From positions 5,949,501-6,013,500 of the forward strand of contig NZ_CP151076.1 in NCBI RefSeq assembly GCF_038096165.1: a DNA stretch of 64,000 nt, read 5' to 3'. The notes beneath the pieces were generated by a model. It was given only the letters and a program-made list of their open reading frames with translations. It did not search any database and had not been told where the DNA came from. Origin of the DNA: Pseudomonas sp. G.S.17. GTDB taxonomy: Bacteria; Pseudomonadota; Gammaproteobacteria; Pseudomonadales; Pseudomonadaceae. Positions 1 to 64,000 of the stretch are shown in pieces (position 1 is the stretch's first letter; the number at the start of each line of letters is the position of its first letter). The translations under genes were made by a program, and so were the position numbers.

Positions 1-798
1 TTGGTCACGGCGATTGTGACCAACGCCATGGCGCTGATCCTCGCGCTGCACATTCGCCAGCACCCGGCTTACGCGCCTTATCCAATTCTTCAGGGTTTCT
101 GGCAGCTGTCGCGCAGTCACCTCAAAGAGTTGTGGCGTCTGGGCCTGCCCATCGGCGGCACCTACGCGGTGGAAGTCGGGTTGTTCACCTTTGCGGCGTT
201 CTGCATGGGCGCGATGGGCAGCACGCAGATGGCAGCGCACCAGATCGCGCTGCAAACGGTGTCCATGGCGTTCATGATTCCCGTGGGGATTTCCTACGCC
301 GTGACCATGCGCATTGGTCAGCATTACGGCGCGGGCAATCTGTTGCTGGCGCGGACCGCCGGGCGTGCGGGCATTGTTTTCGGTGGCAGCGTGATGCTGG
401 CGTTCGGCGTGCTGTTCTGGCTGGCGCCGCATTCGATCATTGGGCTGTTCCTGGACATCAACGACCCGGCGTTCGCCGATATTGTCGATCTGGCGGTAAA
501 ACTGCTGGCGATTGCCGCCTGGTTCGAAATCCTTGATGGCACGCAAACCATCGCCATGGGCGCCATTCGCGGCTTCAAGGATGCCAAGACCACCTTCCTG
601 ATCGGGCTGGCCAGCTATTGGCTGGTGGCGGCACCTGCGGCGTGGATTCTGGGTTTCTATATGAATCAGGGCGCAGTTGGCGTGTGGTGGGGCCTGGCGC
701 TCGGCTTGCTGTGTTCGGCGCTGGCGCTGACCTACGCGTTCGAGCGCAAGACTTCGCGGTTATTGCGGCGCGAAGCGGGTGCGGCAGTGGTGGCTTGA
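1..798 (+). CDS. MATE-family multidrug/Na+ antiporter, 5'-truncated
   Basis: This is the C-terminal 265 residues of a multidrug and toxin extrusion (MATE/NorM-type) transporter. The reading frame is already open at base 1, so the true start lies outside the window; family members run to about 450-470 residues, so some 200 are missing. The visible part is strongly hydrophobic with about six membrane segments and the MATE-like stretch GLPIGGTYAVEVGLFTFAAF near the left edge. Such proteins export cationic drugs in exchange for Na+ or H+. A REP pair interrupted by an IS110 element follows it. In P. aeruginosa the gene beside the ProE-type phosphodiesterase gene and rep is also a MATE gene (PA5294, from memory), so this is probably the ortholog. 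Substrate unknown. Confidence 0.9.
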   Translation: MVTAIVTNAMALILALHIRQHPAYAPYPILQGFWQLSRSHLKELWRLGLPIGGTYAVEVGLFTFAAFCMGAMGSTQMAAHQIALQTVSMAFMIPVGISYAVTMRIGQHYGAGNLLLARTAGRAGIVFGGSVMLAFGVLFWLAPHSIIGLFLDINDPAFADIVDLAVKLLAIAAWFEILDGTQTIAMGAIRGFKDAKTTFLIGLASYWLVAAPAAWILGFYMNQGAVGVWWGLALGLLCSALALTYAFERKTSRLLRREAGAAVVA

Positions 799-815
799 AC
801 TGCTGCGGTATTCGG

Positions 816-900
816 CAGGAGGGGACTTGTCCCCGAAAATGGCCGCTCAGCCTGGGATTTGCCCGTTGTCTGGCCGATTGTCTTCGGGGACAAGTCCCCT
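816..900. repeat. REP pair, right half cut by the IS110 element
   Basis: Two facing GGGGACTTGTCCCC-type REP sequences (about 816-838 and 882-900). The second should continue CTCCTACC, as the copy ending near 7192 does, but breaks off after AAGTCCCCT at 900. The missing CCTACC reappears at 2522-2527 on the far side of the insertion element. Confidence 0.85.
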
Positions 901-942
901 CTCATCAAACATAAAATAACCCACTGTTTTGACTAAGAAAAA

Positions 943-2277
943 TCACGCAGCTTTCACCAGTTCCAATCCCAACTTGCGGGCCTTGCGCAGCAAGGCCCGC
1001 ATCTGCCTGTCTTGGGTCTTGGCTTCGTAAGCCTCCATTCCTTGTTCAACGTAAGGCTGGCCTTTGGTCAGCATTGCGTAGATCAAGCGGGCAAGTTGGT
1101 GGGCGGTTGCCTTGATCGCACAGCTGGTGTCCATCCTTGCCAAACGCGAACGATGGCTGGCACCGATGAAGCTTTTGTCATTGCGCGCATTGGAGGCGGC
1201 TTGCTTCAACGCCTGGGCTGCTCGATTCAGGACTTTGGGACCACTGCCGGGCAGCTGTCTACCGCCTGATATTCGGGTCGGGGGCGCAAGACCCAGCCAG
1301 GAACAAAAGTGTCCCGATGTCGGAAAACGTGACAAGTCAGGGCCGATCTCACTGGCGAGCACCAAGGCCGTATCTACGCCGAGGGTCGGAATAGCCGTCA
1401 GATCAACTCCCATGATTTTCCAGAGAGCCTGATGCAAACCGGCTTGCTCCGATGAAGAACGATGCGGACTGCGCAGCGCCTTGGTCGAGGGCTGAGGCTT
1501 GTCGTTGAGTGTCGGCAATTGTTCAAGCACCTGTCTGATCGCTTGGTCGCACTCAGCGATCTGCCCTTCAAGAAAGTCGTAGCAAGCCACTTCCTGAGCC
1601 AGGGCATGCAGGTGTTCCAGGCGCCAGTTGCCTCGTAAACTGCGCTCAATGGTTTCGTGATCAGCCTTGATGCGCCGATCTCGAAAAGCGGCCAGCTTTT
1701 GTGGATTACGCTCACCCTCGATAATGGCGCGCAGGATTTTCATTCCCGTCACACCCGCGATATTGCTGATCACATTGGCGAGCTGGATATTCATCTGGCT
1801 CAACGCCTTCTGCATACGGTTGAGCGTTTGAGCCTGATCGCGAACTTTATTGGCGCGCTGGCGCACTATCGAACGCATGGAGCAGATGGCGTCCGAAGGT
1901 CGGAAGGCCCCCCGCAGAAGGCCATAGCTCATGAGCTGCCAAATCCACTGGCAATCCAGCACGTCAGATTTACGGCCCGATATCTGGCGTGTGGCCCGGG
2001 AGTTGACCAGATAGACGTCGAATCCGCGGGCATCCAGAATTTCGAACAGGGGAATCCAGTAAACCCCGGTCGCCTCCATCGCGACCACGCTGATACTTAG
2101 CGATTCGAGCCAGTCGGCCAAACCGAGCAAGTCGTCGGTAAAGGTGGAAAAACTGCGCACCGGGTTATCGCATCGATCAGGGTCGACGCCAACCCAATGC
2201 TCACGACTGCCAATATCGATGCCCGCACAGTCATCGTGAACAATTCGTAAACGTTTCTGCTGGTTCTTGCGCGCCAT
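943..2277 (-). CDS. IS110-family transposase (DEDD recombinase)
   Basis: 444-residue recombinase of the IS110 family. The N-terminal RuvC-like DEDD domain shows D21 in GIDIGSREHW, E69 in VAMEATGVYW, and D105/D108 in RKSDVLDCQW. After a coiled helical region comes the C-terminal transposase_20 domain (IPTLGVDTALVLASEIG, then FCSWLGLAPP), which in this family carries the catalytic serine. The start is the ATG at 2277 (MARKNQQ); an in-frame extension of 34 residues runs into the noncoding end and is unlike other IS110 proteins. All catalytic residues and the full length are present, so the element may be active. These enzymes recombine through a circular intermediate guided by a bridge RNA encoded in the noncoding end. 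Confidence 0.95.
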   Translation of the reverse strand: MARKNQQKRLRIVHDDCAGIDIGSREHWVGVDPDRCDNPVRSFSTFTDDLLGLADWLESLSISVVAMEATGVYWIPLFEILDARGFDVYLVNSRATRQISGRKSDVLDCQWIWQLMSYGLLRGAFRPSDAICSMRSIVRQRANKVRDQAQTLNRMQKALSQMNIQLANVISNIAGVTGMKILRAIIEGERNPQKLAAFRDRRIKADHETIERSLRGNWRLEHLHALAQEVACYDFLEGQIAECDQAIRQVLEQLPTLNDKPQPSTKALRSPHRSSSEQAGLHQALWKIMGVDLTAIPTLGVDTALVLASEIGPDLSRFPTSGHFCSWLGLAPPTRISGGRQLPGSGPKVLNRAAQALKQAASNARNDKSFIGASHRSRLARMDTSCAIKATAHQLARLIYAMLTKGQPYVEQGMEAYEAKTQDRQMRALLRKARKLGLELVKAA

Positions 2278-2519
2278 GAGAATTCCTCGCAGGATTAAGG
2301 GGCGCGCGGGGTACACGGTGGCGAAAAGATTCACTCTCTCATACGTGGTCACAGCAAGCTGTGCCGACAATGACTCCACGCCGATACCGTGCGGACCACT
2401 CTCCTACTCGGGTGCTGTCACACCAGTGCGGGCTACGGTCTCTGTCCCGCGCGCACCTTCAACGCTAGACGCATCCCCCGTTTGCTGCGCGACAGCGCGG
2501 CGTCTGGACGACGGGGGAT
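2278..2519 (-). ncRNA. candidate IS110 bridge RNA region
   Basis: The 242-bp noncoding end lies upstream of the transposase, where IS110-group elements such as IS621 encode their bridge RNA. It is rich in inverted repeats; a perfect 9-bp pair, ATCCCCCGT (2473-2481) and ACGGGGGAT (2511-2519), ends exactly at the inferred element boundary. CTCCTAC at 2401-2407 equals the target sequence spanning the core dinucleotide and right flank of the insertion site, so it could belong to a target guide. Exact RNA ends and fold are not determined; location and family precedent are the main support. Confidence 0.5.
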
Positions 2520-2559
2520 CTCCTACCGGTCTCTTACTTACCTATTCTGGCTGCATTGA

Positions 2560-4227
2560 TCAAACACTACTCAACGACCGCGAAACGCCTTGATCGAAGG
2601 TCAGGAATTCAACCAGATCCGGCATCGCCAGCGGGCGGCTGATGAGGTAGCCCTGCACCTGATCGCAGCCAAAACTGCGCAACAAGGCCAGTTGCTCGAC
2701 GTTCTCGACGCCTTCGGCGACCACTTCCAGGCTCAGGTTGTGCGCCAGGTTGATCATGGCGTGGACCAGCTTGCGGTTCTCTTCGCGCTGTTCCATTTCC
2801 GCGACGAAACTCCGGTCGATCTTGAGCAGCGCAATGGGCAGGCTATTCAGATGCACGAACGACGAAAAGCCGGTGCCGAAATCATCCAGAGAAAAGCGCA
2901 CGCCCAGCTTGCCCAGCGCATCCATGGTGTGCTTGACCAGATCACTGCGGCGCATGACGGCGGTTTCAGTCAGCTCGAACTCCAGCCATTGCGCATCGAC
3001 GCCACGGTCGGCGATCAAGCGGCTCAACGTCGCCAGCAGCTGGTTGTCCTGAAACTGGCGGAACGACAGGTTGATGGCCATGTGCAGCGGCGGCATGCCG
3101 AGTTCGCGCAGCGCCTGCATGTCGCGCAGGGCCCGGGAAATCACCCAGTAGCCCAGCGGCACGATCAAGCCACTTTGCTCAGCCAGCGGCACGAATTCGC
3201 TGGGCGGCAACAGGCCACGTTCCTTATGACGCCAGCGCACCAGCGCTTCCAGGCCGACGATGCGCCCGCTGGTCAGGCAAAGCCTGGGTTGATAGTGCAG
3301 CTCCAGTTCGTCACGGCGTAGCGCGCGACGCAGTTCACTTTCCAGATCGGCTAGGCTGCGCGCGTTGCGATTGATGCGTTCGTTGAAGACATGAAAGGTG
3401 CAGCCCTGGACACCCTTGGCTTGTTGCATGGCGATGTGTGCATGCCACATCAGCGGATCGGCGCCGGCCAGAGCACGCGAGTGGGCGATGCCCAGGCTGC
3501 AACCGATCAGCAGGCTTTCGCCATCAACCCAATAAGGCTCGGCCAGCGCTTCGGTGATGCGCTCGGCCATCCACTCGGCGCGGCGTGGTGCCCGCCGCGT
3601 GTCGATCAACAAGGCAAATTCGTCGCTGCCAAGGCGGGCGATCTGATCGCCAACCTCCAGCTGGCTTTTGAGGCGTGCCACAACCTGCAGAATCAGTCGA
3701 TCACCCGCCTGATGGCCGAGGGCATCGTTGGCGCGGCGAAAGTTGTCCAGATCAAGATGCCCGAGGGCTAGCCCGCGGCCTTCGTTTTCCAGCAAACGCG
3801 CGGTCAGCAACGTCTGAAAACCCTGGCGATTGGCGATGCCGGTCATCGTGTCCTGTTCGGCCAGGCGTTGCAGCGTGTCTTCCAGCAAGCCTTTTTCGCG
3901 GATATGCCGCAGGCAGCGGCGCACGGTGTCAGTCGTCAGGCTGCTGCGTACCAGCCAGTCAACAGCACCGACTGGTCCGACAGACGGTTCCTGTTCCAGC
4001 AGCATTACGACAGGCAAACTGCAGCGTCCCGGCGCGGGTTGCAGCGCGGGTGTGGTCAGCAGCACCGTATTACCCTGGTCGACAATATGCTCGCTGACTT
4101 CATTCCAGTGCGCGACACACAGCAACTCAATGCCATCGAGGGAAACCAGGCAAACGCGAAGCAATGCTAGCCATTCCGGCTCTCGGGCCAGCAATAACAG
4201 TCGCACGGGTTGGAAAAGCGTAGACAA
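2560..4227 (-). CDS. GGDEF-EAL cyclic-di-GMP phosphodiesterase (ProE-like)
   Basis: 555-residue soluble protein. Residues about 1-115 resemble a receiver fold without an evident phosphoacceptor; about 120-290 is a GGDEF domain whose signature is degenerate (GSDEF), so cyclase activity is doubtful; about 305-545 is an EAL domain with the key motifs (LEALVRW, NLSFRQF, ELTET, DDFGTGFSS, KIDRSFV, EGVE, QGY), so it should hydrolyse c-di-GMP. The only credible start is TTG at 4227, with GGGAGC just upstream. Position beside rep and a MATE gene matches PA5295 (ProE) of P. aeruginosa, reported to lower c-di-GMP and exopolysaccharide. The gene is complete; the IS110 element stops about 40 bp beyond its stop codon. 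Confidence 0.9.
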   Translation of the reverse strand: MSTLFQPVRLLLLAREPEWLALLRVCLVSLDGIELLCVAHWNEVSEHIVDQGNTVLLTTPALQPAPGRCSLPVVMLLEQEPSVGPVGAVDWLVRSSLTTDTVRRCLRHIREKGLLEDTLQRLAEQDTMTGIANRQGFQTLLTARLLENEGRGLALGHLDLDNFRRANDALGHQAGDRLILQVVARLKSQLEVGDQIARLGSDEFALLIDTRRAPRRAEWMAERITEALAEPYWVDGESLLIGCSLGIAHSRALAGADPLMWHAHIAMQQAKGVQGCTFHVFNERINRNARSLADLESELRRALRRDELELHYQPRLCLTSGRIVGLEALVRWRHKERGLLPPSEFVPLAEQSGLIVPLGYWVISRALRDMQALRELGMPPLHMAINLSFRQFQDNQLLATLSRLIADRGVDAQWLEFELTETAVMRRSDLVKHTMDALGKLGVRFSLDDFGTGFSSFVHLNSLPIALLKIDRSFVAEMEQREENRKLVHAMINLAHNLSLEVVAEGVENVEQLALLRSFGCDQVQGYLISRPLAMPDLVEFLTFDQGVSRSLSSV

Positions 4228-4443
4228 GCTAGCTCCCTAGGCTCGTCAAGGACGAGCAACAAAGCCCAAAGACGCGGGGCCAAACCAGCGCCTTTACAGC
4301 GCATTGGTACGCAAATGTAACAAACCTTACAGGATTAGATAGCGCAGCGATATTTAGTGCAAGTACGGGGGCGGACGGTGACCGCACAAACGTCCCAGCC
4401 TGTTAAAATGCCCGCCCATTTCGCTTGTGACCCTCTCCCTGAC

Positions 4444-7070
<2,627 letters not shown>

Positions 7071-7091
7071 TTGAAACAAATCATTCGCTCG

Positions 7092-7192
7092 GTAGGAGGG
7101 GACTTGTCCCCGAACGCAATTTGCCCGACAACGAGATATCCGAAAATCAACGCCGCTTGAACTAACGTTTTCGGGGACGAGTCCCCTCCTAC
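7092..7192. repeat. REP pair (GGGGACTTGTCCCC type)
   Basis: Two facing REP units, GTAGGAGGGGACTTGTCCCC near 7092 and the inverse ending CCTCCTACC near 7192, separated by about 60 bp. It lies between xpt and the sulfide operon and gives the intact REP sequence used to reconstruct the IS110 target. Confidence 0.9.
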
Positions 7193-7212
7193 CAGAATCC
7201 TTGTTGCCAGCA

Positions 7213-7227
7213 GGTATCGGGAATACC
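7213..7227. promoter_or_regulatory. short palindrome ahead of the sulfide operon
   Basis: GGTAT-CGGGA-ATACC is a perfect 5-bp inverted repeat about 45 bp upstream of the dioxygenase start. It could be an operator for a sulfide or persulfide sensor. No sigma54-type -24/-12 element was found here, which argues against FisR-like control. Position is the only support. Confidence 0.25.
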
Positions 7228-7270
7228 CAACCCACCACCCGCCAGCTTCAACAACCGTTTTGGAGACCAA

Positions 7271-8155
7271 ATGATCATTGGCGAGCGCTTGTACATCGAA
7301 GCACTGTTCGATCCTCATACCTCGACCATCAGCTATCTGGTCATGGACCTGAGCAGCAAACACTGCGCCCTGATCGACAGCGTGCTGGATTACGACCCCA
7401 AGTCCGGGCGCACCGGCACCGAGTCCGCCGACCGCTTGATCGCCCGTGTTCGGGAGCTGCAAGCCTCGGTGCAATGGATTCTCGAAACCCATGTCCACGC
7501 CGATCATCTTTCCGCAGCCGCGTACCTGAAAGACCAGCTGCACGGGCAGATCGCTATCGGCAGCCATATCACCCAGGTGCAGAAAGTGTTCGGTGCGCTG
7601 TTCAACGCGCCGGGCAGTTTTGCCCGCGATGGCAGTCAGTTCGACGTGCTGCTGGGCGACGGCATGTCATTCCAGATCGGCACGCTTGAAGCGCGGGCGA
7701 TGCACACGCCCGGCCACACTCCGGCGTGCATGACGTACCTGGTGGAAGTGGCGGGCGAAACCGTGGCGTTCGTTGGCGACACTTTATTCATGCCCGACTA
7801 CGGCACCGCGCGCTGCGACTTCCCCGGCGCCGACGCCCGGACGCTGTATCGCTCGATTCACAAGATCCTCAGCCTGCCGGCCAGCACACGACTGTTCATG
7901 TGCCATGACTACCTGCCAAACGGCCGCGAACTGCGATACATGACCACGGTTGCCGAGCAGCGCGCCGAGAATATCCACATCCACGAAGGCATCGATGAAG
8001 ACGCGTTCGTGAAGATGCGCGAAGCCCGCGATGCAACCCTGGACATGCCCGTGCTGATCCTGCCTTCGGTACAGATCAACATGCGTTGCGGCCACCTTCC
8101 AGAGCCGGAAGAAAACGGCATCAGCTACCTGAAAATCCCGCTTAACGTCCTTTGA
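7271..8155 (+). CDS. persulfide dioxygenase-like metallo-beta-lactamase protein
   Basis: 294-residue metallo-beta-lactamase-fold protein of the ETHE1/Blh persulfide dioxygenase group, which oxidises glutathione persulfide to sulfite with non-heme iron. Metal-binding motifs are HVHADH (about residues 75-80), the TPGHTP histidine, VGDTLF and MCHDY. GGAG precedes the ATG at 7271. The next genes encode an SQR-like flavoprotein and a sulfite-type exporter, forming a pathway from sulfide to persulfide to sulfite to export, which supports this role over a glyoxalase II role. Confidence 0.88.
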   Translation: MIIGERLYIEALFDPHTSTISYLVMDLSSKHCALIDSVLDYDPKSGRTGTESADRLIARVRELQASVQWILETHVHADHLSAAAYLKDQLHGQIAIGSHITQVQKVFGALFNAPGSFARDGSQFDVLLGDGMSFQIGTLEARAMHTPGHTPACMTYLVEVAGETVAFVGDTLFMPDYGTARCDFPGADARTLYRSIHKILSLPASTRLFMCHDYLPNGRELRYMTTVAEQRAENIHIHEGIDEDAFVKMREARDATLDMPVLILPSVQINMRCGHLPEPEENGISYLKIPLNVL

Positions 8156-8184
8156 ACCGGGCATCCACTTCTGGAGCTGTTGCG

Positions 8185-9444
8185 ATGCAAGAACAACATG
8201 ACGTCCGCCACCAAATTCTCATCGTTGGCGCTGGCGCGGCGGGAATCGCTACGGCATCGAGCCTGCTGGCTCGGGACGCGACGCTGGATATCGCAATCAT
8301 CGATCCGGCCGACACCCACTACTATCAACCCGGCTGGACCCTGGTCGGCGCCGGCATTTTTCAACCTGAGTCCACTGCGCGCAGCATGGAATCGTTGATT
8401 CCCAAGGGCGTGCGCTGGATCAAGGAAGCCGTCGCGGCGTTCGAGCCGCAACACCATCGAGTCCTGCTGCAGACCGGGCAGATACTCGGCTATCAACAGC
8501 TGATCGTCTGCCCCGGCCTGAAACTCGACTGGGCGGCGATTCCCGGCCTCCAGGAAACCCTGGGTAAAAACGGCGTCACCTCCAATTATCGCTACGACCT
8601 GGCACCTTACACCTGGCAGCTGGTGCAAAACCTCAAGCAGGGTCGCGCGCTGTTCACCCAGCCGCCCATGCCGATCAAATGCGCGGGCGCGCCGCAAAAG
8701 GCGATGTATCTGTCTTGCGATCACTGGCTGAAGACCGGCCATCTGAGGCAGATCAACACCCAATTCTTCAATGCTGGCGGCGTGCTGTTTGGCGTGGCCG
8801 ACTATGTGCCGGCCTTGATGAAGTACATCGAGCGCTACGCCATCGACTTGCAATTCAATCACAAGCTGATCGCCGTGGACGGCCCTCGGAAAGTGGCAAC
8901 TTTCGTGAGCACCGACGCCGATGGCAGCAGCGAAACCGTCGAGCAAATCTTCGACATGCTGCATGTGGCGCCGCCGCAGACTGCACCGGACTTCATCCGC
9001 GCCAGCCCGCTGGCCGACGCCGCAGGCTGGATCGATGTCGATCCGGCAACCCTGCAACATCGCCGTTTCGCCAATATCCACGGCCTGGGCGACGCGACCA
9101 ACACCAGCAACGCGAAAACCGCAGCGGCCGCCCGCAAACAGGCGCCGGTGGTAGCCAACAACGTATTGCGTGCCCTGGGCCGCTTGCAGCAACAGGCGCA
9201 ATACGACGGCTATGGTTCATGCCCGCTGACCGTGGAACGCGGCAAGATCGTCCTCGCCGAATTCACCTATGGCGGCAAACTGGCCCCGAGCTTCCCGGAC
9301 TGGCTGGTCAACGGCCGCAAACCCACGCGTCTGGCCTGGTGGCTGAAAGAACGCATTCTGCCGCCGCTGTACTGGCGCGGCATGTTGCGCGGTCGGGAAT
9401 GGCTCGCTCGCCCGAAGCTTGATCCGCTCAAGGCCGGAAAATGA
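8185..9444 (+). CDS. sulfide:quinone oxidoreductase-like FAD protein
   Basis: 419-residue FAD-dependent pyridine-nucleotide-disulfide-fold protein. The N-terminal dinucleotide fold is ILIVGAGAAGIATASSLLAR; next come PADTHYYQPGWTLVGAG and the SQR-type motif PIKCAGAPQKAMYLSCDHW, in which two cysteines flank the catalytic region as in type II (SQOR-like) enzymes. A second FAD contact is HGLGDATNTSNAKTAAAARK. It should oxidise sulfide to a persulfide and pass electrons to quinone at the inner membrane. The ATG at 8185 has GGAG upstream; a TTG start 33 bp earlier would overlap the previous stop and is less likely. It overlaps the next gene by ATGA. Confidence 0.87.
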   Translation: MQEQHDVRHQILIVGAGAAGIATASSLLARDATLDIAIIDPADTHYYQPGWTLVGAGIFQPESTARSMESLIPKGVRWIKEAVAAFEPQHHRVLLQTGQILGYQQLIVCPGLKLDWAAIPGLQETLGKNGVTSNYRYDLAPYTWQLVQNLKQGRALFTQPPMPIKCAGAPQKAMYLSCDHWLKTGHLRQINTQFFNAGGVLFGVADYVPALMKYIERYAIDLQFNHKLIAVDGPRKVATFVSTDADGSSETVEQIFDMLHVAPPQTAPDFIRASPLADAAGWIDVDPATLQHRRFANIHGLGDATNTSNAKTAAAARKQAPVVANNVLRALGRLQQQAQYDGYGSCPLTVERGKIVLAEFTYGGKLAPSFPDWLVNGRKPTRLAWWLKERILPPLYWRGMLRGREWLARPKLDPLKAGK

Positions 9445-10265
9445 ACGAACATCAACTGCTCGGCGCAGGCCTGGGCACGTTGATCGGCGCGATATTGGCG
9501 TTGACCGGGGCCGGTGGCGGCATTCTCGCCGTGCCATTGCTGGTGTTCGGCCTTGGCCTGTCGATAGTCGAAGCCGCGCCCGTGGGATTGCTGGCAGTCG
9601 GCCTGGCCTCGGCGGTCGGTGCGATTCTGGGTTGGCGCGAAGGCATCGTGCGTTATCGCGCTGCGGGTTATATCGCCAGCATCGGCATCGTCATCGCGCC
9701 ACTGGGTTTGTGGCTTGCCCATCAGTTGCCGAACACGCCGCTGGCGCTGCTGTTCTCGACGGTTTTGATGTATGCCTGCGTGCGGATTTTCCGCAAAGCC
9801 AGCTGCGAATTGCGCCACGGCCCATTGGCCACCCGCCCGGATTTTCTGCCCTGTGTTCTGAATCCGCTGCAAGGTCGTCTGCGCTGGACCATGCCCTGTC
9901 TGCGCGCGCTGACGTTGACCGGCATGCTGGCGGGCCTGTTATCCGGATTGCTGGGGGTTGGCGGCGGCTTCGTGATTATCCCGGCGCTAACGCGCTACAC
10001 CGACCTGGACATGAAAAGCGTGGTGGCCACTTCATTGGCGGTCATTGCCCTGGTTTCCCTGGGCAGCGTGATCACCGCAACGCTGAGCGGCGTGATGCAC
10101 TGGGCCGTCGGCGCGCCATTTGCAGCAGGCGCGGTGGTCGGCCTTGTCGCCGGACGGCAGATTGCCCGCTACCTCGCCGGGCCGCGATTGCGACAGCTGT
10201 TTGCCGTGGTGGGAATCGGTGCGGCGGTGATGTTGGTCGCGACACAGATCACATTTTTCCTGTAG
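9441..10265 (+). CDS. TauE/SafE-family (TSUP) membrane permease
   Basis: 274-residue protein with about eight hydrophobic segments and the paired glycine-rich TSUP repeats: ALTGAGGGILAVPLL near the N-terminus and SGLLGVGGGFVIIPALT near the middle. TSUP proteins move sulfite, sulfoacetate and related anions. The ATG overlaps the stop of the SQR-like gene (ATGA at 9441-9444), so translation is probably coupled, and the likely task is export of the sulfite made by the dioxygenase. Direction and substrate are inferred from context. Confidence 0.87.
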   Translation: MNEHQLLGAGLGTLIGAILALTGAGGGILAVPLLVFGLGLSIVEAAPVGLLAVGLASAVGAILGWREGIVRYRAAGYIASIGIVIAPLGLWLAHQLPNTPLALLFSTVLMYACVRIFRKASCELRHGPLATRPDFLPCVLNPLQGRLRWTMPCLRALTLTGMLAGLLSGLLGVGGGFVIIPALTRYTDLDMKSVVATSLAVIALVSLGSVITATLSGVMHWAVGAPFAAGAVVGLVAGRQIARYLAGPRLRQLFAVVGIGAAVMLVATQITFFL

Positions 10266-10270
10266 TCGCT

Positions 10271-10393
10271 CCCTCCTACCGGTTTTGCGCAGCCCGGTAG
10301 GACCGGACTTGTCCGGGAAGGCGTCAGGTCAGGCAATGAGTCAGGCCAGGCAGATTGAGGTTGCCTTCTTCGGGGACAAGCCCCCTCCTACAC
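10271..10393. repeat. REP cluster between convergent genes
   Basis: At least three REP-type arms: CTCCTACC near 10272, GGTAGGACCGGACTTGTCC near 10296, and CGGGGACAAGCCCCCTCCTAC ending near 10393. It separates the sulfide operon from the convergent CoA-transferase gene and touches the latter's stop codon. It may serve as a bidirectional transcript end. Confidence 0.8.
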
Positions 10394-12322
10394 GGATTGT
10401 GATTGCGCCGTGCTCTGCAACCCCGCCAGCAACAATCGCTGATACAGCTCTTCCTTCAAACCCTGCGGCTGATCAAGCTGCATGCGCTCAAGTTGCGCCG
10501 GGAATACCGAAGGTTCCGGGGCGTCCAATGTGGCCTTGCCCAGTTCGAGGATTTCGGTGAGCTTGAATTTGCTCTCCAGCCAGTTCAACGCCCTGAGCAA
10601 ATCGCGCTCTTCAGCACTGAAGTCGCAGCCCAGCGGATATTCGGTAAACACCTGTGAATACTGCTCGGCAATCGCCTGCAAGCGCTCGGGGGAGTTCTGC
10701 GCGAAGCGCGGGTCGAGGCGGAAATCCTTGGGCAGCTTGCCGATTTTCTGCGCCTTCTCGATCAAGCCCGCCTGGAAACGTGAATCGCTGATATTGAGCA
10801 TGGCTTCGATGACCGCGGAGTCGGTTTTGCCGCGCAAATCCGCAATGCCATATTCCGTCACCACGATGTCCCGCAAATGCCGGGGGATAGTCGTGTGGCC
10901 GTAGTCCCAGACGATGTTCGAATTGACCTCGCCGCCCGCTTCGCGCCAGCTGCGCAGGATCAGAATCGAACGCGCGCCTTCCAGCGCGTGGGCTTGAGCG
11001 ACAAAGTTGTACTGGCCACCGACACCGCTCAATACCCGCCCGTCTTCCAATTGATCCGCCACCGCCGCGCCCATCAGCGTCACGGTAAACACGCTATTGA
11101 TGAAGCGCGCGTCCCGGCGCTGCAGGCGCTTGAGCTCTTCATTGCCATACAGCTCGTTGATGTAACTGATGGCCGTCATGTTGAACTGCCCGAGGCGCTC
11201 CAGGGAAAACTCGCGCAACCGGGCATAGAAACTCTGCGGCCCGAGGAAAAACCCGCCATGCACGATAACCCCGTCGGTGTGGGCGGTTTCGTCCAGCGTG
11301 CCATCGTTGGCCTCGCGCTGGCGCATCACATCGGCGTAAACCTTGCGCCGAATGATCCCGGCATCGACCAACACCAACAGGCCGTTGACGAACATTTCGC
11401 TGCAACCATATAGCCCGGAAACGAACGGCAGCACGCCACCTTCGCGGTCGATCAGGACTTGCCAGTCACTGAGATTCAACTCGGCAAGCAAGGCGCGATA
11501 GGTTTCGTTGTCGGCCTGACGGGCCAGCAACGCGGCAGTCAAGGCGTCGCCCATGGCGCCGATGCCGATCTGTAAAGTGCCACCGTCGCGTACCAGAGTG
11601 CTGGCGTGCAGGCCAATGAAATGATCCTGATAGCCCACCGGCATGTTCGGCGTCGAAAACAGCGTGCTGCGCTCTTCGTCTTCCAGCAGGAAATCGAAGT
11701 CCTCGATAGCCAGTTCCGAATCGCCTGGCATATAAGGCAAGTCAGCGTGAACCTGGCCCAACAACAGCACGGTTTCCCCGGCAGCGCGGCGTTTGGCGAT
11801 CATCGGCAGCAGGTCGAGGGTGACGTCCGGATTGCAACTCAGGCTCAGTTTGCCCGGCCGCTGCTCGTCACGGGCCACCAGTTGCGCCACCAGATTCAGG
11901 CCATTGGCATTGATGTCCCGCGCGGCATGGCTGTAATTGCTGCTGATGTAATCCTGCTGCGCCGGTGGGCTGTTGAGCAGACTGCCCGGCTGCATGAAGA
12001 ACTGCTGCACGCGAATGTTCGGCGGCAGGCTGTCACGGTGCAGATCGGCCAGATACTCGAGTTCGGGATAGTCATCGAAAACCCGCTCCAGAAAAGGCTG
12101 GAGAAACCGCTCCTTCAACCCCTCGCCCACCGCAGGTCGCCCAAGGCTGAGCGCGGTATAGATCGTCAATTGCCGGTCCGGCAGCTGCCTGATCCGCTCA
12201 TACAACGCATTGACGAACCGATTCGGCTTGCCGAGCCCCAAGGGAATGCCCATGTGGATATGAGCCGGCAACTGCGCAATCACCTGCGCGACGGCTTGGT
12301 CAATGGAACAGGACTGCGGCAT
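10388..12322 (-). CDS. acetyl-CoA hydrolase/CoA-transferase family protein
   Basis: 644-residue protein of the acetyl-CoA hydrolase/4-hydroxybutyrate CoA-transferase family (family I CoA-transferase fold). The core is recognisable by HGGFFLGPQSFYARLRE, the GVGGQYNFVAQAHALEGARS stretch and NIVWDYGHTTIPRHLRDIVVTEYGIADLRGKTD near the C-terminus. Such enzymes swap CoA between carboxylates through a glutamyl-CoA intermediate. It is longer than the roughly 500-residue acetate:succinate type, with an extra C-terminal stretch of about 100 residues. The start at 12322 (MPQSCSIDQAV) has AGGAA upstream; an in-frame 38-residue extension has no ribosome site. Substrate not predictable. Confidence 0.85.
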   Translation of the reverse strand: MPQSCSIDQAVAQVIAQLPAHIHMGIPLGLGKPNRFVNALYERIRQLPDRQLTIYTALSLGRPAVGEGLKERFLQPFLERVFDDYPELEYLADLHRDSLPPNIRVQQFFMQPGSLLNSPPAQQDYISSNYSHAARDINANGLNLVAQLVARDEQRPGKLSLSCNPDVTLDLLPMIAKRRAAGETVLLLGQVHADLPYMPGDSELAIEDFDFLLEDEERSTLFSTPNMPVGYQDHFIGLHASTLVRDGGTLQIGIGAMGDALTAALLARQADNETYRALLAELNLSDWQVLIDREGGVLPFVSGLYGCSEMFVNGLLVLVDAGIIRRKVYADVMRQREANDGTLDETAHTDGVIVHGGFFLGPQSFYARLREFSLERLGQFNMTAISYINELYGNEELKRLQRRDARFINSVFTVTLMGAAVADQLEDGRVLSGVGGQYNFVAQAHALEGARSILILRSWREAGGEVNSNIVWDYGHTTIPRHLRDIVVTEYGIADLRGKTDSAVIEAMLNISDSRFQAGLIEKAQKIGKLPKDFRLDPRFAQNSPERLQAIAEQYSQVFTEYPLGCDFSAEERDLLRALNWLESKFKLTEILELGKATLDAPEPSVFPAQLERMQLDQPQGLKEELYQRLLLAGLQSTAQSQSV

Positions 12323-12426
12323 CGGTTCCTTCCTGGTTTTGTTGTTCGATGGAGCTTGGACCGGTGTAACAGGAATATTGCTGCAACACAGCCACTGTAG
12401 GAGCCAACTTGTTGAGGGCAGCCCCC

Positions 12427-12517
12427 GTGGGAGCAAGCTTGCTTGCGAAAGGGCCGGGACATCCTGTGCATATTTCAGCGTTCAGGTAATTGTCTTCGCG
12501 AGCAAGCTCGCTCCCAC
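12427..12517. repeat. REP pair (GTGGGAGC type)
   Basis: GTGGGAGCAAGCTTGCTTGCGAA at the left and its inverse ending GCTCCCAC at 12517, with a 40-bp spacer. Located between two leftward genes. Confidence 0.9.
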
Positions 12518-12526
12518 GGAATTAAT

Positions 12527-13177
12527 TTATCGCTTCAAAAACGCCGCATGCAGCTCAGCCAGCGTCGCGAAGTGATACGTCGGCGATTCGGCCTGCAGCT
12601 CTTCGTGGCTACCAAAACCATAGCCTACCGCCGCCACATCCAGCCCGTTGCGCAGGCCGCCGATGAGGTCGTGTTTGCGGTCGCCGATCATCAGGGTTTG
12701 TCTGGGGTCGAGGTTTTCTTCGGCGAGCAGGTGCGCGATCAGTTCGACTTTGTCGGTGCGGGTGCCGTCCAGTTCGCTGCCGTAGATCACTTTGAAATGC
12801 CGTGCGAAGTCGAAATGGCGGGCGATTTCGTGGGCGAAGACCCAAGGCTTGGACGTAGCGATGAACAGGTTGCGGCCTTGGTCGGCCAGCTCGTCCAGCA
12901 GCTCGAATACACCGTCGAAGACTAGATTTTCATAAAGCCCGGTGACCTTGAAGCGCTCGCGGTAGAACCCCACGGCTTCCCAGGCTTTGGCCTCGTCGAG
13001 GTGGTAAGCGAGCATGAATTGCTGCAACAACGGTGGGCCGATGAAGTGTTCGAGGTTGGTGAGGTCAGGTTCGTCGATGCCCAGTTTGCCGAGCGCGAAC
13101 TGGATCGAACGAGTAATGCCCAAGCGCGGATCGGTCAGCGTGCCATCAAGGTCGAACAGAATATTTTGGTAATGCAT
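12527..13177 (-). CDS. HAD-superfamily phosphatase (phosphoglycolate-phosphatase-like)
   Basis: 216-residue haloacid-dehalogenase hydrolase. Motif I is FDLDGTLTD with the nucleophilic and acid aspartates (about residues 9-15), motif II is ATSKP (about 108-112), and motif IV is GDRKHDLIGG (about 165-175). An alpha-helical cap lies between motifs I and II. It resembles Gph/PGMB-type phosphatases for small phosphorylated metabolites; the substrate cannot be told from sequence. It lies next to the gamma-carbonic anhydrase and prlC, as PA0065 does in P. aeruginosa (from memory). Confidence 0.88.
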   Translation of the reverse strand: MHYQNILFDLDGTLTDPRLGITRSIQFALGKLGIDEPDLTNLEHFIGPPLLQQFMLAYHLDEAKAWEAVGFYRERFKVTGLYENLVFDGVFELLDELADQGRNLFIATSKPWVFAHEIARHFDFARHFKVIYGSELDGTRTDKVELIAHLLAEENLDPRQTLMIGDRKHDLIGGLRNGLDVAAVGYGFGSHEELQAESPTYHFATLAELHAAFLKR

Positions 13178-13233
13178 AGGACTCTCGATCGGTGTTCGGG
13201 ATCTGGTTGCAGGCGGGCTACCCGTGTGTCCTC

Positions 13234-13283
13234 GTAGGAGCGGCTTTAGCCGCGAGGCTGCTCCCGGCTGAAGCCGGCCCTAC
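13234..13283. repeat. compact REP pair (GTAGGAGCGGCTTTAGCCG type)
   Basis: GTAGGAGCGGCTTTAGCCG followed closely by CCGGCTGAAGCCGGCCCTAC, forming one long hairpin. It lies between the HAD gene and the upstream gamma-carbonic anhydrase gene, just beyond the latter's stop, where it could act as a transcription end. Confidence 0.9.
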
Positions 13284-13304
13284 GATATGTCGATATATCG
13301 CGGG

Positions 13305-13853
13305 CTAGCAGGGCTGATCAAAGCCTTCGGCAAGGTGCAGATCCTTGAGCTTTACGTAGTTGGCGGCGCTGTAAGGGAAGAAGGCGATCTCTTTTTCGGT
13401 CAATGCCCGCATCTGTTTGACCGGACGTCCTACATAAAGAAAGCCGCTTTCCAGGGTTTTACCCGGCGGCACCAGGCTGCCCGCGCCAATGATCACTTCG
13501 TCTTCGACCACTGCGCCGTCCATGATCGTGCTGCCCATGCCGATCAGGATGCGATTACCGACGGTGCAGCCATGCAGCATGACTTTGTGGCCGATGGTCA
13601 CTTCGTCGCCGATCAGCAACGGAAATCCATCCGGGTTGAACGGCCCGGCGTGGGTGATGTGCAGCACGCTGCCGTCCTGGACGCTGGTCCGCACGCCGAT
13701 GCGGATGCGGTTCATGTCGCCGCGAATGACGGTCAACGGCCAGACAGAGCTGTCGGCGCCAATCTCGACATCGCCGAGTACCACGGCTGAATGGTCGACA
13801 AACGCCCGTTCGCCAAGGGCTGGCGTGTGATTCTGAAAGCTGCGGATGGCCAC
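13305..13853 (-). CDS. gamma-class carbonic anhydrase-like hexapeptide protein
   Basis: 182-residue left-handed beta-helix protein with repeated hexapeptides (VVLGDVEIGADSSVWPLTVI, IGNRILIGMGSTIMDGAVV). The conserved metal ligands of the gamma-carbonic anhydrase family are present: HITH (about residue 70) and IGHKVMLHG with two histidines. Many family members are active carbonic anhydrases; others are stabilised relatives, so catalysis is inferred. The start is GTG at 13853 because AAGGAG lies 7 bp upstream; an open frame continues far upstream opposite prlC but is a shadow. It is divergent from prlC with 90 bp between. Confidence 0.9.
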   Translation of the reverse strand: MAIRSFQNHTPALGERAFVDHSAVVLGDVEIGADSSVWPLTVIRGDMNRIRIGVRTSVQDGSVLHITHAGPFNPDGFPLLIGDEVTIGHKVMLHGCTVGNRILIGMGSTIMDGAVVEDEVIIGAGSLVPPGKTLESGFLYVGRPVKQMRALTEKEIAFFPYSAANYVKLKDLHLAEGFDQPC

Positions 13854-13943
13854 GATAGGCTCCTTCTTTGGCGCTGATAGCTGCGGACCGCGCCGATTGT
13901 AATTAAGATGCGTGGGTGTTTCTTCCAGCCAAGGTGCAAAACC

Positions 13944-15995
13944 GTGAGCGCGAACAACCCTCTTCTGCAATCCTACGACCTGCCACCTTTCTCGGCGATT
14001 CGTGCCGAGCATGTAAAACCTGCCATTGAACAGATCATTGCCGACAACCGCGCCGCGATTGCCGACATTCTCGTCAAGCAAGGCTCGCAGCCTACATGGG
14101 CCGGGCTGGTGTTGGCGATGGACGAACTCAACGACCGCCTCGGCGCCGCCTGGAGTCCGGTCAGCCATTTGAACGCCGTGTGCAACAGCGCCCAATTGCG
14201 CGAAGCCTACGAATCGTGCCTGCCAGCCTTGAGCGCCTATTCCACTGAAATGGGCCAGAACCGCGCGCTGTTCCAGGCCTTCGAAGCCCTGACCAACAGC
14301 CCGGAAGCCGCCGGTTTTGACGTGGCGCAGAAAACCATTCTGGAACATTCGCTGCGTGATTTCCGCCTGTCCGGCATCGATCTGCCGCCAGCACAGCAAA
14401 AACGCTATGCCGAAGTGCAGAGCAAGTTGTCCGAGCTGGGCAGCCAGTTCTCCAATCAGCTGCTGGATGCAACGCAGGCCTGGACCAAACTGGTCAGCGA
14501 TGAATCCGCGCTGGCGGGCCTGACCGATTCGGCCAAACAGCAGATGGCTGCCGCCGCCAAGGCCAAGGATCTGGAAGGTTTCCTGATCACGCTGGAATTC
14601 CCGAGCTACTACGCGGTGATGACCTACGCCGAAGACCGCGCCCTGCGCGAAGAAATCTACGCCGCGTATTGCACGCGAGCGTCGGACCAAGGGCCGAACG
14701 CTGGCCAGAACGACAACGGCCCAGTGATGGAGCAGATCCTCGATTTGCGGCAGGAATTGGCCAAACTGTTGGGTTTCGCCAGCTTCTCCGAGCTGAGTCT
14801 GGCGACCAAGATGGCTGAATCCAGCGATCAGGTGCTGAGTTTCCTGCGGGATCTGGCCAAGCGCAGCAAGCCATTTGCCGCGCAGGATCTGCAACAGCTC
14901 AAGGCGTATGCCGCCGAACAAGGCTGCCCGGATCTGCAAAGCTGGGACAGCGGTTTTTATGGCGAGAAGCTGCGTGAGCAACGTTACAGCGTTTCCCAGG
15001 AAGCCCTGCGCGCCTACTTCCCCATCGACAAAGTACTCGGAGGGCTGTTTGCTATCGTGCAGCGTCTGTACGGCATCGAGATCGCCGAGCAAAAGGGTTT
15101 TGATACCTGGCATCCGGACGTTCGTCTGTTCGAAATCAAGGAAAACGGCCAGCACGTCGGGCGTTTCTTCTTTGATCTGTACGCTCGCGCCAACAAGCGC
15201 GGCGGTGCCTGGATGGACGGCGCTCGCGACCGTCGCCGCACCGCCGAAGGCCAGCTGCAAAGCCCGGTGGCCAATCTGGTGTGCAACTTCACGCCCGCCT
15301 CGCCTGGCAAACCCGCGCTGCTGACTCACGATGAAGTCACCACGCTGTTCCACGAATTCGGCCACGGCCTGCATCACTTGCTGACTCGCGTTGAACATGC
15401 CGGCGTATCGGGCATCAATGGCGTGGCGTGGGATGCGGTCGAGTTGCCGAGCCAGTTCATGGAAAACTGGTGCTGGGAGCCTGAAGGCCTCGCGCTGATT
15501 TCCGGTCATTACGAGAGCGGCGAACCGCTGCCTCAAGACCTGCTGCAAAAGATGCTGGCGGCGAAGAATTTCCAGTCTGGCCTGATGATGGTTCGCCAGC
15601 TGGAATTCTCGTTGTTCGACTTCGAATTGCACGCCACTCATGGCGATGGCCGCAGCGTGGCCCAGGTACTCGAAGGCATTCGCGACGAAGTCTCGGTGAT
15701 GCGTCCGCCTGCCTACAATCGCTTCCCGAACAGCTTCGCGCACATCTTCGCTGGCGGTTACGCAGCGGGTTACTACAGCTATAAATGGGCTGAAGTGCTG
15801 TCCGCCGATGCGTTCTCGAAGTTTGAGGAGGATGGCGTACTCAATGCCGAAACCGGTCGCGCCTTCCGCGAAGCGATTCTGGCCCGTGGTGGTTCGCTGG
15901 CGCCGATGGTGCTGTTCGTCGACTTCCGCGGACGCGAGCCGTCGATTGACGCACTCTTGCGTCACAGTGGCCTGAGTGAGGAAGTGGCAGCATGA
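13944..15995 (+). CDS. prlC: oligopeptidase A
   Basis: 683-residue M3-family zinc metallopeptidase degrading small peptides, including cleaved signal peptides, in the cytoplasm. The HEFGH zinc motif (about residue 469, within TLFHEFGHGLHHLL) and the downstream ELPSQFMENW segment with the third ligand are intact. Length matches E. coli PrlC (680). The start is GTG at 13944 (VSANNPLLQSYD). The stop overlaps the following zinc-ribbon gene (ATGA), so the two are translated together. Confidence 0.96.
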   Translation: MSANNPLLQSYDLPPFSAIRAEHVKPAIEQIIADNRAAIADILVKQGSQPTWAGLVLAMDELNDRLGAAWSPVSHLNAVCNSAQLREAYESCLPALSAYSTEMGQNRALFQAFEALTNSPEAAGFDVAQKTILEHSLRDFRLSGIDLPPAQQKRYAEVQSKLSELGSQFSNQLLDATQAWTKLVSDESALAGLTDSAKQQMAAAAKAKDLEGFLITLEFPSYYAVMTYAEDRALREEIYAAYCTRASDQGPNAGQNDNGPVMEQILDLRQELAKLLGFASFSELSLATKMAESSDQVLSFLRDLAKRSKPFAAQDLQQLKAYAAEQGCPDLQSWDSGFYGEKLREQRYSVSQEALRAYFPIDKVLGGLFAIVQRLYGIEIAEQKGFDTWHPDVRLFEIKENGQHVGRFFFDLYARANKRGGAWMDGARDRRRTAEGQLQSPVANLVCNFTPASPGKPALLTHDEVTTLFHEFGHGLHHLLTRVEHAGVSGINGVAWDAVELPSQFMENWCWEPEGLALISGHYESGEPLPQDLLQKMLAAKNFQSGLMMVRQLEFSLFDFELHATHGDGRSVAQVLEGIRDEVSVMRPPAYNRFPNSFAHIFAGGYAAGYYSYKWAEVLSADAFSKFEEDGVLNAETGRAFREAILARGGSLAPMVLFVDFRGREPSIDALLRHSGLSEEVAA

Positions 15996-16279
15996 CCGAT
16001 ACACCGGTAGTCATTACCAAGAAGCGCTTCATCGCCGGGGCTGTCTGCCCGGCGTGCAGCGAACCCGACAAACTCATGATGTGGAACGAGGACGACGTTC
16101 CCCATCGTGAATGCGTGGGCTGCGGCTACAGCGATACGCTGAACGCCCAAGGTCAGTCGATTCCCAAGGAATTGGGCACGCGGGTCAATAAACCTGCGGC
16201 CAAGCCTGCTGATCCCAAGGTGCAGGGTGTGCAGTTCTTCCCGAATCCGAAGCTGAAAAAGCCGGTTGATCTGGGGTGA
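15992..16279 (+). CDS. YheV-like zinc-ribbon protein
   Basis: 95-residue protein with two CxxC knuckles, VCPAC (about residues 18-22) and CVGCGY (about 42-47), typical of the DUF2387/YheV family, followed by a lysine- and proline-rich tail. Its function is not established. It starts inside the prlC stop codon (ATGA), and the prlC-YheV-type pairing is common in Pseudomonas. Confidence 0.85.
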   Translation: MTDTPVVITKKRFIAGAVCPACSEPDKLMMWNEDDVPHRECVGCGYSDTLNAQGQSIPKELGTRVNKPAAKPADPKVQGVQFFPNPKLKKPVDLG

Positions 16280-16293
16280 TTCAAGGCAACTCC

Positions 16294-16401
16294 CTGTAGG
16301 AGCGGACTTGTGTGGGAGCGAGCTTGCTCGCGAAGGCGATGTTTCAGGCCAGGAAGATGCATTGGATGTACTGGCATTTTCGCGAGCAAGCTCGCTCCCA
16401 C
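16294..16401. repeat. REP pair plus a partial REP
   Basis: A truncated CTGTAGGAGCGGACTTG arm (16294-16310), then a full GTGGGAGCGAGCTTGCTCGCG unit at 16312 and its inverse ending GCTCCCAC at 16401. A separate palindromic element abuts its right end. Confidence 0.88.
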
Positions 16402-16543
16402 GCAGACTGTGTGAAAACTACTGCGCTCGGCAATACTGCGTTAAAAACAGGCGGAAAATGCTCATTTAGAACACCTAGACTCCGCTTTTCCGCCTGTTTT
16501 TGCCTTGTCTTGCCTTCGCTCGTGACGTTTTCACACAGTCTGC
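16402..16543. repeat. nested palindromic element (candidate MITE)
   Basis: A 142-bp segment bounded by a perfect 17-bp inverted repeat, GCAGACTGTGTGAAAAC (16402-16418) and GTTTTCACACAGTCTGC (16527-16543). Inside it is a second perfect 16-bp inverted repeat, AAAAACAGGCGGAAAA (16443-16458) and TTTTCCGCCTGTTTTT (16486-16501), which ends in a T run like a rho-independent terminator. It contains no gene. Terminal repeats, small size and position at the edge of a REP suggest a non-autonomous transposable element; no clear target duplication is visible. Confidence 0.55.
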
Positions 16544-16606
16544 ACGGGTTCTCCACCTGCTGTGCCTTTTATCGGCCGGGTAGAGAAATAATCGGTTTCT
16601 CCTGTA

Positions 16607-16622
16607 CTGTCTGTATATACAG
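16607..16622. promoter_or_regulatory. LexA (SOS) box
   Basis: CTGTCTGTATATACAG fits the gamma-proteobacterial LexA consensus CTGT-N8-ACAG exactly, with an alternating AT core. It sits 18 bp before the ATG of the radical SAM gene, where bound LexA would block transcription. The PAO1 counterpart (PA0069) is, from memory, a reported LexA target. Confidence 0.85.
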
Positions 16623-16639
16623 CAAAGGAGAAAATCCCC

Positions 16640-17698
16640 ATGTCGCTGATTTTCCCGCCTCGCGGTCGCGGTACCGCCAGTAATCCGCACAACCGTTTCG
16701 CGCCGAATCGCTCGGTCGCCGAAGATGACGGCTGGTATCAGGAAGTGCCCATGACCCAGGGCACGCAGGTCACCAGCGAAACCGCCAAGAGCATCATCAC
16801 GCGCAACAGCTCGCCGGATATTCCCTTCGATCGCTCGATCAATCCTTATCGCGGCTGCGAGCATGGCTGCATTTATTGCTATGCGCGCCCCAGCCATGCG
16901 TATTGGGACATGTCGCCGGGCCTGGATTTCGAGACCAAACTGATCGCCAAGACCAACGCCGCTGCGGTGCTGGAACAACAGCTTTCCAAGCCGGGTTACA
17001 AATGCGCGCCGATTACTCTGGGCGCGAATACCGATCCGTATCAGCCCATCGAACGCGAATACAAGATCACCCGTGCTGTGCTGCAGGTGCTGCTGCGCTA
17101 TCGGCATCCGGTGACGATCATCACCAAAGGCTCGCTGATTCTGCGTGACCTGGATTTGCTGGCCGAACTGGCGAAACAGCGGCTGCTCTCGGTCTTCATC
17201 AGCCTGACCACGCTGGACGATGAGCTCAAACGCATCCTCGAACCCCGCGCCGCAGCGCCAAAGGCCCGCTTGCGGGCGATTCGGGTGATGCGCGAGGCAG
17301 GCATTCCGGTGGGCGTGCTGTGCGCGCCGATGATTCCGATGATCAACGACATGGAGCTCGAAAGCCTGCTCAGCGAAGCCAAGGCCGCCGGGGCGTTGAG
17401 CGCCAGCTATGTGATGCTGCGTTTGCCACTGGAAGTTGCGCCACTGTTCGACGAATGGCTCAAGGCACATTATCCACAGCGCGCCGAGCACGTGATGAGT
17501 CTGGTCCGGCAGGTTCGCGGCGGTGAGGTCTACGACAGCCGCTTCGGCGTACGCATGCGCGGTGAAGGTCCTTTTGCCGATCTTCTGGCGCAGCGCTACA
17601 GTATTGCCATCAAGCGTCTTGGGCTGAACAAACGCGAGAGTTTCAACCTGGACAGCGAGGCGTTCTGCCCGCCGGGCGGGCAGATGTCGTTGTTGTAA
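16640..17698 (+). CDS. PA0069-family radical SAM protein (SplB-like), SOS-regulated
   Basis: 352-residue radical S-adenosylmethionine protein. The cluster motif is CEHGCIYCYAR (CxxxCxxC, about residues 74-82) preceded by INPYRG, the signature of the PA0069/SplB-related group. The fold continues with ITLGANTDPYQPIE and TIITKGSLILRD. AAAGGAG lies before the ATG at 16640, and a LexA box lies just upstream, so expression should rise on DNA damage. Relation to spore photoproduct lyase hints at nucleic-acid repair, but the reaction is unknown. Confidence 0.9.
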   Translation: MSLIFPPRGRGTASNPHNRFAPNRSVAEDDGWYQEVPMTQGTQVTSETAKSIITRNSSPDIPFDRSINPYRGCEHGCIYCYARPSHAYWDMSPGLDFETKLIAKTNAAAVLEQQLSKPGYKCAPITLGANTDPYQPIEREYKITRAVLQVLLRYRHPVTIITKGSLILRDLDLLAELAKQRLLSVFISLTTLDDELKRILEPRAAAPKARLRAIRVMREAGIPVGVLCAPMIPMINDMELESLLSEAKAAGALSASYVMLRLPLEVAPLFDEWLKAHYPQRAEHVMSLVRQVRGGEVYDSRFGVRMRGEGPFADLLAQRYSIAIKRLGLNKRESFNLDSEAFCPPGGQMSLL

Positions 17699-17922
17699 TG
17701 GGTTGGCGGTAGAGTCATTAACTCGACTGAACCACGGCAGCGAAAATAATGTCGTATCGCCATGAGTGCCGAGCTAGAGCGTTGCATTAAGTTTCAATTA
17801 AGTTTTGGCGGTTAGTGTGTAACACGCAATGAGTCAGCGGCCTCGTACAATGGAATGTGCACCGCGCCGCTTTGACAGCCTCAAAGCTACCATCCACATC
17901 AATCCGTCAAAGAGGATGAGAC

Positions 17923-18654
17923 ATGAACGACATGGATAAACAGGCTTCGGCTGCATTGGCGGACGAACGACCGCAAGCCGAATCCGCCGACGTTGCGCTC
18001 AAGCACATTGTTGATGGCTTCAAGCATTTCCGGCACGAAGTCTTCCCGCAGCAGGAAGAACTGTTCAAGAAACTCGCAAACGCCCAGCAACCCAGGGCGA
18101 TGTTCATTACCTGCGCCGACTCACGCATCGTCCCGGAGCTGATTACCCAAAGCTCGCCGGGCGATCTGTTCGTTACACGTAACGTCGGTAACGTGGTTCC
18201 GCCCTATGGCCCCATGAATGGCGGCGTTTCCACGGCCATCGAATATGCGGTACTGGCTTTGGGCGTGCACCACATCATCGTTTGCGGCCACTCCGATTGC
18301 GGTGCCATGCGCGCGGTGCTCAACCCACAAACCCTCGAAAAAATGCCGACGGTCAAAGCCTGGTTACGCCACGCCGAAGTCGCGCGCATCGTGGTCGAAG
18401 ACAACTGCCACTGCGCTGGCGAGACCGAAACCATGCATGTTCTCACCGAAGAGAACGTCATCGCCCAATTGCAGCACTTGCGTACTCACCCTTCTGTAGC
18501 GTCAAAAATGGCCAGTGGACAGCTGTTCATCCACGGCTGGGTCTACGATATCGAGACCTGTGCAATCCGAGCCTACGACGCCGAACAAGATTGTTTCCTG
18601 CCTCTGGACGGCGACCATCCAACACCGATGGCCACGCCGAAACCGCGTTTCTAA
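17923..18654 (+). CDS. beta-class carbonic anhydrase
   Basis: 243-residue beta-carbonic anhydrase interconverting CO2 and bicarbonate. Zinc and catalytic residues are in CADSRIVPE (Cys, Asp, Arg at about 65-69) and CGHSDCGAMR (His and second Cys at about 124-127). GAGGATG precedes the ATG. A SulP transporter gene follows after 95 bp, as with psCA1 (PA0102) and PA0103 in P. aeruginosa, suggesting coupled bicarbonate uptake and conversion. The 224 bp upstream holds no gene. Confidence 0.93.
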   Translation: MNDMDKQASAALADERPQAESADVALKHIVDGFKHFRHEVFPQQEELFKKLANAQQPRAMFITCADSRIVPELITQSSPGDLFVTRNVGNVVPPYGPMNGGVSTAIEYAVLALGVHHIIVCGHSDCGAMRAVLNPQTLEKMPTVKAWLRHAEVARIVVEDNCHCAGETETMHVLTEENVIAQLQHLRTHPSVASKMASGQLFIHGWVYDIETCAIRAYDAEQDCFLPLDGDHPTPMATPKPRF

Positions 18655-18749
18655 CGACGCGCTTTTAAAACTCGTACACGTTCGTGGCGGCCCGCGTGCA
18701 TCGCGCGCCGCACGGCATTGTCACGTCTGAAGAATCCCGGAGACTTGTC

Positions 18750-20282
18750 ATGGGTGTAGCTCAACTGAAATCTGTTTTACCACGGGAGCTGTTGGCTTCC
18801 GTGGTGGTATTCCTGGTGGCGCTGCCGCTGTGCATGGGGATCGCGATTGCGTCGGGCATGCCGCCGGCGAAAGGCTTGATCACCGGCATCATTGGCGGTC
18901 TGGTGGTGGGCTGGCTGGCGGGTTCGCCGTTGCAGGTCAGCGGTCCGGCTGCGGGCCTGGCGGTATTGGTGTTCGAGGTGGTGCGTGAACACGGGATGGC
19001 CATGTTGGGCCCGATCCTGTTGCTGGCAGGCCTGCTGCAAGTGCTGGCCGGACGCTTCAAGCTCGGCTGCTGGTTCAGGGTCACGGCGCCAGCGGTGGTC
19101 TACGGCATGCTGGCCGGGATTGGCGTGCTGATCGTGCTGTCGCAGGTTCACGTGATGTTCGATGGCGGGCCCAAACCCTCCGGCCTGGATAACCTGATCG
19201 GCTTCCCCGCGACGCTGGTTCAGGCCATCGGGCCGGGCACCGGCATGCAGGCCGGCATCCTCGGTTTGAGTACGATTTTGATCATGTGGCTGTGGGATAA
19301 ATGGCGGCCGCAATCCCTGCGTTTCGTACCGGGCGCCTTGCTGGGCGTCGGCGTGGCGACGCTGGCCAGTCTGGCGCTGGCGTTGCAGGTCAAGCGTGTT
19401 CAGGTGCCGGACAATCTGGCTGAAGCCATCGATTGGCTGCGCCCTGCGGACCTGCTGAATCTGGCCGATCCGGCGATTCTGGTGGCGGCCTTCGCCGTGG
19501 CGTTCATTGCCAGCGCGGAAACCCTGCTGTCGGCGGCCGCCGTGGATCGCATGCATGACGGCCAGCGTTCGGATTTCGACAAGGAACTGAGCGCCCAGGG
19601 TGTGGGCAACATGCTCTGCGGATTGTTGGGCGCGTTGCCGATGACTGGCGTGATTGTGCGCAGCTCGGCCAACGTTCAAGCCGGCGCACGCACGCGCTTG
19701 TCGGCGATCTTTCATGGCGCGTGGCTGCTGGCGTTCGTGTTGCTGCTGTCCAGTGTGCTGCAAAGCATTCCGGTCGCGAGTCTGGCGGGTGTTCTGGTGT
19801 ATACCGGCTTGAAGCTGGTGGACCTCAAGGCGTTTCGTGGTCTGGGTCGTTATGGCCGCATGCCGATGTTCACTTACGCGGCCACCGCAGCGGCGATCAT
19901 CTTTACTGATTTGCTGACCGGCGTTCTGGTGGGTTTTGGTCTGACACTGGTCAAACTGGCGCTGAAGGCGTCGCGCTTGAAGATCAGTCTGATCCCGCTG
20001 GATGCCGAAGGTGAAATGGAATTGCGTCTGGTCGGCGCTGCGACGTTCCTCAAGGTGCCCGCGTTGACCAAGGCACTGGGCAACGTGCCCAACGGCACCA
20101 CGCTGCATGTGCCGCTGAACAACCTGAGCTACATCGACCATTCATGCCTGGAACTGCTGGAAGAATGGGGCCGCGCCAACGCAGCGCAAGGTTCGCGATT
20201 GATCATCGAACCTCGTGGGTTGAAGCGCCGACTGGAAGGCCGTGTGCGGACCACGGTGGGGGTTGGTTCGACGGCGGGTTGA
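18750..20282 (+). CDS. SulP-family anion/bicarbonate transporter
   Basis: 510-residue membrane protein with about ten to twelve helices and a C-terminal STAS-like domain (about residues 420-510, containing YIDHSCLELLEEW). SulP motifs include MPPAKGLITGIIGG and VSGPAAGLAVLV near the N-terminus and AFIASAETLLSAAAVDRMHDG in the middle. The start is ATG at 18750 with CGGAG upstream; an in-frame extension to 18684 lacks a ribosome site. Its place after a carbonic anhydrase gene favours bicarbonate over sulfate as substrate, by inference. Confidence 0.9.
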   Translation: MGVAQLKSVLPRELLASVVVFLVALPLCMGIAIASGMPPAKGLITGIIGGLVVGWLAGSPLQVSGPAAGLAVLVFEVVREHGMAMLGPILLLAGLLQVLAGRFKLGCWFRVTAPAVVYGMLAGIGVLIVLSQVHVMFDGGPKPSGLDNLIGFPATLVQAIGPGTGMQAGILGLSTILIMWLWDKWRPQSLRFVPGALLGVGVATLASLALALQVKRVQVPDNLAEAIDWLRPADLLNLADPAILVAAFAVAFIASAETLLSAAAVDRMHDGQRSDFDKELSAQGVGNMLCGLLGALPMTGVIVRSSANVQAGARTRLSAIFHGAWLLAFVLLLSSVLQSIPVASLAGVLVYTGLKLVDLKAFRGLGRYGRMPMFTYAATAAAIIFTDLLTGVLVGFGLTLVKLALKASRLKISLIPLDAEGEMELRLVGAATFLKVPALTKALGNVPNGTTLHVPLNNLSYIDHSCLELLEEWGRANAAQGSRLIIEPRGLKRRLEGRVRTTVGVGSTAG

Positions 20283-20315
20283 GCAAAACGTCGTAGGCGC
20301 CAATAAACAGGACCC

Positions 20316-20406
20316 GTAGGACCGGCTTTAGCCGGGAGGAGGCCGGTACATTCGCAGCAGTTGCGTCGACAGGCCTTCCGCCCTCCCGGCTAAAGCCAGT
20401 CCTACG
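20316..20406. repeat. REP pair (GTAGGACCGGCTTTAGCCGGGA type)
   Basis: GTAGGACCGGCTTTAGCCGG at 20316 and the inverse CCGGCTAAAGCCAGTCCTAC ending at 20406, between the convergent SulP gene and the next gene. Confidence 0.9.
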
Positions 20407-20440
20407 GGATGCGCTCAACTTCAAATGGCTGTGATGAAGA

Positions 20441-21091
20441 TCAAGCCTTGCTGCGCTCCAGCTCAAGACCCACGCCGAGCTGGCGCGACAGGCTTGGCCA
20501 GCGCTTCCAGGCGGCTTCCGTGTCCGGGCTGCTCAGGCGCTCGCGATAGGCTTCCACTGAGTCCAGGGCGAAGCTGTCCTCGTCCAGCATTTCATCCAGA
20601 GCATGGTGAACCGCTTCGTCGAGTTGGTTGGCGAAGGTCTCGCCGATCAGCTGATGAGCGATCACGCTGGCAACCGTGGTGTTGGACGGGATCAGCGGCT
20701 GGCCGAAATGCTTGATGTACAGGTCATTTACTTCTTCCACCAGACGATGGGCCAGATAGGCCTCGTCCAGCAGGCTGTCCAGCCCTTCATGGCCCTGCAT
20801 GATCGCAGGCGGCGTGGTGAAGAAGTGTTCGGCGATTTTCAGTACAGGTTTTATCTGCCCTTCGATACCCGCTTCGATAGACACTCCATGGGCCGCATCC
20901 AGCAGGTCCGGAACCAGATCGATGTACGCTGTCACGAAACGATTCAACACCCCTTTTGCATCAACCTCAGGAAGGTGGATTGCAGGATGCAAGTGCGGTA
21001 ATTGAGTTTCCAGTTGACGCAACAACTGGCCAGTAGTGGCCTCATGTTGATGGGCGTTTTGAATCTGCTCGCGCAAAGCGGCGGTGTTCAT
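20441..21091 (-). CDS. conserved protein of unknown function (PA0104-like position)
   Basis: 216 residues, mostly helical and acidic, with no signal peptide or membrane segment. I do not recognise a domain. Histidines cluster in the N-terminal third (NAHQHEATTG, LPHLHPAIHLPE). Conserved-looking stretches are LNRFVTAYIDLVPDLLDAA and VIAHQLIGETFANQLDEAVH. GGAG lies upstream of the ATG at 21091 (M-NTAALREQIQ). It lies between the carbonic anhydrase/SulP pair and the cox operon, as PA0104 does in P. aeruginosa (from memory). Confidence 0.8.
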   Translation of the reverse strand: MNTAALREQIQNAHQHEATTGQLLRQLETQLPHLHPAIHLPEVDAKGVLNRFVTAYIDLVPDLLDAAHGVSIEAGIEGQIKPVLKIAEHFFTTPPAIMQGHEGLDSLLDEAYLAHRLVEEVNDLYIKHFGQPLIPSNTTVASVIAHQLIGETFANQLDEAVHHALDEMLDEDSFALDSVEAYRERLSSPDTEAAWKRWPSLSRQLGVGLELERSKA

Positions 21092-21469
21092 GAAGGCTCC
21101 TGACGGCGGTAAAACCAGGGGGTTGATAGGGGAAGTCTTAAGGTAGCCTGCTTGAGACGTTCGCTAAGACGCATTTGTCATAACAAATTCACATTTATGT
21201 GGAATGGCTATTAAAAAGGGCTTTTCGGACAAAAATACGCATTTATTCAAACTTATTAACAATGCTCATAGCCCACTCGGCGGTTTTTACCAGTGCGTTG
21301 CGTAGCTGATTCGCGTGGCTATACTCGCCATTGAAAGGAAGCTGGCTGATGGCCGCAGCACTGAAAGTGTCTGACGCGGTCATGGTGTAGTTGACGTGGC
21401 AGCCGCTCCCTTGAAGCTTGACCGCTGGTGAAAACCTGCGGGACAACAAGAATAAAAGGGGAACCCGTG
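21092..21469. other. intergenic region upstream of coxB
   Basis: 378 bp between the divergent unknown gene and coxB. It must hold both promoters. The first 150 bp are AT-rich (around 21160-21260). No confident sigma-factor motif or operator was found. One short leftward frame (21243-21383) is listed separately. Confidence 0.5.
21243..21383 (-). CDS. possible small protein, 46 residues
   Basis: An open frame beginning MTASDTFSAAAISQLPFN and ending WAMSIVNKFE. The composition is protein-like (amphipathic helix, no REP-like sequence) and faintly recalls short Pseudomonas proteins of unknown function. There is no clear ribosome site, and it lies in the probable promoter zone of coxB on the opposite strand. 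It may not be a gene. Confidence 0.25.
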   Translation of the reverse strand: MTASDTFSAAAISQLPFNGEYSHANQLRNALVKTAEWAMSIVNKFE

Positions 21470-22594
21470 ATGACGCGTCATCCACCAGTTTGGATGGGCC
21501 TCCTGTTGTGGTTGATATTCGGCCAGGCGCACGCCGCCTGGACAGTGAATATGGCGCCGGGAGCGACCGAAACCAGCAGTGCGATTTACGATCTGCACAT
21601 GACCATTTTCTGGATCTGTGTGGTGATCGGTATCGTCGTTTTTGCCGCGATGTTCTGGTCGATCATTGTGCATCGGCGTTCCACCGGCCAGCAGGCCGCG
21701 CACTTTCATGAAAACACCAAAGTCGAAATCATGTGGACCATCGTGCCGCTGCTGATTCTGGTGGTCATGGCGATTCCGGCGACCAAAACCCTCATCAAGA
21801 TGTACGACTCCAGTGAATCGGATATCGATATCCAGATCACCGGCTACCAGTGGAAATGGCACTACAAATACCTGGGCCAGGACGTCGAATTCTTCAGCAA
21901 CCTGACCACCACGACCAATCAGATCCACAACCGCGACGACAAAGGCGAGCATTACCTGTTGGAGGTCGATGAGCCGCTGGTGTTGCCTGTGGGTGAAAAA
22001 GTGCGCTTCCTGGTGACCGGTGCCGACGTGATCCATTCCTGGTGGGTGCCAGCCTTTGCGGTGAAGCGCGACGCGATACCGGGGTTCGTCAACGAAGCCT
22101 GGACCCGCATCGAAAAGCCCGGCATCTATCGCGGCCAATGTACTGAGCTGTGCGGCAAGGACCACGGCTTCATGCCCATTGTGGTCGAGGCCAAATCCAA
22201 GGCGGATTACGAGACCTGGCTGGCGGGCCGCAAGGAAGAAAGCGCCAAGCTCAAGGAGCTGACCAGCAAGGACTGGACCCTCGAAGAACTCGTTGCCCGG
22301 GGCGACAAGATCTACCACACCACGTGCGTGGCCTGCCATCAGGCGGAGGGCCAGGGCATGCCGCCGCTGTTCCCGGCGCTCAAGGGTTCGAAAGTGGCCA
22401 CCGGACCGAAGGAAGAACATTTAAAAACGGTGTTCAACGGGCGACCGGGCACGGCGATGGCGGCGTTCGGCAAACAGCTATCGGAAGTGGATATCGCCGC
22501 CGTGGTGACTTACGAGCGCCATGCCTGGGGCAACAACACCAACGACATGGTCACGCCCAAGGATGTGCTGGCTTTGAAGCAGGCGCAGAAATGA
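21470..22594 (+). CDS. coxB: cytochrome c oxidase subunit II with fused cytochrome c domain
   Basis: 374-residue aa3/caa3-type oxidase subunit II. Signal peptide (about 1-27, ending QAHA), two transmembrane helices (about 45-70 and 90-115), then a periplasmic cupredoxin domain with the CuA ligands HSWWVPAFAVKRD and CTELCGKDHGFM. The C-terminal part carries a heme c site, CVACH, so electrons can enter through a tethered cytochrome. The start is the ATG at 21470 with AGGGGAA upstream; the preceding GTG is an alternative. First gene of the cox cluster (PA0105-type). Confidence 0.95.
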   Translation: MTRHPPVWMGLLLWLIFGQAHAAWTVNMAPGATETSSAIYDLHMTIFWICVVIGIVVFAAMFWSIIVHRRSTGQQAAHFHENTKVEIMWTIVPLLILVVMAIPATKTLIKMYDSSESDIDIQITGYQWKWHYKYLGQDVEFFSNLTTTTNQIHNRDDKGEHYLLEVDEPLVLPVGEKVRFLVTGADVIHSWWVPAFAVKRDAIPGFVNEAWTRIEKPGIYRGQCTELCGKDHGFMPIVVEAKSKADYETWLAGRKEESAKLKELTSKDWTLEELVARGDKIYHTTCVACHQAEGQGMPPLFPALKGSKVATGPKEEHLKTVFNGRPGTAMAAFGKQLSEVDIAAVVTYERHAWGNNTNDMVTPKDVLALKQAQK

Positions 22595-22621
22595 ATCAGT
22601 TTACGGTCGGCGGTGAAATCT

Positions 22622-22728
22622 GTTGGAACGTGCGGGCGGCGATTCCGACTTGCCCGCGAAGAGGTCGGTACACCCCCAACATTTTTCCAGGCAGAAATAT
22701 CGCCTTCGCTGGCAAGCCACGCTCCAAC
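22622..22728. repeat. REP-like pair between coxB and coxA
   Basis: GTTGGAACGTGCGGGC at the left and CTTCGCTGGCAAGCCACGCTCCAAC ending at 22728, a diverged pair of the GTTGGAGC-TTGCC REP family also seen at 47.6 kb. It occupies most of the 169-bp gap between two genes that are normally cotranscribed. Confidence 0.7.
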
Positions 22729-22763
22729 GAAAACACCAGCCAGATCCTGGCAGGAGACAGATC

Positions 22764-24356
22764 ATGAGTGCAGTCATCGACGACCATGGCCTCGCGGGCC
22801 ATGACCAGGCACATGGCCCCGCCAAGGGCTTGATGCGTTGGGTGTTGACCACCAATCACAAGGACATCGGCACGCTGTACCTGTGGTTCAGCTTCACCAT
22901 GTTCCTGCTGGGTGGTTCGTTTGCCATGGTGATTCGCGCCGAGCTGTTTCAGCCGGGACTGCAAATCGTCGAGCCGGCGTTCTTCAATCAGATGACCACC
23001 ATGCATGGCCTGATCATGGTGTTCGGTGCGGTCATGCCCGCGTTCGTCGGGCTGGCCAACTGGATGATCCCGCTGATGATCGGCGCGCCGGACATGGCGC
23101 TGCCGAGGATGAACAACTTCAGCTTCTGGCTGCTGCCTGCGGCCTTCACGCTACTGGTCTCGACGCTGTTTACAGCTGGCGGCGGCCCGAACTTCGGCTG
23201 GACGTTCTACGCGCCACTCTCCACGACATATGCACCCGAAAGCGTGACCTTCTTTATATTTGCCATCCATATGATGGGAATAAGTTCGATCATGGGCGCC
23301 ATTAACGTGGTCGCGACGATCCTTAACCTGCGCGCCCCCGGCATGACCCTGATGAAAATGCCGCTGTTTGTCTGGACCTGGCTGATCACCGCGTTCCTGC
23401 TGATTGCCGTGATGCCGGTGCTGGCCGGTTGCGTGACGATGATGCTGATGGACATTCATTTCGGCACCAGTTTCTTCAGCGCGGCGGGCGGTGGCGATCC
23501 GGTGTTGTTCCAGCATGTGTTCTGGTTCTTCGGCCATCCCGAGGTGTACATCATGATCCTGCCGGCCTTTGGTGCCGTCAGCTCGATCATTCCGGCGTTC
23601 TCGCGCAAACCGTTGTTCGGCTACACCTCCATGGTCTACGCCACGGCGAGCATTGCGTTCCTGTCGTTTCTGGTCTGGGCGCACCACATGTTTGTAGTGG
23701 GCATTCCATTGGTGGGCGAGCTGTTTTTCATGTACGCCACCATGCTCATCGCCGTGCCGACCGGGGTGAAAGTATTCAATTGGGTCAGCACCATGTGGCA
23801 AGGCTCGCTGACGTTCGAGACGCCGATGCTGTTTGCCGTGGCGTTCGTGATTCTGTTCAGCATCGGTGGGTTCTCCGGCTTGATGCTGGCTATCGCGCCT
23901 GCGGATTTCCAGTATCAGGACACTTACTTCGTCGTCGCCCACTTCCACTACGTGCTGGTGCCTGGCGCTATTTTCGGGATTTTCGCTTCGGCCTATTACT
24001 GGCTGCCGAAGTGGACCGGCCACATGTACGACGAAACCCTGGGCAAGCTGCACTTCTGGCTGTCTTTCATCGGTATGAACATGGCGTTCTTCCCGATGCA
24101 CTTCGTGGGTCTGGCGGGCATGCCGCGCCGGGTGCCGGACTACAACCTGCAATTTGCCGACTTCAATATGGTGTCGTCCATCGGCGCGTTCACCTTTGGC
24201 GCAACGCAGATTTTTTTCCTGTTCATCGTGATCAAGACCATTCGCGGCGGCGAACCAGCACCCGCCAAGCCTTGGGATGGAGCTGAAGGCCTGGAGTGGA
24301 GCATCCCGTCGCCTGCGCCGTATCACACCTTCACCACGCCGCCGGAGGTGAAATGA
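22764..24356 (+). CDS. coxA: cytochrome c oxidase subunit I
   Basis: 530-residue heme-copper oxidase catalytic subunit with twelve transmembrane helices. MTTMHGLIMVFG carries a heme a histidine; FFGHPEVYIMILP carries the CuB histidine and the cross-linked tyrosine; AHHMF and HFHYVLVPGA hold the remaining CuB and heme ligands. It reduces oxygen to water and pumps protons. AGGAG lies before the ATG at 22764; an in-frame upstream extension is REP sequence, not coding. Confidence 0.97.
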   Translation: MSAVIDDHGLAGHDQAHGPAKGLMRWVLTTNHKDIGTLYLWFSFTMFLLGGSFAMVIRAELFQPGLQIVEPAFFNQMTTMHGLIMVFGAVMPAFVGLANWMIPLMIGAPDMALPRMNNFSFWLLPAAFTLLVSTLFTAGGGPNFGWTFYAPLSTTYAPESVTFFIFAIHMMGISSIMGAINVVATILNLRAPGMTLMKMPLFVWTWLITAFLLIAVMPVLAGCVTMMLMDIHFGTSFFSAAGGGDPVLFQHVFWFFGHPEVYIMILPAFGAVSSIIPAFSRKPLFGYTSMVYATASIAFLSFLVWAHHMFVVGIPLVGELFFMYATMLIAVPTGVKVFNWVSTMWQGSLTFETPMLFAVAFVILFSIGGFSGLMLAIAPADFQYQDTYFVVAHFHYVLVPGAIFGIFASAYYWLPKWTGHMYDETLGKLHFWLSFIGMNMAFFPMHFVGLAGMPRRVPDYNLQFADFNMVSSIGAFTFGATQIFFLFIVIKTIRGGEPAPAKPWDGAEGLEWSIPSPAPYHTFTTPPEVK

Positions 24357-24381
24357 ACACGCTTGCCGAAGCCTGCTCCAG

Positions 24382-24939
24382 ATGACCAACCCAAGCCCGA
24401 ACAAACGCCTCGTCACCCGCCTGCTGCTGATCGTAGTGGTGATGTTTGCCTTCGGCTTCGCACTGGTGCCGCTGTACACCGTGATGTGCAAGGCGTTCGG
24501 CATCAATGGCAAGACCGGCGATGCATATGAAGGCTCGCAGGTCATCGATCAAAGCCGCCGGGTGCGGGTGCAGTTTCTGTCGACCAATGCGGTGGACATG
24601 GTCTGGGGTTTTTATCCCAAGGCCGAGCAGCTGGAGGTTTATCCCGGCGCCGTCAACGAGATGCTGTTCATTGCCCAGAACCCCACCGACAAGCCCATGA
24701 CCGCCCAGGCAGTGCCGAGTATTTCACCGGGCACTGCAGCGGTTTATTTCCACAAGACCGAATGTTTTTGCTTCACCCAGCAAGTGCTGCAACCGGGCCA
24801 GCGTATCGAAATGCCGGTGCGTTTCATTGTGGATCGCGACCTGCCCAAGGACGTGAAACACCTGACGCTGGCCTACACGCTGTTCGACATTACCGCTCGC
24901 CAACCCCCTGCTGCGCGTGTCGCGAACAATGGCGGTTAG
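24382..24939 (+). CDS. ctaG: cytochrome c oxidase assembly protein CtaG/Cox11
   Basis: 185-residue single-span membrane protein: N-terminal anchor (about residues 10-32) and a periplasmic domain with the copper-binding CFCF motif (about 131-134), the hallmark of Cox11. It delivers copper to the CuB site of CoxA. Its ATG overlaps the stop of a ten-codon frame that itself begins in the coxA stop codon, described as a finding. No strong ribosome site precedes 24382, so translation may be coupled. Confidence 0.93.
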   Translation: MTNPSPNKRLVTRLLLIVVVMFAFGFALVPLYTVMCKAFGINGKTGDAYEGSQVIDQSRRVRVQFLSTNAVDMVWGFYPKAEQLEVYPGAVNEMLFIAQNPTDKPMTAQAVPSISPGTAAVYFHKTECFCFTQQVLQPGQRIEMPVRFIVDRDLPKDVKHLTLAYTLFDITARQPPAARVANNGG

Positions 24940-24952
24940 CAAGGAGAAGCAT

Positions 24953-25840
24953 ATGGCAGTGCATGAGCATTACTACGTTCCGGCGCAGAGCAAATGGCCG
25001 ATCATCGCAACCGTCGGGTTGCTGGTGACCATGTATGGCCTGGGCACCTGGTTCAACGACATGAAGGCCGCGCGCCCGGAATCCCATGGGCCGCTGATCT
25101 TCTTCGTCGGCGGATTGCTGATCGCCTACATGATGTTTGGCTGGTTCGGAACGGTCATCAAGGAAAGCCGCTCGGGCCTGTACAGCGCGCAGATGGACCG
25201 CTCGTTTCGCTGGGGCATGAGCTGGTTCATATTTTCCGAGGTGATGTTCTTTGTCGCCTTTTTCGGCGCGCTGTTCTACATCCGCTATTGGTCCGGTCCG
25301 TGGCTGGGCGGCGAAGGCTCCAAGGCCATCGCGCACATGCTCTGGCCGAATTTCGAATACACCTGGCCGATGCTCAACACGCCGGACCCGAAACTGTATC
25401 CGGCGCCCAAGGGCATTATCGACCCGTGGCACTTGCCGCTGATCAATACGATCCTGCTGGTCAGCTCCAGCGTGACCATCACCATCGCCCACCACGCGTT
25501 GAAAAAAGGTCATCGCGGCGCGTTGAAAATCTGGCTGGCGATCACCGTGCTGCTCGGCTTGAGCTTCCTGACCTTGCAAGCCGAAGAATATGTGCACGCT
25601 TACAAAGAACTCGGCCTGACCCTGGGTTCGGGCATCTACGGCGCGACGTTTTTCATGCTCACCGGCTTTCACGGCGCACACGTCACCATCGGCACCATCA
25701 TCCTGTTCGTGATGCTGATGAGGGTCCTGCGCGGGCATTTCGATGCTGAGCATCAATTCGGTTTCGAGGCGGCGAGCTGGTATTGGCACTTCGTGGACGT
25801 GGTATGGATCGGGTTGTTTGTATTTGTGTATGTGCTGTAG
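24953..25840 (+). CDS. coxC: cytochrome c oxidase subunit III
   Basis: 295-residue heme-copper oxidase subunit III with seven transmembrane helices; the conserved lipid/proton-antenna regions MSWFIFSEVMFFVAFFGALF and FHGAHVTIG are clear, and the C-terminus is WHFVDVVWIGLFVFVYVL. AAGGAG precedes the ATG at 24953. The stop codon TAG lies within the first bases of a REP element (25837), so nothing but repeat sequence follows. Confidence 0.96.
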   Translation: MAVHEHYYVPAQSKWPIIATVGLLVTMYGLGTWFNDMKAARPESHGPLIFFVGGLLIAYMMFGWFGTVIKESRSGLYSAQMDRSFRWGMSWFIFSEVMFFVAFFGALFYIRYWSGPWLGGEGSKAIAHMLWPNFEYTWPMLNTPDPKLYPAPKGIIDPWHLPLINTILLVSSSVTITIAHHALKKGHRGALKIWLAITVLLGLSFLTLQAEEYVHAYKELGLTLGSGIYGATFFMLTGFHGAHVTIGTIILFVMLMRVLRGHFDAEHQFGFEAASWYWHFVDVVWIGLFVFVYVL

Positions 25841-25885
25841 GACCGGCTTTAGCCGGGAGAGCGCTCTCCCGGCTAAAGCCACTCT
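25837..25885. repeat. compact REP pair at the coxC stop codon
   Basis: GTAGGACCGGCTTTAGCCGGGA and CTCCCGGCTAAAGCC face each other with almost no spacer. The left arm contains the TAG stop codon of coxC. It separates the cox structural genes from the convergent DUF2909 gene. Confidence 0.88.
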
Positions 25886-25912
25886 CGCGGAACAGTCATT
25901 GCAGAAGGTCCA

Positions 25913-26116
25913 TTACCACGTCACATGCGAAACCAGTCGGCCGCTGTAAAAGCCCCAGGTAATCAGCGCCAGGGTAATGGCCGCCAGGCTGACGCGGATG
26001 GTCAGTGCTTTCACCAGACGCGTCGAATGGCTGTCGTCCTTGACCAGAAAGAACAGGCCGCTGAACAGGCTGGCCGTGGTGGCGAAAAGCATCAGGACAA
26101 TCGCTGCTTTGAGCAT
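25913..26116 (-). CDS. twin-transmembrane DUF2909 protein
   Basis: 67-residue protein with two hydrophobic helices (about 3-23 and 44-62) separated by KDDSHSTRLVKALTIRV, characteristic of the DUF2909 twin transmembrane family found beside cox assembly genes in Pseudomonas (PA0109-like). Start at 26116 (MLKAAIVLM) has GGAG upstream. It reads opposite to the cox genes and is divergent from the SURF1 gene. Function unknown; context suggests a role in oxidase biogenesis. Confidence 0.85.
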   Translation of the reverse strand: MLKAAIVLMLFATTASLFSGLFFLVKDDSHSTRLVKALTIRVSLAAITLALITWGFYSGRLVSHVTW

Positions 26117-26187
26117 CAGGCAACTCCAGGAGCAAACGCGATGCAATGGAGTATAGGTGGGGATGCACAGTCAGGCCGGGCGCAGCG

Positions 26188-26967
26188 ATGAAGCGTTTTG
26201 CGCCCGGGCTGCTGCCGACGCTGGTGGTGTTCAGCCTGCTGCCGTGCCTGATCGCGCTCGGTTTCTGGCAGCTGGGTCGCGGCGAGGAAAAGCGCGTGAT
26301 GCTCGCCCACTACGCCGAGCGCCGTGCGGCAGAACCGGTGCGGATCGAACCGTTGGTAACCAGCGCCGATCCGGCTTATCGCCGTGTGCAGTTGCGCGGG
26401 CGCTTCGACCCTGAACACAGTCTGTTGCTCGATAACAGCACTCGGGAAGGCAAGGTCGGCGTCGAACTGCTGCAGCCCTTTCAGGACCAGGCCAGCGGGC
26501 TGTGGATACTGCTCAATCGTGGTTGGCTGCCATGGCCTGATCGCCGCACGCCGCCACAGTTTCAGACGCCGATTCAGCTGCTCGATGTCGAAGCCTGGGT
26601 TTACGTGGCCCCCGGCGCCACATTCCAGTTGCACGCGGACATGGCCAACGCGCCGTGGCCGCGACTGGTCACGGCGGTGGATGCGGGCAAGCTCTGGGCG
26701 GAACTGGGCCGCGACGGTTTTCCCCAGGAGTTGCGCATGGCGTCGGAACTGGGCGCCTATCGACTGGACTGGCCGCTGGTGGCAATGGGACCGGAAAAAC
26801 ATCAGGGCTACGCCGTGCAGTGGTTTGCGTTGGCGACTGCACTAACCGGCCTTTATGTGTACCTGGGCTGGCACACCGCGCAGAGCAAGAACAAACAGAA
26901 CAAACAGAACAACAATAACAAGGAGGACAACCATGGGAACGGTCATGAACCCCACCAGCACGTCTGA
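26188..26967 (+). CDS. SURF1-family oxidase assembly protein
   Basis: 259-residue protein with the SURF1 layout: N-terminal transmembrane helix (PTLVVFSLLPCLIALGFWQLGR), a periplasmic domain with the family hallmarks NRGWLPW and the late GPEKHQGYAVQWF, and a C-terminal helix. SURF1 assists heme a insertion into CoxA. The last 28 residues (from QSKNKQNKQNNNN on) are low-complexity Lys/Asn/Gln then His-rich, and overlap the next gene by 35 bp; this tail looks unselected. Start at MKRFAPG (26188). Confidence 0.9.
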   Translation: MKRFAPGLLPTLVVFSLLPCLIALGFWQLGRGEEKRVMLAHYAERRAAEPVRIEPLVTSADPAYRRVQLRGRFDPEHSLLLDNSTREGKVGVELLQPFQDQASGLWILLNRGWLPWPDRRTPPQFQTPIQLLDVEAWVYVAPGATFQLHADMANAPWPRLVTAVDAGKLWAELGRDGFPQELRMASELGAYRLDWPLVAMGPEKHQGYAVQWFALATALTGLYVYLGWHTAQSKNKQNKQNNNNKEDNHGNGHEPHQHV

Positions 26968-27526
26968 GCCACGCCCGCCGCTGAGCCGCCGCAAGGGCCG
27001 CTGGCAGCTGATTCTGGTCTTGCTGGTGGCCATCGGCCCGATGATCCTGGCCACCAGCATGTACAAGTTCAAGTTCTGGGTGCCGGAGAACCGCAGCTTT
27101 CATGGCGAATTGATCGGCAATGGTCAAAGCCGCGCCGACCTTGGGGTCCAGGCCGACGAGTCGCGCTGGCAGCTGTTGGTCAGTGCGCCCAAGGTGTGTG
27201 AAGCCCAATGCCAGCACCTGGTGTATCTGGCCCGGCAGATTCAGATCGGCCTGGGCCGCGACGCGTCTCGCGCCAGTCACGCATTGGCCGTCGCCCAACC
27301 GCTGGACGCCGACTACACCGCCAGGCTGACCCGGGAATACCCGCAATTGCAGCGCTACCCGCTGGAGTTGCCGCGTTATCAAAAAACCGCGCCTGGCATC
27401 GAGGCGCCACAACTCTGGATCGTCGATCCCCACGGCAACCTTGTGCTTCGCTACGACGTGGACGTGAAGGGTAAAGACTTGCTCAACGATCTGCGCCAAC
27501 TGCTGAAACTGTCGAATATCGGATAG
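26933..27526 (+). CDS. cox-cluster membrane-anchored thioredoxin-like protein
   Basis: 197 residues: a cytoplasmic start rich in Pro/Arg, one transmembrane helix (about 26-46) and a periplasmic domain. The domain has a CEAQC pair and the closing pattern QLWIVDPHGNLVLRYD, reminiscent of a degenerate Sco/thioredoxin-like fold. It corresponds by position to PA0111. AAGGAGG lies directly upstream of the ATG at 26933, inside the SURF1 gene's end. Probably a copper or heme chaperone of the oxidase; function not proven. Confidence 0.8.
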   Translation: MGTVMNPTSTSEPRPPLSRRKGRWQLILVLLVAIGPMILATSMYKFKFWVPENRSFHGELIGNGQSRADLGVQADESRWQLLVSAPKVCEAQCQHLVYLARQIQIGLGRDASRASHALAVAQPLDADYTARLTREYPQLQRYPLELPRYQKTAPGIEAPQLWIVDPHGNLVLRYDVDVKGKDLLNDLRQLLKLSNIG

Positions 27527-27535
27527 GGGGTCGTC

Positions 27536-28648
27536 ATGACCAAGCCCGGATTTCGTCTCGCTCTGCTTGCCACGCTGCTGGCGCTGTTCGTGGTGTTACT
27601 CGGTGCCTACACGCGGCTGACCCATGCCGGGCTGGGTTGCCCTGACTGGCCAGGTTGTTACGGCTTCATCAGCGTGCCAGCCAGCGAGGCGCAGCTGGCC
27701 CACGCCGAACTGCATTACCCGGACACGCCGGTCCATGCCGAAAAAGGCTGGAACGAGATGACCCATCGCTATTTCGCCGGAGGGCTGGCGCTGCTGATTC
27801 TGTTGCTGGCGGCGCAGGCCTGGCAGCGACGGCATATCGCCGGGCAACCACTGAAACTGCCGCTGGTGTTGCTCGGCGTGGTGTTTGCCCAGGCGGCATT
27901 CGGCATGTGGACGGTAACCCTCAAGCTCTGGCCGCAGGTGGTCACCGCGCATTTACTGGGCGGCGTCGCAACCCTGAGCCTACTGTTTCTGCTGACGGTG
28001 CGCCTGAGTGGCGCTTTTCCGATCCAGCCGCAACTGCCGGTGCGACTGCGGCGCATGGCGGCCATCGGTATCTTGCTGGTGACCGTGCAAATCGCCTTGG
28101 GCGGCTGGGTCAGTTCCAATTATGCGGCGATGGCCTGCACCGATCTGCCCACGTGTCAGGGCCAATGGTGGCCGGAGGCGGATTTCGCCAATGGCTTTCA
28201 CCTGACGCAGCACATCGGCCCGAATTATCTGGGCGGCAAACTCGACAGCGAAGCCCGCACAGCAATTCACCTGACCCATCGCATCGGTGCGCTGCTGGTG
28301 ACGTTCTCCCTGCTTGCGCTGGCGTGGCAGCTCAGGAAAGCCGGTTTCAAGGGCATGGCGACGCTGTTACTGCTGGCGCTGGGAGTGCAGATTGGCCTGG
28401 GCATCAGCAATGTGCTTTTTCATCTGCCACTGGCGGTCGCCGTGGCGCATAACGCAGGCGGCGCGGCGTTAATGCTGAGTATGGTGCTGATTAATTTCCG
28501 GGTTCGGGTGTCCGCTCGAGCGCCAAGGCGCAGCGAGCACGCAGTTCGTGGGAGCAAGCTTGCTTGCGAAAACTGTATTTGCAGCGCGGATAGTCTGCCG
28601 AATGTACCTGCCACTTCGCGAGCAAGCTCGCTCCCACAGGGATCATAA
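27536..28648 (+). CDS. heme A synthase (COX15/CtaA), REP-derived C-terminus
   Basis: 370-residue polytopic protein converting heme O to heme A. Eight helices with the conserved heme histidines in [27 protein letters not shown] and [12 protein letters not shown], plus CPDWPGC and CTDLPTC cysteine pairs. The last 33 or so residues, after about residue 337, are encoded by a REP pair (28548-28636) and end RASSLPQGS; homologs normally end soon after the last helix. The stop lies 5 bp before the cyoE ATG. Confidence 0.92.
28548..28636. repeat. REP pair inside the 3' end of the heme A synthase gene
   Basis: GTGGGAGCAAGCTTGCTTGCGAA at 28548 and the inverse ending GCTCGCTCCCAC near 28636. It is translated as the C-terminal tail of the COX15-type protein and reaches to within about 20 bp of the cyoE start. 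Confidence 0.92.
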
Positions 28649-28653
28649 CTCCC

Positions 28654-29553
28654 ATGACCACACTAACCCGCGCCCATCACAACCAGGCGCTCTGGCGCGA
28701 CTATCTGGAGCTGACCAAGCCCAAGGTCGTGGTGCTGATGCTGATCACTTCGCTGGTGGGCATGTTTCTCGCGACGCGCGCGGGCGTGCCCTGGGCGGTG
28801 CTGGTGTTCGGCAATCTGGGCATCGCCTGTTGTGCCGGCGGCGCAGCGGTGGTCAATCATGTGGTGGATCGGCGGATTGACGCGCTGATGGCCCGCACCC
28901 ATAAACGACCGATTGCTGTAGGCCGCGTGTCGCCACGCGCTGCGCTGATTTTCGCCCTGATCCTGGCGCTGAGCGGCCAGGCGTTGCTGCTGGCCTTCAC
29001 CAATCAACTGACCGCATGGCTGACGCTGGCCTCGTTGCTGGGTTACGCGGTGATCTACACCGGTTTTCTCAAGCGCGCGACGCCGCAGAACATTGTCATC
29101 GGCGGACTGGCGGGTGCTGCGCCGCCCTTGCTGGGTTGGGTCGCGGTCACCGGACACGTCAGCGCCGAACCGCTGTTGCTGATGCTGATCATCTTCGCCT
29201 GGACGCCGCCGCACTTCTGGGCGCTGGCGATTCATCGCAAGGAGGAATACGCCAAGGCCGACATCCCGATGCTGCCGGTCACCCATGGCGAGCACTACAC
29301 CAAAGTGCATATCGTGTTCTATACGCTGATCTTGCTGGCGGTCAGCCTGCTGCCGTATGTGATCCAGATGAGTGGCCCGTTGTATCTGCTCTGCGCCCTG
29401 GGACTTGGCGCGCGCTTCCTGCAATGGACCTGGGTGTTGTACCGTGGCGCTCGGCCGCACGCGGCGATGAATACCTTCAAGTACTCTATCTACTACTTGT
29501 TCCTGCTGTTCATCGCCCTGCTCGTAGACCACTACTTACTGTTGACCCTATGA
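28654..29553 (+). CDS. cyoE: protoheme IX farnesyltransferase (heme O synthase)
   Basis: 299-residue UbiA-type prenyltransferase with about nine helices. The first aspartate-rich region is [19 protein letters not shown] (about residues 69-87), preceded by [10 protein letters not shown]; the second loop [19 protein letters not shown] is typical of CyoE/CtaB. It attaches farnesyl to heme B, feeding the heme A synthase just upstream. Its stop overlaps the SCO gene (ATGA). Confidence 0.95.
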
Positions 29554-30182
29554 CTCGAACCCAGAAGACCGTTTTTATCCTCGCAGCCATCGTCGCCTTG
29601 ATTCTCGGCCTGACCGTCAACCGCGTGCTCTCGGGCAAGGGCCAGGGCGACCAGACTGCGCTGATCGACGCCGGAGTCATCCTGCTGCCGCAAAGCCGCA
29701 GCCTGCCCGACCTGAAAATGACCAATCAGGATGGCCAGCCGATAGTAGTCAACGAATTGAAAGACAAGTGGACGGTGCTGTTTTTCGGTTACACCTTCTG
29801 CCCGGACATTTGCCCGACCACCCTCGCCCAGCTGCGGCAGATCAAGAGCGAGCTGCCCAAGGACGTCCTGGCGAACCTGCGCGTGGTGCTGATCAGCGTC
29901 GATCCGAACCGCGACACGCCGGCGCAGCTCAAGCAATACCTGGGGTATTTCGACAAGGAGTTCATCGGCCTGACGGCGTCCGTTGCGGACATCCAGAAAC
30001 TGGCCAACGCGGTGAGCATCCCGTTCATACCCGCCGACACCAGCAAGCCGAACTACACCGTGGATCACAGCGGCAACCTGGCCCTGCTCGGCCCGGACGG
30101 CACGCAACGCGGGTTCATCCGTGCGCCATTGAATAACCAAAAGCTGGTGGCGCAGTTGCCAGGGTTGTTGCAGCGCAAATAA
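29550..30182 (+). CDS. SCO1/SenC copper chaperone
   Basis: 210-residue membrane-tethered thioredoxin-fold protein. N-terminal anchor (about 8-26), copper-binding CPDIC in [12 protein letters not shown] (about residues 84-94), [10 protein letters not shown], and the distal copper histidine in YTVDHSGNL. It delivers copper to the CuA site of CoxB. Translation-coupled to cyoE by ATGA. Last gene of the cox locus (PA0114/SenC-like). Confidence 0.94.
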
Positions 30183-30191
30183 CCGTTCACC

Positions 30192-30256
30192 TTAGGAGCG
30201 AACTTGTTCGCGAGGCAATATTCGGATCAACGCCTCGCCAGCAAGTTGGCTCCTAC
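30192..30256. repeat. REP pair (TTAGGAGCGAACTTGTTCGCG type)
   Basis: TTAGGAGCGAACTTGTTCGCGAGG and the inverse GCCAGCAAGTTGGCTCCTAC, between the SCO gene and the AT-rich region preceding the dioxygenase gene. Confidence 0.88.
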
Positions 30257-30385
30257 AAAAATGGTGGACGGATAAAGATTTGGTACACCCGCATATAAAT
30301 ATGTATGTTATTTGCCAGGGATTAATAGCTTATTTTTGTGGGCATCGCTGTTCCTGCAAATTATTAGCCTGAGTATTTTTGCTGA

Positions 30386-31453
30386 ATGTATAAATTGCAT
30401 CCACCCTCAGATGATCTGATAGAAGTCGTGGAAATCATTCTGAATGAACATCAGGCATCAACACTGGATGTTTTTACCCGACATCTGGCTGATGCGGGTG
30501 GCCCCTCAGTTTCTGGCGTTCAGAAAATTGCGAAACACTACGCTGAGTTGTTTGTTTCAAAACTCAGCGTAAAACAAAAAACGTATCTGGATAACTACGC
30601 AGACGGTCACCTGGCTGTGCTGATGTTCACGGGAATGCTGGTTCCGGATGATTTCGATATCCCGGATGTATTGCCCTCGCTCGCTGAACTTGAGTACGAC
30701 TCCCGTGGCAATTATCTGGCGGCCCGCAATCAATTACTGCTATGCCTCGTTCAGCAAAGGCCCTTTGCCTTTGATATGGATAACGACGGCAAAATAGTTC
30801 GTTTCGTCGCTAACTTCAAAGGGGACGGTCGAAACCCGCGTGATGATGAAGGCCCCGCCCATCCCGTCAATTTGAGCTCGCACGCAGGTGCAGGTTTAGG
30901 ACCTCACACCGAAGCACCCTATCACTGCTCCGTTCATTCCCGGGATTTGCACTCCCCAGCGCCATCATCCCTTATTCTCACTGCCCTTTGGAATCCACTT
31001 GATGAACCAACACAGGTAATCCCTCTAGGCAGAATTCTGGATGAAATTGGCATAAGGGATGCGCTGGCTTTGACTTCCCCCTCATTTAGATATACCCGAA
31101 GTGATTCTTTTGTGAAGGGTAAGGGTGAGCAGGACAGTAGCGTCTCGATCCTTGAATTTGATCCGCAAGGCGAGTTCTCAGTAAGGTATAACAACTACCG
31201 GTTTTCTGTACTCCCCGACGCAACCCCGCTGGTCAAGCAAGCGTTCATGAATTTCAAATCTCGCATTCAGTCAGCAACACCCTTCGCTTTTGTATTGCAG
31301 CCATCCTCTGCGCTGATCATTAACAATTCCCGTGCCCTGCATTGCCGGGAAATCATCCAGGATAATCGTCGTCTGCTTGTTCGCCTGTTTGGGTACTCCA
31401 GATTTGCCGAGCCCATAATCCTGAGCGACGACCCACTTATCGTACAAGGCTAA
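30386..31453 (+). CDS. clavaminate-synthase-like Fe(II)/2-oxoglutarate dioxygenase
   Basis: 355-residue TauD/CAS-like dioxygenase. The facial triad is visible: H174 and E176 in GPHTEAPYH (Glu as in AsnO/VioC-type amino acid hydroxylases rather than Asp), and the distal His at about 319 in NNSRALHCRE, with a 2-oxoglutarate-binding Arg near 333 (RRLLVRLFGYS). The length suits free amino acid hydroxylases. Compared with its neighbours the gene and its 125-bp leader are clearly AT-richer by eye, suggesting recent acquisition. No biosynthetic cluster surrounds it; only a TSUP permease gene follows after 32 bp. Substrate unknown. Confidence 0.8.
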   Translation: MYKLHPPSDDLIEVVEIILNEHQASTLDVFTRHLADAGGPSVSGVQKIAKHYAELFVSKLSVKQKTYLDNYADGHLAVLMFTGMLVPDDFDIPDVLPSLAELEYDSRGNYLAARNQLLLCLVQQRPFAFDMDNDGKIVRFVANFKGDGRNPRDDEGPAHPVNLSSHAGAGLGPHTEAPYHCSVHSRDLHSPAPSSLILTALWNPLDEPTQVIPLGRILDEIGIRDALALTSPSFRYTRSDSFVKGKGEQDSSVSILEFDPQGEFSVRYNNYRFSVLPDATPLVKQAFMNFKSRIQSATPFAFVLQPSSALIINNSRALHCREIIQDNRRLLVRLFGYSRFAEPIILSDDPLIVQG

Positions 31454-31485
31454 TACAACATATCCCAAGTGTCAGAGGTGAGCTT

Positions 31486-32283
31486 TTGATTGAAATAGAC
31501 ATCACGATTCTTTTATCGCTGGCGGCTGTCGCTTTTCTGGCAGGTTTTTTTGATGCCATTGCGGGCGGGGGTGGCCTTATTACTTTGCCGGCACTATTCA
31601 TGGCGGGCATTGATCCGGTAGCGGCAATTGCGACGAACAAATTCCAGGCCGCGTCCGCAACGTTATCCGCCACCGTCGCCTTTGCGCGAAAAGGACTGAT
31701 TGAGTGGCGTCGGGGCGCGCCAATGGCTGTGATGTCTTTCCTTGGAGGTGCCTTGGGAGCGCTTTCGATCAGTTACCTTCCAAAGATGGCGCTAGAGTTC
31801 ATCGTTCCGATATTGCTCATCATCGTGGCGACCTACTTCGCCCTCGCTCCAAAACTGGACGATGTGCAACGAAAAGCCAGAGTTTCAATTCTGGTTTTTA
31901 CAGTGATCATTGCCCCGTTGATTGGATTCTATGACGGTGTCTTTGGCCCCGGCGTTGGCTCTTTTTTTATGGTCGCTTTCGTCATGCTGATGGGCCAGGG
32001 AATCCTGCGCGCCATGTCGAACAGCAAGTTCTTGAATGCGTCCTGCAATCTGGGTGCGCTTACCGTTTTTGCCTGGAAGGGAGCAATCATCTTGCCCATT
32101 GCCTTGACCATGGCTGCTGCCGCTTTTGTCGGAGCACAGTTGGGCGCTCGATGTGCTGTCCGATTTGGAGCCCATTTGATCAGGCCGATGTTAATTACGG
32201 TTTGTTTTATCATGGCCGTAAAACTGGTTATGGCCGATGAAAATCCGCTTGGGGCATTGATTCTGTCCACATTGCGTTTTTAA
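31486..32283 (+). CDS. YfcA-like TSUP membrane permease
   Basis: 265-residue TSUP-family protein with about eight helices. The paired repeats are AGFFDAIAGGGGLITLPAL near the N-terminus and IGFYDGVFGPGVGSFFMVAF in the middle, a YfcA-type pattern distinct from the TauE-like gene at 9.4 kb. The start appears to be TTG at 31486 with AGAGGTG upstream; no nearby ATG fits. It shares the lower GC content of the dioxygenase gene and is probably cotranscribed with it, so it may export the hydroxylated product or import the substrate. Confidence 0.82.
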   Translation: MIEIDITILLSLAAVAFLAGFFDAIAGGGGLITLPALFMAGIDPVAAIATNKFQAASATLSATVAFARKGLIEWRRGAPMAVMSFLGGALGALSISYLPKMALEFIVPILLIIVATYFALAPKLDDVQRKARVSILVFTVIIAPLIGFYDGVFGPGVGSFFMVAFVMLMGQGILRAMSNSKFLNASCNLGALTVFAWKGAIILPIALTMAAAAFVGAQLGARCAVRFGAHLIRPMLITVCFIMAVKLVMADENPLGALILSTLRF

Positions 32284-32321
32284 TTTGGTCACATCCCAGT
32301 AACGCAATCGCTGCCCCGCCC

Positions 32322-32345
32322 CCGTAGGAGCGGGCTCGCTGGATT
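32322..32345. repeat. solitary truncated REP
   Basis: CGTAGGAGCGGGCTCGCTGG, a single REP arm without its partner, between the TSUP gene and the convergent metQ. It marks the right edge of the AT-richer cassette, whose left side is flanked by the REP pair at 30.2 kb. Confidence 0.6.
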
Positions 32346-32349
32346 CAAA

Positions 32350-33132
32350 TCAGAACGCTGGAACCACAGCGCCTTTGTATTTCTCAAGAATGAACGCTTT
32401 CACTTCCGGGCTCTGCAAGGCGGCGACGAGTTTTTTGACTGCGTCGGCGTCCTTGTTCTCGGTGCGGGTCACCAGGATGTTGGCGTAAGGCGATTCGGCA
32501 CCTTCGATGATCAGCGCATCCTTGGTCGGATCAAGCTTGGCCGCCAGCGCAAAGTTGGTGTTGATCAACGCCAGGTCAACCTGAGTCAGCACCCTTGGCA
32601 AGGTTGCGGCTTCCAGTTCGCGGAACTTCAGGTTTTTCGGGTTTTGCAGCACGTCCTTAGGCGTCGCCAGGATGCTGGTCGGGTCCTTCAGGGTGATCAG
32701 GCCAGCCTTGGCCAGCAGCAGCAGCGCACGGCCTTCATTGGTGGCGTCGTTAGGGATGGCAACGTTGATGCCATCGGGGCCTTCGCTCAGTTCAGTCAAG
32801 GACTTGTACTTTTCGGAGTACGCGCCGAACGGTTCGACGTGAACCTTGCCGACGCTGACCAGATCAGTGCCCTTGCCTTTGTTGAACTCATCCAGATACG
32901 GCTGGTGCTGGAAGAAGTTGGCGTCCATGCGCTTTTCCGCAACCTGCAGGTTCGGCTGCACATAGTCGTTGAAGACCTTGATCTGCAAGTCCACGCCTTC
33001 TTTGGCCAACGTCGGTTTCACGAACTCGAGAATCTCGGCGTGGGGCACGGCGCTGGCAGCGACGGTCAGGGTTTCATCGGCGTGCGCGGACAACGCGGCC
33101 ACAGCGGCAAATACGGCCAACAGCTTTTTCAT
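32350..33132 (-). CDS. metQ: D-methionine ABC transporter substrate-binding protein
   Basis: 260-residue NlpA/MetQ-family periplasmic binding protein. Signal peptide ends at SAHADETLTV; there is no lipobox cysteine, so it should be a soluble periplasmic protein rather than a lipoprotein. Family motifs VPHAEILEFVKP, DANFFQHQPYLDEFNKG and IPNDATNEGRALLLL are present. It is last in the metN-metI-metQ operon, 65 bp after metI. Confidence 0.94.
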   Translation of the reverse strand: MKKLLAVFAAVAALSAHADETLTVAASAVPHAEILEFVKPTLAKEGVDLQIKVFNDYVQPNLQVAEKRMDANFFQHQPYLDEFNKGKGTDLVSVGKVHVEPFGAYSEKYKSLTELSEGPDGINVAIPNDATNEGRALLLLAKAGLITLKDPTSILATPKDVLQNPKNLKFRELEAATLPRVLTQVDLALINTNFALAAKLDPTKDALIIEGAESPYANILVTRTENKDADAVKKLVAALQSPEVKAFILEKYKGAVVPAF

Positions 33133-33197
33133 GGATCAACTCCCTTGAGTGCGCGCCGTGTGGCGGGCATTTGCTGGTTCATCACCAGCCAATTCAA

Positions 33198-33872
33198 TTA
33201 TCGGTGTGTGTAGTGCGCGACCAGTTTGTCGCCGATGGTTTGCAGGATCTGCACCAGCACCAACAGCAATACGACCGTCACGAACATCACATCGTTCTGG
33301 AAACGCTGGTAACCGTAGCGAATCGCCAGATCACCCAGGCCGCCAGCGCCGACGGCACCGGCCATTGCAGTAAACGACACCAGCGCAATCGCGGTCACAG
33401 TAATCGCCGCAAGAATGCCGGGGCGCGCTTCCGGCAGCAGCGCCTTGACGATGATCTGCCGCGTGGTGGCGCCCATGGCCTGGGTCGCTTCGATGATGCC
33501 TTTGTCGACTTCACGCAGCGCCGTCTCGACCAGTCGCGCAAAGAACGGCGTGGCTCCGGCGATCAGCGGCGGCAAAGTGCCGAGGATCCCCAGGGAAGTT
33601 CCGGTGATGATCTGCGTCAGCGGCATCATCACAATCAGCAAAATGATGAACGGCAAGGCGCGCAGCAGGTTGACCGCGATTGATAGCACCGAATACAGCG
33701 GCTTGTTTTCCAGCAATTGGCGCGGCGAAGTCAGGAACAGCAGCACGCCCAGCGGCAGGCCGAACAGCACCGTGAAGCCCAGGGAAACCACGAGCATGTT
33801 CAGGGTATCGCCGGTGGCGATCCAGATTTCCTGCCAGTCGACGTTGGAAAACAGTTCGATGAAAGCTTGCAT
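33198..33872 (-). CDS. metI: methionine ABC transporter permease
   Basis: 224-residue inner-membrane permease with five or six helices. The binding-protein-dependent transport (EAA) loop is EVDKGIIEATQAMGATTRQIIVKALLPEA, about residues 117-145. Its ATG overlaps the metN stop by one base (TGATG), indicating coupling. Confidence 0.95.
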   Translation of the reverse strand: MQAFIELFSNVDWQEIWIATGDTLNMLVVSLGFTVLFGLPLGVLLFLTSPRQLLENKPLYSVLSIAVNLLRALPFIILLIVMMPLTQIITGTSLGILGTLPPLIAGATPFFARLVETALREVDKGIIEATQAMGATTRQIIVKALLPEARPGILAAITVTAIALVSFTAMAGAVGAGGLGDLAIRYGYQRFQNDVMFVTVVLLLVLVQILQTIGDKLVAHYTHR

Positions 33873-34879
33873 CAGCGCAGCACCTCCATGTCGACATCCG
33901 CAGCGGTGAAGCGCGCGAACGCGGCGTCCATGTCGCCGCCAGTGATGGCCAGCGTCAGTTGCCCGTAAGGGGTGTCTTTGATGCGGTCGATACGACCGGC
34001 GAGGATGCTGTAATCGACGCCAGTTTCCCGGGCGACGGTACCCAGCAGCGGTGCGTAAGTGGCCTGGCCCTGGAACGTCAGGCGCACGATGCGGCCTTCA
34101 ACGTGGGCGAAGTCATCGCGCTGTTCGCTTTCGTCGATCTGCTCGTGTTCCTGAACAAAGCGCTTGGTGGTCACGTGCTGCGGATGCAGGAACACGTCCG
34201 CAACGGTGCCTTGCTCGACAATCACACCCGCATCCATCACCGCCACGTGATCGCAGACGCGACGAATCACATCCATCTCGTGGGTAATCAGGACAATGGT
34301 CAGCTTCAACTCGCGATTGATCTCGGCCAGCAATTGCAGGACCGACGCCGTGGTTTGCGGGTCCAGCGCGCTGGTGGCTTCGTCGCACAGCAGGATTTTC
34401 GGCTTGGTGGCCAGGGCCCGGGCGATGCCGACGCGTTGTTTCTGGCCGCCTGACAACTGCGACGGATACTTCTTCGCGTGATCGGACAAGCCCACGCGCT
34501 CCAGCAATTCTGCGACGCGCTGGTCGATCTGTTTGCGGGACATGTCGCCCGCCAGCGTCAGCGGCATGGCAACGTTGTCGGCCACGGTCTTGGACGCCAG
34601 CAGGTTGAAGTGCTGGAAGATCATCCCGACCTGCTGACGAAAGCGCCGCAAGCCGTTGGCGTCCAGTGCCGTAACGTCTTCGTCGTCAACAATGATCTGC
34701 CCGCCGCTCGGGGTTTCCAGGCGATTGATCAGGCGCAGCAAGGTACTTTTGCCGGCGCCGGAATGGCCGATGAGGCCGAACACCTGGCCGTCTTCGACGC
34801 GCAGGCTGGTGGGGTGCAGGGCCGGAATTTCCTTGCCTGCCACCCGATAGGTTTTGTGGACGTTATGAAACTCGATCAC
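33872..34879 (-). CDS. metN: methionine ABC transporter ATP-binding protein
   Basis: 335-residue ABC ATPase. Walker [13 protein letters not shown] (about residue 38), signature [15 protein letters not shown], Walker [13 protein letters not shown], and a C-terminal NIL (ferredoxin-like, methionine-sensing) domain over the last 80 residues. The start is GTG at 34879 ([11 protein letters not shown]), giving the usual MetN N-terminus and length; an in-frame extension back to 34972 is not homologous. First gene of metNIQ. Confidence 0.95.
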
Positions 34880-35252
34880 GTAGCGAACCTTGTGGGGGCG
34901 CGGTAAAAAATCAGCGCAGTGGCAGGACGCACACGGGCTGCTTCGCAACGGCTGGATAAGCCGGGCGCGCATTTTAGCCTGTCCGCCAAGAGGTATTTAG
35001 CATTTATTTCATAAGCGGCCTGCGATTTTGGCATAAGGCGATCAGTGGTTTCGTAAAAAACGCTGGGATTGGAACGCGACCTACCCGATACCGGCCAACC
35101 GAAGATTGAAAAATTCACGGAACGGCTGATTTTCTCCCCGGTCACTAAATGAGCATCGCGACTTCCCCCTGTACCGTGCGGGGGAATTCCGCTTGTTTGA
35201 GCCCTGCCGAATCGAGCATACGGGCCATTCTGAACCGAGGAGTTTTTGCCTG
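34880..35252. other. divergent promoter region of metN and katE
   Basis: 373 bp between the metNIQ operon and katE. The central part (34975-35060) is AT-rich. A hairpin TTCCCCC (35162-35168) with GGGGGAA (35180-35186) lies about 70 bp before katE and could sit in its leader. I saw no methionine riboswitch and no confident sigma-factor site. Confidence 0.5.
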
Positions 35253-37400
35253 ATGGCTACTAAAAAGACACCCATTGCACCCAGCACCAAAAGTGACCTG
35301 GCTGGCACCGACACGCTCGACCGGGGCAATACCAACGAAAAGCTCGAGAGCCTAGAACAGTTTCGCTCCGACGCCACCAATCAGGCCCTGCGCACCAATC
35401 AGGGCGTGAAAGTTTCCGATAACCAGAACACGCTGAAAGTGGGCGCGCGCGGTCCATCGCTGCTTGAAGATTTCATCATGCGCGAGAAGATCACCCACTT
35501 CGACCACGAGCGCATCCCGGAGCGGATCGTCCACGCCCGTGGTACCGGCGCTCACGGTTATTTCCAGACCTATGAAAATCACTCCGCGCTGAGCAAGGCT
35601 GAATTCCTGCGTGATCCGGGCAAGAAAACCCCGGTGTTCGCGCGCTTCTCTACCGTACAAGGCCCGCGCGGCTCGGGCGATACCGTGCGCGACGTGCGTG
35701 GTTTTTCGGTCAAGTTTTATACCGGCGAAGGCAACTACGATCTGGTCGGCAACAACATGCCGGTGTTTTTCATTCAGGACGCGATCAAGTTTCCAGACTT
35801 CGTTCACGCCGTGAAGCCTGAGCCGCATAACGAAATCCCGACTGGCGGTTCCGCTCACGACACGTTCTGGGATTTTGTTTCGCTGGTGCCGGAATCGGCG
35901 CATATGGTGCTCTGGACCATGTCCGACCGCGCCATCCCGAAAAGCCTGCGCACCATGCAAGGCTTTGGTGTGCACACGTTCCGCATGATCAACGCCGACG
36001 GCAAATCGAGCTTCGTCAAATTCCACTGGAAACCGAAGTTCGGCACCTGTTCGCTGGTCTGGGACGAAGCGCAGAAACTCGCCGGCAAGGACACTGACTT
36101 CCACCGCCGCGACCTGTGGGAATCCATTGAAACCGGTGATTACCCGGAATGGGAGCTGGGCGTGCAGATCGTGGCCGAAGAAGACGAGCACAAGTTCGAC
36201 TTCGACCTGCTCGATCCAACCAAAATCATCCCCGAAGAGCTGGTACCGGTAACGCCGCTGGGCAAAATGGTACTCAACCGCAACCCGGACAACTTCTTTG
36301 CGGAAACCGAGCAAGTCGCGTTCTGCCCTGGCCACATCGTGCCCGGTATCGACTTCTCCAACGATCCGCTGCTGCAAGGTCGCCTGTTTTCCTACACCGA
36401 CACGCAGATCAGCCGCCTGGGCGGGCCGAACTTCCACGAAATCCCGATCAACCGCCCGGTTGCGCCGAACCATAATGGTCAACGTGATGCGCAGCACCGC
36501 ACGACCATCGACAAAGGCCGTGCGAGTTACGAGCCGAATTCGATTGACGGCGGCTGGCCGAAAGAAACCCCGGCAGGCCCGGTAGACGGCGGCTTCGAGA
36601 CGTATCACGAGCGTGTTGAAGCCCACAAAGTACGCGAGCGTAGCGAGTCGTTCGGCGATCACTTCTCTCAGGCAACGCTGTTCTTCAACAGCATGAGCCA
36701 CCACGAGAAAGAGCACATCATTGCGGCGTACAGCTTCGAGCTGGGCAAAGTGGATCGCGAACACATCCGTGCGCGTCAGGTGAATGAAATCCTCGCCAAC
36801 ATCGATCTGGAACTGGCCAGTCGAGTAGCGGCGAACCTGGGCCTGCCAGCGCCGAAAGCCGGGACCGTGCCCGCCAAATCGACGTCCATCAAAGAATCGC
36901 CGCTGCTGAGCCAGGCCAATCTGCTTTCCGGGGACATCGTTTCGCGCAAAGTGGCAATTCTGGTGGCTGACGGCGTGGACGACAAAGCCGTGGCGGCGAT
37001 GAAGGCCGCACTGGAGGCACAAGGCGCGCATTCCAAAGTGCTTGGCCCGACCTCGGCGCCGGTCAAGACTGCTGGCGGCGCAACTCTGGCCGTGGACGCT
37101 TCAATGGAAGGCTTGCCTTCGGTGGCATTCGACGCGGTGTTCATTCCGGGCGGTGCTGCTTCGGTCAAGGCACTGAGTGGCGACGGCGTGGCGCTGCACT
37201 ATGTGCTGGAAGCCTACAAGCACCTCAAGGCCATCTCGTTCAGCGCCGAAGCCAAGGAATTGGTGAAGTTGCTGCATCTGGATCTGGATGCCGGCTTGCT
37301 GGAAGTTGCCGATAGTGCGTCGTTCAAGACGTTCTTCGACGCGATTGCCCAGCATCGGGTCTGGGCTCGCGAGCCTAAGGCCAAGGCGATTCCGGCTTAA
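35253..37400 (+). CDS. katE: large-subunit monofunctional catalase HPII
   Basis: 715-residue clade II catalase. Heme and active-site motifs: [15 protein letters not shown] with the distal histidine (about residue 94), [29 protein letters not shown], and the proximal tyrosine region [18 protein letters not shown] (about 380-400). The last 150 residues form the DJ-1/class I glutamine-amidotransferase-like domain found only in large catalases ([14 protein letters not shown]). ATG at 35253 has CGAGGAG upstream. It degrades hydrogen peroxide, chiefly in stationary phase in relatives. Confidence 0.96.
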
Positions 37401-37413
37401 GGCTGTAAGTATT

Positions 37414-37500
37414 GTGGGAGCGAGCTTGCTCGCGAAGGCATCTGTACATCCGCCGGCTACCTACTGGCTGATACACCTTCGCGAGCAAGCTCGCTCCCAC
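37414..37500. repeat. REP pair (GTGGGAGCGAGCTTGCTCGCG type)
   Basis: Perfectly facing GTGGGAGCGAGCTTGCTCGCG and its inverse ending GCTCCCAC at 37500, between katE and the convergent lipoprotein gene. Confidence 0.92.
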
Positions 37501-37514
37501 TTATTTGTCGTTCT

Positions 37515-38231
37515 TTACAACTGAGCAGGCTTGAGCACGATCTGGGCCTTCTCATTGCGCTCGATCACGCGGCGCAGGTCCAGCTCGAAATCCGGATTAA
37601 TCTTGTTCACCCGTTTGGTTAACAACGTGGCCAGCCATGGATAGTCTTCAGTGCGCGGCACTTGCAGCACCACATCACAATTGAATGCCACGGTATCAGC
37701 GGCGATGGCATCCAGTTGGCGACGCAGTTGCACCATATCGCCAATTTTCAATGCAATCGTCGTGCTTTCTGCCGTGGGATCGATCAGTTTGGCGATGCGC
37801 CTGGCTTCGGCTGCTTTTAAATCAGCTTCAGCCTTGTCCAGCTCGGCCTTACGGGCGTGGGCAATGGCACCGTTGACGCCACTGGTCAGCGCCGGAGCCG
37901 TGGGCATTAGCGCGCGAGCGCGGCTAAGTGCCGTCGCGGCAGCATTGACGTCGCCCTTTTGCAGCACGATCTGGCTGCGGCTCAAATAAGCCTCGGCCAG
38001 ACGCCGCTGAAATTGCTCCAGGCGGATATCAGTGGGCGCAGCAGCTTGTAGCGCAGCCAGCTGATCTTCGGCGGTCGCCAATTCACTGCTGGTGATACTT
38101 TGCTCCAGCTGTGCGAACGCGTCAGGGGGTGTCTCGGGCGCGGGCGCCTCAACAGTGGGCGCACTCTGACAGGCACCCAACAGGATGGAAAATGCGGCAA
38201 GCAGCAGATAACGGGATGCAAACGGCTTCAT
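37515..38231 (-). CDS. predicted outer-membrane-type lipoprotein (PA5502-like)
   Basis: 238 residues with a lipoprotein signal (lipobox LLGAC, Cys at about 20) and a Pro/Ala-rich linker. The middle is helical with TPR-like features (YLSRSQIVLQKGDVNAAATALSRARALMP) and a charged coiled-coil-like stretch ARKAELDKAEADLKAAEARR. It sits beside znuB, as PA5502 does in P. aeruginosa. Function unknown. Confidence 0.8.
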   Translation of the reverse strand: MKPFASRYLLLAAFSILLGACQSAPTVEAPAPETPPDAFAQLEQSITSSELATAEDQLAALQAAAPTDIRLEQFQRRLAEAYLSRSQIVLQKGDVNAAATALSRARALMPTAPALTSGVNGAIAHARKAELDKAEADLKAAEARRIAKLIDPTAESTTIALKIGDMVQLRRQLDAIAADTVAFNCDVVLQVPRTEDYPWLATLLTKRVNKINPDFELDLRRVIERNEKAQIVLKPAQL

Positions 38232-38268
38232 TCCTGCGATTCTCTAATTGCGCAAAAAACGAGCAAGT

Positions 38269-39057
38269 CTACACCGCCCGCTTGGGTAGAACAAAACTGA
38301 GCAGAAATAACGCTGCTGCCGACACCACAATCGAGGGTCCGGCGGGGGTGTCCTTGAACCATGACATGGACAGGCCAATACACACCGCGGCCACGCCCAA
38401 CACGCTCGCGCCCAGTGCCATCTGCTCCGGCGAACGGGCGTGACGCTGTGCCGCAGCCGCCGGAATGATCAGCAGCGAAGTGATGAGCAATACACCGACA
38501 ATCTTCATCGCCACGGCAATAACCACCGCGATCAGCAGCATCAAGGTCATGCGCAGCGCCGCTACGGGCAAACCTTCGACCTTGGCCAGCTCTTCATGCA
38601 CGGTGATCGCCAGCAATGGCCGCCACAGCGCGATGATCAACGCCAGCACCGCTGCCGCGCCGCCGAGAATCCAGGCCAGATCCGTCGGGCTGATCGCCAG
38701 CAGATCGCCGAACAGATAAGCCATCAGGTCGATGCGCACGTCGTGCATGAAGCTCAGCACCACAAGGCCCAGAGACAATGTGCTTGGCGCCAGAATCCCC
38801 AGCAGCGTGTCCGACGCCAGCGGCTGACGCTGTTGCAGGGTCACTAGCAGAACTGCCAGCAACAGACAGCCGACAGTCACCGCGATGGTCGGGCTGACAT
38901 CCAGCAAAAAGCCCAAGGCAACGCCCAACAATGCCGCGTGGGACAACGTATCGCCAAAATAAGCCATGCGCCGCCAGACCACGAACGAGCCCAACGGCCC
39001 GGCCACCAGCGCCAACGCCAGCCCGGCAAGCAAGGCATACAGTAGAAAATCAGCCAT
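38269..39057 (-). CDS. znuB: zinc ABC transporter permease
   Basis: 262-residue ABC-3 family permease with about eight helices ([21 protein letters not shown] near residue 30; [13 protein letters not shown]). It imports zinc with ZnuA and ZnuC. The start is ATG at 39057 ([12 protein letters not shown]), overlapping the znuC end by 8 bp; the longer frame upstream is a shadow of the znuC histidine tail. Confidence 0.95.
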
Positions 39058-39847
39058 GCTTGCAGCTATCTCCATGAACGTGATTGTGGGTGTGAGGCGC
39101 GGGTTCCGCGGCGTCCGCCACGACTTCGCCATGCAGGTCATGGGCGTGGTCGTGATGGTGGTGATAAATCGCCAGGCTCTGGGCGTTCTTGCCGAACAGC
39201 TCGACGAACGCCGGGTCATGACTGACCTGCTCCGGGTGGCCGGAGCAGCACACATGGCGATTCAGGCACACCACCTGATCGGTGGTGCTCATCACCAGAT
39301 GCAAGTCGTGGGAAACCATCAACACGCCGCAGCCGTGACGATCCCGCAGACGGGTGATCAGGCTGTAAAGCTCGGCCTGCCCGGCCACGTCAACACCTTG
39401 CACCGGCTCGTCCAGCACCAGCAATTCCGGTTCGCGCAACAACGCGCGGGCGAGCAGCACGCGCTGCATTTCCCCGCCGGAAACACTCTGCAATGGGCTG
39501 TCGATGACCTTTTCGGCACCGACTTCGGCCAATGCGGCAAGGGCTGCCGCGCGATCCACGCCCGGCACCAGACGCAAAAAGCGCAGCACCGACAGCGGCA
39601 ATGTCGCGTCGATGTGCAGTTTTTGCGGCATGTAGCCCACGCGCAGTTTCGGCTTGCGCCAGACCTTACCGGAATCCGGGGTGAGCAGGCCGAGCACCGC
39701 ACGCACCAGCGTGGTCTTGCCCGCGCCGTTGGGCCCGATCAACGTGACGATTTCCCCTGGCTTGACGCTCAGCTGGATGTTTTCCAGCACGTTTTGCCCG
39801 GACAGCGTGACGCGCACCTGCTCAAGGGTGATCAGTGCATTGCTCAT
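39050..39847 (-). CDS. znuC: zinc ABC transporter ATP-binding protein
   Basis: 265-residue ABC ATPase: Walker [10 protein letters not shown] (about residue 39), signature [17 protein letters not shown], Walker [13 protein letters not shown]. The C-terminal 45 residues are histidine-rich ([23 protein letters not shown]), as in many proteobacterial ZnuC proteins, probably binding zinc. Start overlaps the zur stop by one base. Confidence 0.95.
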
Positions 39848-40329
39848 CAGGCTGCCTTGCAGCCGGAACAGATACCGACGATTTCCACGGTCTGGCCTTC
39901 CACCGCGAAGCCGACTTCGGCCGCAGCGGCAATCACCGCATCGCTGATGGCCGGATGCTGCAACTCAATGGCGGCGTGGCATTCCCGGCAAATCAGGAAC
40001 TGGCCCTGATGGGCGTGGGTCGGGTGATTGCAGCCGGTGAAGGCGTTGAGCGATGCGATGCGATGCACCAGACCGTTTTCCAGCAGGAAATCCAGTGCCC
40101 GATAGACCGTCGGCGGCGCGGCGCGGCGACCGTCTTCTTCGCTGAGGACCGCGAGGATGTCGTAGGCACCCAAGGGGTTATGACTGTGCCAGACCAATTC
40201 CAGGACGCGACGACGCAATGCGGTCAGGCGCAGGCCTTTCTCGGCGCAAAGCGCATCGGCCTCGGCGAGCGCGGTGTGCACGCAGTGGGAGTGATCATGG
40301 GGACGACTGGCCAACGGTGTTATAGGCAT
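39847..40329 (-). CDS. zur: zinc uptake regulator Zur
   Basis: 160-residue Fur-family repressor. Winged-helix DNA-binding part ([37 protein letters not shown]), then metal-binding residues ([19 protein letters not shown]) and the structural CxxC pairs (CREC, CSGC near the end). It represses znu genes when zinc is sufficient. First gene of zur-znuC-znuB, divergent from znuA. Confidence 0.95.
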
Positions 40330-40355
40330 GAGCGGCGACGATTTTTGTGAGAGAC

Positions 40356-40368
40356 GTTATTATGTTAC
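40356..40368. promoter_or_regulatory. candidate Zur operator
   Basis: GTTATTATGTTAC is an AT-rich near-palindrome in the 58-bp gap between zur and znuA, resembling the GTTATANTATAAC type of Zur box. Shared control of both divergent units from one site is the usual arrangement. Match is partial. Confidence 0.45.
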
Positions 40369-40387
40369 CTGTTCCCGCCGTCAATGA

Positions 40388-41320
40388 GTGGCCCACGTGC
40401 ACCGTCTTTTTGCCCTTTTCATCGCTTTATCGGCCAGTTTCCTGGCAAATGCCCCGGCTCAGGCCGAGGTTCACGTCCTCACCAGCATCAAGCCATTGCA
40501 GCTGATTGCCGCAGCTGTGCAGGACGGCGTTGGCTCGCCAGAGGTGCTGCTGCCGCCGGGCGCGTCGCCGCATAACTATGCTTTGCGGCCATCCGACGTG
40601 CGGCGCGTTCGCGACTCGGATCTGCTCTATTGGATCGGCCCGGACATGGAAAGCTTCCTGCCGCGCGTGCTGAAAAATCGCACATTGCCTACTGTCGATG
40701 TCCAGTCGCTGCCGGGCATGCGCCTACGCCACTTTGCTGCGGACAGCGCTTCCCATGAGGAAGAAGACCCGGACGAGCACGACCATGATCACCGTCCAGG
40801 CAGTCTTGACGCGCATTTGTGGTTGTCATCGTTCAATGCCCGGGTGATCGCCGCGAAGATGGCCGCCGACCTGAGCGCCGCCGACCCGGCCAATGCCGCG
40901 CGTTACAGCAGCAACGCCCAGGCCTTCAACACGCGGCTGGATGCGCTGGATACGCGGATCAAGGCCCGTGTCGCAGGAATTTCCGGCAAGCCGTATTTTG
41001 TGTTTCACGAAGCGTTCGATTATTTCGAAGATGCCTATGGCCTCAAGCATGCGGGCGTGTTCAGCGTTGCGGCAGAAGTCCGGCCGGGCGCCCGGCATGT
41101 TGCGGCGATGCGCGAGCGCCTGACCGAAATGGGCAAGACCTGCGTATTCAGCGAACCGCCATTGCGCCCACGCCTGGCCGAAACCCTGACCGCAGGCCTG
41201 CCGGCAAAACTGGCGGAACTCGACGCCCTCGGCAGCGACACCCCGATCAACGCCCAAGGTTATGAGCTGCTGTTGAGCACGCTTGGGGATGATCTGGTTG
41301 GGTGCCTGGAGTCGTTGTAA
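40388..41320 (+). CDS. znuA: zinc ABC transporter substrate-binding protein
   Basis: 310-residue periplasmic zinc-binding protein. Signal peptide ends APAQA-EVHV; zinc ligands are at ASPHNYALRPSD, DAHLWLS and VFHEAFDYFEDAYG. The typical histidine/acidic flexible loop is present (EEDPDEHDHDH, about residues 125-137). The start is GTG at 40388 or a second GTG at 40397; neither has a strong ribosome site. Divergent from zur. Confidence 0.93.
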   Translation: MAHVHRLFALFIALSASFLANAPAQAEVHVLTSIKPLQLIAAAVQDGVGSPEVLLPPGASPHNYALRPSDVRRVRDSDLLYWIGPDMESFLPRVLKNRTLPTVDVQSLPGMRLRHFAADSASHEEEDPDEHDHDHRPGSLDAHLWLSSFNARVIAAKMAADLSAADPANAARYSSNAQAFNTRLDALDTRIKARVAGISGKPYFVFHEAFDYFEDAYGLKHAGVFSVAAEVRPGARHVAAMRERLTEMGKTCVFSEPPLRPRLAETLTAGLPAKLAELDALGSDTPINAQGYELLLSTLGDDLVGCLESL

Positions 41321-41332
41321 GCCAGGGGACCT

Positions 41333-41417
41333 GTGGGAGCCGAGCTTGCTCGCGAAGAACCCTAACGCGGTGTATCTGACGCACCGAAGTGAGCCTGATT
41401 CGCGAGCAAGCTCCCAC
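41333..41417. repeat. REP pair between znuA and thrB
   Basis: GTGGGAGCCGAGCTTGCTCGCG at 41333 and a shorter inverse CGCGAGCAAGCTCCCAC ending near 41417; the right arm lacks one internal GCTC step. It lies between convergent genes. Confidence 0.85.
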
Positions 41418-41447
41418 ACAAGCTCGCTCTCAAAAATGATTGGCGGC

Positions 41448-42398
41448 CTACAACGCAAACGGCAACGGAATATGCGTTTCCTGGCGCTGTTCCAGGCGTT
41501 TCTGGAACTCCATCGGGTCGTGGATCAGTACGTCTTGCCCGGCGTTGGATTCGGCGGCGATCAGGCGCGATAGCCAGAACCTGACGCAGCCCACGCGTAG
41601 CATGGTCGGCCACAATTCGGCTTCACCTGAGGTGAACGGGCGCAGCGCGGCGTAGGCGCCGAGCATGGCGCGGGCGCGTTGCGGGTCGATCTGGCCGTCT
41701 TCCCGCGAGCACCAGTCGTTCAGCGCAATCGCCAGGTCGTAAAGCATCGGCCCGGAACAGGCGTTGTAAAAGTCGATCAGCCCGGTCAGGTGCGTGCCTT
41801 CGAATAGCGCGTTGTCCCGAAACAGGTCGGCATGCAGATTGGAGCGCGGCAATGCCATGATTTTCGGCTTGAGCCGCTCGATTTCTTCCAGCGCGGTTTC
41901 CAGCAACTGGCCCGATGCCGGATCAAGGTGCGAAACCAGTTCGGCACCTTCAGTCAGCATCCAGTCCAGCCCGCGATCAGTCTTGCGCTCCAGCACGTGG
42001 TCGCGGGTCGCCAGGTGCAGATGCCCCAACAACTCACCAATCTGCACGCAATGCTGCGTGTTCGGCTCACTGATGTGCTTGCCCGGCAGGCGCGGCTGCA
42101 ACAGCGCCGGTTTGCCGGCCAGCTCGCGCAACGCGCTGCCGTCCGTGGTGCGCAGCGCGTAAGGCACCGGCAGGTCCGCTTCGTGCAGTACATCCAGCAA
42201 TTCAATGAAGAACGGCAAATCCTGAACCGGCCCGCGCTCGACCAGAGTCAGGACGAATTCGCCCTGCTCCAGGCTGATGAAGTAGTTGGTGTTCTCGCTG
42301 CCGGCGGCGATGCCTTGGAAATCGCGCAGACGGCCAAGCCCGTAAGGGGCGAGAAAAGTTTCCAGCTCGGGCCGAGCCAGAGGGGTGAACACGGACAT
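41448..42398 (-). CDS. thrB: homoserine kinase (ThrB type II, APH fold)
   Basis: 316-residue kinase of the aminoglycoside-phosphotransferase fold that phosphorylates homoserine for threonine synthesis. ENTNYFI near the N-terminus binds nucleotide; the catalytic loop is NLHADLFRDN (about residue 187) and the metal site LIDFYNACSGP (about 207). Pseudomonas uses this form instead of the GHMP-type ThrB. It is followed by a REP. Confidence 0.94.
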   Translation of the reverse strand: MSVFTPLARPELETFLAPYGLGRLRDFQGIAAGSENTNYFISLEQGEFVLTLVERGPVQDLPFFIELLDVLHEADLPVPYALRTTDGSALRELAGKPALLQPRLPGKHISEPNTQHCVQIGELLGHLHLATRDHVLERKTDRGLDWMLTEGAELVSHLDPASGQLLETALEEIERLKPKIMALPRSNLHADLFRDNALFEGTHLTGLIDFYNACSGPMLYDLAIALNDWCSREDGQIDPQRARAMLGAYAALRPFTSGEAELWPTMLRVGCVRFWLSRLIAAESNAGQDVLIHDPMEFQKRLEQRQETHIPLPFAL

Positions 42399-42434
42399 AT
42401 CAGGACTGCCAGCAAAAAAAGTGAATGTGGGACG

Positions 42435-42722
42435 TTACCACTCGAATATTTTCCACGAAGGAATCAGCATATCCGGCTGGTCTGAACGAATGAAATTGGC
42501 GTCAGTGCCATCGGCGCGCACCAGAAAATAAGGCTTGCCGCCCTTTGGCGTGATTTTGATTGCATACAGAAATCCGTTCTGGCGGTACTCCTGGATGGTC
42601 TTGTCGCCTTCGGTGCGGATCGTTACATCTGGATCTGCCGACGGTGCATCGTCCGCAGCAACAGCAATCAGCGGGCAGAATGCAAACAGGCCCGCCAGCA
42701 ACAAGCGATTTGTCGTACGCAT
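42435..42722 (-). CDS. DUF2782 periplasmic protein
   Basis: 95 residues with a cleavable signal peptide (ending IAVAADD). The small mature domain has the DUF2782 pattern VTIRTEGDKTIQEYRQNG and KITPKGGKPYFLVRADG. No known function. It sits between thrB and polA and reads with thrB, as PA5494 does in P. aeruginosa. Confidence 0.85.
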   Translation of the reverse strand: MRTTNRLLLAGLFAFCPLIAVAADDAPSADPDVTIRTEGDKTIQEYRQNGFLYAIKITPKGGKPYFLVRADGTDANFIRSDQPDMLIPSWKIFEW

Positions 42723-42796
42723 GATAACCTTGTCCCTTTGTCGTCAATGGTCCGCGCATTCTAGCGCCGACCCCGCCGAAAAGGTTGATTCTGCTC

Positions 42797-45559
42797 ATGA
42801 GCCAAGCGCCCCTCGTCCTGGTGGACGGTTCTTCATACTTGTATCGCGCCTTTCACGCGCTGCCACCGCTCGCTACGTCCAAGGGCCTGCCAACCGGCGC
42901 GGTCAAAGGCGTGCTGAACATGCTCAAAAGCCTGCGTCGGCAATACCCGGAAAGCCCTTTCGCAGTGGTTTTCGACGCCAAAGGCGGCACATTTCGCGAC
43001 GATCTCTACGCCGAATACAAAGCCAATCGGCCCAGCATGCCGGATGATCTGCGCGTGCAGATTGATCTGCTGCACGCCTGCGTCAAAGGCCTGGGTTACC
43101 CGCTGTTGTGTGTCGACGGCGTCGAAGCGGACGATGTGATCGGCACGCTGGCGCGCAGCAGCGCGGCGGCAGATCGTCCGGTGATCATCTCCACCGGCGA
43201 CAAGGACATGGCGCAGCTGGTCGACGGCCACATTACGCTGGTCAATACCATGACCGGTAGCGTGCTGGACGTGGCTGGCGTGAAGGAGAAGTTCGGTGTC
43301 GGTCCCGAGCACATCATCGATTATCTGGCGCTGATGGGCGACAAGGTCGACAACATTCCGGGCGTTCCCGGGGTTGGCGAAAAAACCGCGGTTGGCCTGC
43401 TGGTCGGCGTTGGCGGCGGTCTGGTTGAGCTGTACGGCAACCTTGAGGCCGTGGCGGCGCTGCCGATTCGCGGGGCGAAAACCCTGGCGGCCAAGCTTGA
43501 AGAACACCGCGCCATGGCATTTCTGTCCTACGAGCTGGCGACCATCAAGATCGACGTGCCGCTGGACATCGAACTCGACGCGCTGCACTGCGGCGAACCG
43601 GACCGCGAAGCCTTGCTGGAGCTGTACGCCGAGCTGGAATTCAAAAGCTGGATTGAAGACCTGCATCGCGATGCACAGCGTGCCGGGCTGGAAGTCGCCA
43701 TCGCCGAAGCACCGCCGACGAGCGAAACCCAGTACGAAACCATCCTCGAACAGGATCAGCTCGACGCGTGGCTGAAAAAGCTCAACGCAGCCAAGCTGGT
43801 CGCCTTCGTCACCCAGAGCAACGGTCTGGATGCGCAACGGGCGCAATTGGTCGGCCTGTCGTTCGCGGTGCAGACCAACGAAGCCGCTTATATTCCGCTA
43901 ACGCACTCGTACATGGGCGTGCCGCAGCAGCTGGATCGCGACCATGTGCTCAAGCAGCTCAAGCCGCTGCTGGAAGACCCGAGCAAGATCAAGGTCGGCC
44001 AGCACGCCAAGTTTGACATCAATATTCTGGCCAACTGCGCCATCGACGGCGATCAGAGCCAGGGCATTACCGTGCGCGGCCTGGTGTACGACACCATGCT
44101 CGAATCCTACGTGCTGGATTCCACCGCGACGCGGCATGACCGGGAAAGCCTGGCGCTGAAATACCTCGGCCATACCACCACCGCCATGCAGGCCATCGCC
44201 GGCAAGGGCGTGAAGCAGCTGACCTTCGACCAGATTTCCCTGGAGCTGGCTGCGCAATACGCCGCCGAAGAAGCCGACGTGACCTTGCGCTTGCATGAGG
44301 CATTGCAGGAAAAGCTCAACGCAATTCCGAGCCTGCTGCCCGTGCTCAATGAAATTGAAATGCCGTTGGTGCCGGTTCTGGCGGGTATCGAACGCCAGGG
44401 CGCGCTGGTCGATGCGAAATTGCTCGGCATCCAGAGCGTCGAGCTGGGCGACAAAATGATCGCCCTTGAGCGTGAAGCGTTCGAGATCGCCGGGGAAGAA
44501 TTCAACCTCGGCTCGCCCAAGCAACTGGGGGTGATTCTCTACGAAAAACTCGGCATGCCAATCCTCAGCAAAACCGCCAAAGGCCAGGCATCCACGGCCG
44601 AAGCGGTGCTGGCGGAACTGGCCGAACAAGGCTTTCCGCTGCCGACCGTGCTGATGCAGTACCGCTCCATGAGCAAGCTGAAAAGCACTTACACCGATCG
44701 TCTGCCGGAACAGATCAACCCGCGCACCGGGCGTATTCACACGTCTTACCATCAAGCGGTGGCGGTGACCGGACGCCTGTCTTCCAGTGATCCAAACCTG
44801 CAAAACATCCCGATCCGCACCGCCGAAGGCCGCCGGATCCGGCAGGCGTTCGTTGCGCCCAAAGGCTACAAATTGCTGGCGGCGGACTATTCGCAGATCG
44901 AGCTGCGCATCATGGCGCACCTGGCCAAGGACGAAGGGTTGCTGCACGCCTTCCGCAACAACCTCGACGTGCACCGGGCGACGGCTGCCGAGGTCTTCGG
45001 CGTCGAGCTTGAAGGCGTCACCACCGACATGCGCCGCAGCGCCAAGGCGATCAACTTCGGCCTGATCTACGGCATGAGCGCGTTTGGCCTGGCCAAGCAG
45101 ATCGGCGTCGACCGCAAGCAGTCGCAAGCCTACGTGGATCGCTACTTCGCCCGTTATCCCGGCGTGCTGGCCTACATGGAGCGCACGCGCACCCAGGCCG
45201 CCGAGCAGGGTTTCGTCGAAACCATCTTCGGCCGTCGCCTGTACCTGCCGGACATCAACGCCAAGAACCAGGCCCTGCGCAAAGGCGCCGAGCGCATGGC
45301 GATCAACGCGCCGATGCAAGGCACCGCCGCCGACATCATCAAGAAAGCCATGGTCGCGGTGAACGGCTGGCTGAACGAATCAGGCCTGGACGCGCGGGTC
45401 ATCCTGCAAGTGCACGATGAACTGGTTCTGGAGGTTCGCGAGGATCTGGTGGAGAAGATCAGCGAGCAGATCCGCACACACATGAGCGGTGCGGCGCAAC
45501 TGGATGTGCCGCTGCTGGTTGAAGTGGGTGTCGGCAACAACTGGGACGAGGCGCACTGA
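42797..45559 (+). CDS. polA: DNA polymerase I
   Basis: 920-residue polymerase with three domains: 5'-3' exonuclease (about 1-290; LVDGSSYLYRAFHAL, EADDVIGTLA, GDKDMAQLV), 3'-5' exonuclease (about 320-500) and Klenow polymerase (SSSDPNLQNIPIR, LLAADYSQIELRIMAHL, RRSAKAINFGLIYGMSAFGL, VHDELVLEV). It fills gaps in repair and Okazaki fragment processing. The 3'-5' domain starts KLVAFVTQSNGLD and may lack part of the DxE motif, so proofreading was not judged. Start ATG at 42797 (MSQAPLVLVDG). Confidence 0.97.
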   Translation: MSQAPLVLVDGSSYLYRAFHALPPLATSKGLPTGAVKGVLNMLKSLRRQYPESPFAVVFDAKGGTFRDDLYAEYKANRPSMPDDLRVQIDLLHACVKGLGYPLLCVDGVEADDVIGTLARSSAAADRPVIISTGDKDMAQLVDGHITLVNTMTGSVLDVAGVKEKFGVGPEHIIDYLALMGDKVDNIPGVPGVGEKTAVGLLVGVGGGLVELYGNLEAVAALPIRGAKTLAAKLEEHRAMAFLSYELATIKIDVPLDIELDALHCGEPDREALLELYAELEFKSWIEDLHRDAQRAGLEVAIAEAPPTSETQYETILEQDQLDAWLKKLNAAKLVAFVTQSNGLDAQRAQLVGLSFAVQTNEAAYIPLTHSYMGVPQQLDRDHVLKQLKPLLEDPSKIKVGQHAKFDINILANCAIDGDQSQGITVRGLVYDTMLESYVLDSTATRHDRESLALKYLGHTTTAMQAIAGKGVKQLTFDQISLELAAQYAAEEADVTLRLHEALQEKLNAIPSLLPVLNEIEMPLVPVLAGIERQGALVDAKLLGIQSVELGDKMIALEREAFEIAGEEFNLGSPKQLGVILYEKLGMPILSKTAKGQASTAEAVLAELAEQGFPLPTVLMQYRSMSKLKSTYTDRLPEQINPRTGRIHTSYHQAVAVTGRLSSSDPNLQNIPIRTAEGRRIRQAFVAPKGYKLLAADYSQIELRIMAHLAKDEGLLHAFRNNLDVHRATAAEVFGVELEGVTTDMRRSAKAINFGLIYGMSAFGLAKQIGVDRKQSQAYVDRYFARYPGVLAYMERTRTQAAEQGFVETIFGRRLYLPDINAKNQALRKGAERMAINAPMQGTAADIIKKAMVAVNGWLNESGLDARVILQVHDELVLEVREDLVEKISEQIRTHMSGAAQLDVPLLVEVGVGNNWDEAH

Positions 45560-45650
45560 TAGCGGGTGTTCAGACCGAGCGCGCGCACGCTTACGTTGCG
45601 CACTCGGGTCTGCCGGCTCTACCTTTTGTCCCTTTGCCCGGATGGACAGC

Positions 45651-45713
45651 TTCCCGGACAAGTCCGGTCCTACCCGATCTACACAAACGGTAGGAGGGGA
45701 CTCGTCCCCGAAG
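45651..45713. repeat. REP pair downstream of polA
   Basis: TTCCCGGACAAGTCCGGTCCTAC and GTAGGAGGGGACTCGTCCCCG in outward orientation, between the polA stop and the ErsA promoter. Confidence 0.8.
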
Positions 45714-45763
45714 AGGCCGGTTCTGCCAAAACGCAATCTGGCTGGAGAATTTCAGCGGGCCAG

Positions 45764-45791
45764 GAACTTAAGCCATGAAAATCGAGTCAGA
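45764..45791 (+). promoter_or_regulatory. AlgU (sigma22/sigmaE)-type promoter of ErsA
   Basis: GAACTT at 45764-45769, a 17-bp spacer, then TCAGA at 45787-45791, against the AlgU consensus GAACTT-N16/17-TCTGA (one mismatch in the -10). Transcription would begin near 45797. ErsA in P. aeruginosa is AlgU-dependent. Confidence 0.8.
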
Positions 45792-45796
45792 GTTCT

Positions 45797-45926
45797 CGAT
45801 TGGCAGCGAAGCCGATCAATGCTCCTAGTTGTGTTAAGTGTTGGCAGATATTCAGACCCCACCCTAAAGGTCTGAAAACTTAGACCCCAGACTTCCCCTC
45901 CCCATACGAAGTCCGGGGTTTTTTTT
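45797..45926 (+). ncRNA. ersA: ErsA small RNA (Spot 42-position sRNA)
   Basis: About 130 nt from the predicted start to the terminator, close to the 132 nt of P. aeruginosa ErsA, and in the same place, between polA and engB. The 3' end is a rho-independent terminator: CCCCAGACTT (45885-45894) pairs with AAGTCCGGGG (45909-45918, one mismatch) and is followed by eight T. No open frame with a ribosome site is present. ErsA is known to be induced by envelope stress and to act with Hfq on algC and oprD mRNAs. Identity rests on position, promoter, size and terminator, not on alignment. Confidence 0.85.
45885..45926 (+). terminator. rho-independent terminator of ErsA
   Basis: Ten-base-pair GC-rich stem with a 14-nt loop and a run of eight T at 45919-45926. 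The engB stop codon on the other strand begins 13 bp further on. Confidence 0.9.
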
Positions 45927-45938
45927 GCCTGCGCTTTT

Positions 45939-46592
45939 TTACTGAGCAGGCTGAGCAGATTCGGCCGGAGCCTTGTCTTCCAGCTCCATCCAGCCGGCCA
46001 GCACGGTGTAGGCGTCTTCCAGGCCCATGCGCTTGGGGGCCGAGAACAACTGGATACTCACCGCATCGCCCCAACCCTTGCGGATATCGGCCTGAACCTT
46101 GAGCAGAACGTTCTTCGCGGCGCCGTAGGTCAGCTTGTCGGCTTTGGTCAGCAGGATGTGCATTGGCATGTGACTGGCAATCGACCAGTCCAGCATCAGC
46201 AGGTCGAAGTCGGTCATTGGATGACGGATGTCCATCATCAGAATCAGACCCTTCAGGCTTTCGCGGCTGCCCAGATAGGCTTCCAGGTGGCGCTGCCAGT
46301 GGAGCTTGAGCGGGATCGGCACTTTGGCGTAGCCGTAACCCGGCAAGTCGACCAGGCGACGCTCGTCGTCCAGCTTGAAGAAGTTCAACAGCTGAGTTCG
46401 GCCGGGGGTTTTCGAAGTACGAGCTAGACTGGCATGAGTCAGGGTGTTCAGCGCGCTCGATTTGCCCGCGTTGGAGCGCCCGGCGAAGGCGACTTCAAAG
46501 CCTTCGTCGTCAGGGCACTGATCGACTTTGGCTGCACTGAGCATGAAGGTGGACTGTTGGCACAGGCCGAGGATGGGATTCTTGAGTTGCAT
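45939..46592 (-). CDS. engB: ribosome biogenesis GTP-binding protein EngB/YihA
   Basis: 217-residue TRAFAC GTPase needed for 50S subunit assembly. G1 [12 protein letters not shown] (about residues 38-49), G2/G3 [11 protein letters not shown] and [11 protein letters not shown]4 LTKADKL, and G5-like SAPKRMGL. Opposite orientation to polA, with ErsA between, the order seen across gamma-proteobacteria. Confidence 0.95.
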
Positions 46593-46947
46593 GTGATTTC
46601 CGGTGAGGGCGGTGCCTGCAAGGGGTGCGGCAAGAGGTGTCGTTTCCGTTTCAGTAGCGCCAGTATATAATGCCGCAGATTTTGTGTGTGCTTTGTCCTG
46701 AGAACAGGGCCAAGATCACAACCTGAGCGAGACATATCGATGCGCATTAGAACGCAGTCCGCTTTGAACCTGAAAAGGTTTTGTTAAGTATGAAGGCTTT
46801 GGAGTTGCCTGTGTCCGGTAGTTCAAAGCGATGCCGCCGCGTGGATTGTGCAAGGACAGCAGTAGCGAGGATTTGCGAGCCTTCATCTTCGGATGAGCGA
46901 GTCATCTCCTACATAACTTTTCACCTTTAGCCGATTTGGATTACCTG
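46593..46947 (+). other. intergenic region upstream of cytochrome c4
   Basis: 355 bp between divergent engB and the cytochrome gene. A sigma70-like promoter is visible: TATAAT at 46666-46671 with a weak TTTCCG (46643-46648) 17 bp upstream. That would give a leader of about 270 nt before the cytochrome start, unusually long. A 46-codon frame (46790-46930) lies inside but has no ribosome site, so it was not called a gene. Confidence 0.5.
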
Positions 46948-47562
46948 ATGAACAAAATACTCGTGAGTCTGCTGTTGACCTTGGGCATCTGCGGTGCGGC
47001 GCAGGCTGCTGGTGAGGTTGGAAATCCTGCCGCTGGCCAGACCAAAGCCGCCATGTGTGGCGCCTGTCATGGCCCGGACGGCAACAGCATGGCCCCGAAT
47101 TTCCCCAAGCTGGCAGGCCAGGGTGATCGTTATCTGCTCAAGCAGCTGCACGAAATCAAGGACGGCAAACGCGTCGTCCTGGAAATGACCGGCCTGCTGA
47201 CCAACCTCAACGATCAGGATCTGGCCGACATCGCGGCGTATTTCGCCAGCCAGAAAGGCAGCGTTGGCGCTGCCGATCCAAAACTCGTGGCCCAGGGTGA
47301 AGCATTGTTCCGTGGCGGCAAGCTGGATCAAGGCATGCCCGCCTGCACCGGCTGCCACTCGCCTAATGGCGTCGGCAACGCACAGGCCGGCTTCCCGCAT
47401 CTGGGTGGCCAGCATGCCGACTACATCAAGAAACAACTGGTCGCTTTCCGCGAAGGCGACCGCACCAACGACGGCGACACCATGGTCATGCGCTCCATCG
47501 CGGCCAAGCTGAGCAACAAGGATATCGACGCGCTGTCGCAATATATCCAGGGCCTGCATTAA
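46948..47562 (+). CDS. diheme cytochrome c4
   Basis: 204-residue periplasmic cytochrome with a signal peptide (ending AQAAG) and two heme c domains, CGACH (about residue 34) and CTGCH (about 138), each with a distal methionine candidate. Cytochrome c4 carries electrons between the bc1 complex and terminal oxidases, so it can supply the cox enzyme encoded upstream. Start at MNKILVSLL (46948). Corresponds to cc4 (PA5490) by gene order. Confidence 0.94.
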   Translation: MNKILVSLLLTLGICGAAQAAGEVGNPAAGQTKAAMCGACHGPDGNSMAPNFPKLAGQGDRYLLKQLHEIKDGKRVVLEMTGLLTNLNDQDLADIAAYFASQKGSVGAADPKLVAQGEALFRGGKLDQGMPACTGCHSPNGVGNAQAGFPHLGGQHADYIKKQLVAFREGDRTNDGDTMVMRSIAAKLSNKDIDALSQYIQGLH

Positions 47563-47585
47563 GCAACCCGTTGGCGCGGGCCAAC

Positions 47586-47674
47586 GCCTTCGCGGGCAAG
47601 CCTCGCTCCAACAGAGTCTGAGGCGCTCAGCCGAAAGATCTGAGTAACCCGTTGGAGGCTTGCCCGCGAATCGG
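47586..47674. repeat. REP pair (TTGGAGGCTTGCCCGCG type)
   Basis: CTTCGCGGGCAAGCCTCGCTCCAAC at the left and GTTGGAGGCTTGCCCGCGAA at the right, a REP variant differing from the GTGGGAGC family by the TTGG core. Located just after cytochrome c4. Confidence 0.85.
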
Positions 47675-47752
47675 TCACTGCGGCAAGCCTGACACACCGC
47701 GTTACCCTTCTTTGCAGGCGAGCATCGCTCCGATGGGTTTTCAACTGAAAAA

Positions 47753-47776
47753 GGGCAGCTTCGGCTGCCCTTTTTT
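47753..47776 (+). terminator. rho-independent terminator before dsbA
   Basis: GGGCAGC-TTCG-GCTGCCC: a seven-base-pair stem with a stable UUCG tetraloop, followed by six T. It should end the cytochrome c4 transcript. An A run on its left side allows it to work in the other direction too. Confidence 0.92.
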
Positions 47777-47872
47777 ATTGTCGCCAGCGTTACACTAGCG
47801 AACTCGCGCCCACCCGTCCGGTCCAAAGCCGGTCGTTTGAAGGCGACTCAAAATCTGTCTCAGGAGTAAAGC

Positions 47873-48505
47873 ATGCGTAATCTGATCCTCAGCGCCGCTC
47901 TGGTTGCCGCCAGTTTGTTCGGTATTACGGCGCAAGCAGCCGAGCCCATCGAAGCAGGCAAGCAGTACATCGAGCTGAGCAGCGCCGTCCCGGTTTCCGT
48001 GCCAGGCAAGATCGAAGTCGTGGAAATGTTCTGGTATGGCTGCCCGCATTGCTATGCCTTCGAACCCACCATCAATCCATGGGTGGAAAAACTGCCTGCC
48101 GACGTTAACTTCGTGCGGATCCCCGCCATGTTCGGTGGCCCGTGGGATGCTCACGGCCAGCTGTTCATCACCCTGGACACCATGGGTGTAGAGCACAAGG
48201 TTCACGCAGCAGTATTCGAAGCGATCCAGAAGGGCGGCAAGCGTCTGACCGACAAAAATGACATGGCTGACTTCGTCGCCACTCAAGGCGTAGACAAGGA
48301 GCAGTTCCTGAAAACCTTCGACTCCTTCGCTGTAAGAGGCAAGATCGCCCAATACAAAGAACTGGCCAAGAAGTACGAAATCACGGGCGTACCCACCATG
48401 ATCGTCAATGGCAAATACCGTTTCGACCTGGGTTCCGCAGGTGGTGCAGAGCAAGCCCTGCAGGTCGCCGATCAGCTCATCGCCAAAGAGCGAGCGGCCA
48501 AGTAA
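47873..48505 (+). CDS. dsbA: periplasmic thiol:disulfide oxidoreductase DsbA
   Basis: 210-residue thioredoxin-fold oxidase that forms disulfides in periplasmic proteins. Signal peptide ends AQAAE; active site CPHC lies in FWYGCPHCYAFEP (about residues 56-59), and the cis-proline loop is TGVPTMIVNGKY. CAGGAG lies upstream of the ATG at 47873. A CSS-domain phosphodiesterase, a likely redox client in the periplasm, is encoded about 4 kb downstream. Confidence 0.95.
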   Translation: MRNLILSAALVAASLFGITAQAAEPIEAGKQYIELSSAVPVSVPGKIEVVEMFWYGCPHCYAFEPTINPWVEKLPADVNFVRIPAMFGGPWDAHGQLFITLDTMGVEHKVHAAVFEAIQKGGKRLTDKNDMADFVATQGVDKEQFLKTFDSFAVRGKIAQYKELAKKYEITGVPTMIVNGKYRFDLGSAGGAEQALQVADQLIAKERAAK

Positions 48506-48517
48506 GCGGCGCCTGCC

Positions 48518-49396
48518 ATGCGGCGCTGGAGAACGGAACGGATCGTTGGCCTGCACGACCCCAGGGTCAACGAACACCATGTACTGGAAAGCGGCTTGCC
48601 GGCCGATGGTCGGCTGCGCTTGCTCAGCTTCAACATTCAGGTCGGCATCAGCACTGAGCGTTATGGTCATTACCTGACCCGAGGCTGGCAGCATTTGCTG
48701 CCTCATGGTGGCCGCGCCGGCAATCTGCAGAAGATCGGCGATCTGTTGGGCGACTTCGATCTGGTCGCCCTGCAGGAAGCTGACGGCGGCAGTCTGCGCT
48801 CTGGCTACGTCAATCAAGTGGAACACCTGGCCCAGCTCGGTGCTTTCCCTTACTGGTATCAGCAACTCAATCGCAACCTCGGACGCTTCGGCCAGCACAG
48901 CAATGGTGTGCTCAGTCGCTTGCGGCCGACGGCCATCGAAGACCATCCGCTGCCGGGCCCCGCCGGGCGTGGCGCGATTCTGGTGCGCTTCGGCGAAGGC
49001 GCGGACGCGTTGATCGTGGTCATGATGCATCTGGCCCTCGGCGCACGTACCCGAACCCGGCAACTGGCTTATATCCGCGAGTTGATCGGCGACTATCGCC
49101 ATCAGGTGCTGATGGGGGACATGAACACTCACGCCCTGGACTTGCTGCAAAACTCGCCGCTGCGCGACCTTGGCCTGCTGGCGCCGCAGATCGAAGCGAC
49201 GTTCCCGAGCTGGCGACCGCAGCGTTGCCTTGATCACATTTTGCTCAGCCCGACTCTGACCCTGGAGCGGGTTCAGGTTCTGGCTCAGCCGATCTCGGAC
49301 CACCTTCCGGTTGCCGTAGAAATTCGTCTGCCCGCGTCCATGACCCAGGATTCTCTACCGGTAGCCAGCACGGCCAGTGGCGAGCCCATTGCATGA
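48518..49396 (+). CDS. endonuclease/exonuclease/phosphatase-family protein
   Basis: 292-residue EEP-superfamily protein. Fold motifs are LLSFNIQVGIS, ALQEAD (catalytic Glu), MMHLALG, MGDMNTH (Asp and Asn) and the closing SDHLPV histidine, so it is probably an active metal-dependent hydrolase of nucleic acid or phosphoester. No signal peptide. It follows dsbA by 12 bp and overlaps the cyclase gene by ATGA, so the three form a transcript. The order matches PA5489-PA5487. Confidence 0.87.
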   Translation: MRRWRTERIVGLHDPRVNEHHVLESGLPADGRLRLLSFNIQVGISTERYGHYLTRGWQHLLPHGGRAGNLQKIGDLLGDFDLVALQEADGGSLRSGYVNQVEHLAQLGAFPYWYQQLNRNLGRFGQHSNGVLSRLRPTAIEDHPLPGPAGRGAILVRFGEGADALIVVMMHLALGARTRTRQLAYIRELIGDYRHQVLMGDMNTHALDLLQNSPLRDLGLLAPQIEATFPSWRPQRCLDHILLSPTLTLERVQVLAQPISDHLPVAVEIRLPASMTQDSLPVASTASGEPIA

Positions 49397-51483
49397 GCGA
49401 TGAAGCGCAGCGCTGGAAAGAAAAGTACCTGACGGGCATCGAGCAGCAAGACAAGCTCGAAAAACGTTGGGAAGCTCGCCTCGATCTTCTGCGTCGCGGT
49501 CTGGTGCGCAGCAGTCTGGCGGCGGAAGGCTCGGACCGCGCGGTCGACCAGTGCATGAAGGAAATGCGCGAAATCGTACGCAAGGACGACATGGACGCTG
49601 GCCTGGCCGCGCTTATTCCGCGCCTTGAAAAAGCCGTGCTGGATTCCGAGCAACGCCGGGAAGTCCGTGCTGGCCAGATCAGTACCGCGTTGACTGCCCT
49701 GGTTACGCAATTGCAAGCATTGCCGCTGCCCAAGGATGTACGCAAGCCGCTGAAGAAATTCGCCAAGGATCTCGAAGAGCGCGCCTCCCAATCGCGGGAA
49801 TTGCCGTTGTTGCTGGGGGAATTGAGCGGCCTGCAAGGTCAGGCGCTGACATTGATGGACAAGCCCGAAGAGGCGTCACGCCCCGGTTTGTTGCAGCGCC
49901 TGTTTGGCGGCCATGAAACACCCAATGACGCTGCGCCGCTGGCCCCTGAACACATACAACATCCCGCCACAGAGCATTATCAGCCTGAGCAACACCAGGT
50001 CGAGCCCGTTGCTGCACCCGATCAGGTCCTGGCGTCGGAGCCGAAATCTGAGCCTGAGCGTGTCGATGTGCAGGTTCAGCATCAGCCAGACGAAACCGAC
50101 TACACGGCGCAAGCGCCGCTTGCCAAAGCGTTGTCGCCTGTTGTCGCCGACGTCTTCGAACCGGTTGCTGAATCGCCCGTGCAGCTCGATGCGCCTCAGC
50201 CGCTCAGTGAGCCGCCAATTCCCGTAGCTGCCGTAGCGGTTGAGGCCTTTGCGATCAAGGATCTGCTCACGCCCACGCCATCTGTACCTTTCGAGCAACT
50301 GCCTGAAGCTGCGATTGAAGCGCCTTCCGAGGAAGAAGTTGAAGTTGAAGTTGAAGTTGAAGGTGACGATGAAAGCGATGAGCAAGCACTCGACGAAGAG
50401 GGTGTTGGTTTTGCACTCCCCGCCTCGCCCGAACCCAGTTATAGCTCGGTGGCCGCTCACATCGAACAGACGCTGCTGGGGCTGCTCGATGATCTGACGC
50501 TTCCAGAACACCATCGACCTCAGGCCGAGGCGATGCGCAAGCGGCTGGAACATGGCCTTAACTGGTACGAACTGCTGCCGATCCTCGACGATCTTGCCAT
50601 ATTGATGCTGGCCATTACTGACACCGGCCAGCATGAGTTCGAAATCTATCTCAAGCAGCTGAACGAGCGTCTGGAGTCGTTTCAGAGCAACCTTCAAGCG
50701 GCGAGCGCAGGTTATGCCGACAACCAATCGGTCTCCCGCGACCTGAACAGCCAACTCCGCGAGCAGGTCGACGGCCTGCAAAGCAGCGTGCAGGACGCTC
50801 CGGACCTGTCCAGCCTCAAGCGCGTGCTTGAGAACCGACTCGAAGGCCTGCTGAGCACGATGGATCAACATCAGGTGCAACGCGATGCGCGCGAACAGGA
50901 AGTCGCCGAGCGCCTGCACAGCCTGGCAACTCGTGTTGCGACCATGGAACAGGAAGCCTTGGGATTTCGAGGTCATCTGGAAGAGCAACGACAGAAAGCA
51001 CTGATCGACCCGCTCACCAGCCTGCCCAATCGTGCAGCCTGGGGCGAGCGTCTTGAGCAGGAAATGGCCGAATGGCAGCAGCACAAGAACAGCCTGTTGG
51101 TGTGCATGCTCGACCTCGACCACTTCAAGCGCATCAACGATGGCTTCGGCCATCTGGCGGGCGACCGGGTGTTGAAGATCATTGCCACGGTGCTGAAAAA
51201 AAGGCTGCGCAGCAGTGACTTCATCGCGCGCTTCGGCGGTGAGGAGTTTGTCTTGCTGTTACCCGCGACAGCGGTCAGTACCGGGCTAACCCTGCTCGAC
51301 AAGCTGCGCGCTGCGGTCGAACTCTGCCCGTTCCACTTCAAGGGCGAGCCGGTGACCGTCACCGTTTCAATGGGGGTCACGGCATTTCGCGCGGGCGAGC
51401 GTAGCGATGTAGCGCTCAAGCGTGCCGATCAGGCGTTGTATCGAGCCAAGGAAAACGGCCGCAACCGGATCGAACAAGGGTGA
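49393..51483 (+). CDS. GGDEF diguanylate cyclase (DgcH-like)
   Basis: 696-residue soluble protein. The N-terminal 170 residues are helical; about 175-350 is a low-complexity Pro/Glu/Val/Ala-rich linker with a glutamate-valine run; about 355-530 is a helical and coiled-coil sensor-like region; the last 165 residues are the GGDEF domain. The active-site motif is GGEEF and an inhibitory RxxD site (RSSD) lies five residues upstream, so it should make c-di-GMP with product inhibition. By gene order it matches PA5487 (DgcH). Its end overlaps the frame of the amidase region. Confidence 0.92.
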   Translation: MSDEAQRWKEKYLTGIEQQDKLEKRWEARLDLLRRGLVRSSLAAEGSDRAVDQCMKEMREIVRKDDMDAGLAALIPRLEKAVLDSEQRREVRAGQISTALTALVTQLQALPLPKDVRKPLKKFAKDLEERASQSRELPLLLGELSGLQGQALTLMDKPEEASRPGLLQRLFGGHETPNDAAPLAPEHIQHPATEHYQPEQHQVEPVAAPDQVLASEPKSEPERVDVQVQHQPDETDYTAQAPLAKALSPVVADVFEPVAESPVQLDAPQPLSEPPIPVAAVAVEAFAIKDLLTPTPSVPFEQLPEAAIEAPSEEEVEVEVEVEGDDESDEQALDEEGVGFALPASPEPSYSSVAAHIEQTLLGLLDDLTLPEHHRPQAEAMRKRLEHGLNWYELLPILDDLAILMLAITDTGQHEFEIYLKQLNERLESFQSNLQAASAGYADNQSVSRDLNSQLREQVDGLQSSVQDAPDLSSLKRVLENRLEGLLSTMDQHQVQRDAREQEVAERLHSLATRVATMEQEALGFRGHLEEQRQKALIDPLTSLPNRAAWGERLEQEMAEWQQHKNSLLVCMLDLDHFKRINDGFGHLAGDRVLKIIATVLKKRLRSSDFIARFGGEEFVLLLPATAVSTGLTLLDKLRAAVELCPFHFKGEPVTVTVSMGVTAFRAGERSDVALKRADQALYRAKENGRNRIEQG

Positions 51484-51554
51484 CCGATTGCTGCTGTAAT
51501 AAGCGTTATTGCCGCAGTACGTTATGCTCACCCTTTAACTGCCAGCGTGTGCCG

Positions 51555-52337
51555 ATGTTCATGAAGCTGTTTTTCCCTGCCCTGTTACTCCTCACGCTGA
51601 CGGCCTGCACCAGCGGGCCGCGATTCGACACCAGTCATGCTTCGGTGAATTTCGACAATCGCGTGCAGTTCGTGGTGGTGCATTACACCTCGGCGAACCT
51701 TGAGCGCTCGCTGTCCTTGCTGACCCACGGTGAAGTCAGCAGCCATTACCTCATCGGCGATACACCGCCGACCATTTACAAGCTGGTCGATGAATCCGCA
51801 CGGGCCTGGCATGCCGGCGAAAGCGAGTGGGAAGGCCGAACCTGGCTCAACTCAAGCTCGATCGGCATTGAAATCGTCAATCCGGGTTTCAGCGACACGC
51901 CCACCGGACGCGTCTGGTATCCGTACACCGAGGGCCAGGTTCAGGCGCTGATCGTGCTGCTCAAGGATATCGTCAAGCGCAATCACATCGATCCTCGACA
52001 CATCATCGGCCACAGCGATATCGCGCCGTTGCGCAAGCTCGATCCAGGCCCGTTGTTCCCCTGGAAGCGACTGGCCGCAGAAGGTCTGGGTATCTGGCCC
52101 GACGAAAGACTCGTTGCCCAGGAGCAGGCGTTATTGATGGACGCCTTGCCGAGCATTTCCTGGTTTCAGCAACAACTGGCGCGCCTGGGATATGAAACAC
52201 CGCAGACCGGCGAGCTGGACGTCGCCACGCGTCACGTCATCGCAGCCTTTCAGATGCACTATCGCCCCGAACGCTTCACGGGCGATCCGGACGCCCGCAC
52301 CGCCGCGCTGCTCAAGGTACTCAATCGGTCCAAATGA
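51555..52337 (+). CDS. AmpDh2-like N-acetylmuramoyl-L-alanine amidase lipoprotein
   Basis: 260-residue zinc amidase. Signal with lipobox LTAC (Cys about 18) suggests outer-membrane anchoring; the amidase_2 domain has FVVVHYTSAN (zinc His), SSHYLIG, and IIGHSDIAPLRKLDPGP with the remaining ligands. A C-terminal peptidoglycan-binding helical domain follows (WFQQQLARLGYETPQTGELD). It cleaves the sugar-peptide bond of peptidoglycan in the periplasm. Start may be 51555 or the ATG two codons later. Position matches ampDh2 (PA5485). Confidence 0.9.
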   Translation: MFMKLFFPALLLLTLTACTSGPRFDTSHASVNFDNRVQFVVVHYTSANLERSLSLLTHGEVSSHYLIGDTPPTIYKLVDESARAWHAGESEWEGRTWLNSSSIGIEIVNPGFSDTPTGRVWYPYTEGQVQALIVLLKDIVKRNHIDPRHIIGHSDIAPLRKLDPGPLFPWKRLAAEGLGIWPDERLVAQEQALLMDALPSISWFQQQLARLGYETPQTGELDVATRHVIAAFQMHYRPERFTGDPDARTAALLKVLNRSK

Positions 52338-52420
52338 CAATTTTCGCTCGATCGTCCATTTAGGCAGGCGATTTTCTGGCTTGTTGCTAACCTGAAGGGT
52401 ATTCATCCGGATACCCACCG

Positions 52421-54040
52421 ATGCTTGATGCGGCAATACCCTTTCGTTTGAACCTTTACCGCCCATGGCTGATGGCATTGCTTGCAGCCCTTTTGAGTGC
52501 GGTCTTATTGCTATGCGGCAGTTTTGCCCTGGCGATCCATCAAGCCCGGCAGAATGAAAGCGAACAGATGAAAGCCCAGGGCGAGCGGTTTCTGGTTCGC
52601 CTTGAACAGCTGTTCGGCCAGTTGCGCACCGGCCTGGACCAGCTCGAAGCGCAGCCTTTACGTCACTGCACGCCGCAAATGGTCGATCGCTTGCGCCAGG
52701 TCATCTCCAGCTATCGCTTCATTTATGAAGCAGGGTTCGTCGGTGACCGAAGCCTGTGCTCCAGTTGGCCGCTCAACAGCAAACTCGGCACGCCGCGCGA
52801 ACCGGACATTCGCGGGCCGACTTACGATTATTGGCTCAATACCTCGGCCCAGCCGGACGATAACCTTGCGGCGCTGATGATGGGGCGCGGCGATTTCAGG
52901 GTTACCACGTCTCGCGGACACCTCACTGATGTGGTCGACCTGCCTGCAGGCGGCAGCTTGTTGGTGGTGCTCAATCACGGCAGCAAGGCAGTCACCGTTC
53001 TCGGACCGGAGCAATCCTGGCCGCCTACGAAGAACTGGTCTTCCGCCACCGATGAAACGTTGCTCACCACCTCTTCGCGGCTGATTTACCGAATGCCCAC
53101 GCAAAGTCCCGAATACCAACTGGTGCTGACGACGCCACGCAGCGGGCTCCAGGAAAAAATCGCCGGAGCCTGGTGGCTGCTGGTCCCCGTCAGCCTGCTG
53201 GTTTCCCTATGCATTGGCCTGCTGGTGCTGCAACTGGCTCGCCAGCGCCAGTCGCTGGGCGGTGAATTGCAGGGTGCGCTGCGGCGCAGCGAACTGAAGG
53301 TTTTATTTCAGCCGATCTTCGATCTCAATACCCGCCTTTGTGTCGGCGCCGAAGCCCTGGTGCGCTGGCGCAGGCCCGACGGCACGCTGACCAGTCCCGA
53401 CCTGTTCATACCGCTGGCGGAAAACACCGGCCAGATCCGACAGATCACCGACTTTGTCCTGCAACAACTGCTCGAACAACTCGGCCCGCTGCTGCGCGCC
53501 AACCCGCAGCTGTATATTTCCGTGAACCTGGCGGCGTGCGACGTCATGGCCCCACGAATTGGGCGAGTAACGGCTCGCTTGCTGGCTCAGCACAGGGTCG
53601 CCGCACGACAGATTGCCTTTGAAGTCACCGAGCGCGGGCTGATCGATGTGGTCGTGGCGCGCAATCACCTGCAAGGGCTGCGCGACAAGGGCCATCAGGT
53701 GTTGATCGATGATTTCGGCACCGGCTATTGCAGCCTTGCCTATCTGCAAACCCTTCCCGTGGATTGCCTGAAAATCGACAAGGCTTTCATTGACGCCCTC
53801 GGCCATGACGCGGCCAGCAGCGGTGTCGCCCCGCACATCATTCGCATGGCCCATGCGCTGCAATTGCGGGTAATTGCCGAAGGCATCGAATTCGAATCCC
53901 AGGCGCAACTGCTGCAGAGCGAAGGCGTGATCTACGGCCAGGGCTGGCTCTTCGCTCGACCGCTGACGGCCAGCAAGTTTACTGAACTGGTCACCGGCGG
54001 CCGACGCAGCACAGGGCGTCGAGCGGAAGATGTGGCGTAA
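52421..54040 (+). CDS. CSS-motif EAL phosphodiesterase (membrane)
   Basis: 539 residues. A transmembrane helix (about 15-38), a periplasmic domain containing the redox CSS motif (SLCSSWP, with a partner cysteine in RHCTPQM), a second helix (about 245-268) and a cytoplasmic EAL domain (AEALVRW, NLAACDV, EVTERG, DDFGTGYCS, KIDKAF, EGIE, QGW). CSS-EAL enzymes degrade c-di-GMP, and loss of the periplasmic disulfide activates them through proteolysis in E. coli PdeC-type proteins. There is no GGDEF domain. It lies between the amidase gene and the REP array. Confidence 0.9.
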   Translation: MLDAAIPFRLNLYRPWLMALLAALLSAVLLLCGSFALAIHQARQNESEQMKAQGERFLVRLEQLFGQLRTGLDQLEAQPLRHCTPQMVDRLRQVISSYRFIYEAGFVGDRSLCSSWPLNSKLGTPREPDIRGPTYDYWLNTSAQPDDNLAALMMGRGDFRVTTSRGHLTDVVDLPAGGSLLVVLNHGSKAVTVLGPEQSWPPTKNWSSATDETLLTTSSRLIYRMPTQSPEYQLVLTTPRSGLQEKIAGAWWLLVPVSLLVSLCIGLLVLQLARQRQSLGGELQGALRRSELKVLFQPIFDLNTRLCVGAEALVRWRRPDGTLTSPDLFIPLAENTGQIRQITDFVLQQLLEQLGPLLRANPQLYISVNLAACDVMAPRIGRVTARLLAQHRVAARQIAFEVTERGLIDVVVARNHLQGLRDKGHQVLIDDFGTGYCSLAYLQTLPVDCLKIDKAFIDALGHDAASSGVAPHIIRMAHALQLRVIAEGIEFESQAQLLQSEGVIYGQGWLFARPLTASKFTELVTGGRRSTGRRAEDVA

Positions 54041-54075
54041 ATCGCCGCTCGCACCTTCGCTAGAGCGAGGCTTGC

Positions 54076-54160
54076 TGTAGGACTGTTGTAGGACTGGCTT
54101 TAGCCGGGAGGGCAACTGATGTCCTCGCGACTAAAGTCGCTCCTACGGCTGCTCCTACGG
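54076..54160. repeat. mixed REP elements preceding the array
   Basis: Several arms of the other REP family: GTAGGACTGTTGTAGGACTGG at 54076, TTAGCCGGGAGGG, then CGACTAAAGTCGCTCCTACG and a further GCTCCTACGG. They stand directly before the tandem array. Confidence 0.75.
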
Positions 54161-54162
54161 CC

Positions 54163-55317
54163 GATTCGCGAGCAAGCTCGCTCCCACAGGTATCTCATAT
54201 TCCGTGGGAGCGAGCTTGCTCGCGAAGAATTTGACGCGGTATTCCTGATGAGCCGCATCAGCCCAATTCGCGGGCAAGTCTCGCTCCCACAGGTATCACA
54301 TATTCCGTGGGAGCGAGCTTGCTCGCGAAGAATTTGACGCGGTATTCCTGATGAGCCGCATCAGCCCGATTCGCGAGCAAGCTCGCTCCCACAGGTATCT
54401 CATATTCCGTGGGAGCGAGCTTGCTCGCGAAGAATTTGACGCGGTATTCCTGATGAGCCGCATCAGCCCAATTCGCGAGCAAGCTCGCTCCCACAGGTAT
54501 CACATATTCCGTGGGAGCGAGCTTGCTCGCGAAGAATTTGACGCGGTATTCCTGATGAGCCGCATCAGCCCGATTCGCGAGCAAGCTCGCTCCCACAGGT
54601 ATCTCATATTCCGTGGGAGCGAGCTTGCTCGCGAAGAATTTGACGCGGTATTCCTGATGAGCCCCATCAGCCCGATTCGCGGGCAAGCCTCGCTCCCACA
54701 GGTATCTCATATTCCGTGGGAGCGAGCTTGCTCGCGAAGAATTTGACGCGGTATTCCTGATGAGCCGCATCAGCCCAATTCGCGGGCAAGCCTCGCTCCC
54801 ACAGGTATCTCATATTCCGTGGGAGCGAGCTTGCTCGCGAAGAATTTGACGCGGTATTCCTGATGAGCCGCATCAGCCCAATTCGCGGGCAAGCCTCGCT
54901 CCCACAGGTATCTCATATTCCGTGGGAGCGAGCTTGCTCGCGAAGAATTTGACGCGGTATTCCTGATGAGCCGCATCAGCCCAATTCGCGGGCAAGCCTC
55001 GCTCCCACAGGTATCTCATATTCCGTGGGAGCGAGCTTGCTCGCGAAGAATTTGACGCGGTATTCCTGATGAGCCGCATCAGCCCAATTCGCGGGCAAGT
55101 CTCGCTCCCACAGGTATCTCATATTCCGTGGGAGCGAGCTTGCTCGCGAAGAATTTGACGCGGTATTCCTGATGAGCCGCATCAGCCCAATTCGCGGGCA
55201 AGTCTCGCTCCCACAGGTATCTCATATTCCGTGGGAGCGAGCTTGCTCGCGAAGAATTTGACGCGGTATTCCTGATGAGCCGCATCAGCCCGATTCGCGG
55301 GCAAGCCTCGCTCCCAC
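54163..55317. repeat. tandem array of eleven 102-103 bp REP doublets
   Basis: Units begin GTGGGAGCGAGCTTGCTCG at 54204, 54307, 54409, 54511, 54613, 54716, 54819, 54922, 55025, 55128 and 55231. Each holds the same forward REP, a near-invariant 40-bp linker (AATTTGACGCGGTATTCCTG...), an inverse REP and a short tail (CAGGTATCTCATATTCC). Spacing is 103 bp where the inverse arm reads CGGGCAAGCCTCGC and 102 where it reads CGAGCAAGCTCGC. A half unit precedes the first (from 54163). The array starts after the EAL gene and ends 11 bp from the convergent kinB stop codon; it has no gene. Confidence 0.95.
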
Positions 55318-55327
55318 AGGTGTCCCG

Positions 55328-57115
55328 TCAAAGCGGCAACGCCATGTAAAACTGCGTGCCCTGCCCCGGCCGGGAATAAACGCCCATGCGGCCGCCATGC
55401 AGTTGCACGATTTCCTTGCATAGCGCCAGGCCAAGTCCGGCGCCGCCTTTCTTGCGGCCGACCTGGACGAACGGTTCGAAAATGCGCCCCTGCTGGCCAT
55501 AGGCAATACCTTCGCCATTGTCCTCGACGCTGATGATCACCCGCTCGCCGTGGCGCCGGGCCTGGAGGCGGATCAGGCCTTTCTCCGGTGTATGGCGGAT
55601 GGCGTTGTCGAGCAGGTTATCCAGCACCCGCTCCAACTGCGCGCGATCGCCATTCAGCTCCGGCAGTTGATCCTCGACTTCCACGGTCAGCACGATGTCC
55701 TGCTCCCCGGCCCGCTCTTCAAAGCGCAAGCGCGCCTGCTCGAGCATTTCGTCGACCGAGCACGGCTCCAGCGTCAGCTTTTGCAGACCATTCTGATAAC
55801 GGGAGAAGTTCAGCAGGTCGTTGATCAGCTGCATCAAGCGCTGCATTTCTTCGTTGACGGTGTTGAACAGGTCAGCTTCGCGGGAATCCTCGGCGAAATG
55901 CACCCGCTCCTGAAGCAGGCCGAACGCCATGTGCATACCGGTCACCGGCGTGCGCAGTTCATGGGAGGCGCGCAGCACAAACTCGCTGCGCACTCGTTCG
56001 AAGGCGCGCTGTTCGGTGACGTCGTGCAGCACCATCACCGCGCCCAGAATGTGGCCTTTGGTATGGCTTACCGGCGTCAGGCTGTAGGTCAGCAAGCGGG
56101 TTTCGCCGTCGATCTCAATGGACAAGTCTTCCGGCGCCCGCTCCAGCGTGCCGCCGCGCAGGGTCAGATACAGCTGTTCGTCCAGCTCGGGACGCTGCAA
56201 TGCTTCGCCAAGGCCCTGGCCCAGCCTTTCCTCGTCCCAGCCGAGTTGGCGCTGGGCAACCGGATTAAGATGCTCCAGGCGGCCCTGGCGGTCGATCATC
56301 AACAAGCCGTCATCGATGCTGTCCAGCACCGCCTGCAAGCGTTGCTGGCCGGCGAGCAGTTCGTCGACATTGGTTGCCTGATGCTGACGCAACGCTTCAG
56401 CCATCACGCCAAACCGGCGAGTCAGCAGGTTCATTTCTGCCGCTGAAGAAATCGGCAGCGTGACCTCGAAATTGCCTTGGCCGATTTTGTCGGCGGCCTT
56501 GGCCAATGCCTCGATTGGCGCGCCAAACCGCCGCGCGATGCCGTGAGCAGTAATGAACCCGATGATCAGCACGGCAATGCCCACCAGCCCCAACAACCCG
56601 GCCACCCACAACGCCCGATCCCGGGAATGGGTTTCGGCCTCGCTGATATTGGTCAGGGATTGTCGATGGGCGGCCAGCAAATTGTTGCGCAGAGTGTTGA
56701 AACGCTGGCTCAGCTCCGAGTTGTCGCGCAGGCCCCGAGGGTCTTCCCGGGTTTGCGCATACGCTTCAAGGAATTTCTGATAATCAGCGCTGGCGTCCTT
56801 GAAACCATTGTTCGTTTCGTACTGCTCATCGTGCTGAATGCCCTGCACCAGCAACTCGCGAAATTGATCCTGAGTCGCCTTGAGGGCCGTGGGCTCGGGC
56901 GCCTCGTTGAGCATCATGACCAACTGATCGCCGAGGTTCTGCCGCAGTTTCAAGCCGATATCCAGCGTCACGAAGTTCTGCTGAATCAACGACTCCTGCG
57001 ACTTGGCCATCTGCATGACGCTGACCAATCCCAGCATCAACCCCAATAACGCAACGGTTATCAAGGCAGAAATGCTGAGGAACAGGCGAGTCCGCAACTT
57101 CATCGCCAATTTCAT
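55328..57115 (-). CDS. kinB: sensor histidine kinase KinB
   Basis: 595-residue membrane kinase. Two transmembrane helices (about 12-35 and 165-190) flank a helical periplasmic sensor; then HAMP, a PAS domain (about 250-360; VLDSIDDGLLMIDRQGRLEHL), HisKA with the phosphorylated His in ASHELRTPV, and HATPase_c with N, G1 and G2 boxes (LDNLLDNAIRHT, VEDNGEGIAYG, GGAGLGLAL). Length equals P. aeruginosa KinB. It phosphorylates AlgB, encoded 10 bp upstream, and restrains alginate production there. Start at MKLAMKLRTRLFLS (57115). Confidence 0.95.
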   Translation of the reverse strand: MKLAMKLRTRLFLSISALITVALLGLMLGLVSVMQMAKSQESLIQQNFVTLDIGLKLRQNLGDQLVMMLNEAPEPTALKATQDQFRELLVQGIQHDEQYETNNGFKDASADYQKFLEAYAQTREDPRGLRDNSELSQRFNTLRNNLLAAHRQSLTNISEAETHSRDRALWVAGLLGLVGIAVLIIGFITAHGIARRFGAPIEALAKAADKIGQGNFEVTLPISSAAEMNLLTRRFGVMAEALRQHQATNVDELLAGQQRLQAVLDSIDDGLLMIDRQGRLEHLNPVAQRQLGWDEERLGQGLGEALQRPELDEQLYLTLRGGTLERAPEDLSIEIDGETRLLTYSLTPVSHTKGHILGAVMVLHDVTEQRAFERVRSEFVLRASHELRTPVTGMHMAFGLLQERVHFAEDSREADLFNTVNEEMQRLMQLINDLLNFSRYQNGLQKLTLEPCSVDEMLEQARLRFEERAGEQDIVLTVEVEDQLPELNGDRAQLERVLDNLLDNAIRHTPEKGLIRLQARRHGERVIISVEDNGEGIAYGQQGRIFEPFVQVGRKKGGAGLGLALCKEIVQLHGGRMGVYSRPGQGTQFYMALPL

Positions 57116-57125
57116 GGGCGGCGAT

Positions 57126-58472
57126 TCATAGGTTGTACTGCTTGCGTTTTCGGTAAAGCGTCGAGGCATCAATGCCCAGCGTTTTGGCCGCCGCGTCCAG
57201 GGTTTCGCTGGTTGCCAGCACTGCGCCGATGTGAGCTTTTTCCAGCTCATCCAGGCTCAGCGCCGCGCCAACGCGTGGAGCATTGCTGGTAGGTTGCTCA
57301 GCCATGCCCAAGTGGCTGATTTCAACGCGCTCTTGCGGGCAAATGATACTGGCGCGCTCGATAACGTTACGCAGCTCGCGAATGTTGCCGGGCCAGCGAT
57401 AGTTGAGCAGCGCGGCCCGCGCTTCTTCGCTGAAACCGCGAGCGGGACGGGCATATTCCTTGACGAAGCGCGCCAGGAAGCGATCGGCCAGGGTCAGGAT
57501 GTCTTCGCTGCGTTCGCGCAATGCCGGCAAATGCAGGGTGATGACGTTCAGGCGGTACAGCAAGTCTTCACGGAAACGTCCGCTGCGCACCATGTCTTCC
57601 AGATTCAAATTGGTCGCGGCAAGAATGCGCACGTCGGCGCGGCGCGTGACGGGATCGCCCACCCGCTCGTATTCCTTGTCCTGAATGAAGCGCAGCAATT
57701 TGGGTTGTAACGTGAGCGGAAAATCGCCGATCTCGTCGAGAAACAGCGTGCCGCCATCGGCCTGATTGACGCGACCCAAGGTGCTTTCGCTGGCCCCGGT
57801 AAAGGCGCCTCGGCTGTGACCGAACAACTCGCTTTCCATCAGCTCTGCGGTCAGCGACGGACAGTTGATGGTCACGCAGGACTTTTTCGCGCGCTTGCTC
57901 CAGCCGTGAATGGCCCGCGCCAGTTCGCCCTTACCGGTGCCGGACTCGCCCAGGATCAGGATGTTCGCGTCGGTATTGGCCACTTGCCGGGCGGTTTCCA
58001 GGATCGCCATCATCGCCGGGCTATGGGAATCCAGGCCGTCCTTGGGTTTGCGCACTTCGCCTTCCAGCGCTTCGAGCCGCGCCGATAACTGGCGGACTTC
58101 CAGTTGCTTGGCCGTGGCCAGGCGCAATTGGTCGGGGCTGCAGGGCTTGACCAGATAATCGGCGGCACCCGCCTGAATGGCATCCACCGCAGTATCGACG
58201 GCCGAGTGCGCGGTGACGATCACAACCCGCATCCACGGCGCCTGGATACGCATTTGCGCCAGAACATCCAGGCCATTGTCTTCGCCAAGTCGCAAATCCA
58301 GAAAGCACAGGTCGAACACCTGGCGTTGCAGCAACGTTTCCGCCTGCGCTGCGCTGTTGGCGGTCGCGACGCTGTAGCCCTCATCTTCCAGGCAATAACG
58401 GAACGTGCGAAGGATCGCGGATTCGTCATCCACAAGCAGAATACGGCCCTGATTCTCAGTGGCTGCTTCCAT
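57126..58472 (-). CDS. algB: NtrC-family response regulator AlgB
   Basis: 448-residue regulator. Receiver domain (1-120; ILLVDDESAILR, phosphoacceptor in LCFLDLRLG), AAA+ sigma54-activating domain with Walker A GESGTGKGELA, the GAFTGA-type loop SRGAFTGASES (about residue 225) and Walker B GGTLFLDEIGDF, and a C-terminal Fis helix-turn-helix (LDAAAKTLGIDASTLYRKRKQ). The GAFTGA loop indicates it can activate sigma54 polymerase. Start at MEAATENQGR (58472). Transcribed ahead of kinB. Confidence 0.96.
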   Translation of the reverse strand: MEAATENQGRILLVDDESAILRTFRYCLEDEGYSVATANSAAQAETLLQRQVFDLCFLDLRLGEDNGLDVLAQMRIQAPWMRVVIVTAHSAVDTAVDAIQAGAADYLVKPCSPDQLRLATAKQLEVRQLSARLEALEGEVRKPKDGLDSHSPAMMAILETARQVANTDANILILGESGTGKGELARAIHGWSKRAKKSCVTINCPSLTAELMESELFGHSRGAFTGASESTLGRVNQADGGTLFLDEIGDFPLTLQPKLLRFIQDKEYERVGDPVTRRADVRILAATNLNLEDMVRSGRFREDLLYRLNVITLHLPALRERSEDILTLADRFLARFVKEYARPARGFSEEARAALLNYRWPGNIRELRNVIERASIICPQERVEISHLGMAEQPTSNAPRVGAALSLDELEKAHIGAVLATSETLDAAAKTLGIDASTLYRKRKQYNL

Positions 58473-58631
58473 TTTTCCTACGCTCCTAAGTGAATTGTCT
58501 TGGGTTAGTCTCAGAATAATCGGGCAAGTTGCATGGTTAATTCTGATTGATTCGGCGTGCTGCATGGTAACTGTCTACCACCTTAAACAGTAAGACGCTG
58601 AATTTGTTGAAAATTCAGTAGGAAAATTCGC

Positions 58632-58646
58632 TGGCATGGGCCTTGC
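58632..58646 (+). promoter_or_regulatory. sigma54 promoter of the BON-domain gene
   Basis: TGGCATG-GGCC-TTGC, with GG at 58633-58634 and GC at 58645-58646 exactly 10 bp apart, fits the RpoN consensus TGGCACG-N4-TTGC with one change. It lies 70 bp before the BON gene's ATG and 160 bp upstream of algB's start on the other strand. An inverted repeat, CTGAATTT and AAATTCAG (about 58600-58619), just upstream could be an activator or accessory site. Confidence 0.85.
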
Positions 58647-58715
58647 GGGTTTCTTTGGCTTTTCGCCTCAGGCGATGAAATGAAATTTACGTACCGCAAT
58701 TGATGGAGATGCGCT

Positions 58716-59564
58716 ATGCACCCGCTGAAAAAGCTCGCTCTGGCCACCGCAACAACCACCGTGTTGGCGTTGAATCCGCTGCTTGCCAGCGCCGCCCAGC
58801 AAGATTTGCCCAGCCAATTGGCCGAAGCGCGGCAGGAAGGTTCGATCTGGACCGCCTTCGCGCTCAATCGTCACTTGAGCCCGTTCAAGATCGACGTCAA
58901 CGTCGAACAGGGCACTGCCATTCTCAAAGGCAAAGTTGAAAACGAAGTGGATCGCGAGCTGGCGCAACGGATTGCTCTGGATGTCAGCGGTATCGATAAA
59001 GTCGATAACCAGCTGGAAATCGATGCCAACGTCGCCGCAGAACCTGGCGCCAAGGCCAATCTGGCGCAGAGTTTCGAGGACGCCACGCTGACCGCCACCG
59101 TGAAATCCAAGCTGCTGTGGAACAGCGTCACTGAAGCGCTGAACATCGATGTGAACAGCAAAGACGGCGTCGTCACCCTCAAAGGTCGTGCCACCAGCCC
59201 TGAAGCCAAGGAACTGGCCGGCAGCCTGGCGAGCAATACCAACGGGGTCACCACCGTCAACAATCTGATCAGCCTGAGCGCTCAGGATTCGATTGCTTCC
59301 AAGGTTCAGCCACCGTCCGCCAATCCTGTGGAACAGCTTAGCGATACCTGGATTACCAGCAAGGTGAAATCCAGCCTGATTTACAGCCGCAACCTCGACG
59401 GCCTGAATATCAAAGTGGAAACCAAGGAAGGACTGGTGACCCTCAATGGCATCGTCGCCAACTTCGCCGAGAAGGAATTGGCCGTGGAAACCGCGCGCAA
59501 CATTCGCGGCGTCAAAGGCGTCAATGCCGACGCCTTGAAGGTCATGGCGCGCACTGCGGGCTGA
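58716..59564 (+). CDS. periplasmic triple-BON-domain protein
   Basis: 282 residues with a signal peptide (ending LLASAAQ) and three BON repeats: about 40-105 (INVNVEQGTAILKGKVENEV region), about 120-185 (IDVNSKDGVVTLKGRATSPE) and about 205-275 (IKVETKEGLVTLNGIVANFA). BON proteins such as OsmY bind phospholipids and support the envelope under osmotic stress. It has its own sigma54 promoter and is divergent from algB, whose product is a sigma54-type activator. Confidence 0.88.
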   Translation: MHPLKKLALATATTTVLALNPLLASAAQQDLPSQLAEARQEGSIWTAFALNRHLSPFKIDVNVEQGTAILKGKVENEVDRELAQRIALDVSGIDKVDNQLEIDANVAAEPGAKANLAQSFEDATLTATVKSKLLWNSVTEALNIDVNSKDGVVTLKGRATSPEAKELAGSLASNTNGVTTVNNLISLSAQDSIASKVQPPSANPVEQLSDTWITSKVKSSLIYSRNLDGLNIKVETKEGLVTLNGIVANFAEKELAVETARNIRGVKGVNADALKVMARTAG

Positions 59565-59713
59565 CCTGCGCAGCGCTTTGATCACCTGTGGACATCGTGC
59601 GTTCGTGCAGAACGCACGATGGCAAAGGGTCAATCGTGCAAGATGCTACTCACTCGCCGCGAATATCCTTTGTAAACAACTGATTTATATAGGTTTTACA
59701 AAGAATAAAAAGC

Positions 59714-59728
59714 TGGCATGCAGTCTGC
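59714..59728 (+). promoter_or_regulatory. second sigma54 promoter, upstream of the 93-residue gene
   Basis: TGGCATG-CAGT-CTGC with GG at 59715-59716 and GC at 59727-59728, 10 bp apart. The -24 box is identical to that at 58632; the -12 differs by one base (CTGC for TTGC). It lies 84 bp before the next start, after an AT-rich stretch, the usual setting of a bent sigma54 promoter region. Confidence 0.75.
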
Positions 59729-59811
59729 ACTACACCTCTTAACCCCAGCCGTGAATCTACCGGCTCACAAGATCAAGATTGAACGTCCACCACGGTGGAA
59801 GGAGCACTCGG

Positions 59812-60093
59812 ATGAACAGCCAGCGTCTTGCACAACTGCGTATTTCGCCTCTGCACATTCAGCAAGGCTTGTTCGCCACCTTGGCACTCTTGGTCACATT
59901 GCTTTCGATCCAACAGTATCAACACTGGAGCAGCGCTCACGAAGCGACCCAGATCAAACAGCAGTTCACTCACAGCCAGTCCTTTTCCACGGTCAGCGTG
60001 CCGATGGTCAGGGACACTGCCCTGAGCTTGATGCCGGTAGATGGCAACGTGGAAGTCAGTGAAATGCCGCAGAGGCAAACCTGGGTTTTTTAA
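59812..60093 (+). CDS. small single-span membrane protein of unknown function
   Basis: 93 residues; one hydrophobic helix (about 20-37, LFATLALLVTLLSIQQYQHW) after a short basic cytoplasmic start, then a polar periplasmic tail ending QRQTWVF. No domain is recognised. AAGGAG lies 10 bp upstream of the ATG. It begins a likely operon with the DUF1328 and Ivy genes (gaps of 62 and 3 bp) behind a sigma54-like promoter. Confidence 0.75.
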   Translation: MNSQRLAQLRISPLHIQQGLFATLALLVTLLSIQQYQHWSSAHEATQIKQQFTHSQSFSTVSVPMVRDTALSLMPVDGNVEVSEMPQRQTWVF

Positions 60094-60143
60094 ACCCGCC
60101 TTGCAGTGAACGCAGCACACCACATTATTTAAAACAGTAGTGA

Positions 60144-60320
<177 letters not shown>

Positions 60321-60323
60321 CAC

Positions 60324-60791
60324 ATGCGCGCTTCTCTCCACTCTCTGGCCGCCGCCCTGCTTATGGGCGGTAGCGCCATGGCAATGGCTGCCAATGATGG
60401 ACAGACCCGGGTCAACGAGCTCTTGAGTTCCGCCCCCGAGTATCGGCAGACATGGATGGGCGTCGTGAAGAAGGAAGAGCGCTTGCCCGACTGGGTGATC
60501 AATCTTTCTGGTGTCTCTGAGCAACAGATGAATGCCGTTACGGAAGACGGCAAGCCTTATATAGTCGGGCCGCTGTGCGAAAAGGCTGACTCATGCCGCA
60601 GCGAGCGCTTGATCGTGGCGTACAGCCTCGACAAGCAGGATGCCTACGCGATGCTGGTAGATGTGCCTGCGGGTTTGCCCGCTGACAAATCGCCAACTCG
60701 CCATGCCACTTATCGTTTCCTGGGTAAACCGGACGAAGGCATGCAGGCTTTGCTGCAAGAGCAGCTGCGCAAGGACCCGAACTGGTACTGA
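60324..60791 (+). CDS. Ivy-type inhibitor of vertebrate C-type lysozyme
   Basis: 155-residue periplasmic protein with a signal peptide (ending MAMAAND). The Ivy family loop is recognisable as CEKADSC (the CKPHDC-type cysteine loop that enters the lysozyme active site, about residues 88-94), within ITEDGKPYIVGPLC-like context and followed by ERLIVAYS. Loss of the central histidine relative to CKPHDC may alter inhibition. It starts 3 bp after the DUF1328 gene and is followed by a terminator. It would protect peptidoglycan from host lysozyme or from the cell's own transglycosylases. Confidence 0.83.
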   Translation: MRASLHSLAAALLMGGSAMAMAANDGQTRVNELLSSAPEYRQTWMGVVKKEERLPDWVINLSGVSEQQMNAVTEDGKPYIVGPLCEKADSCRSERLIVAYSLDKQDAYAMLVDVPAGLPADKSPTRHATYRFLGKPDEGMQALLQEQLRKDPNWY

Positions 60792-60802
60792 TTTAAAGAC
60801 AG

Positions 60803-60832
60803 AAGAGCGCCCCTCTTGAGGGCTGCTCTTTT
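60803..60832 (+). terminator. terminator after the Ivy gene
   Basis: AGAGC-G-CCCT pairs with AGGG-CT-GCTCT around a short CTTG loop, followed by four T. It closes the operon behind the sigma54-like promoter at 59714. Confidence 0.75.
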
Positions 60833-61456
60833 GAGCGCTGCGCAGTCCGATGACGACTGGCGCATGACCAAGGGGCCGGGATGCTTTGATTGTTCGGATC
60901 GAAGTGACCTAGGAGTACAGGGAGTACTTCCGCAAGGGCCGGGTCAGGAAAAACCGCAGCGCAAGTCCATGATTGGCTTCTCGAATAGCGTCGAGTGTCA
61001 TTCCGGGACCTGCGTTGCGCTTTACCATTTCCGGGCTGTTCTGCCCGCGCGTCACATCGCCGCACGTCAGTCAAAATCTGTAGGAAATTTCCCCGCCCCA
61101 ACCCTATATCCGCACTCGAAATCCTCCCCAATTCTGTAGGCCTATCGCGCCACAGGCGACGTATTAGCCACTTCCCAGCCGAATAACGGTATCTATCCGA
61201 CGCTTTACGACACTTTCAGGCTAAAACGACATTATGCCTATTCGGCATGGGGTAGTCGTTTTCGGCATTAGACGGTGCGGCGTCCGGTGCTAATAGTTGC
61301 GCCTTTTTTCGCCCGCTACAGAGCCAGGATGCTCGTTTGCGGCGACCTTCTCAGGACAGCTCTAAAGGCATCCATGCCCTCGTAGCTGCTGTGGAAAGAG
61401 CAACGTCGAGCGCGTCGGTTTTAGAGATGTCCTAGCCACTTGAAAAAGGTAACGAC
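60833..61456 (+). other. long leader or gap upstream of gltP, with a hairpin
   Basis: 624 bp without a convincing gene. At 61223-61262 AAAACGAC and GTCGTTTT enclose ATGCC and GGCAT, a two-part stem, followed about 40 bp later by TTGCGCCTTTTTTCGCCCG. A 5' regulatory RNA for gltP is possible but unproven. No REP, transposase remnant or RNA gene was recognised. The position corresponds to PA5480 in P. aeruginosa, which has no counterpart frame here. Confidence 0.4.
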
Positions 61457-62788
61457 ATGAAGAAGGCAAAGCTGAGCCTGGCCTGGCAGATTCTCATTGG
61501 TCTGGTTCTCGGGATCGCGCTGGGAGCACTGCTTAACCATTTCAGCGCTGAAAAAGCGTGGTGGATAAGCAATATCCTGCAACCTGCGGGCGACATCTTT
61601 ATCCGCTTGATCAAGATGATCGTCATTCCGATTGTCGTTTCTTCGCTGGTGGTGGGCATCGCCGGTGTGGGCGACGCCAAGAAGCTGGGTCGCATCGGCC
61701 TGAAGACCATCATTTACTTCGAAATCGTCACCACCGTCGCCATTCTGGTCGGGCTGGTGCTGGCCAATCTGTTCCAGCCGGGCTCCGGCATCGACATGAG
61801 CACGCTGGGCACTGTGGATATCTCGCAGTATCAGAAGACCACTGCCGAGGTTCAGCACGATCACGCGTTCATCGCGACGATCCTCAACCTGATCCCGTCG
61901 AACATCTTCGCCGCCATCGCCCGTGGCGACATGCTGCCGATCATCTTCTTCTCGGTGCTGTTCGGCTTGGGCTTGTCCAGCCTGCAGGCCGAAGTGCGTG
62001 ATCCGCTGGTACGGGTTTTCCAGGGCGTTTCGGAAACCATGTTCAAGGTCACTCACATGATCATGAACTACGCGCCGATTGGCGTCTTCGCCCTGATTGC
62101 CGTGACCGTGGCGAACTTCGGTTTTGCTTCGCTGCTGCCGTTGGCCAAGCTGGTGATTCTGGTTTACGTGGCCATCGCCTTCTTCGCCTTCGTGGTATTG
62201 GGACTGATTGCGAAAATGTTCGGCTTCTCGGTCGTGAAGCTGATGCGCATCTTCAAGGACGAACTGGTTCTGGCGTACTCCACCGCCAGTTCCGAAACCG
62301 TGTTGCCCCGCGTCATCGAGAAGATGGAAGCCTACGGCGCGCCCAAAGCGATTTGCAGCTTCGTGGTCCCGACCGGTTATTCGTTCAACCTTGACGGTTC
62401 GACGCTGTATCAAAGCATCGCGGCTATTTTCATCGCGCAGTTGTACGGCATTGATCTGTCGATCGGCGCGCAACTGATGCTGGTCCTGACCTTGATGGTT
62501 ACTTCCAAGGGCATCGCCGGGGTTCCGGGCGTTTCGTTCGTGGTACTGCTGGCGACACTGGGCAGCGCGGGCATTCCGCTGGAAGGCCTGGCATTTATTG
62601 CCGGCGTGGACCGCATCATGGACATGGCGCGCACAGCGTTGAACGTGATCGGCAATGCCCTGGCCGTCCTGGTTATCTCCCGCTGGGAAGGCATGTACGA
62701 CGACGCCAAAGGCCAACGCTACTGGAACTCCCTGCCACACTGGCGCAGCAAAGACCCGTTGCCAGCGGGTAAGACGGCGTCTAACTGA
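61457..62788 (+). CDS. gltP: proton/glutamate (dicarboxylate) symporter
   Basis: 443-residue DAACS-family transporter. Eight helices plus re-entrant loops: the serine-rich hairpin AYSTASSETVLPRVIEKM (about residues 270-288) and NLDGSTLYQSIAAIFIAQ with the NMDGT-like motif, and GVPGVSFVVLLATL near the end. It takes up glutamate or aspartate with protons. AAAGG precedes the ATG at 61457. Place next to the algB region matches PA5479 (gltP). Confidence 0.93.
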   Translation: MKKAKLSLAWQILIGLVLGIALGALLNHFSAEKAWWISNILQPAGDIFIRLIKMIVIPIVVSSLVVGIAGVGDAKKLGRIGLKTIIYFEIVTTVAILVGLVLANLFQPGSGIDMSTLGTVDISQYQKTTAEVQHDHAFIATILNLIPSNIFAAIARGDMLPIIFFSVLFGLGLSSLQAEVRDPLVRVFQGVSETMFKVTHMIMNYAPIGVFALIAVTVANFGFASLLPLAKLVILVYVAIAFFAFVVLGLIAKMFGFSVVKLMRIFKDELVLAYSTASSETVLPRVIEKMEAYGAPKAICSFVVPTGYSFNLDGSTLYQSIAAIFIAQLYGIDLSIGAQLMLVLTLMVTSKGIAGVPGVSFVVLLATLGSAGIPLEGLAFIAGVDRIMDMARTALNVIGNALAVLVISRWEGMYDDAKGQRYWNSLPHWRSKDPLPAGKTASN

Positions 62789-62823
62789 GCGTTGCCGATA
62801 TCCGGGATATTTGAACGCAATCC

Positions 62824-62925
62824 GTAGGACCGGCTTCAGCCGGGAGGGCAGTCTTTGCGGCACCGAGGTTGCGTCGAGCGACCGACGCCCTCCCGGCTAA
62901 AGCCGGTCCTACGAGCCGGTCCTAC
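62824..62925. repeat. REP pair with an extra half arm
   Basis: GTAGGACCGGCTTCAGCCGGGAGG at 62824, the inverse CCTCCCGGCTAAAGCCGGTCCTAC, and an additional CCGGTCCTACGG repeat. Lies between gltP and the last gene. Confidence 0.9.
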
Positions 62926-63009
62926 GGATCAATCAAGCCCTTTTGCCATTCACCCTTTGTTGTTTATCCCCCCACCGCTATCATCGCCGCATCTTGGGGG
63001 GACTTACTG

Positions 63010-64000
63010 ATGCTCAATGGCCTATGGCTTGGTTTTTTTGTCGTGGCGGCCGTGTCTGCTTTGGCGCAGTGGCTGATTGGCGGTAACGCGGGGATTTTCG
63101 CGGCGATGGTCGAAAGCATTTTCGCCATGGCCAAGTTGTCCGTCGAAGTGATGGTCCTGCTGTTCGGCACCCTCACCCTCTGGCTGGGCTTTTTGCGGAT
63201 TGCCGAAAAAGCCGGGATCGTCGAATGGCTCGCCAAAGCGCTTGGCCCGCTGTTCCTGCGCCTGATGCCGGAAGTCCCGGCCGGGCACCCCGCCATCGGC
63301 CTGATTACCCTCAACTTCGCCGCCAACGCACTGGGCCTGGACAACGCCGCCACACCCATCGGTTTGAAAGCCATGCGTTCGCTGCAAGAACTCAATCCCA
63401 GCCAGACCGCCGCCAGCAACGCGCAAATCCTGTTTCTGGTGCTCAACGCCTCGTCACTCACTTTGCTGCCGGTCACGATCTTCATGTATCGCGCCCAGCA
63501 AGGCGCTGTGGACCCGACCCTGGTATTCCTGCCGATTCTGCTGGCGACCAGCGCTTCGACCCTGGTTGGCCTGCTGTCGGTGGCGGTCATGCAGCGCTTG
63601 CGCTTGTGGGACCCGGTGGTGCTCGCGTATCTGATCCCCGGCGCGCTGATCCTCGGCGGTTTCATGGCCTTGCTGGCAACCATGTCGGCAGCGGCCTTGG
63701 CGGGTTTGTCGTCGATCCTCGGCAATCTGACGCTGTTTGGCCTGATCATGCTGTTCCTGATCATCGGCGCGTTACGCAAAGTGAAGGTCTACGAAGCGTT
63801 TGTCGAAGGCGCAAAGGAAGGCTTCGACGTCGCCAAGAGTTTGCTGCCGTATCTGGTGGCGATGCTGTGTGCGGTAGGCGTGTTACGCGCTTCCGGGGCG
63901 CTGGATTTCGGCCTGGAAGGCATTCGCCATGTGGTCACCTGGTTCGGCCTGGACACACGCTTCGTCGATGCGCTGCCCACCGCGCTGGTCAAGCCGCTCT
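63010..64000 (+). CDS. nucleoside-recognition (SpmA/SpmB-type) membrane protein, 3'-truncated
   Basis: The frame from the ATG at 63010 (GGGGGG just upstream) stays open to the window edge: 330 residues, MLNGLWLGFFVVAAVSALAQ at the start. It is strongly hydrophobic with about eight helices. The pattern NFAANALGLDNAATPIGLKA (about 100-119) is the hallmark of SpmA-like nucleoside-recognition (Gate) domains; a second domain begins with YEAFVEGAKEGFDVAKSLLP near residue 260, so SpmA and SpmB halves are fused. Family members include nucleoside transporters and spore maturation proteins; the role in Pseudomonas is unknown. Confidence 0.88.
   Translation, partial: MLNGLWLGFFVVAAVSALAQWLIGGNAGIFAAMVESIFAMAKLSVEVMVLLFGTLTLWLGFLRIAEKAGIVEWLAKALGPLFLRLMPEVPAGHPAIGLITLNFAANALGLDNAATPIGLKAMRSLQELNPSQTAASNAQILFLVLNASSLTLLPVTIFMYRAQQGAVDPTLVFLPILLATSASTLVGLLSVAVMQRLRLWDPVVLAYLIPGALILGGFMALLATMSAAALAGLSSILGNLTLFGLIMLFLIIGALRKVKVYEAFVEGAKEGFDVAKSLLPYLVAMLCAVGVLRASGALDFGLEGIRHVVTWFGLDTRFVDALPTALVKPL

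Follow-up and report, generated by a model that had tools for sequence, protein, structure and literature searches.

A REP-interrupting IS110 element of the ISPpu9 group with a predicted bridge RNA in its left end

The order of guides in the RNAs of IS110-superfamily elements has been described for several systems. In the RNA of IS621, each left guide comes before its right counterpart (left target guide A50-U58, right target guide G77-G80, left donor guide A123-C130, right donor guide A157-U158/C162-G165; PMC11208158). ISEc21, an IS110 member, has the IS621 order and its RNA upstream of the transposase gene (tnp), and IS1111 elements have the reverse order and an RNA downstream of tnp (PMC11187229). 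ISPpu9, for its part, was found at REPs in all seven of its copies (PMC1525189), and two small RNAs have been described for it. Asr9 is a stable RNA of about 180 nt, antisense to the 244-nt tnp leader, and Ssr9 is a sense RNA of about 180 nt whose segment ends in the A and B boxes that also delimit ISPpu9 itself; this segment lies behind tnp in five of the seven ISPpu9 copies, and its three orphans are apparently outside REPs (PMC8450116). In the same account, regulation was proposed and mobilization was left open, and PMC11208160 remarks that small RNAs had been taken to modulate expression of the ISPpu9 recombinase. In a literature search that covered the text of published, mostly open-access papers, we found nothing on ISPpu9 and seekRNA; within that text, no description of a bridge-RNA layout of ISPpu9 was found beyond that remark, and one may exist elsewhere.

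The stretch of DNA analyzed here (the window) comprises 64,000 nucleotides of Pseudomonas sp. G.S.17, and in it a complete IS110 element interrupts a REP (Table 1). Removal of 901-2521 restores the REP AAGTCCCCTCCTACC, and the same empty site results from four cut points, 899/2519 to 902/2522, with a 3-base repeat CTC (GAG in the sense of tnp) on both sides of the element. The original prediction had named a two-base CT core. CT does stand at the junctions, but it lies within the 3-base repeat, and a CT (or AG) core is one choice within the flanking CTC/GAG rather than the sole reading. The prediction had further called the restored REP identical to an intact one near 7178-7192; the intact REP at 7179-7193 is a near match, differing at one base (14 of 15 identical). 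Its remarks that long terminal repeats are lacking and that the transposase is complete both hold, as a repeat search found neither a long terminal inverted repeat nor long subterminal repeats in the element, and the 444-residue protein has both IS110 domains. The left end is the longer one (244 nt versus 42 nt), as is usual for the IS110 group. That the insertion is recent, as had been proposed, is borne out by five full copies at 100% identity in this genome and by an empty site in a sister genome. When the joined flanks (820 bp) were searched against 398 genomes of the genus, conservation of the flanking genes led to matches in all 398; of the matches listed, that to genome G022 was the one foreign match of full length, at 92%, and the orthologous site of G022 reads GGGGACAAGTCCCCTCCTACCGG, an uninterrupted REP between orthologous flanks with no base lost or gained at the joint. 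G022 is absent from the genomes with a transposase match (E 1e-60) or an RNA-model match.

Table 1. Features of the window element and transposase-less relatives
Feature	Position in window	Strand	Remarks and basis
IS110 element, assigned to the ISPpu9 group	901..2521	-	1621 bp; copies, sister empty site, protein identity, restored site
Element ends	LE at 2521, RE at 901		tnp sense is the minus strand
Equivalent element limits	899-2519 to 902-2522		3-base ambiguity
REP, left part (right target in tnp sense)	881..900	+	sequence, sister genome
REP, right part CTCCTACC (left target GTAGGAG in tnp sense)	2520..2527	+	sequence, sister genome
RE tip GTTTGATGAGAG, core included	899..910	-	end comparison
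Transposase gene	943..2277	-	444 aa, ATG at 2277; ORF, domain search, alignment, profile
Left-end non-coding region	2278..2521	-	244 nt
LE tip	2480..2519	-	40 nt; probably corresponds to the A box (41 nt) described for ISPpu9
Predicted bridge RNA	2302..2456 (approximate)	-	comprises a closing stem and two loops, one target-binding and one donor-binding
Predicted left target guide CGAGTAGGAG	2401..2410	-	3' side of target loop; its end equals left target GTAGGAG
Putative right target guide	2428..2435	-	5' side of target loop; no statistical support
Predicted left donor guide CGTATGAGAG	2336..2345	-	3' side of donor loop; its end equals RE end ATGAGAG
L115			mini-element, 347 bp, transposase-less, both ends read
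L116			mini-element, 346 bp, transposase-less, both ends read
L117			mini-element, 346 bp, transposase-less, both ends read
L178			mini-element, 348 bp, P. aeruginosa plasmid, transposase-less, both ends read
L050			mini-element, 361 bp, transposase-less, both ends read, directly behind RE of a full element

The transposase combines the domains DEDD_Tnp_IS110 and Transposase_20, the latter with its conserved serine, as proteins of the IS110 family do, and residues D21, E68, D105, D108, and S337 are invariant among 13 aligned proteins. A protein search scored 8000 candidates, all with E 1e-20 or better; among the best 120 of these, which were examined, is P0052, named in its source an ISPpu9 family transposase (P. 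putida) and 74% identical over its full length. A 22-protein tree, rooted at the midpoint, with two long branches flagged and IS621 not among its members, unites the 14 ISPpu9-like rows in one group (99/99) whose neighbors are three IS110 proteins (ISArsp3, Alicyclobacillus, Rhodococcus), and it sets five IS1111-type proteins apart (100/100); IS1383 and ISShdy1 in this tree we take to be of IS1111 type. The relative L063 was left out of the alignment and tree on account of stop codons in its stretch, and its guide was kept among the distant relatives considered below. As a single sequence the window transposase gave no match to IS621, and the profile of 13 relatives alone matches, over both domains, the IS621 chain 8wt6 (E 1.8e-16) and ISCro4 (E 1.1e-12). 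A scan of GTDB contigs yielded 24 relatives, and at E 1e-60 the transposase matches proteins in 18 of the 398 genomes of the genus. With a close transposase, a REP target, and AG at both junctions, the element is, judged by sequence, a new member of the ISPpu9 group. It has no long subterminal repeats, no RNA downstream of tnp, and no IS1111-type transposase, and by protein and anatomy we file it in the IS110 group, not as an IS621 type. The REP targeting that had been foreseen holds, as does the kinship to ISPpu9; the likeness also drawn to ISPa11 concerns the distant IS1111 group (PMC11187229). A related subfamily (L071-L079 and L093, tnp about 43% identical) occurs in Pseudomonas and on a Citrobacter plasmid at [CT]TAAAAAA sites; its donor guide obeys the donor rule given below, and the surroundings of most of its sites resemble an IS3-family orfA.

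Besides the five full copies, the genome contains one 458-bp fragment. There are five distinct sites (the window, L002, L003, L004, and a place at 70.9 kb, L005/L006), and at all five the left target in the tnp sense is GTAGGAG. The original prediction expected other copies to lie in REPs. A canonical REP is indeed restored at three of the five sites, and L002 lies inside a REP array, but L003 and L004 restore the foot alone, beside a REP: at L003, GTAGGAG is followed by TGAACTTGT and then another REP, and at L004 by AGTGGCTC and then another REP. Damaged right flanks were considered for these two sites and dropped; like-built sites stand uninterrupted at 16296 and 54158 of the window. The sister genome also has a single intact REP at the 70.9-kb place; a search for a contiguous sister site of L002 gave none, and at L003 and L004 the sister region is too divergent for an empty site to be read. 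Of the outcomes that had been named as counting against the prediction, other flanks in a sister genome and copies outside REPs, neither is seen for the window site. The 70.9-kb place (G000:C1:70454-72537) is itself composite: behind a full copy stand the final ~459 bases of a second one, and the two together occupy one REP; insertion into a copy, then homologous recombination, would account for it.

To count REPs, we took palindromes within the window with a foot of G+TA/TG/TT/CG/CA+GGAG and an arm of 6 or more. The 29 REPs so found (the original prediction spoke of more than a dozen) have the foot GTGGGAG in 23 cases, GTAGGAG in five, and GCAGGAG in one; 15 of the 23 GTGGGAG REPs are in a single array. 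Despite this predominance, GTGGGAG is the foot at none of the five insertion sites, a preference that rests on the window count. GTAGGAG is the foot of several REP types, one family of which has 98 exact matches in the genome. Because L003 and L004 restore the foot without a canonical REP, we suggest that the 7-base foot GTAGGAG is recognized rather than the REP palindrome. With no GTGGGAG foot among the five sites, the target set is probably narrower than all REPs. Even so, the 98 matches of one GTAGGAG family are in keeping with the large target set proposed earlier.

Several other repeats of this genome adjoin REPs or resemble parts of the element. The array of GTGGGAGCGAGCTTGCTCGCGAA-type REPs at 54187-55231 of the window has 15 members. 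A second IS110-superfamily element, of IS1111 type and with a long right end, is present in seven copies (L100-L106; G000:C1 near 591549, 1316107, 1710300, 3972238, 4222976, 5273012, and 5925783); its subterminal repeats are TGGACTCGCCC / GGGCGAGTCCA, and in all seven copies its right side adjoins a REP starting TAGGACCGGCTT[TC]AGCCGGGAG. Solitary LE-tip copies of ~30-40 nt (L007-L011) lie on G000:C1 near 3247491, 2722898, 4119936, 2375054, and 4859326, three of them directly 3' of a GTAGGAG or GTGGGAG foot and four of the five located five bases before CACCCGTTGG, with no bridge-RNA match there. These copies may have been left behind by ancient insertions, or they may form a unit that is duplicated together with REPs.

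What the original prediction did not notice is a predicted guide RNA in the left end, which would account for the choice of target. The left ends of 12 elements align and share a common fold of 44 pairs, 10 of them changed on both sides, and the single-sequence fold of 2285-2470 has a z of -2.53. An RNA model (R1) built for this region and searched against the 398 genus genomes gave matches in 13; in this genome it matches at five places, which are the five full copies. The RNA region is thus conserved in the left end, where the IS110 group has it. No Rfam match was found within 1-8000 of the window at E up to 1, a sigma-70 promoter scan of the IS region gave none, and the two terminator-like sites there are about the shuffle mean. 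Phages gave no match to the left end of the window element, and viral contigs gave none to ISPpu9 protein patterns; in the latter, 55 and 84 stretches had two short motifs, none with an RNA-model match. In the left ends of five relatives (L042, L051, L055, L067, and L090), the LE tip and the bridge RNA are separated by a GC-rich hairpin with a T-rich flank, which may terminate an Asr9-like antisense RNA; no such hairpin was seen in the window element.

The argument for guiding rests on comparison among elements. We tabulated 29 insertions, 24 with a transposase (four of the window type, seven from P. zanjanensis, four from G020, and nine single) and five without. Among the transposase-bearing rows, the tnp of L070 matches over residues 1-371 only and that of L082 is broken. 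In all 24 transposase-bearing rows, the last seven bases of the left target guide equal the left target at 7/7 positions, and the last seven of the left donor guide likewise equal the RE end. These sequences differ between elements: in P. zanjanensis guide and target are both GCGAGGGAG, L047 and L050 pair the donor guide ATAGGAG with the right end GATAGGAG, and L052, L070, and L082 pair ATAAGAG with GATAAGAG. In a shuffle test of 17 elements with the core omitted (18 rows, less L122 and L129 of G039, whose similarity runs past the presumed 264-bp end and whose right ends are not fixable, plus L178), the left target guide scored 5.93 of 8 against its own site and 4.40 against those of others, and the left donor guide 5.06 of 6 against its own RE and 3.63 against others, each reached in none of 100,000 shuffles, although shared ancestry of the elements makes the shuffles too optimistic. 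The corresponding counts per 100,000 were 15 and 9 for the 12 transposase-bearing elements alone and 1 and 3 for one element per guide type (10 elements). The donor rule also appears in eight distant relatives (L057, L058, L060-L063, L072, and L093; tnp 42-57% identical), with guide places chosen by eye, where the own score is 7.0 of 8 versus 5.16 for others (5 of 100,000 shuffles). The left target and left donor guides thus vary in step with their DNA. A right target guide is not supported: its own score over the 17 elements is 3.12 of 7 pairs versus 2.88 (12,831 of 100,000 shuffles), the subsets give 28,886 (12 transposase-bearing) and 15,054 (one per guide type) of 100,000, and L042 has 0 of 7 pairs. 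No convincing right donor guide was found in the elements.

Taken together, the element is very probably mobile, an IS110 member of the ISPpu9 group that is guided by a bridge RNA. By analogy with IS621, it would leave as a circle joining RE to LE; the recombinase and RNA would use the donor loop to hold the joint of the circle and the target loop to hold a GTAGGAG site; and strand exchange would take place within GAG at two core bases, which read AG in the tnp sense and CT on the other strand. That the match of guide and target could have a simpler origin deserves consideration, since all five sites are in or beside REPs and REPs can form hairpins. The transposase itself might recognize such a hairpin, and the match would be a by-product of captured target DNA. 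We regard this as very improbable: two of the five sites restore no canonical REP palindrome, the related L071-L079 and L093 elements sit at [CT]TAAAAAA, and capture of target DNA does not explain why the donor guide tracks the element's own end. An RNA may also guide from the other strand. In ISPpu9, the antisense RNA that covers the leader of tnp (~180 nt) was found to be abundant and very stable (PMC8450116), and in the window element both strands fold (-44.2 sense, -41.0 antisense), so that an Asr9-like RNA might be the guide and the sense strand merely the leader of tnp. This, too, seems unlikely, if less so than hairpin recognition, because the guides of a loop in IS621 run from outside to the core (PMC11208158), as do the left guides of the sense RNA, while those of the antisense would run the other way, and the sense fold is the more stable in nine of 12 elements, which lends it slight support. 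A strand test based on G-U pairs was rejected as biased towards the strand from which the structure came.

Granting a sense-strand bridge RNA, its layout remains to be placed. The window element has its RNA upstream of tnp, each of the two loops has its left guide 3', and the IS621 layout, with the left guide 5' of the right and a CT core in the tnp sense, is not found. The order is IS1111-like in the 3' position of the left guide; a 5' position of the right guide is suggested and is statistically unsupported. The ISPpu9-group layout would accordingly be a variant of the bridge-RNA kind matching the anatomy of neither IS621 nor IS1111. Alternatively, the reversed order may be a matter of labels, a reading toward which we lean: turning the DNA by 180 degrees converts the IS621 arrangement into that of the window element, and the non-tnp strand then has CT as its core. 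Chemically nothing would differ, and the ends would be flipped relative to transcription, a view compatible with bridge-RNA guiding and, we think, its likely meaning. After rotation, however, a difference from the published IS110 rule remains.

Five transposase-less relatives with both ends read (L050, L115, L116, L117, and L178) raise a further question. These mini-elements (346-361 bp) consist of both ends and the predicted bridge RNA alone. Their donor guides match their own ends, less well in L117, and in four of the five the target guide equals the left target at 7/7 bases. L115, L116, and L178 have the target guide CGAATGAGAG and left targets ending ATGAGAG; L117 has CGAATGAAAG against an ATGAGGG target, with two differences in seven; and the mini at L050 has CGAATAGGAG against the helper end GATAGGAG. 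The target guide of L115, L116, and L178 agrees at 9/10 bases with the donor guide of window-type helpers and at no more than 7/10 with the target guides of transposase-bearing elements. No related transposase at E 1e-10 was found in six of the seven genomes rechecked, including G081 and G193 (several are drafts), and G103 has a 74-residue transposase piece; relatives of G103 gave no additional match, and phages gave none to the L178 mini. In G039 there are more copies without a transposase, with right ends that could not be placed. In the text of published, mostly open-access papers, we found no literature on non-autonomous IS110 elements with a bridge RNA and none on the subject, by title, for IS110 MITEs with transposase and non-coding RNA.

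We tentatively offer a reading of these observations that we hold to be possible, if somewhat more doubtful than probable. The ISPpu9 clade would represent a third IS110-superfamily layout, with a left-end bridge RNA and reversed guide polarity, that is exploited by its own guide RNA: minis whose target guide is aimed at a helper's right end would dock there, ride along, and leave orphans at chance sites. It is favored because the L050 mini sits exactly behind a helper right end, because the target guides of L115, L116, and L178 fit the helper donor guide better than any target guide of transposase-bearing elements, and because ssr9 segments with the A and B boxes of ISPpu9 lie behind tnp or, as orphans, outside REPs in the published description (PMC8450116). 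By analogy, the tnp leader of ISPpu9 may contain a bridge RNA and the ssr9 segment may be a mini-element, in which case Ssr9 would be the bridge RNA of a satellite and not a regulator alone; no ssr9-like segment was found in the present genome. The reading is weakened because the L050 guide fits the REP guide of the window element equally well (9/10), because a real helper end is at none of the four other minis, and because no related transposase was found in G081 and G193, and in G103 only the 74-residue piece.

If guiding operates as predicted, this is a REP-hunting IS whose target choice can be read from its own sequence. The ISPpu9 group, with several foot and right-end types, would offer a natural reprogramming series for the rules of bridge RNAs, and its layout bears on the evolution of the IS110 and IS1111 arrangements. 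Should the satellites be real, RNA-guided IS have non-autonomous followers with addresses of their own, and two published small RNAs would need re-reading.

Among known systems, ISPpu9 of P. putida KT2440 is closest, with its full-length transposase similarity, REP target, AG direct repeat, and long tnp leader (PMC1525189, PMC8450116); the difference is that the published account, which predates the discovery of bridge RNAs, treats Asr9 and Ssr9 as regulators. The element resembles IS621 and ISCro4 in the recombinase profile match, an RNA in the left end, and two guide loops, and IS621 also in its REP target. In IS621, unlike the window element, each loop has its left guide 5', and the core is CT in the tnp sense rather than lying within GAG. 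With the IS1111 seekRNA group (ISPa11, ISKpn4, IS4321), in whose RNA a match to the top strand comes first and one to the bottom strand second (PMC11187229), the element would share this order to the extent that the left guide indicates it, whereas the downstream RNA and long subterminal repeats of that group set it apart from the left-end arrangement seen here.
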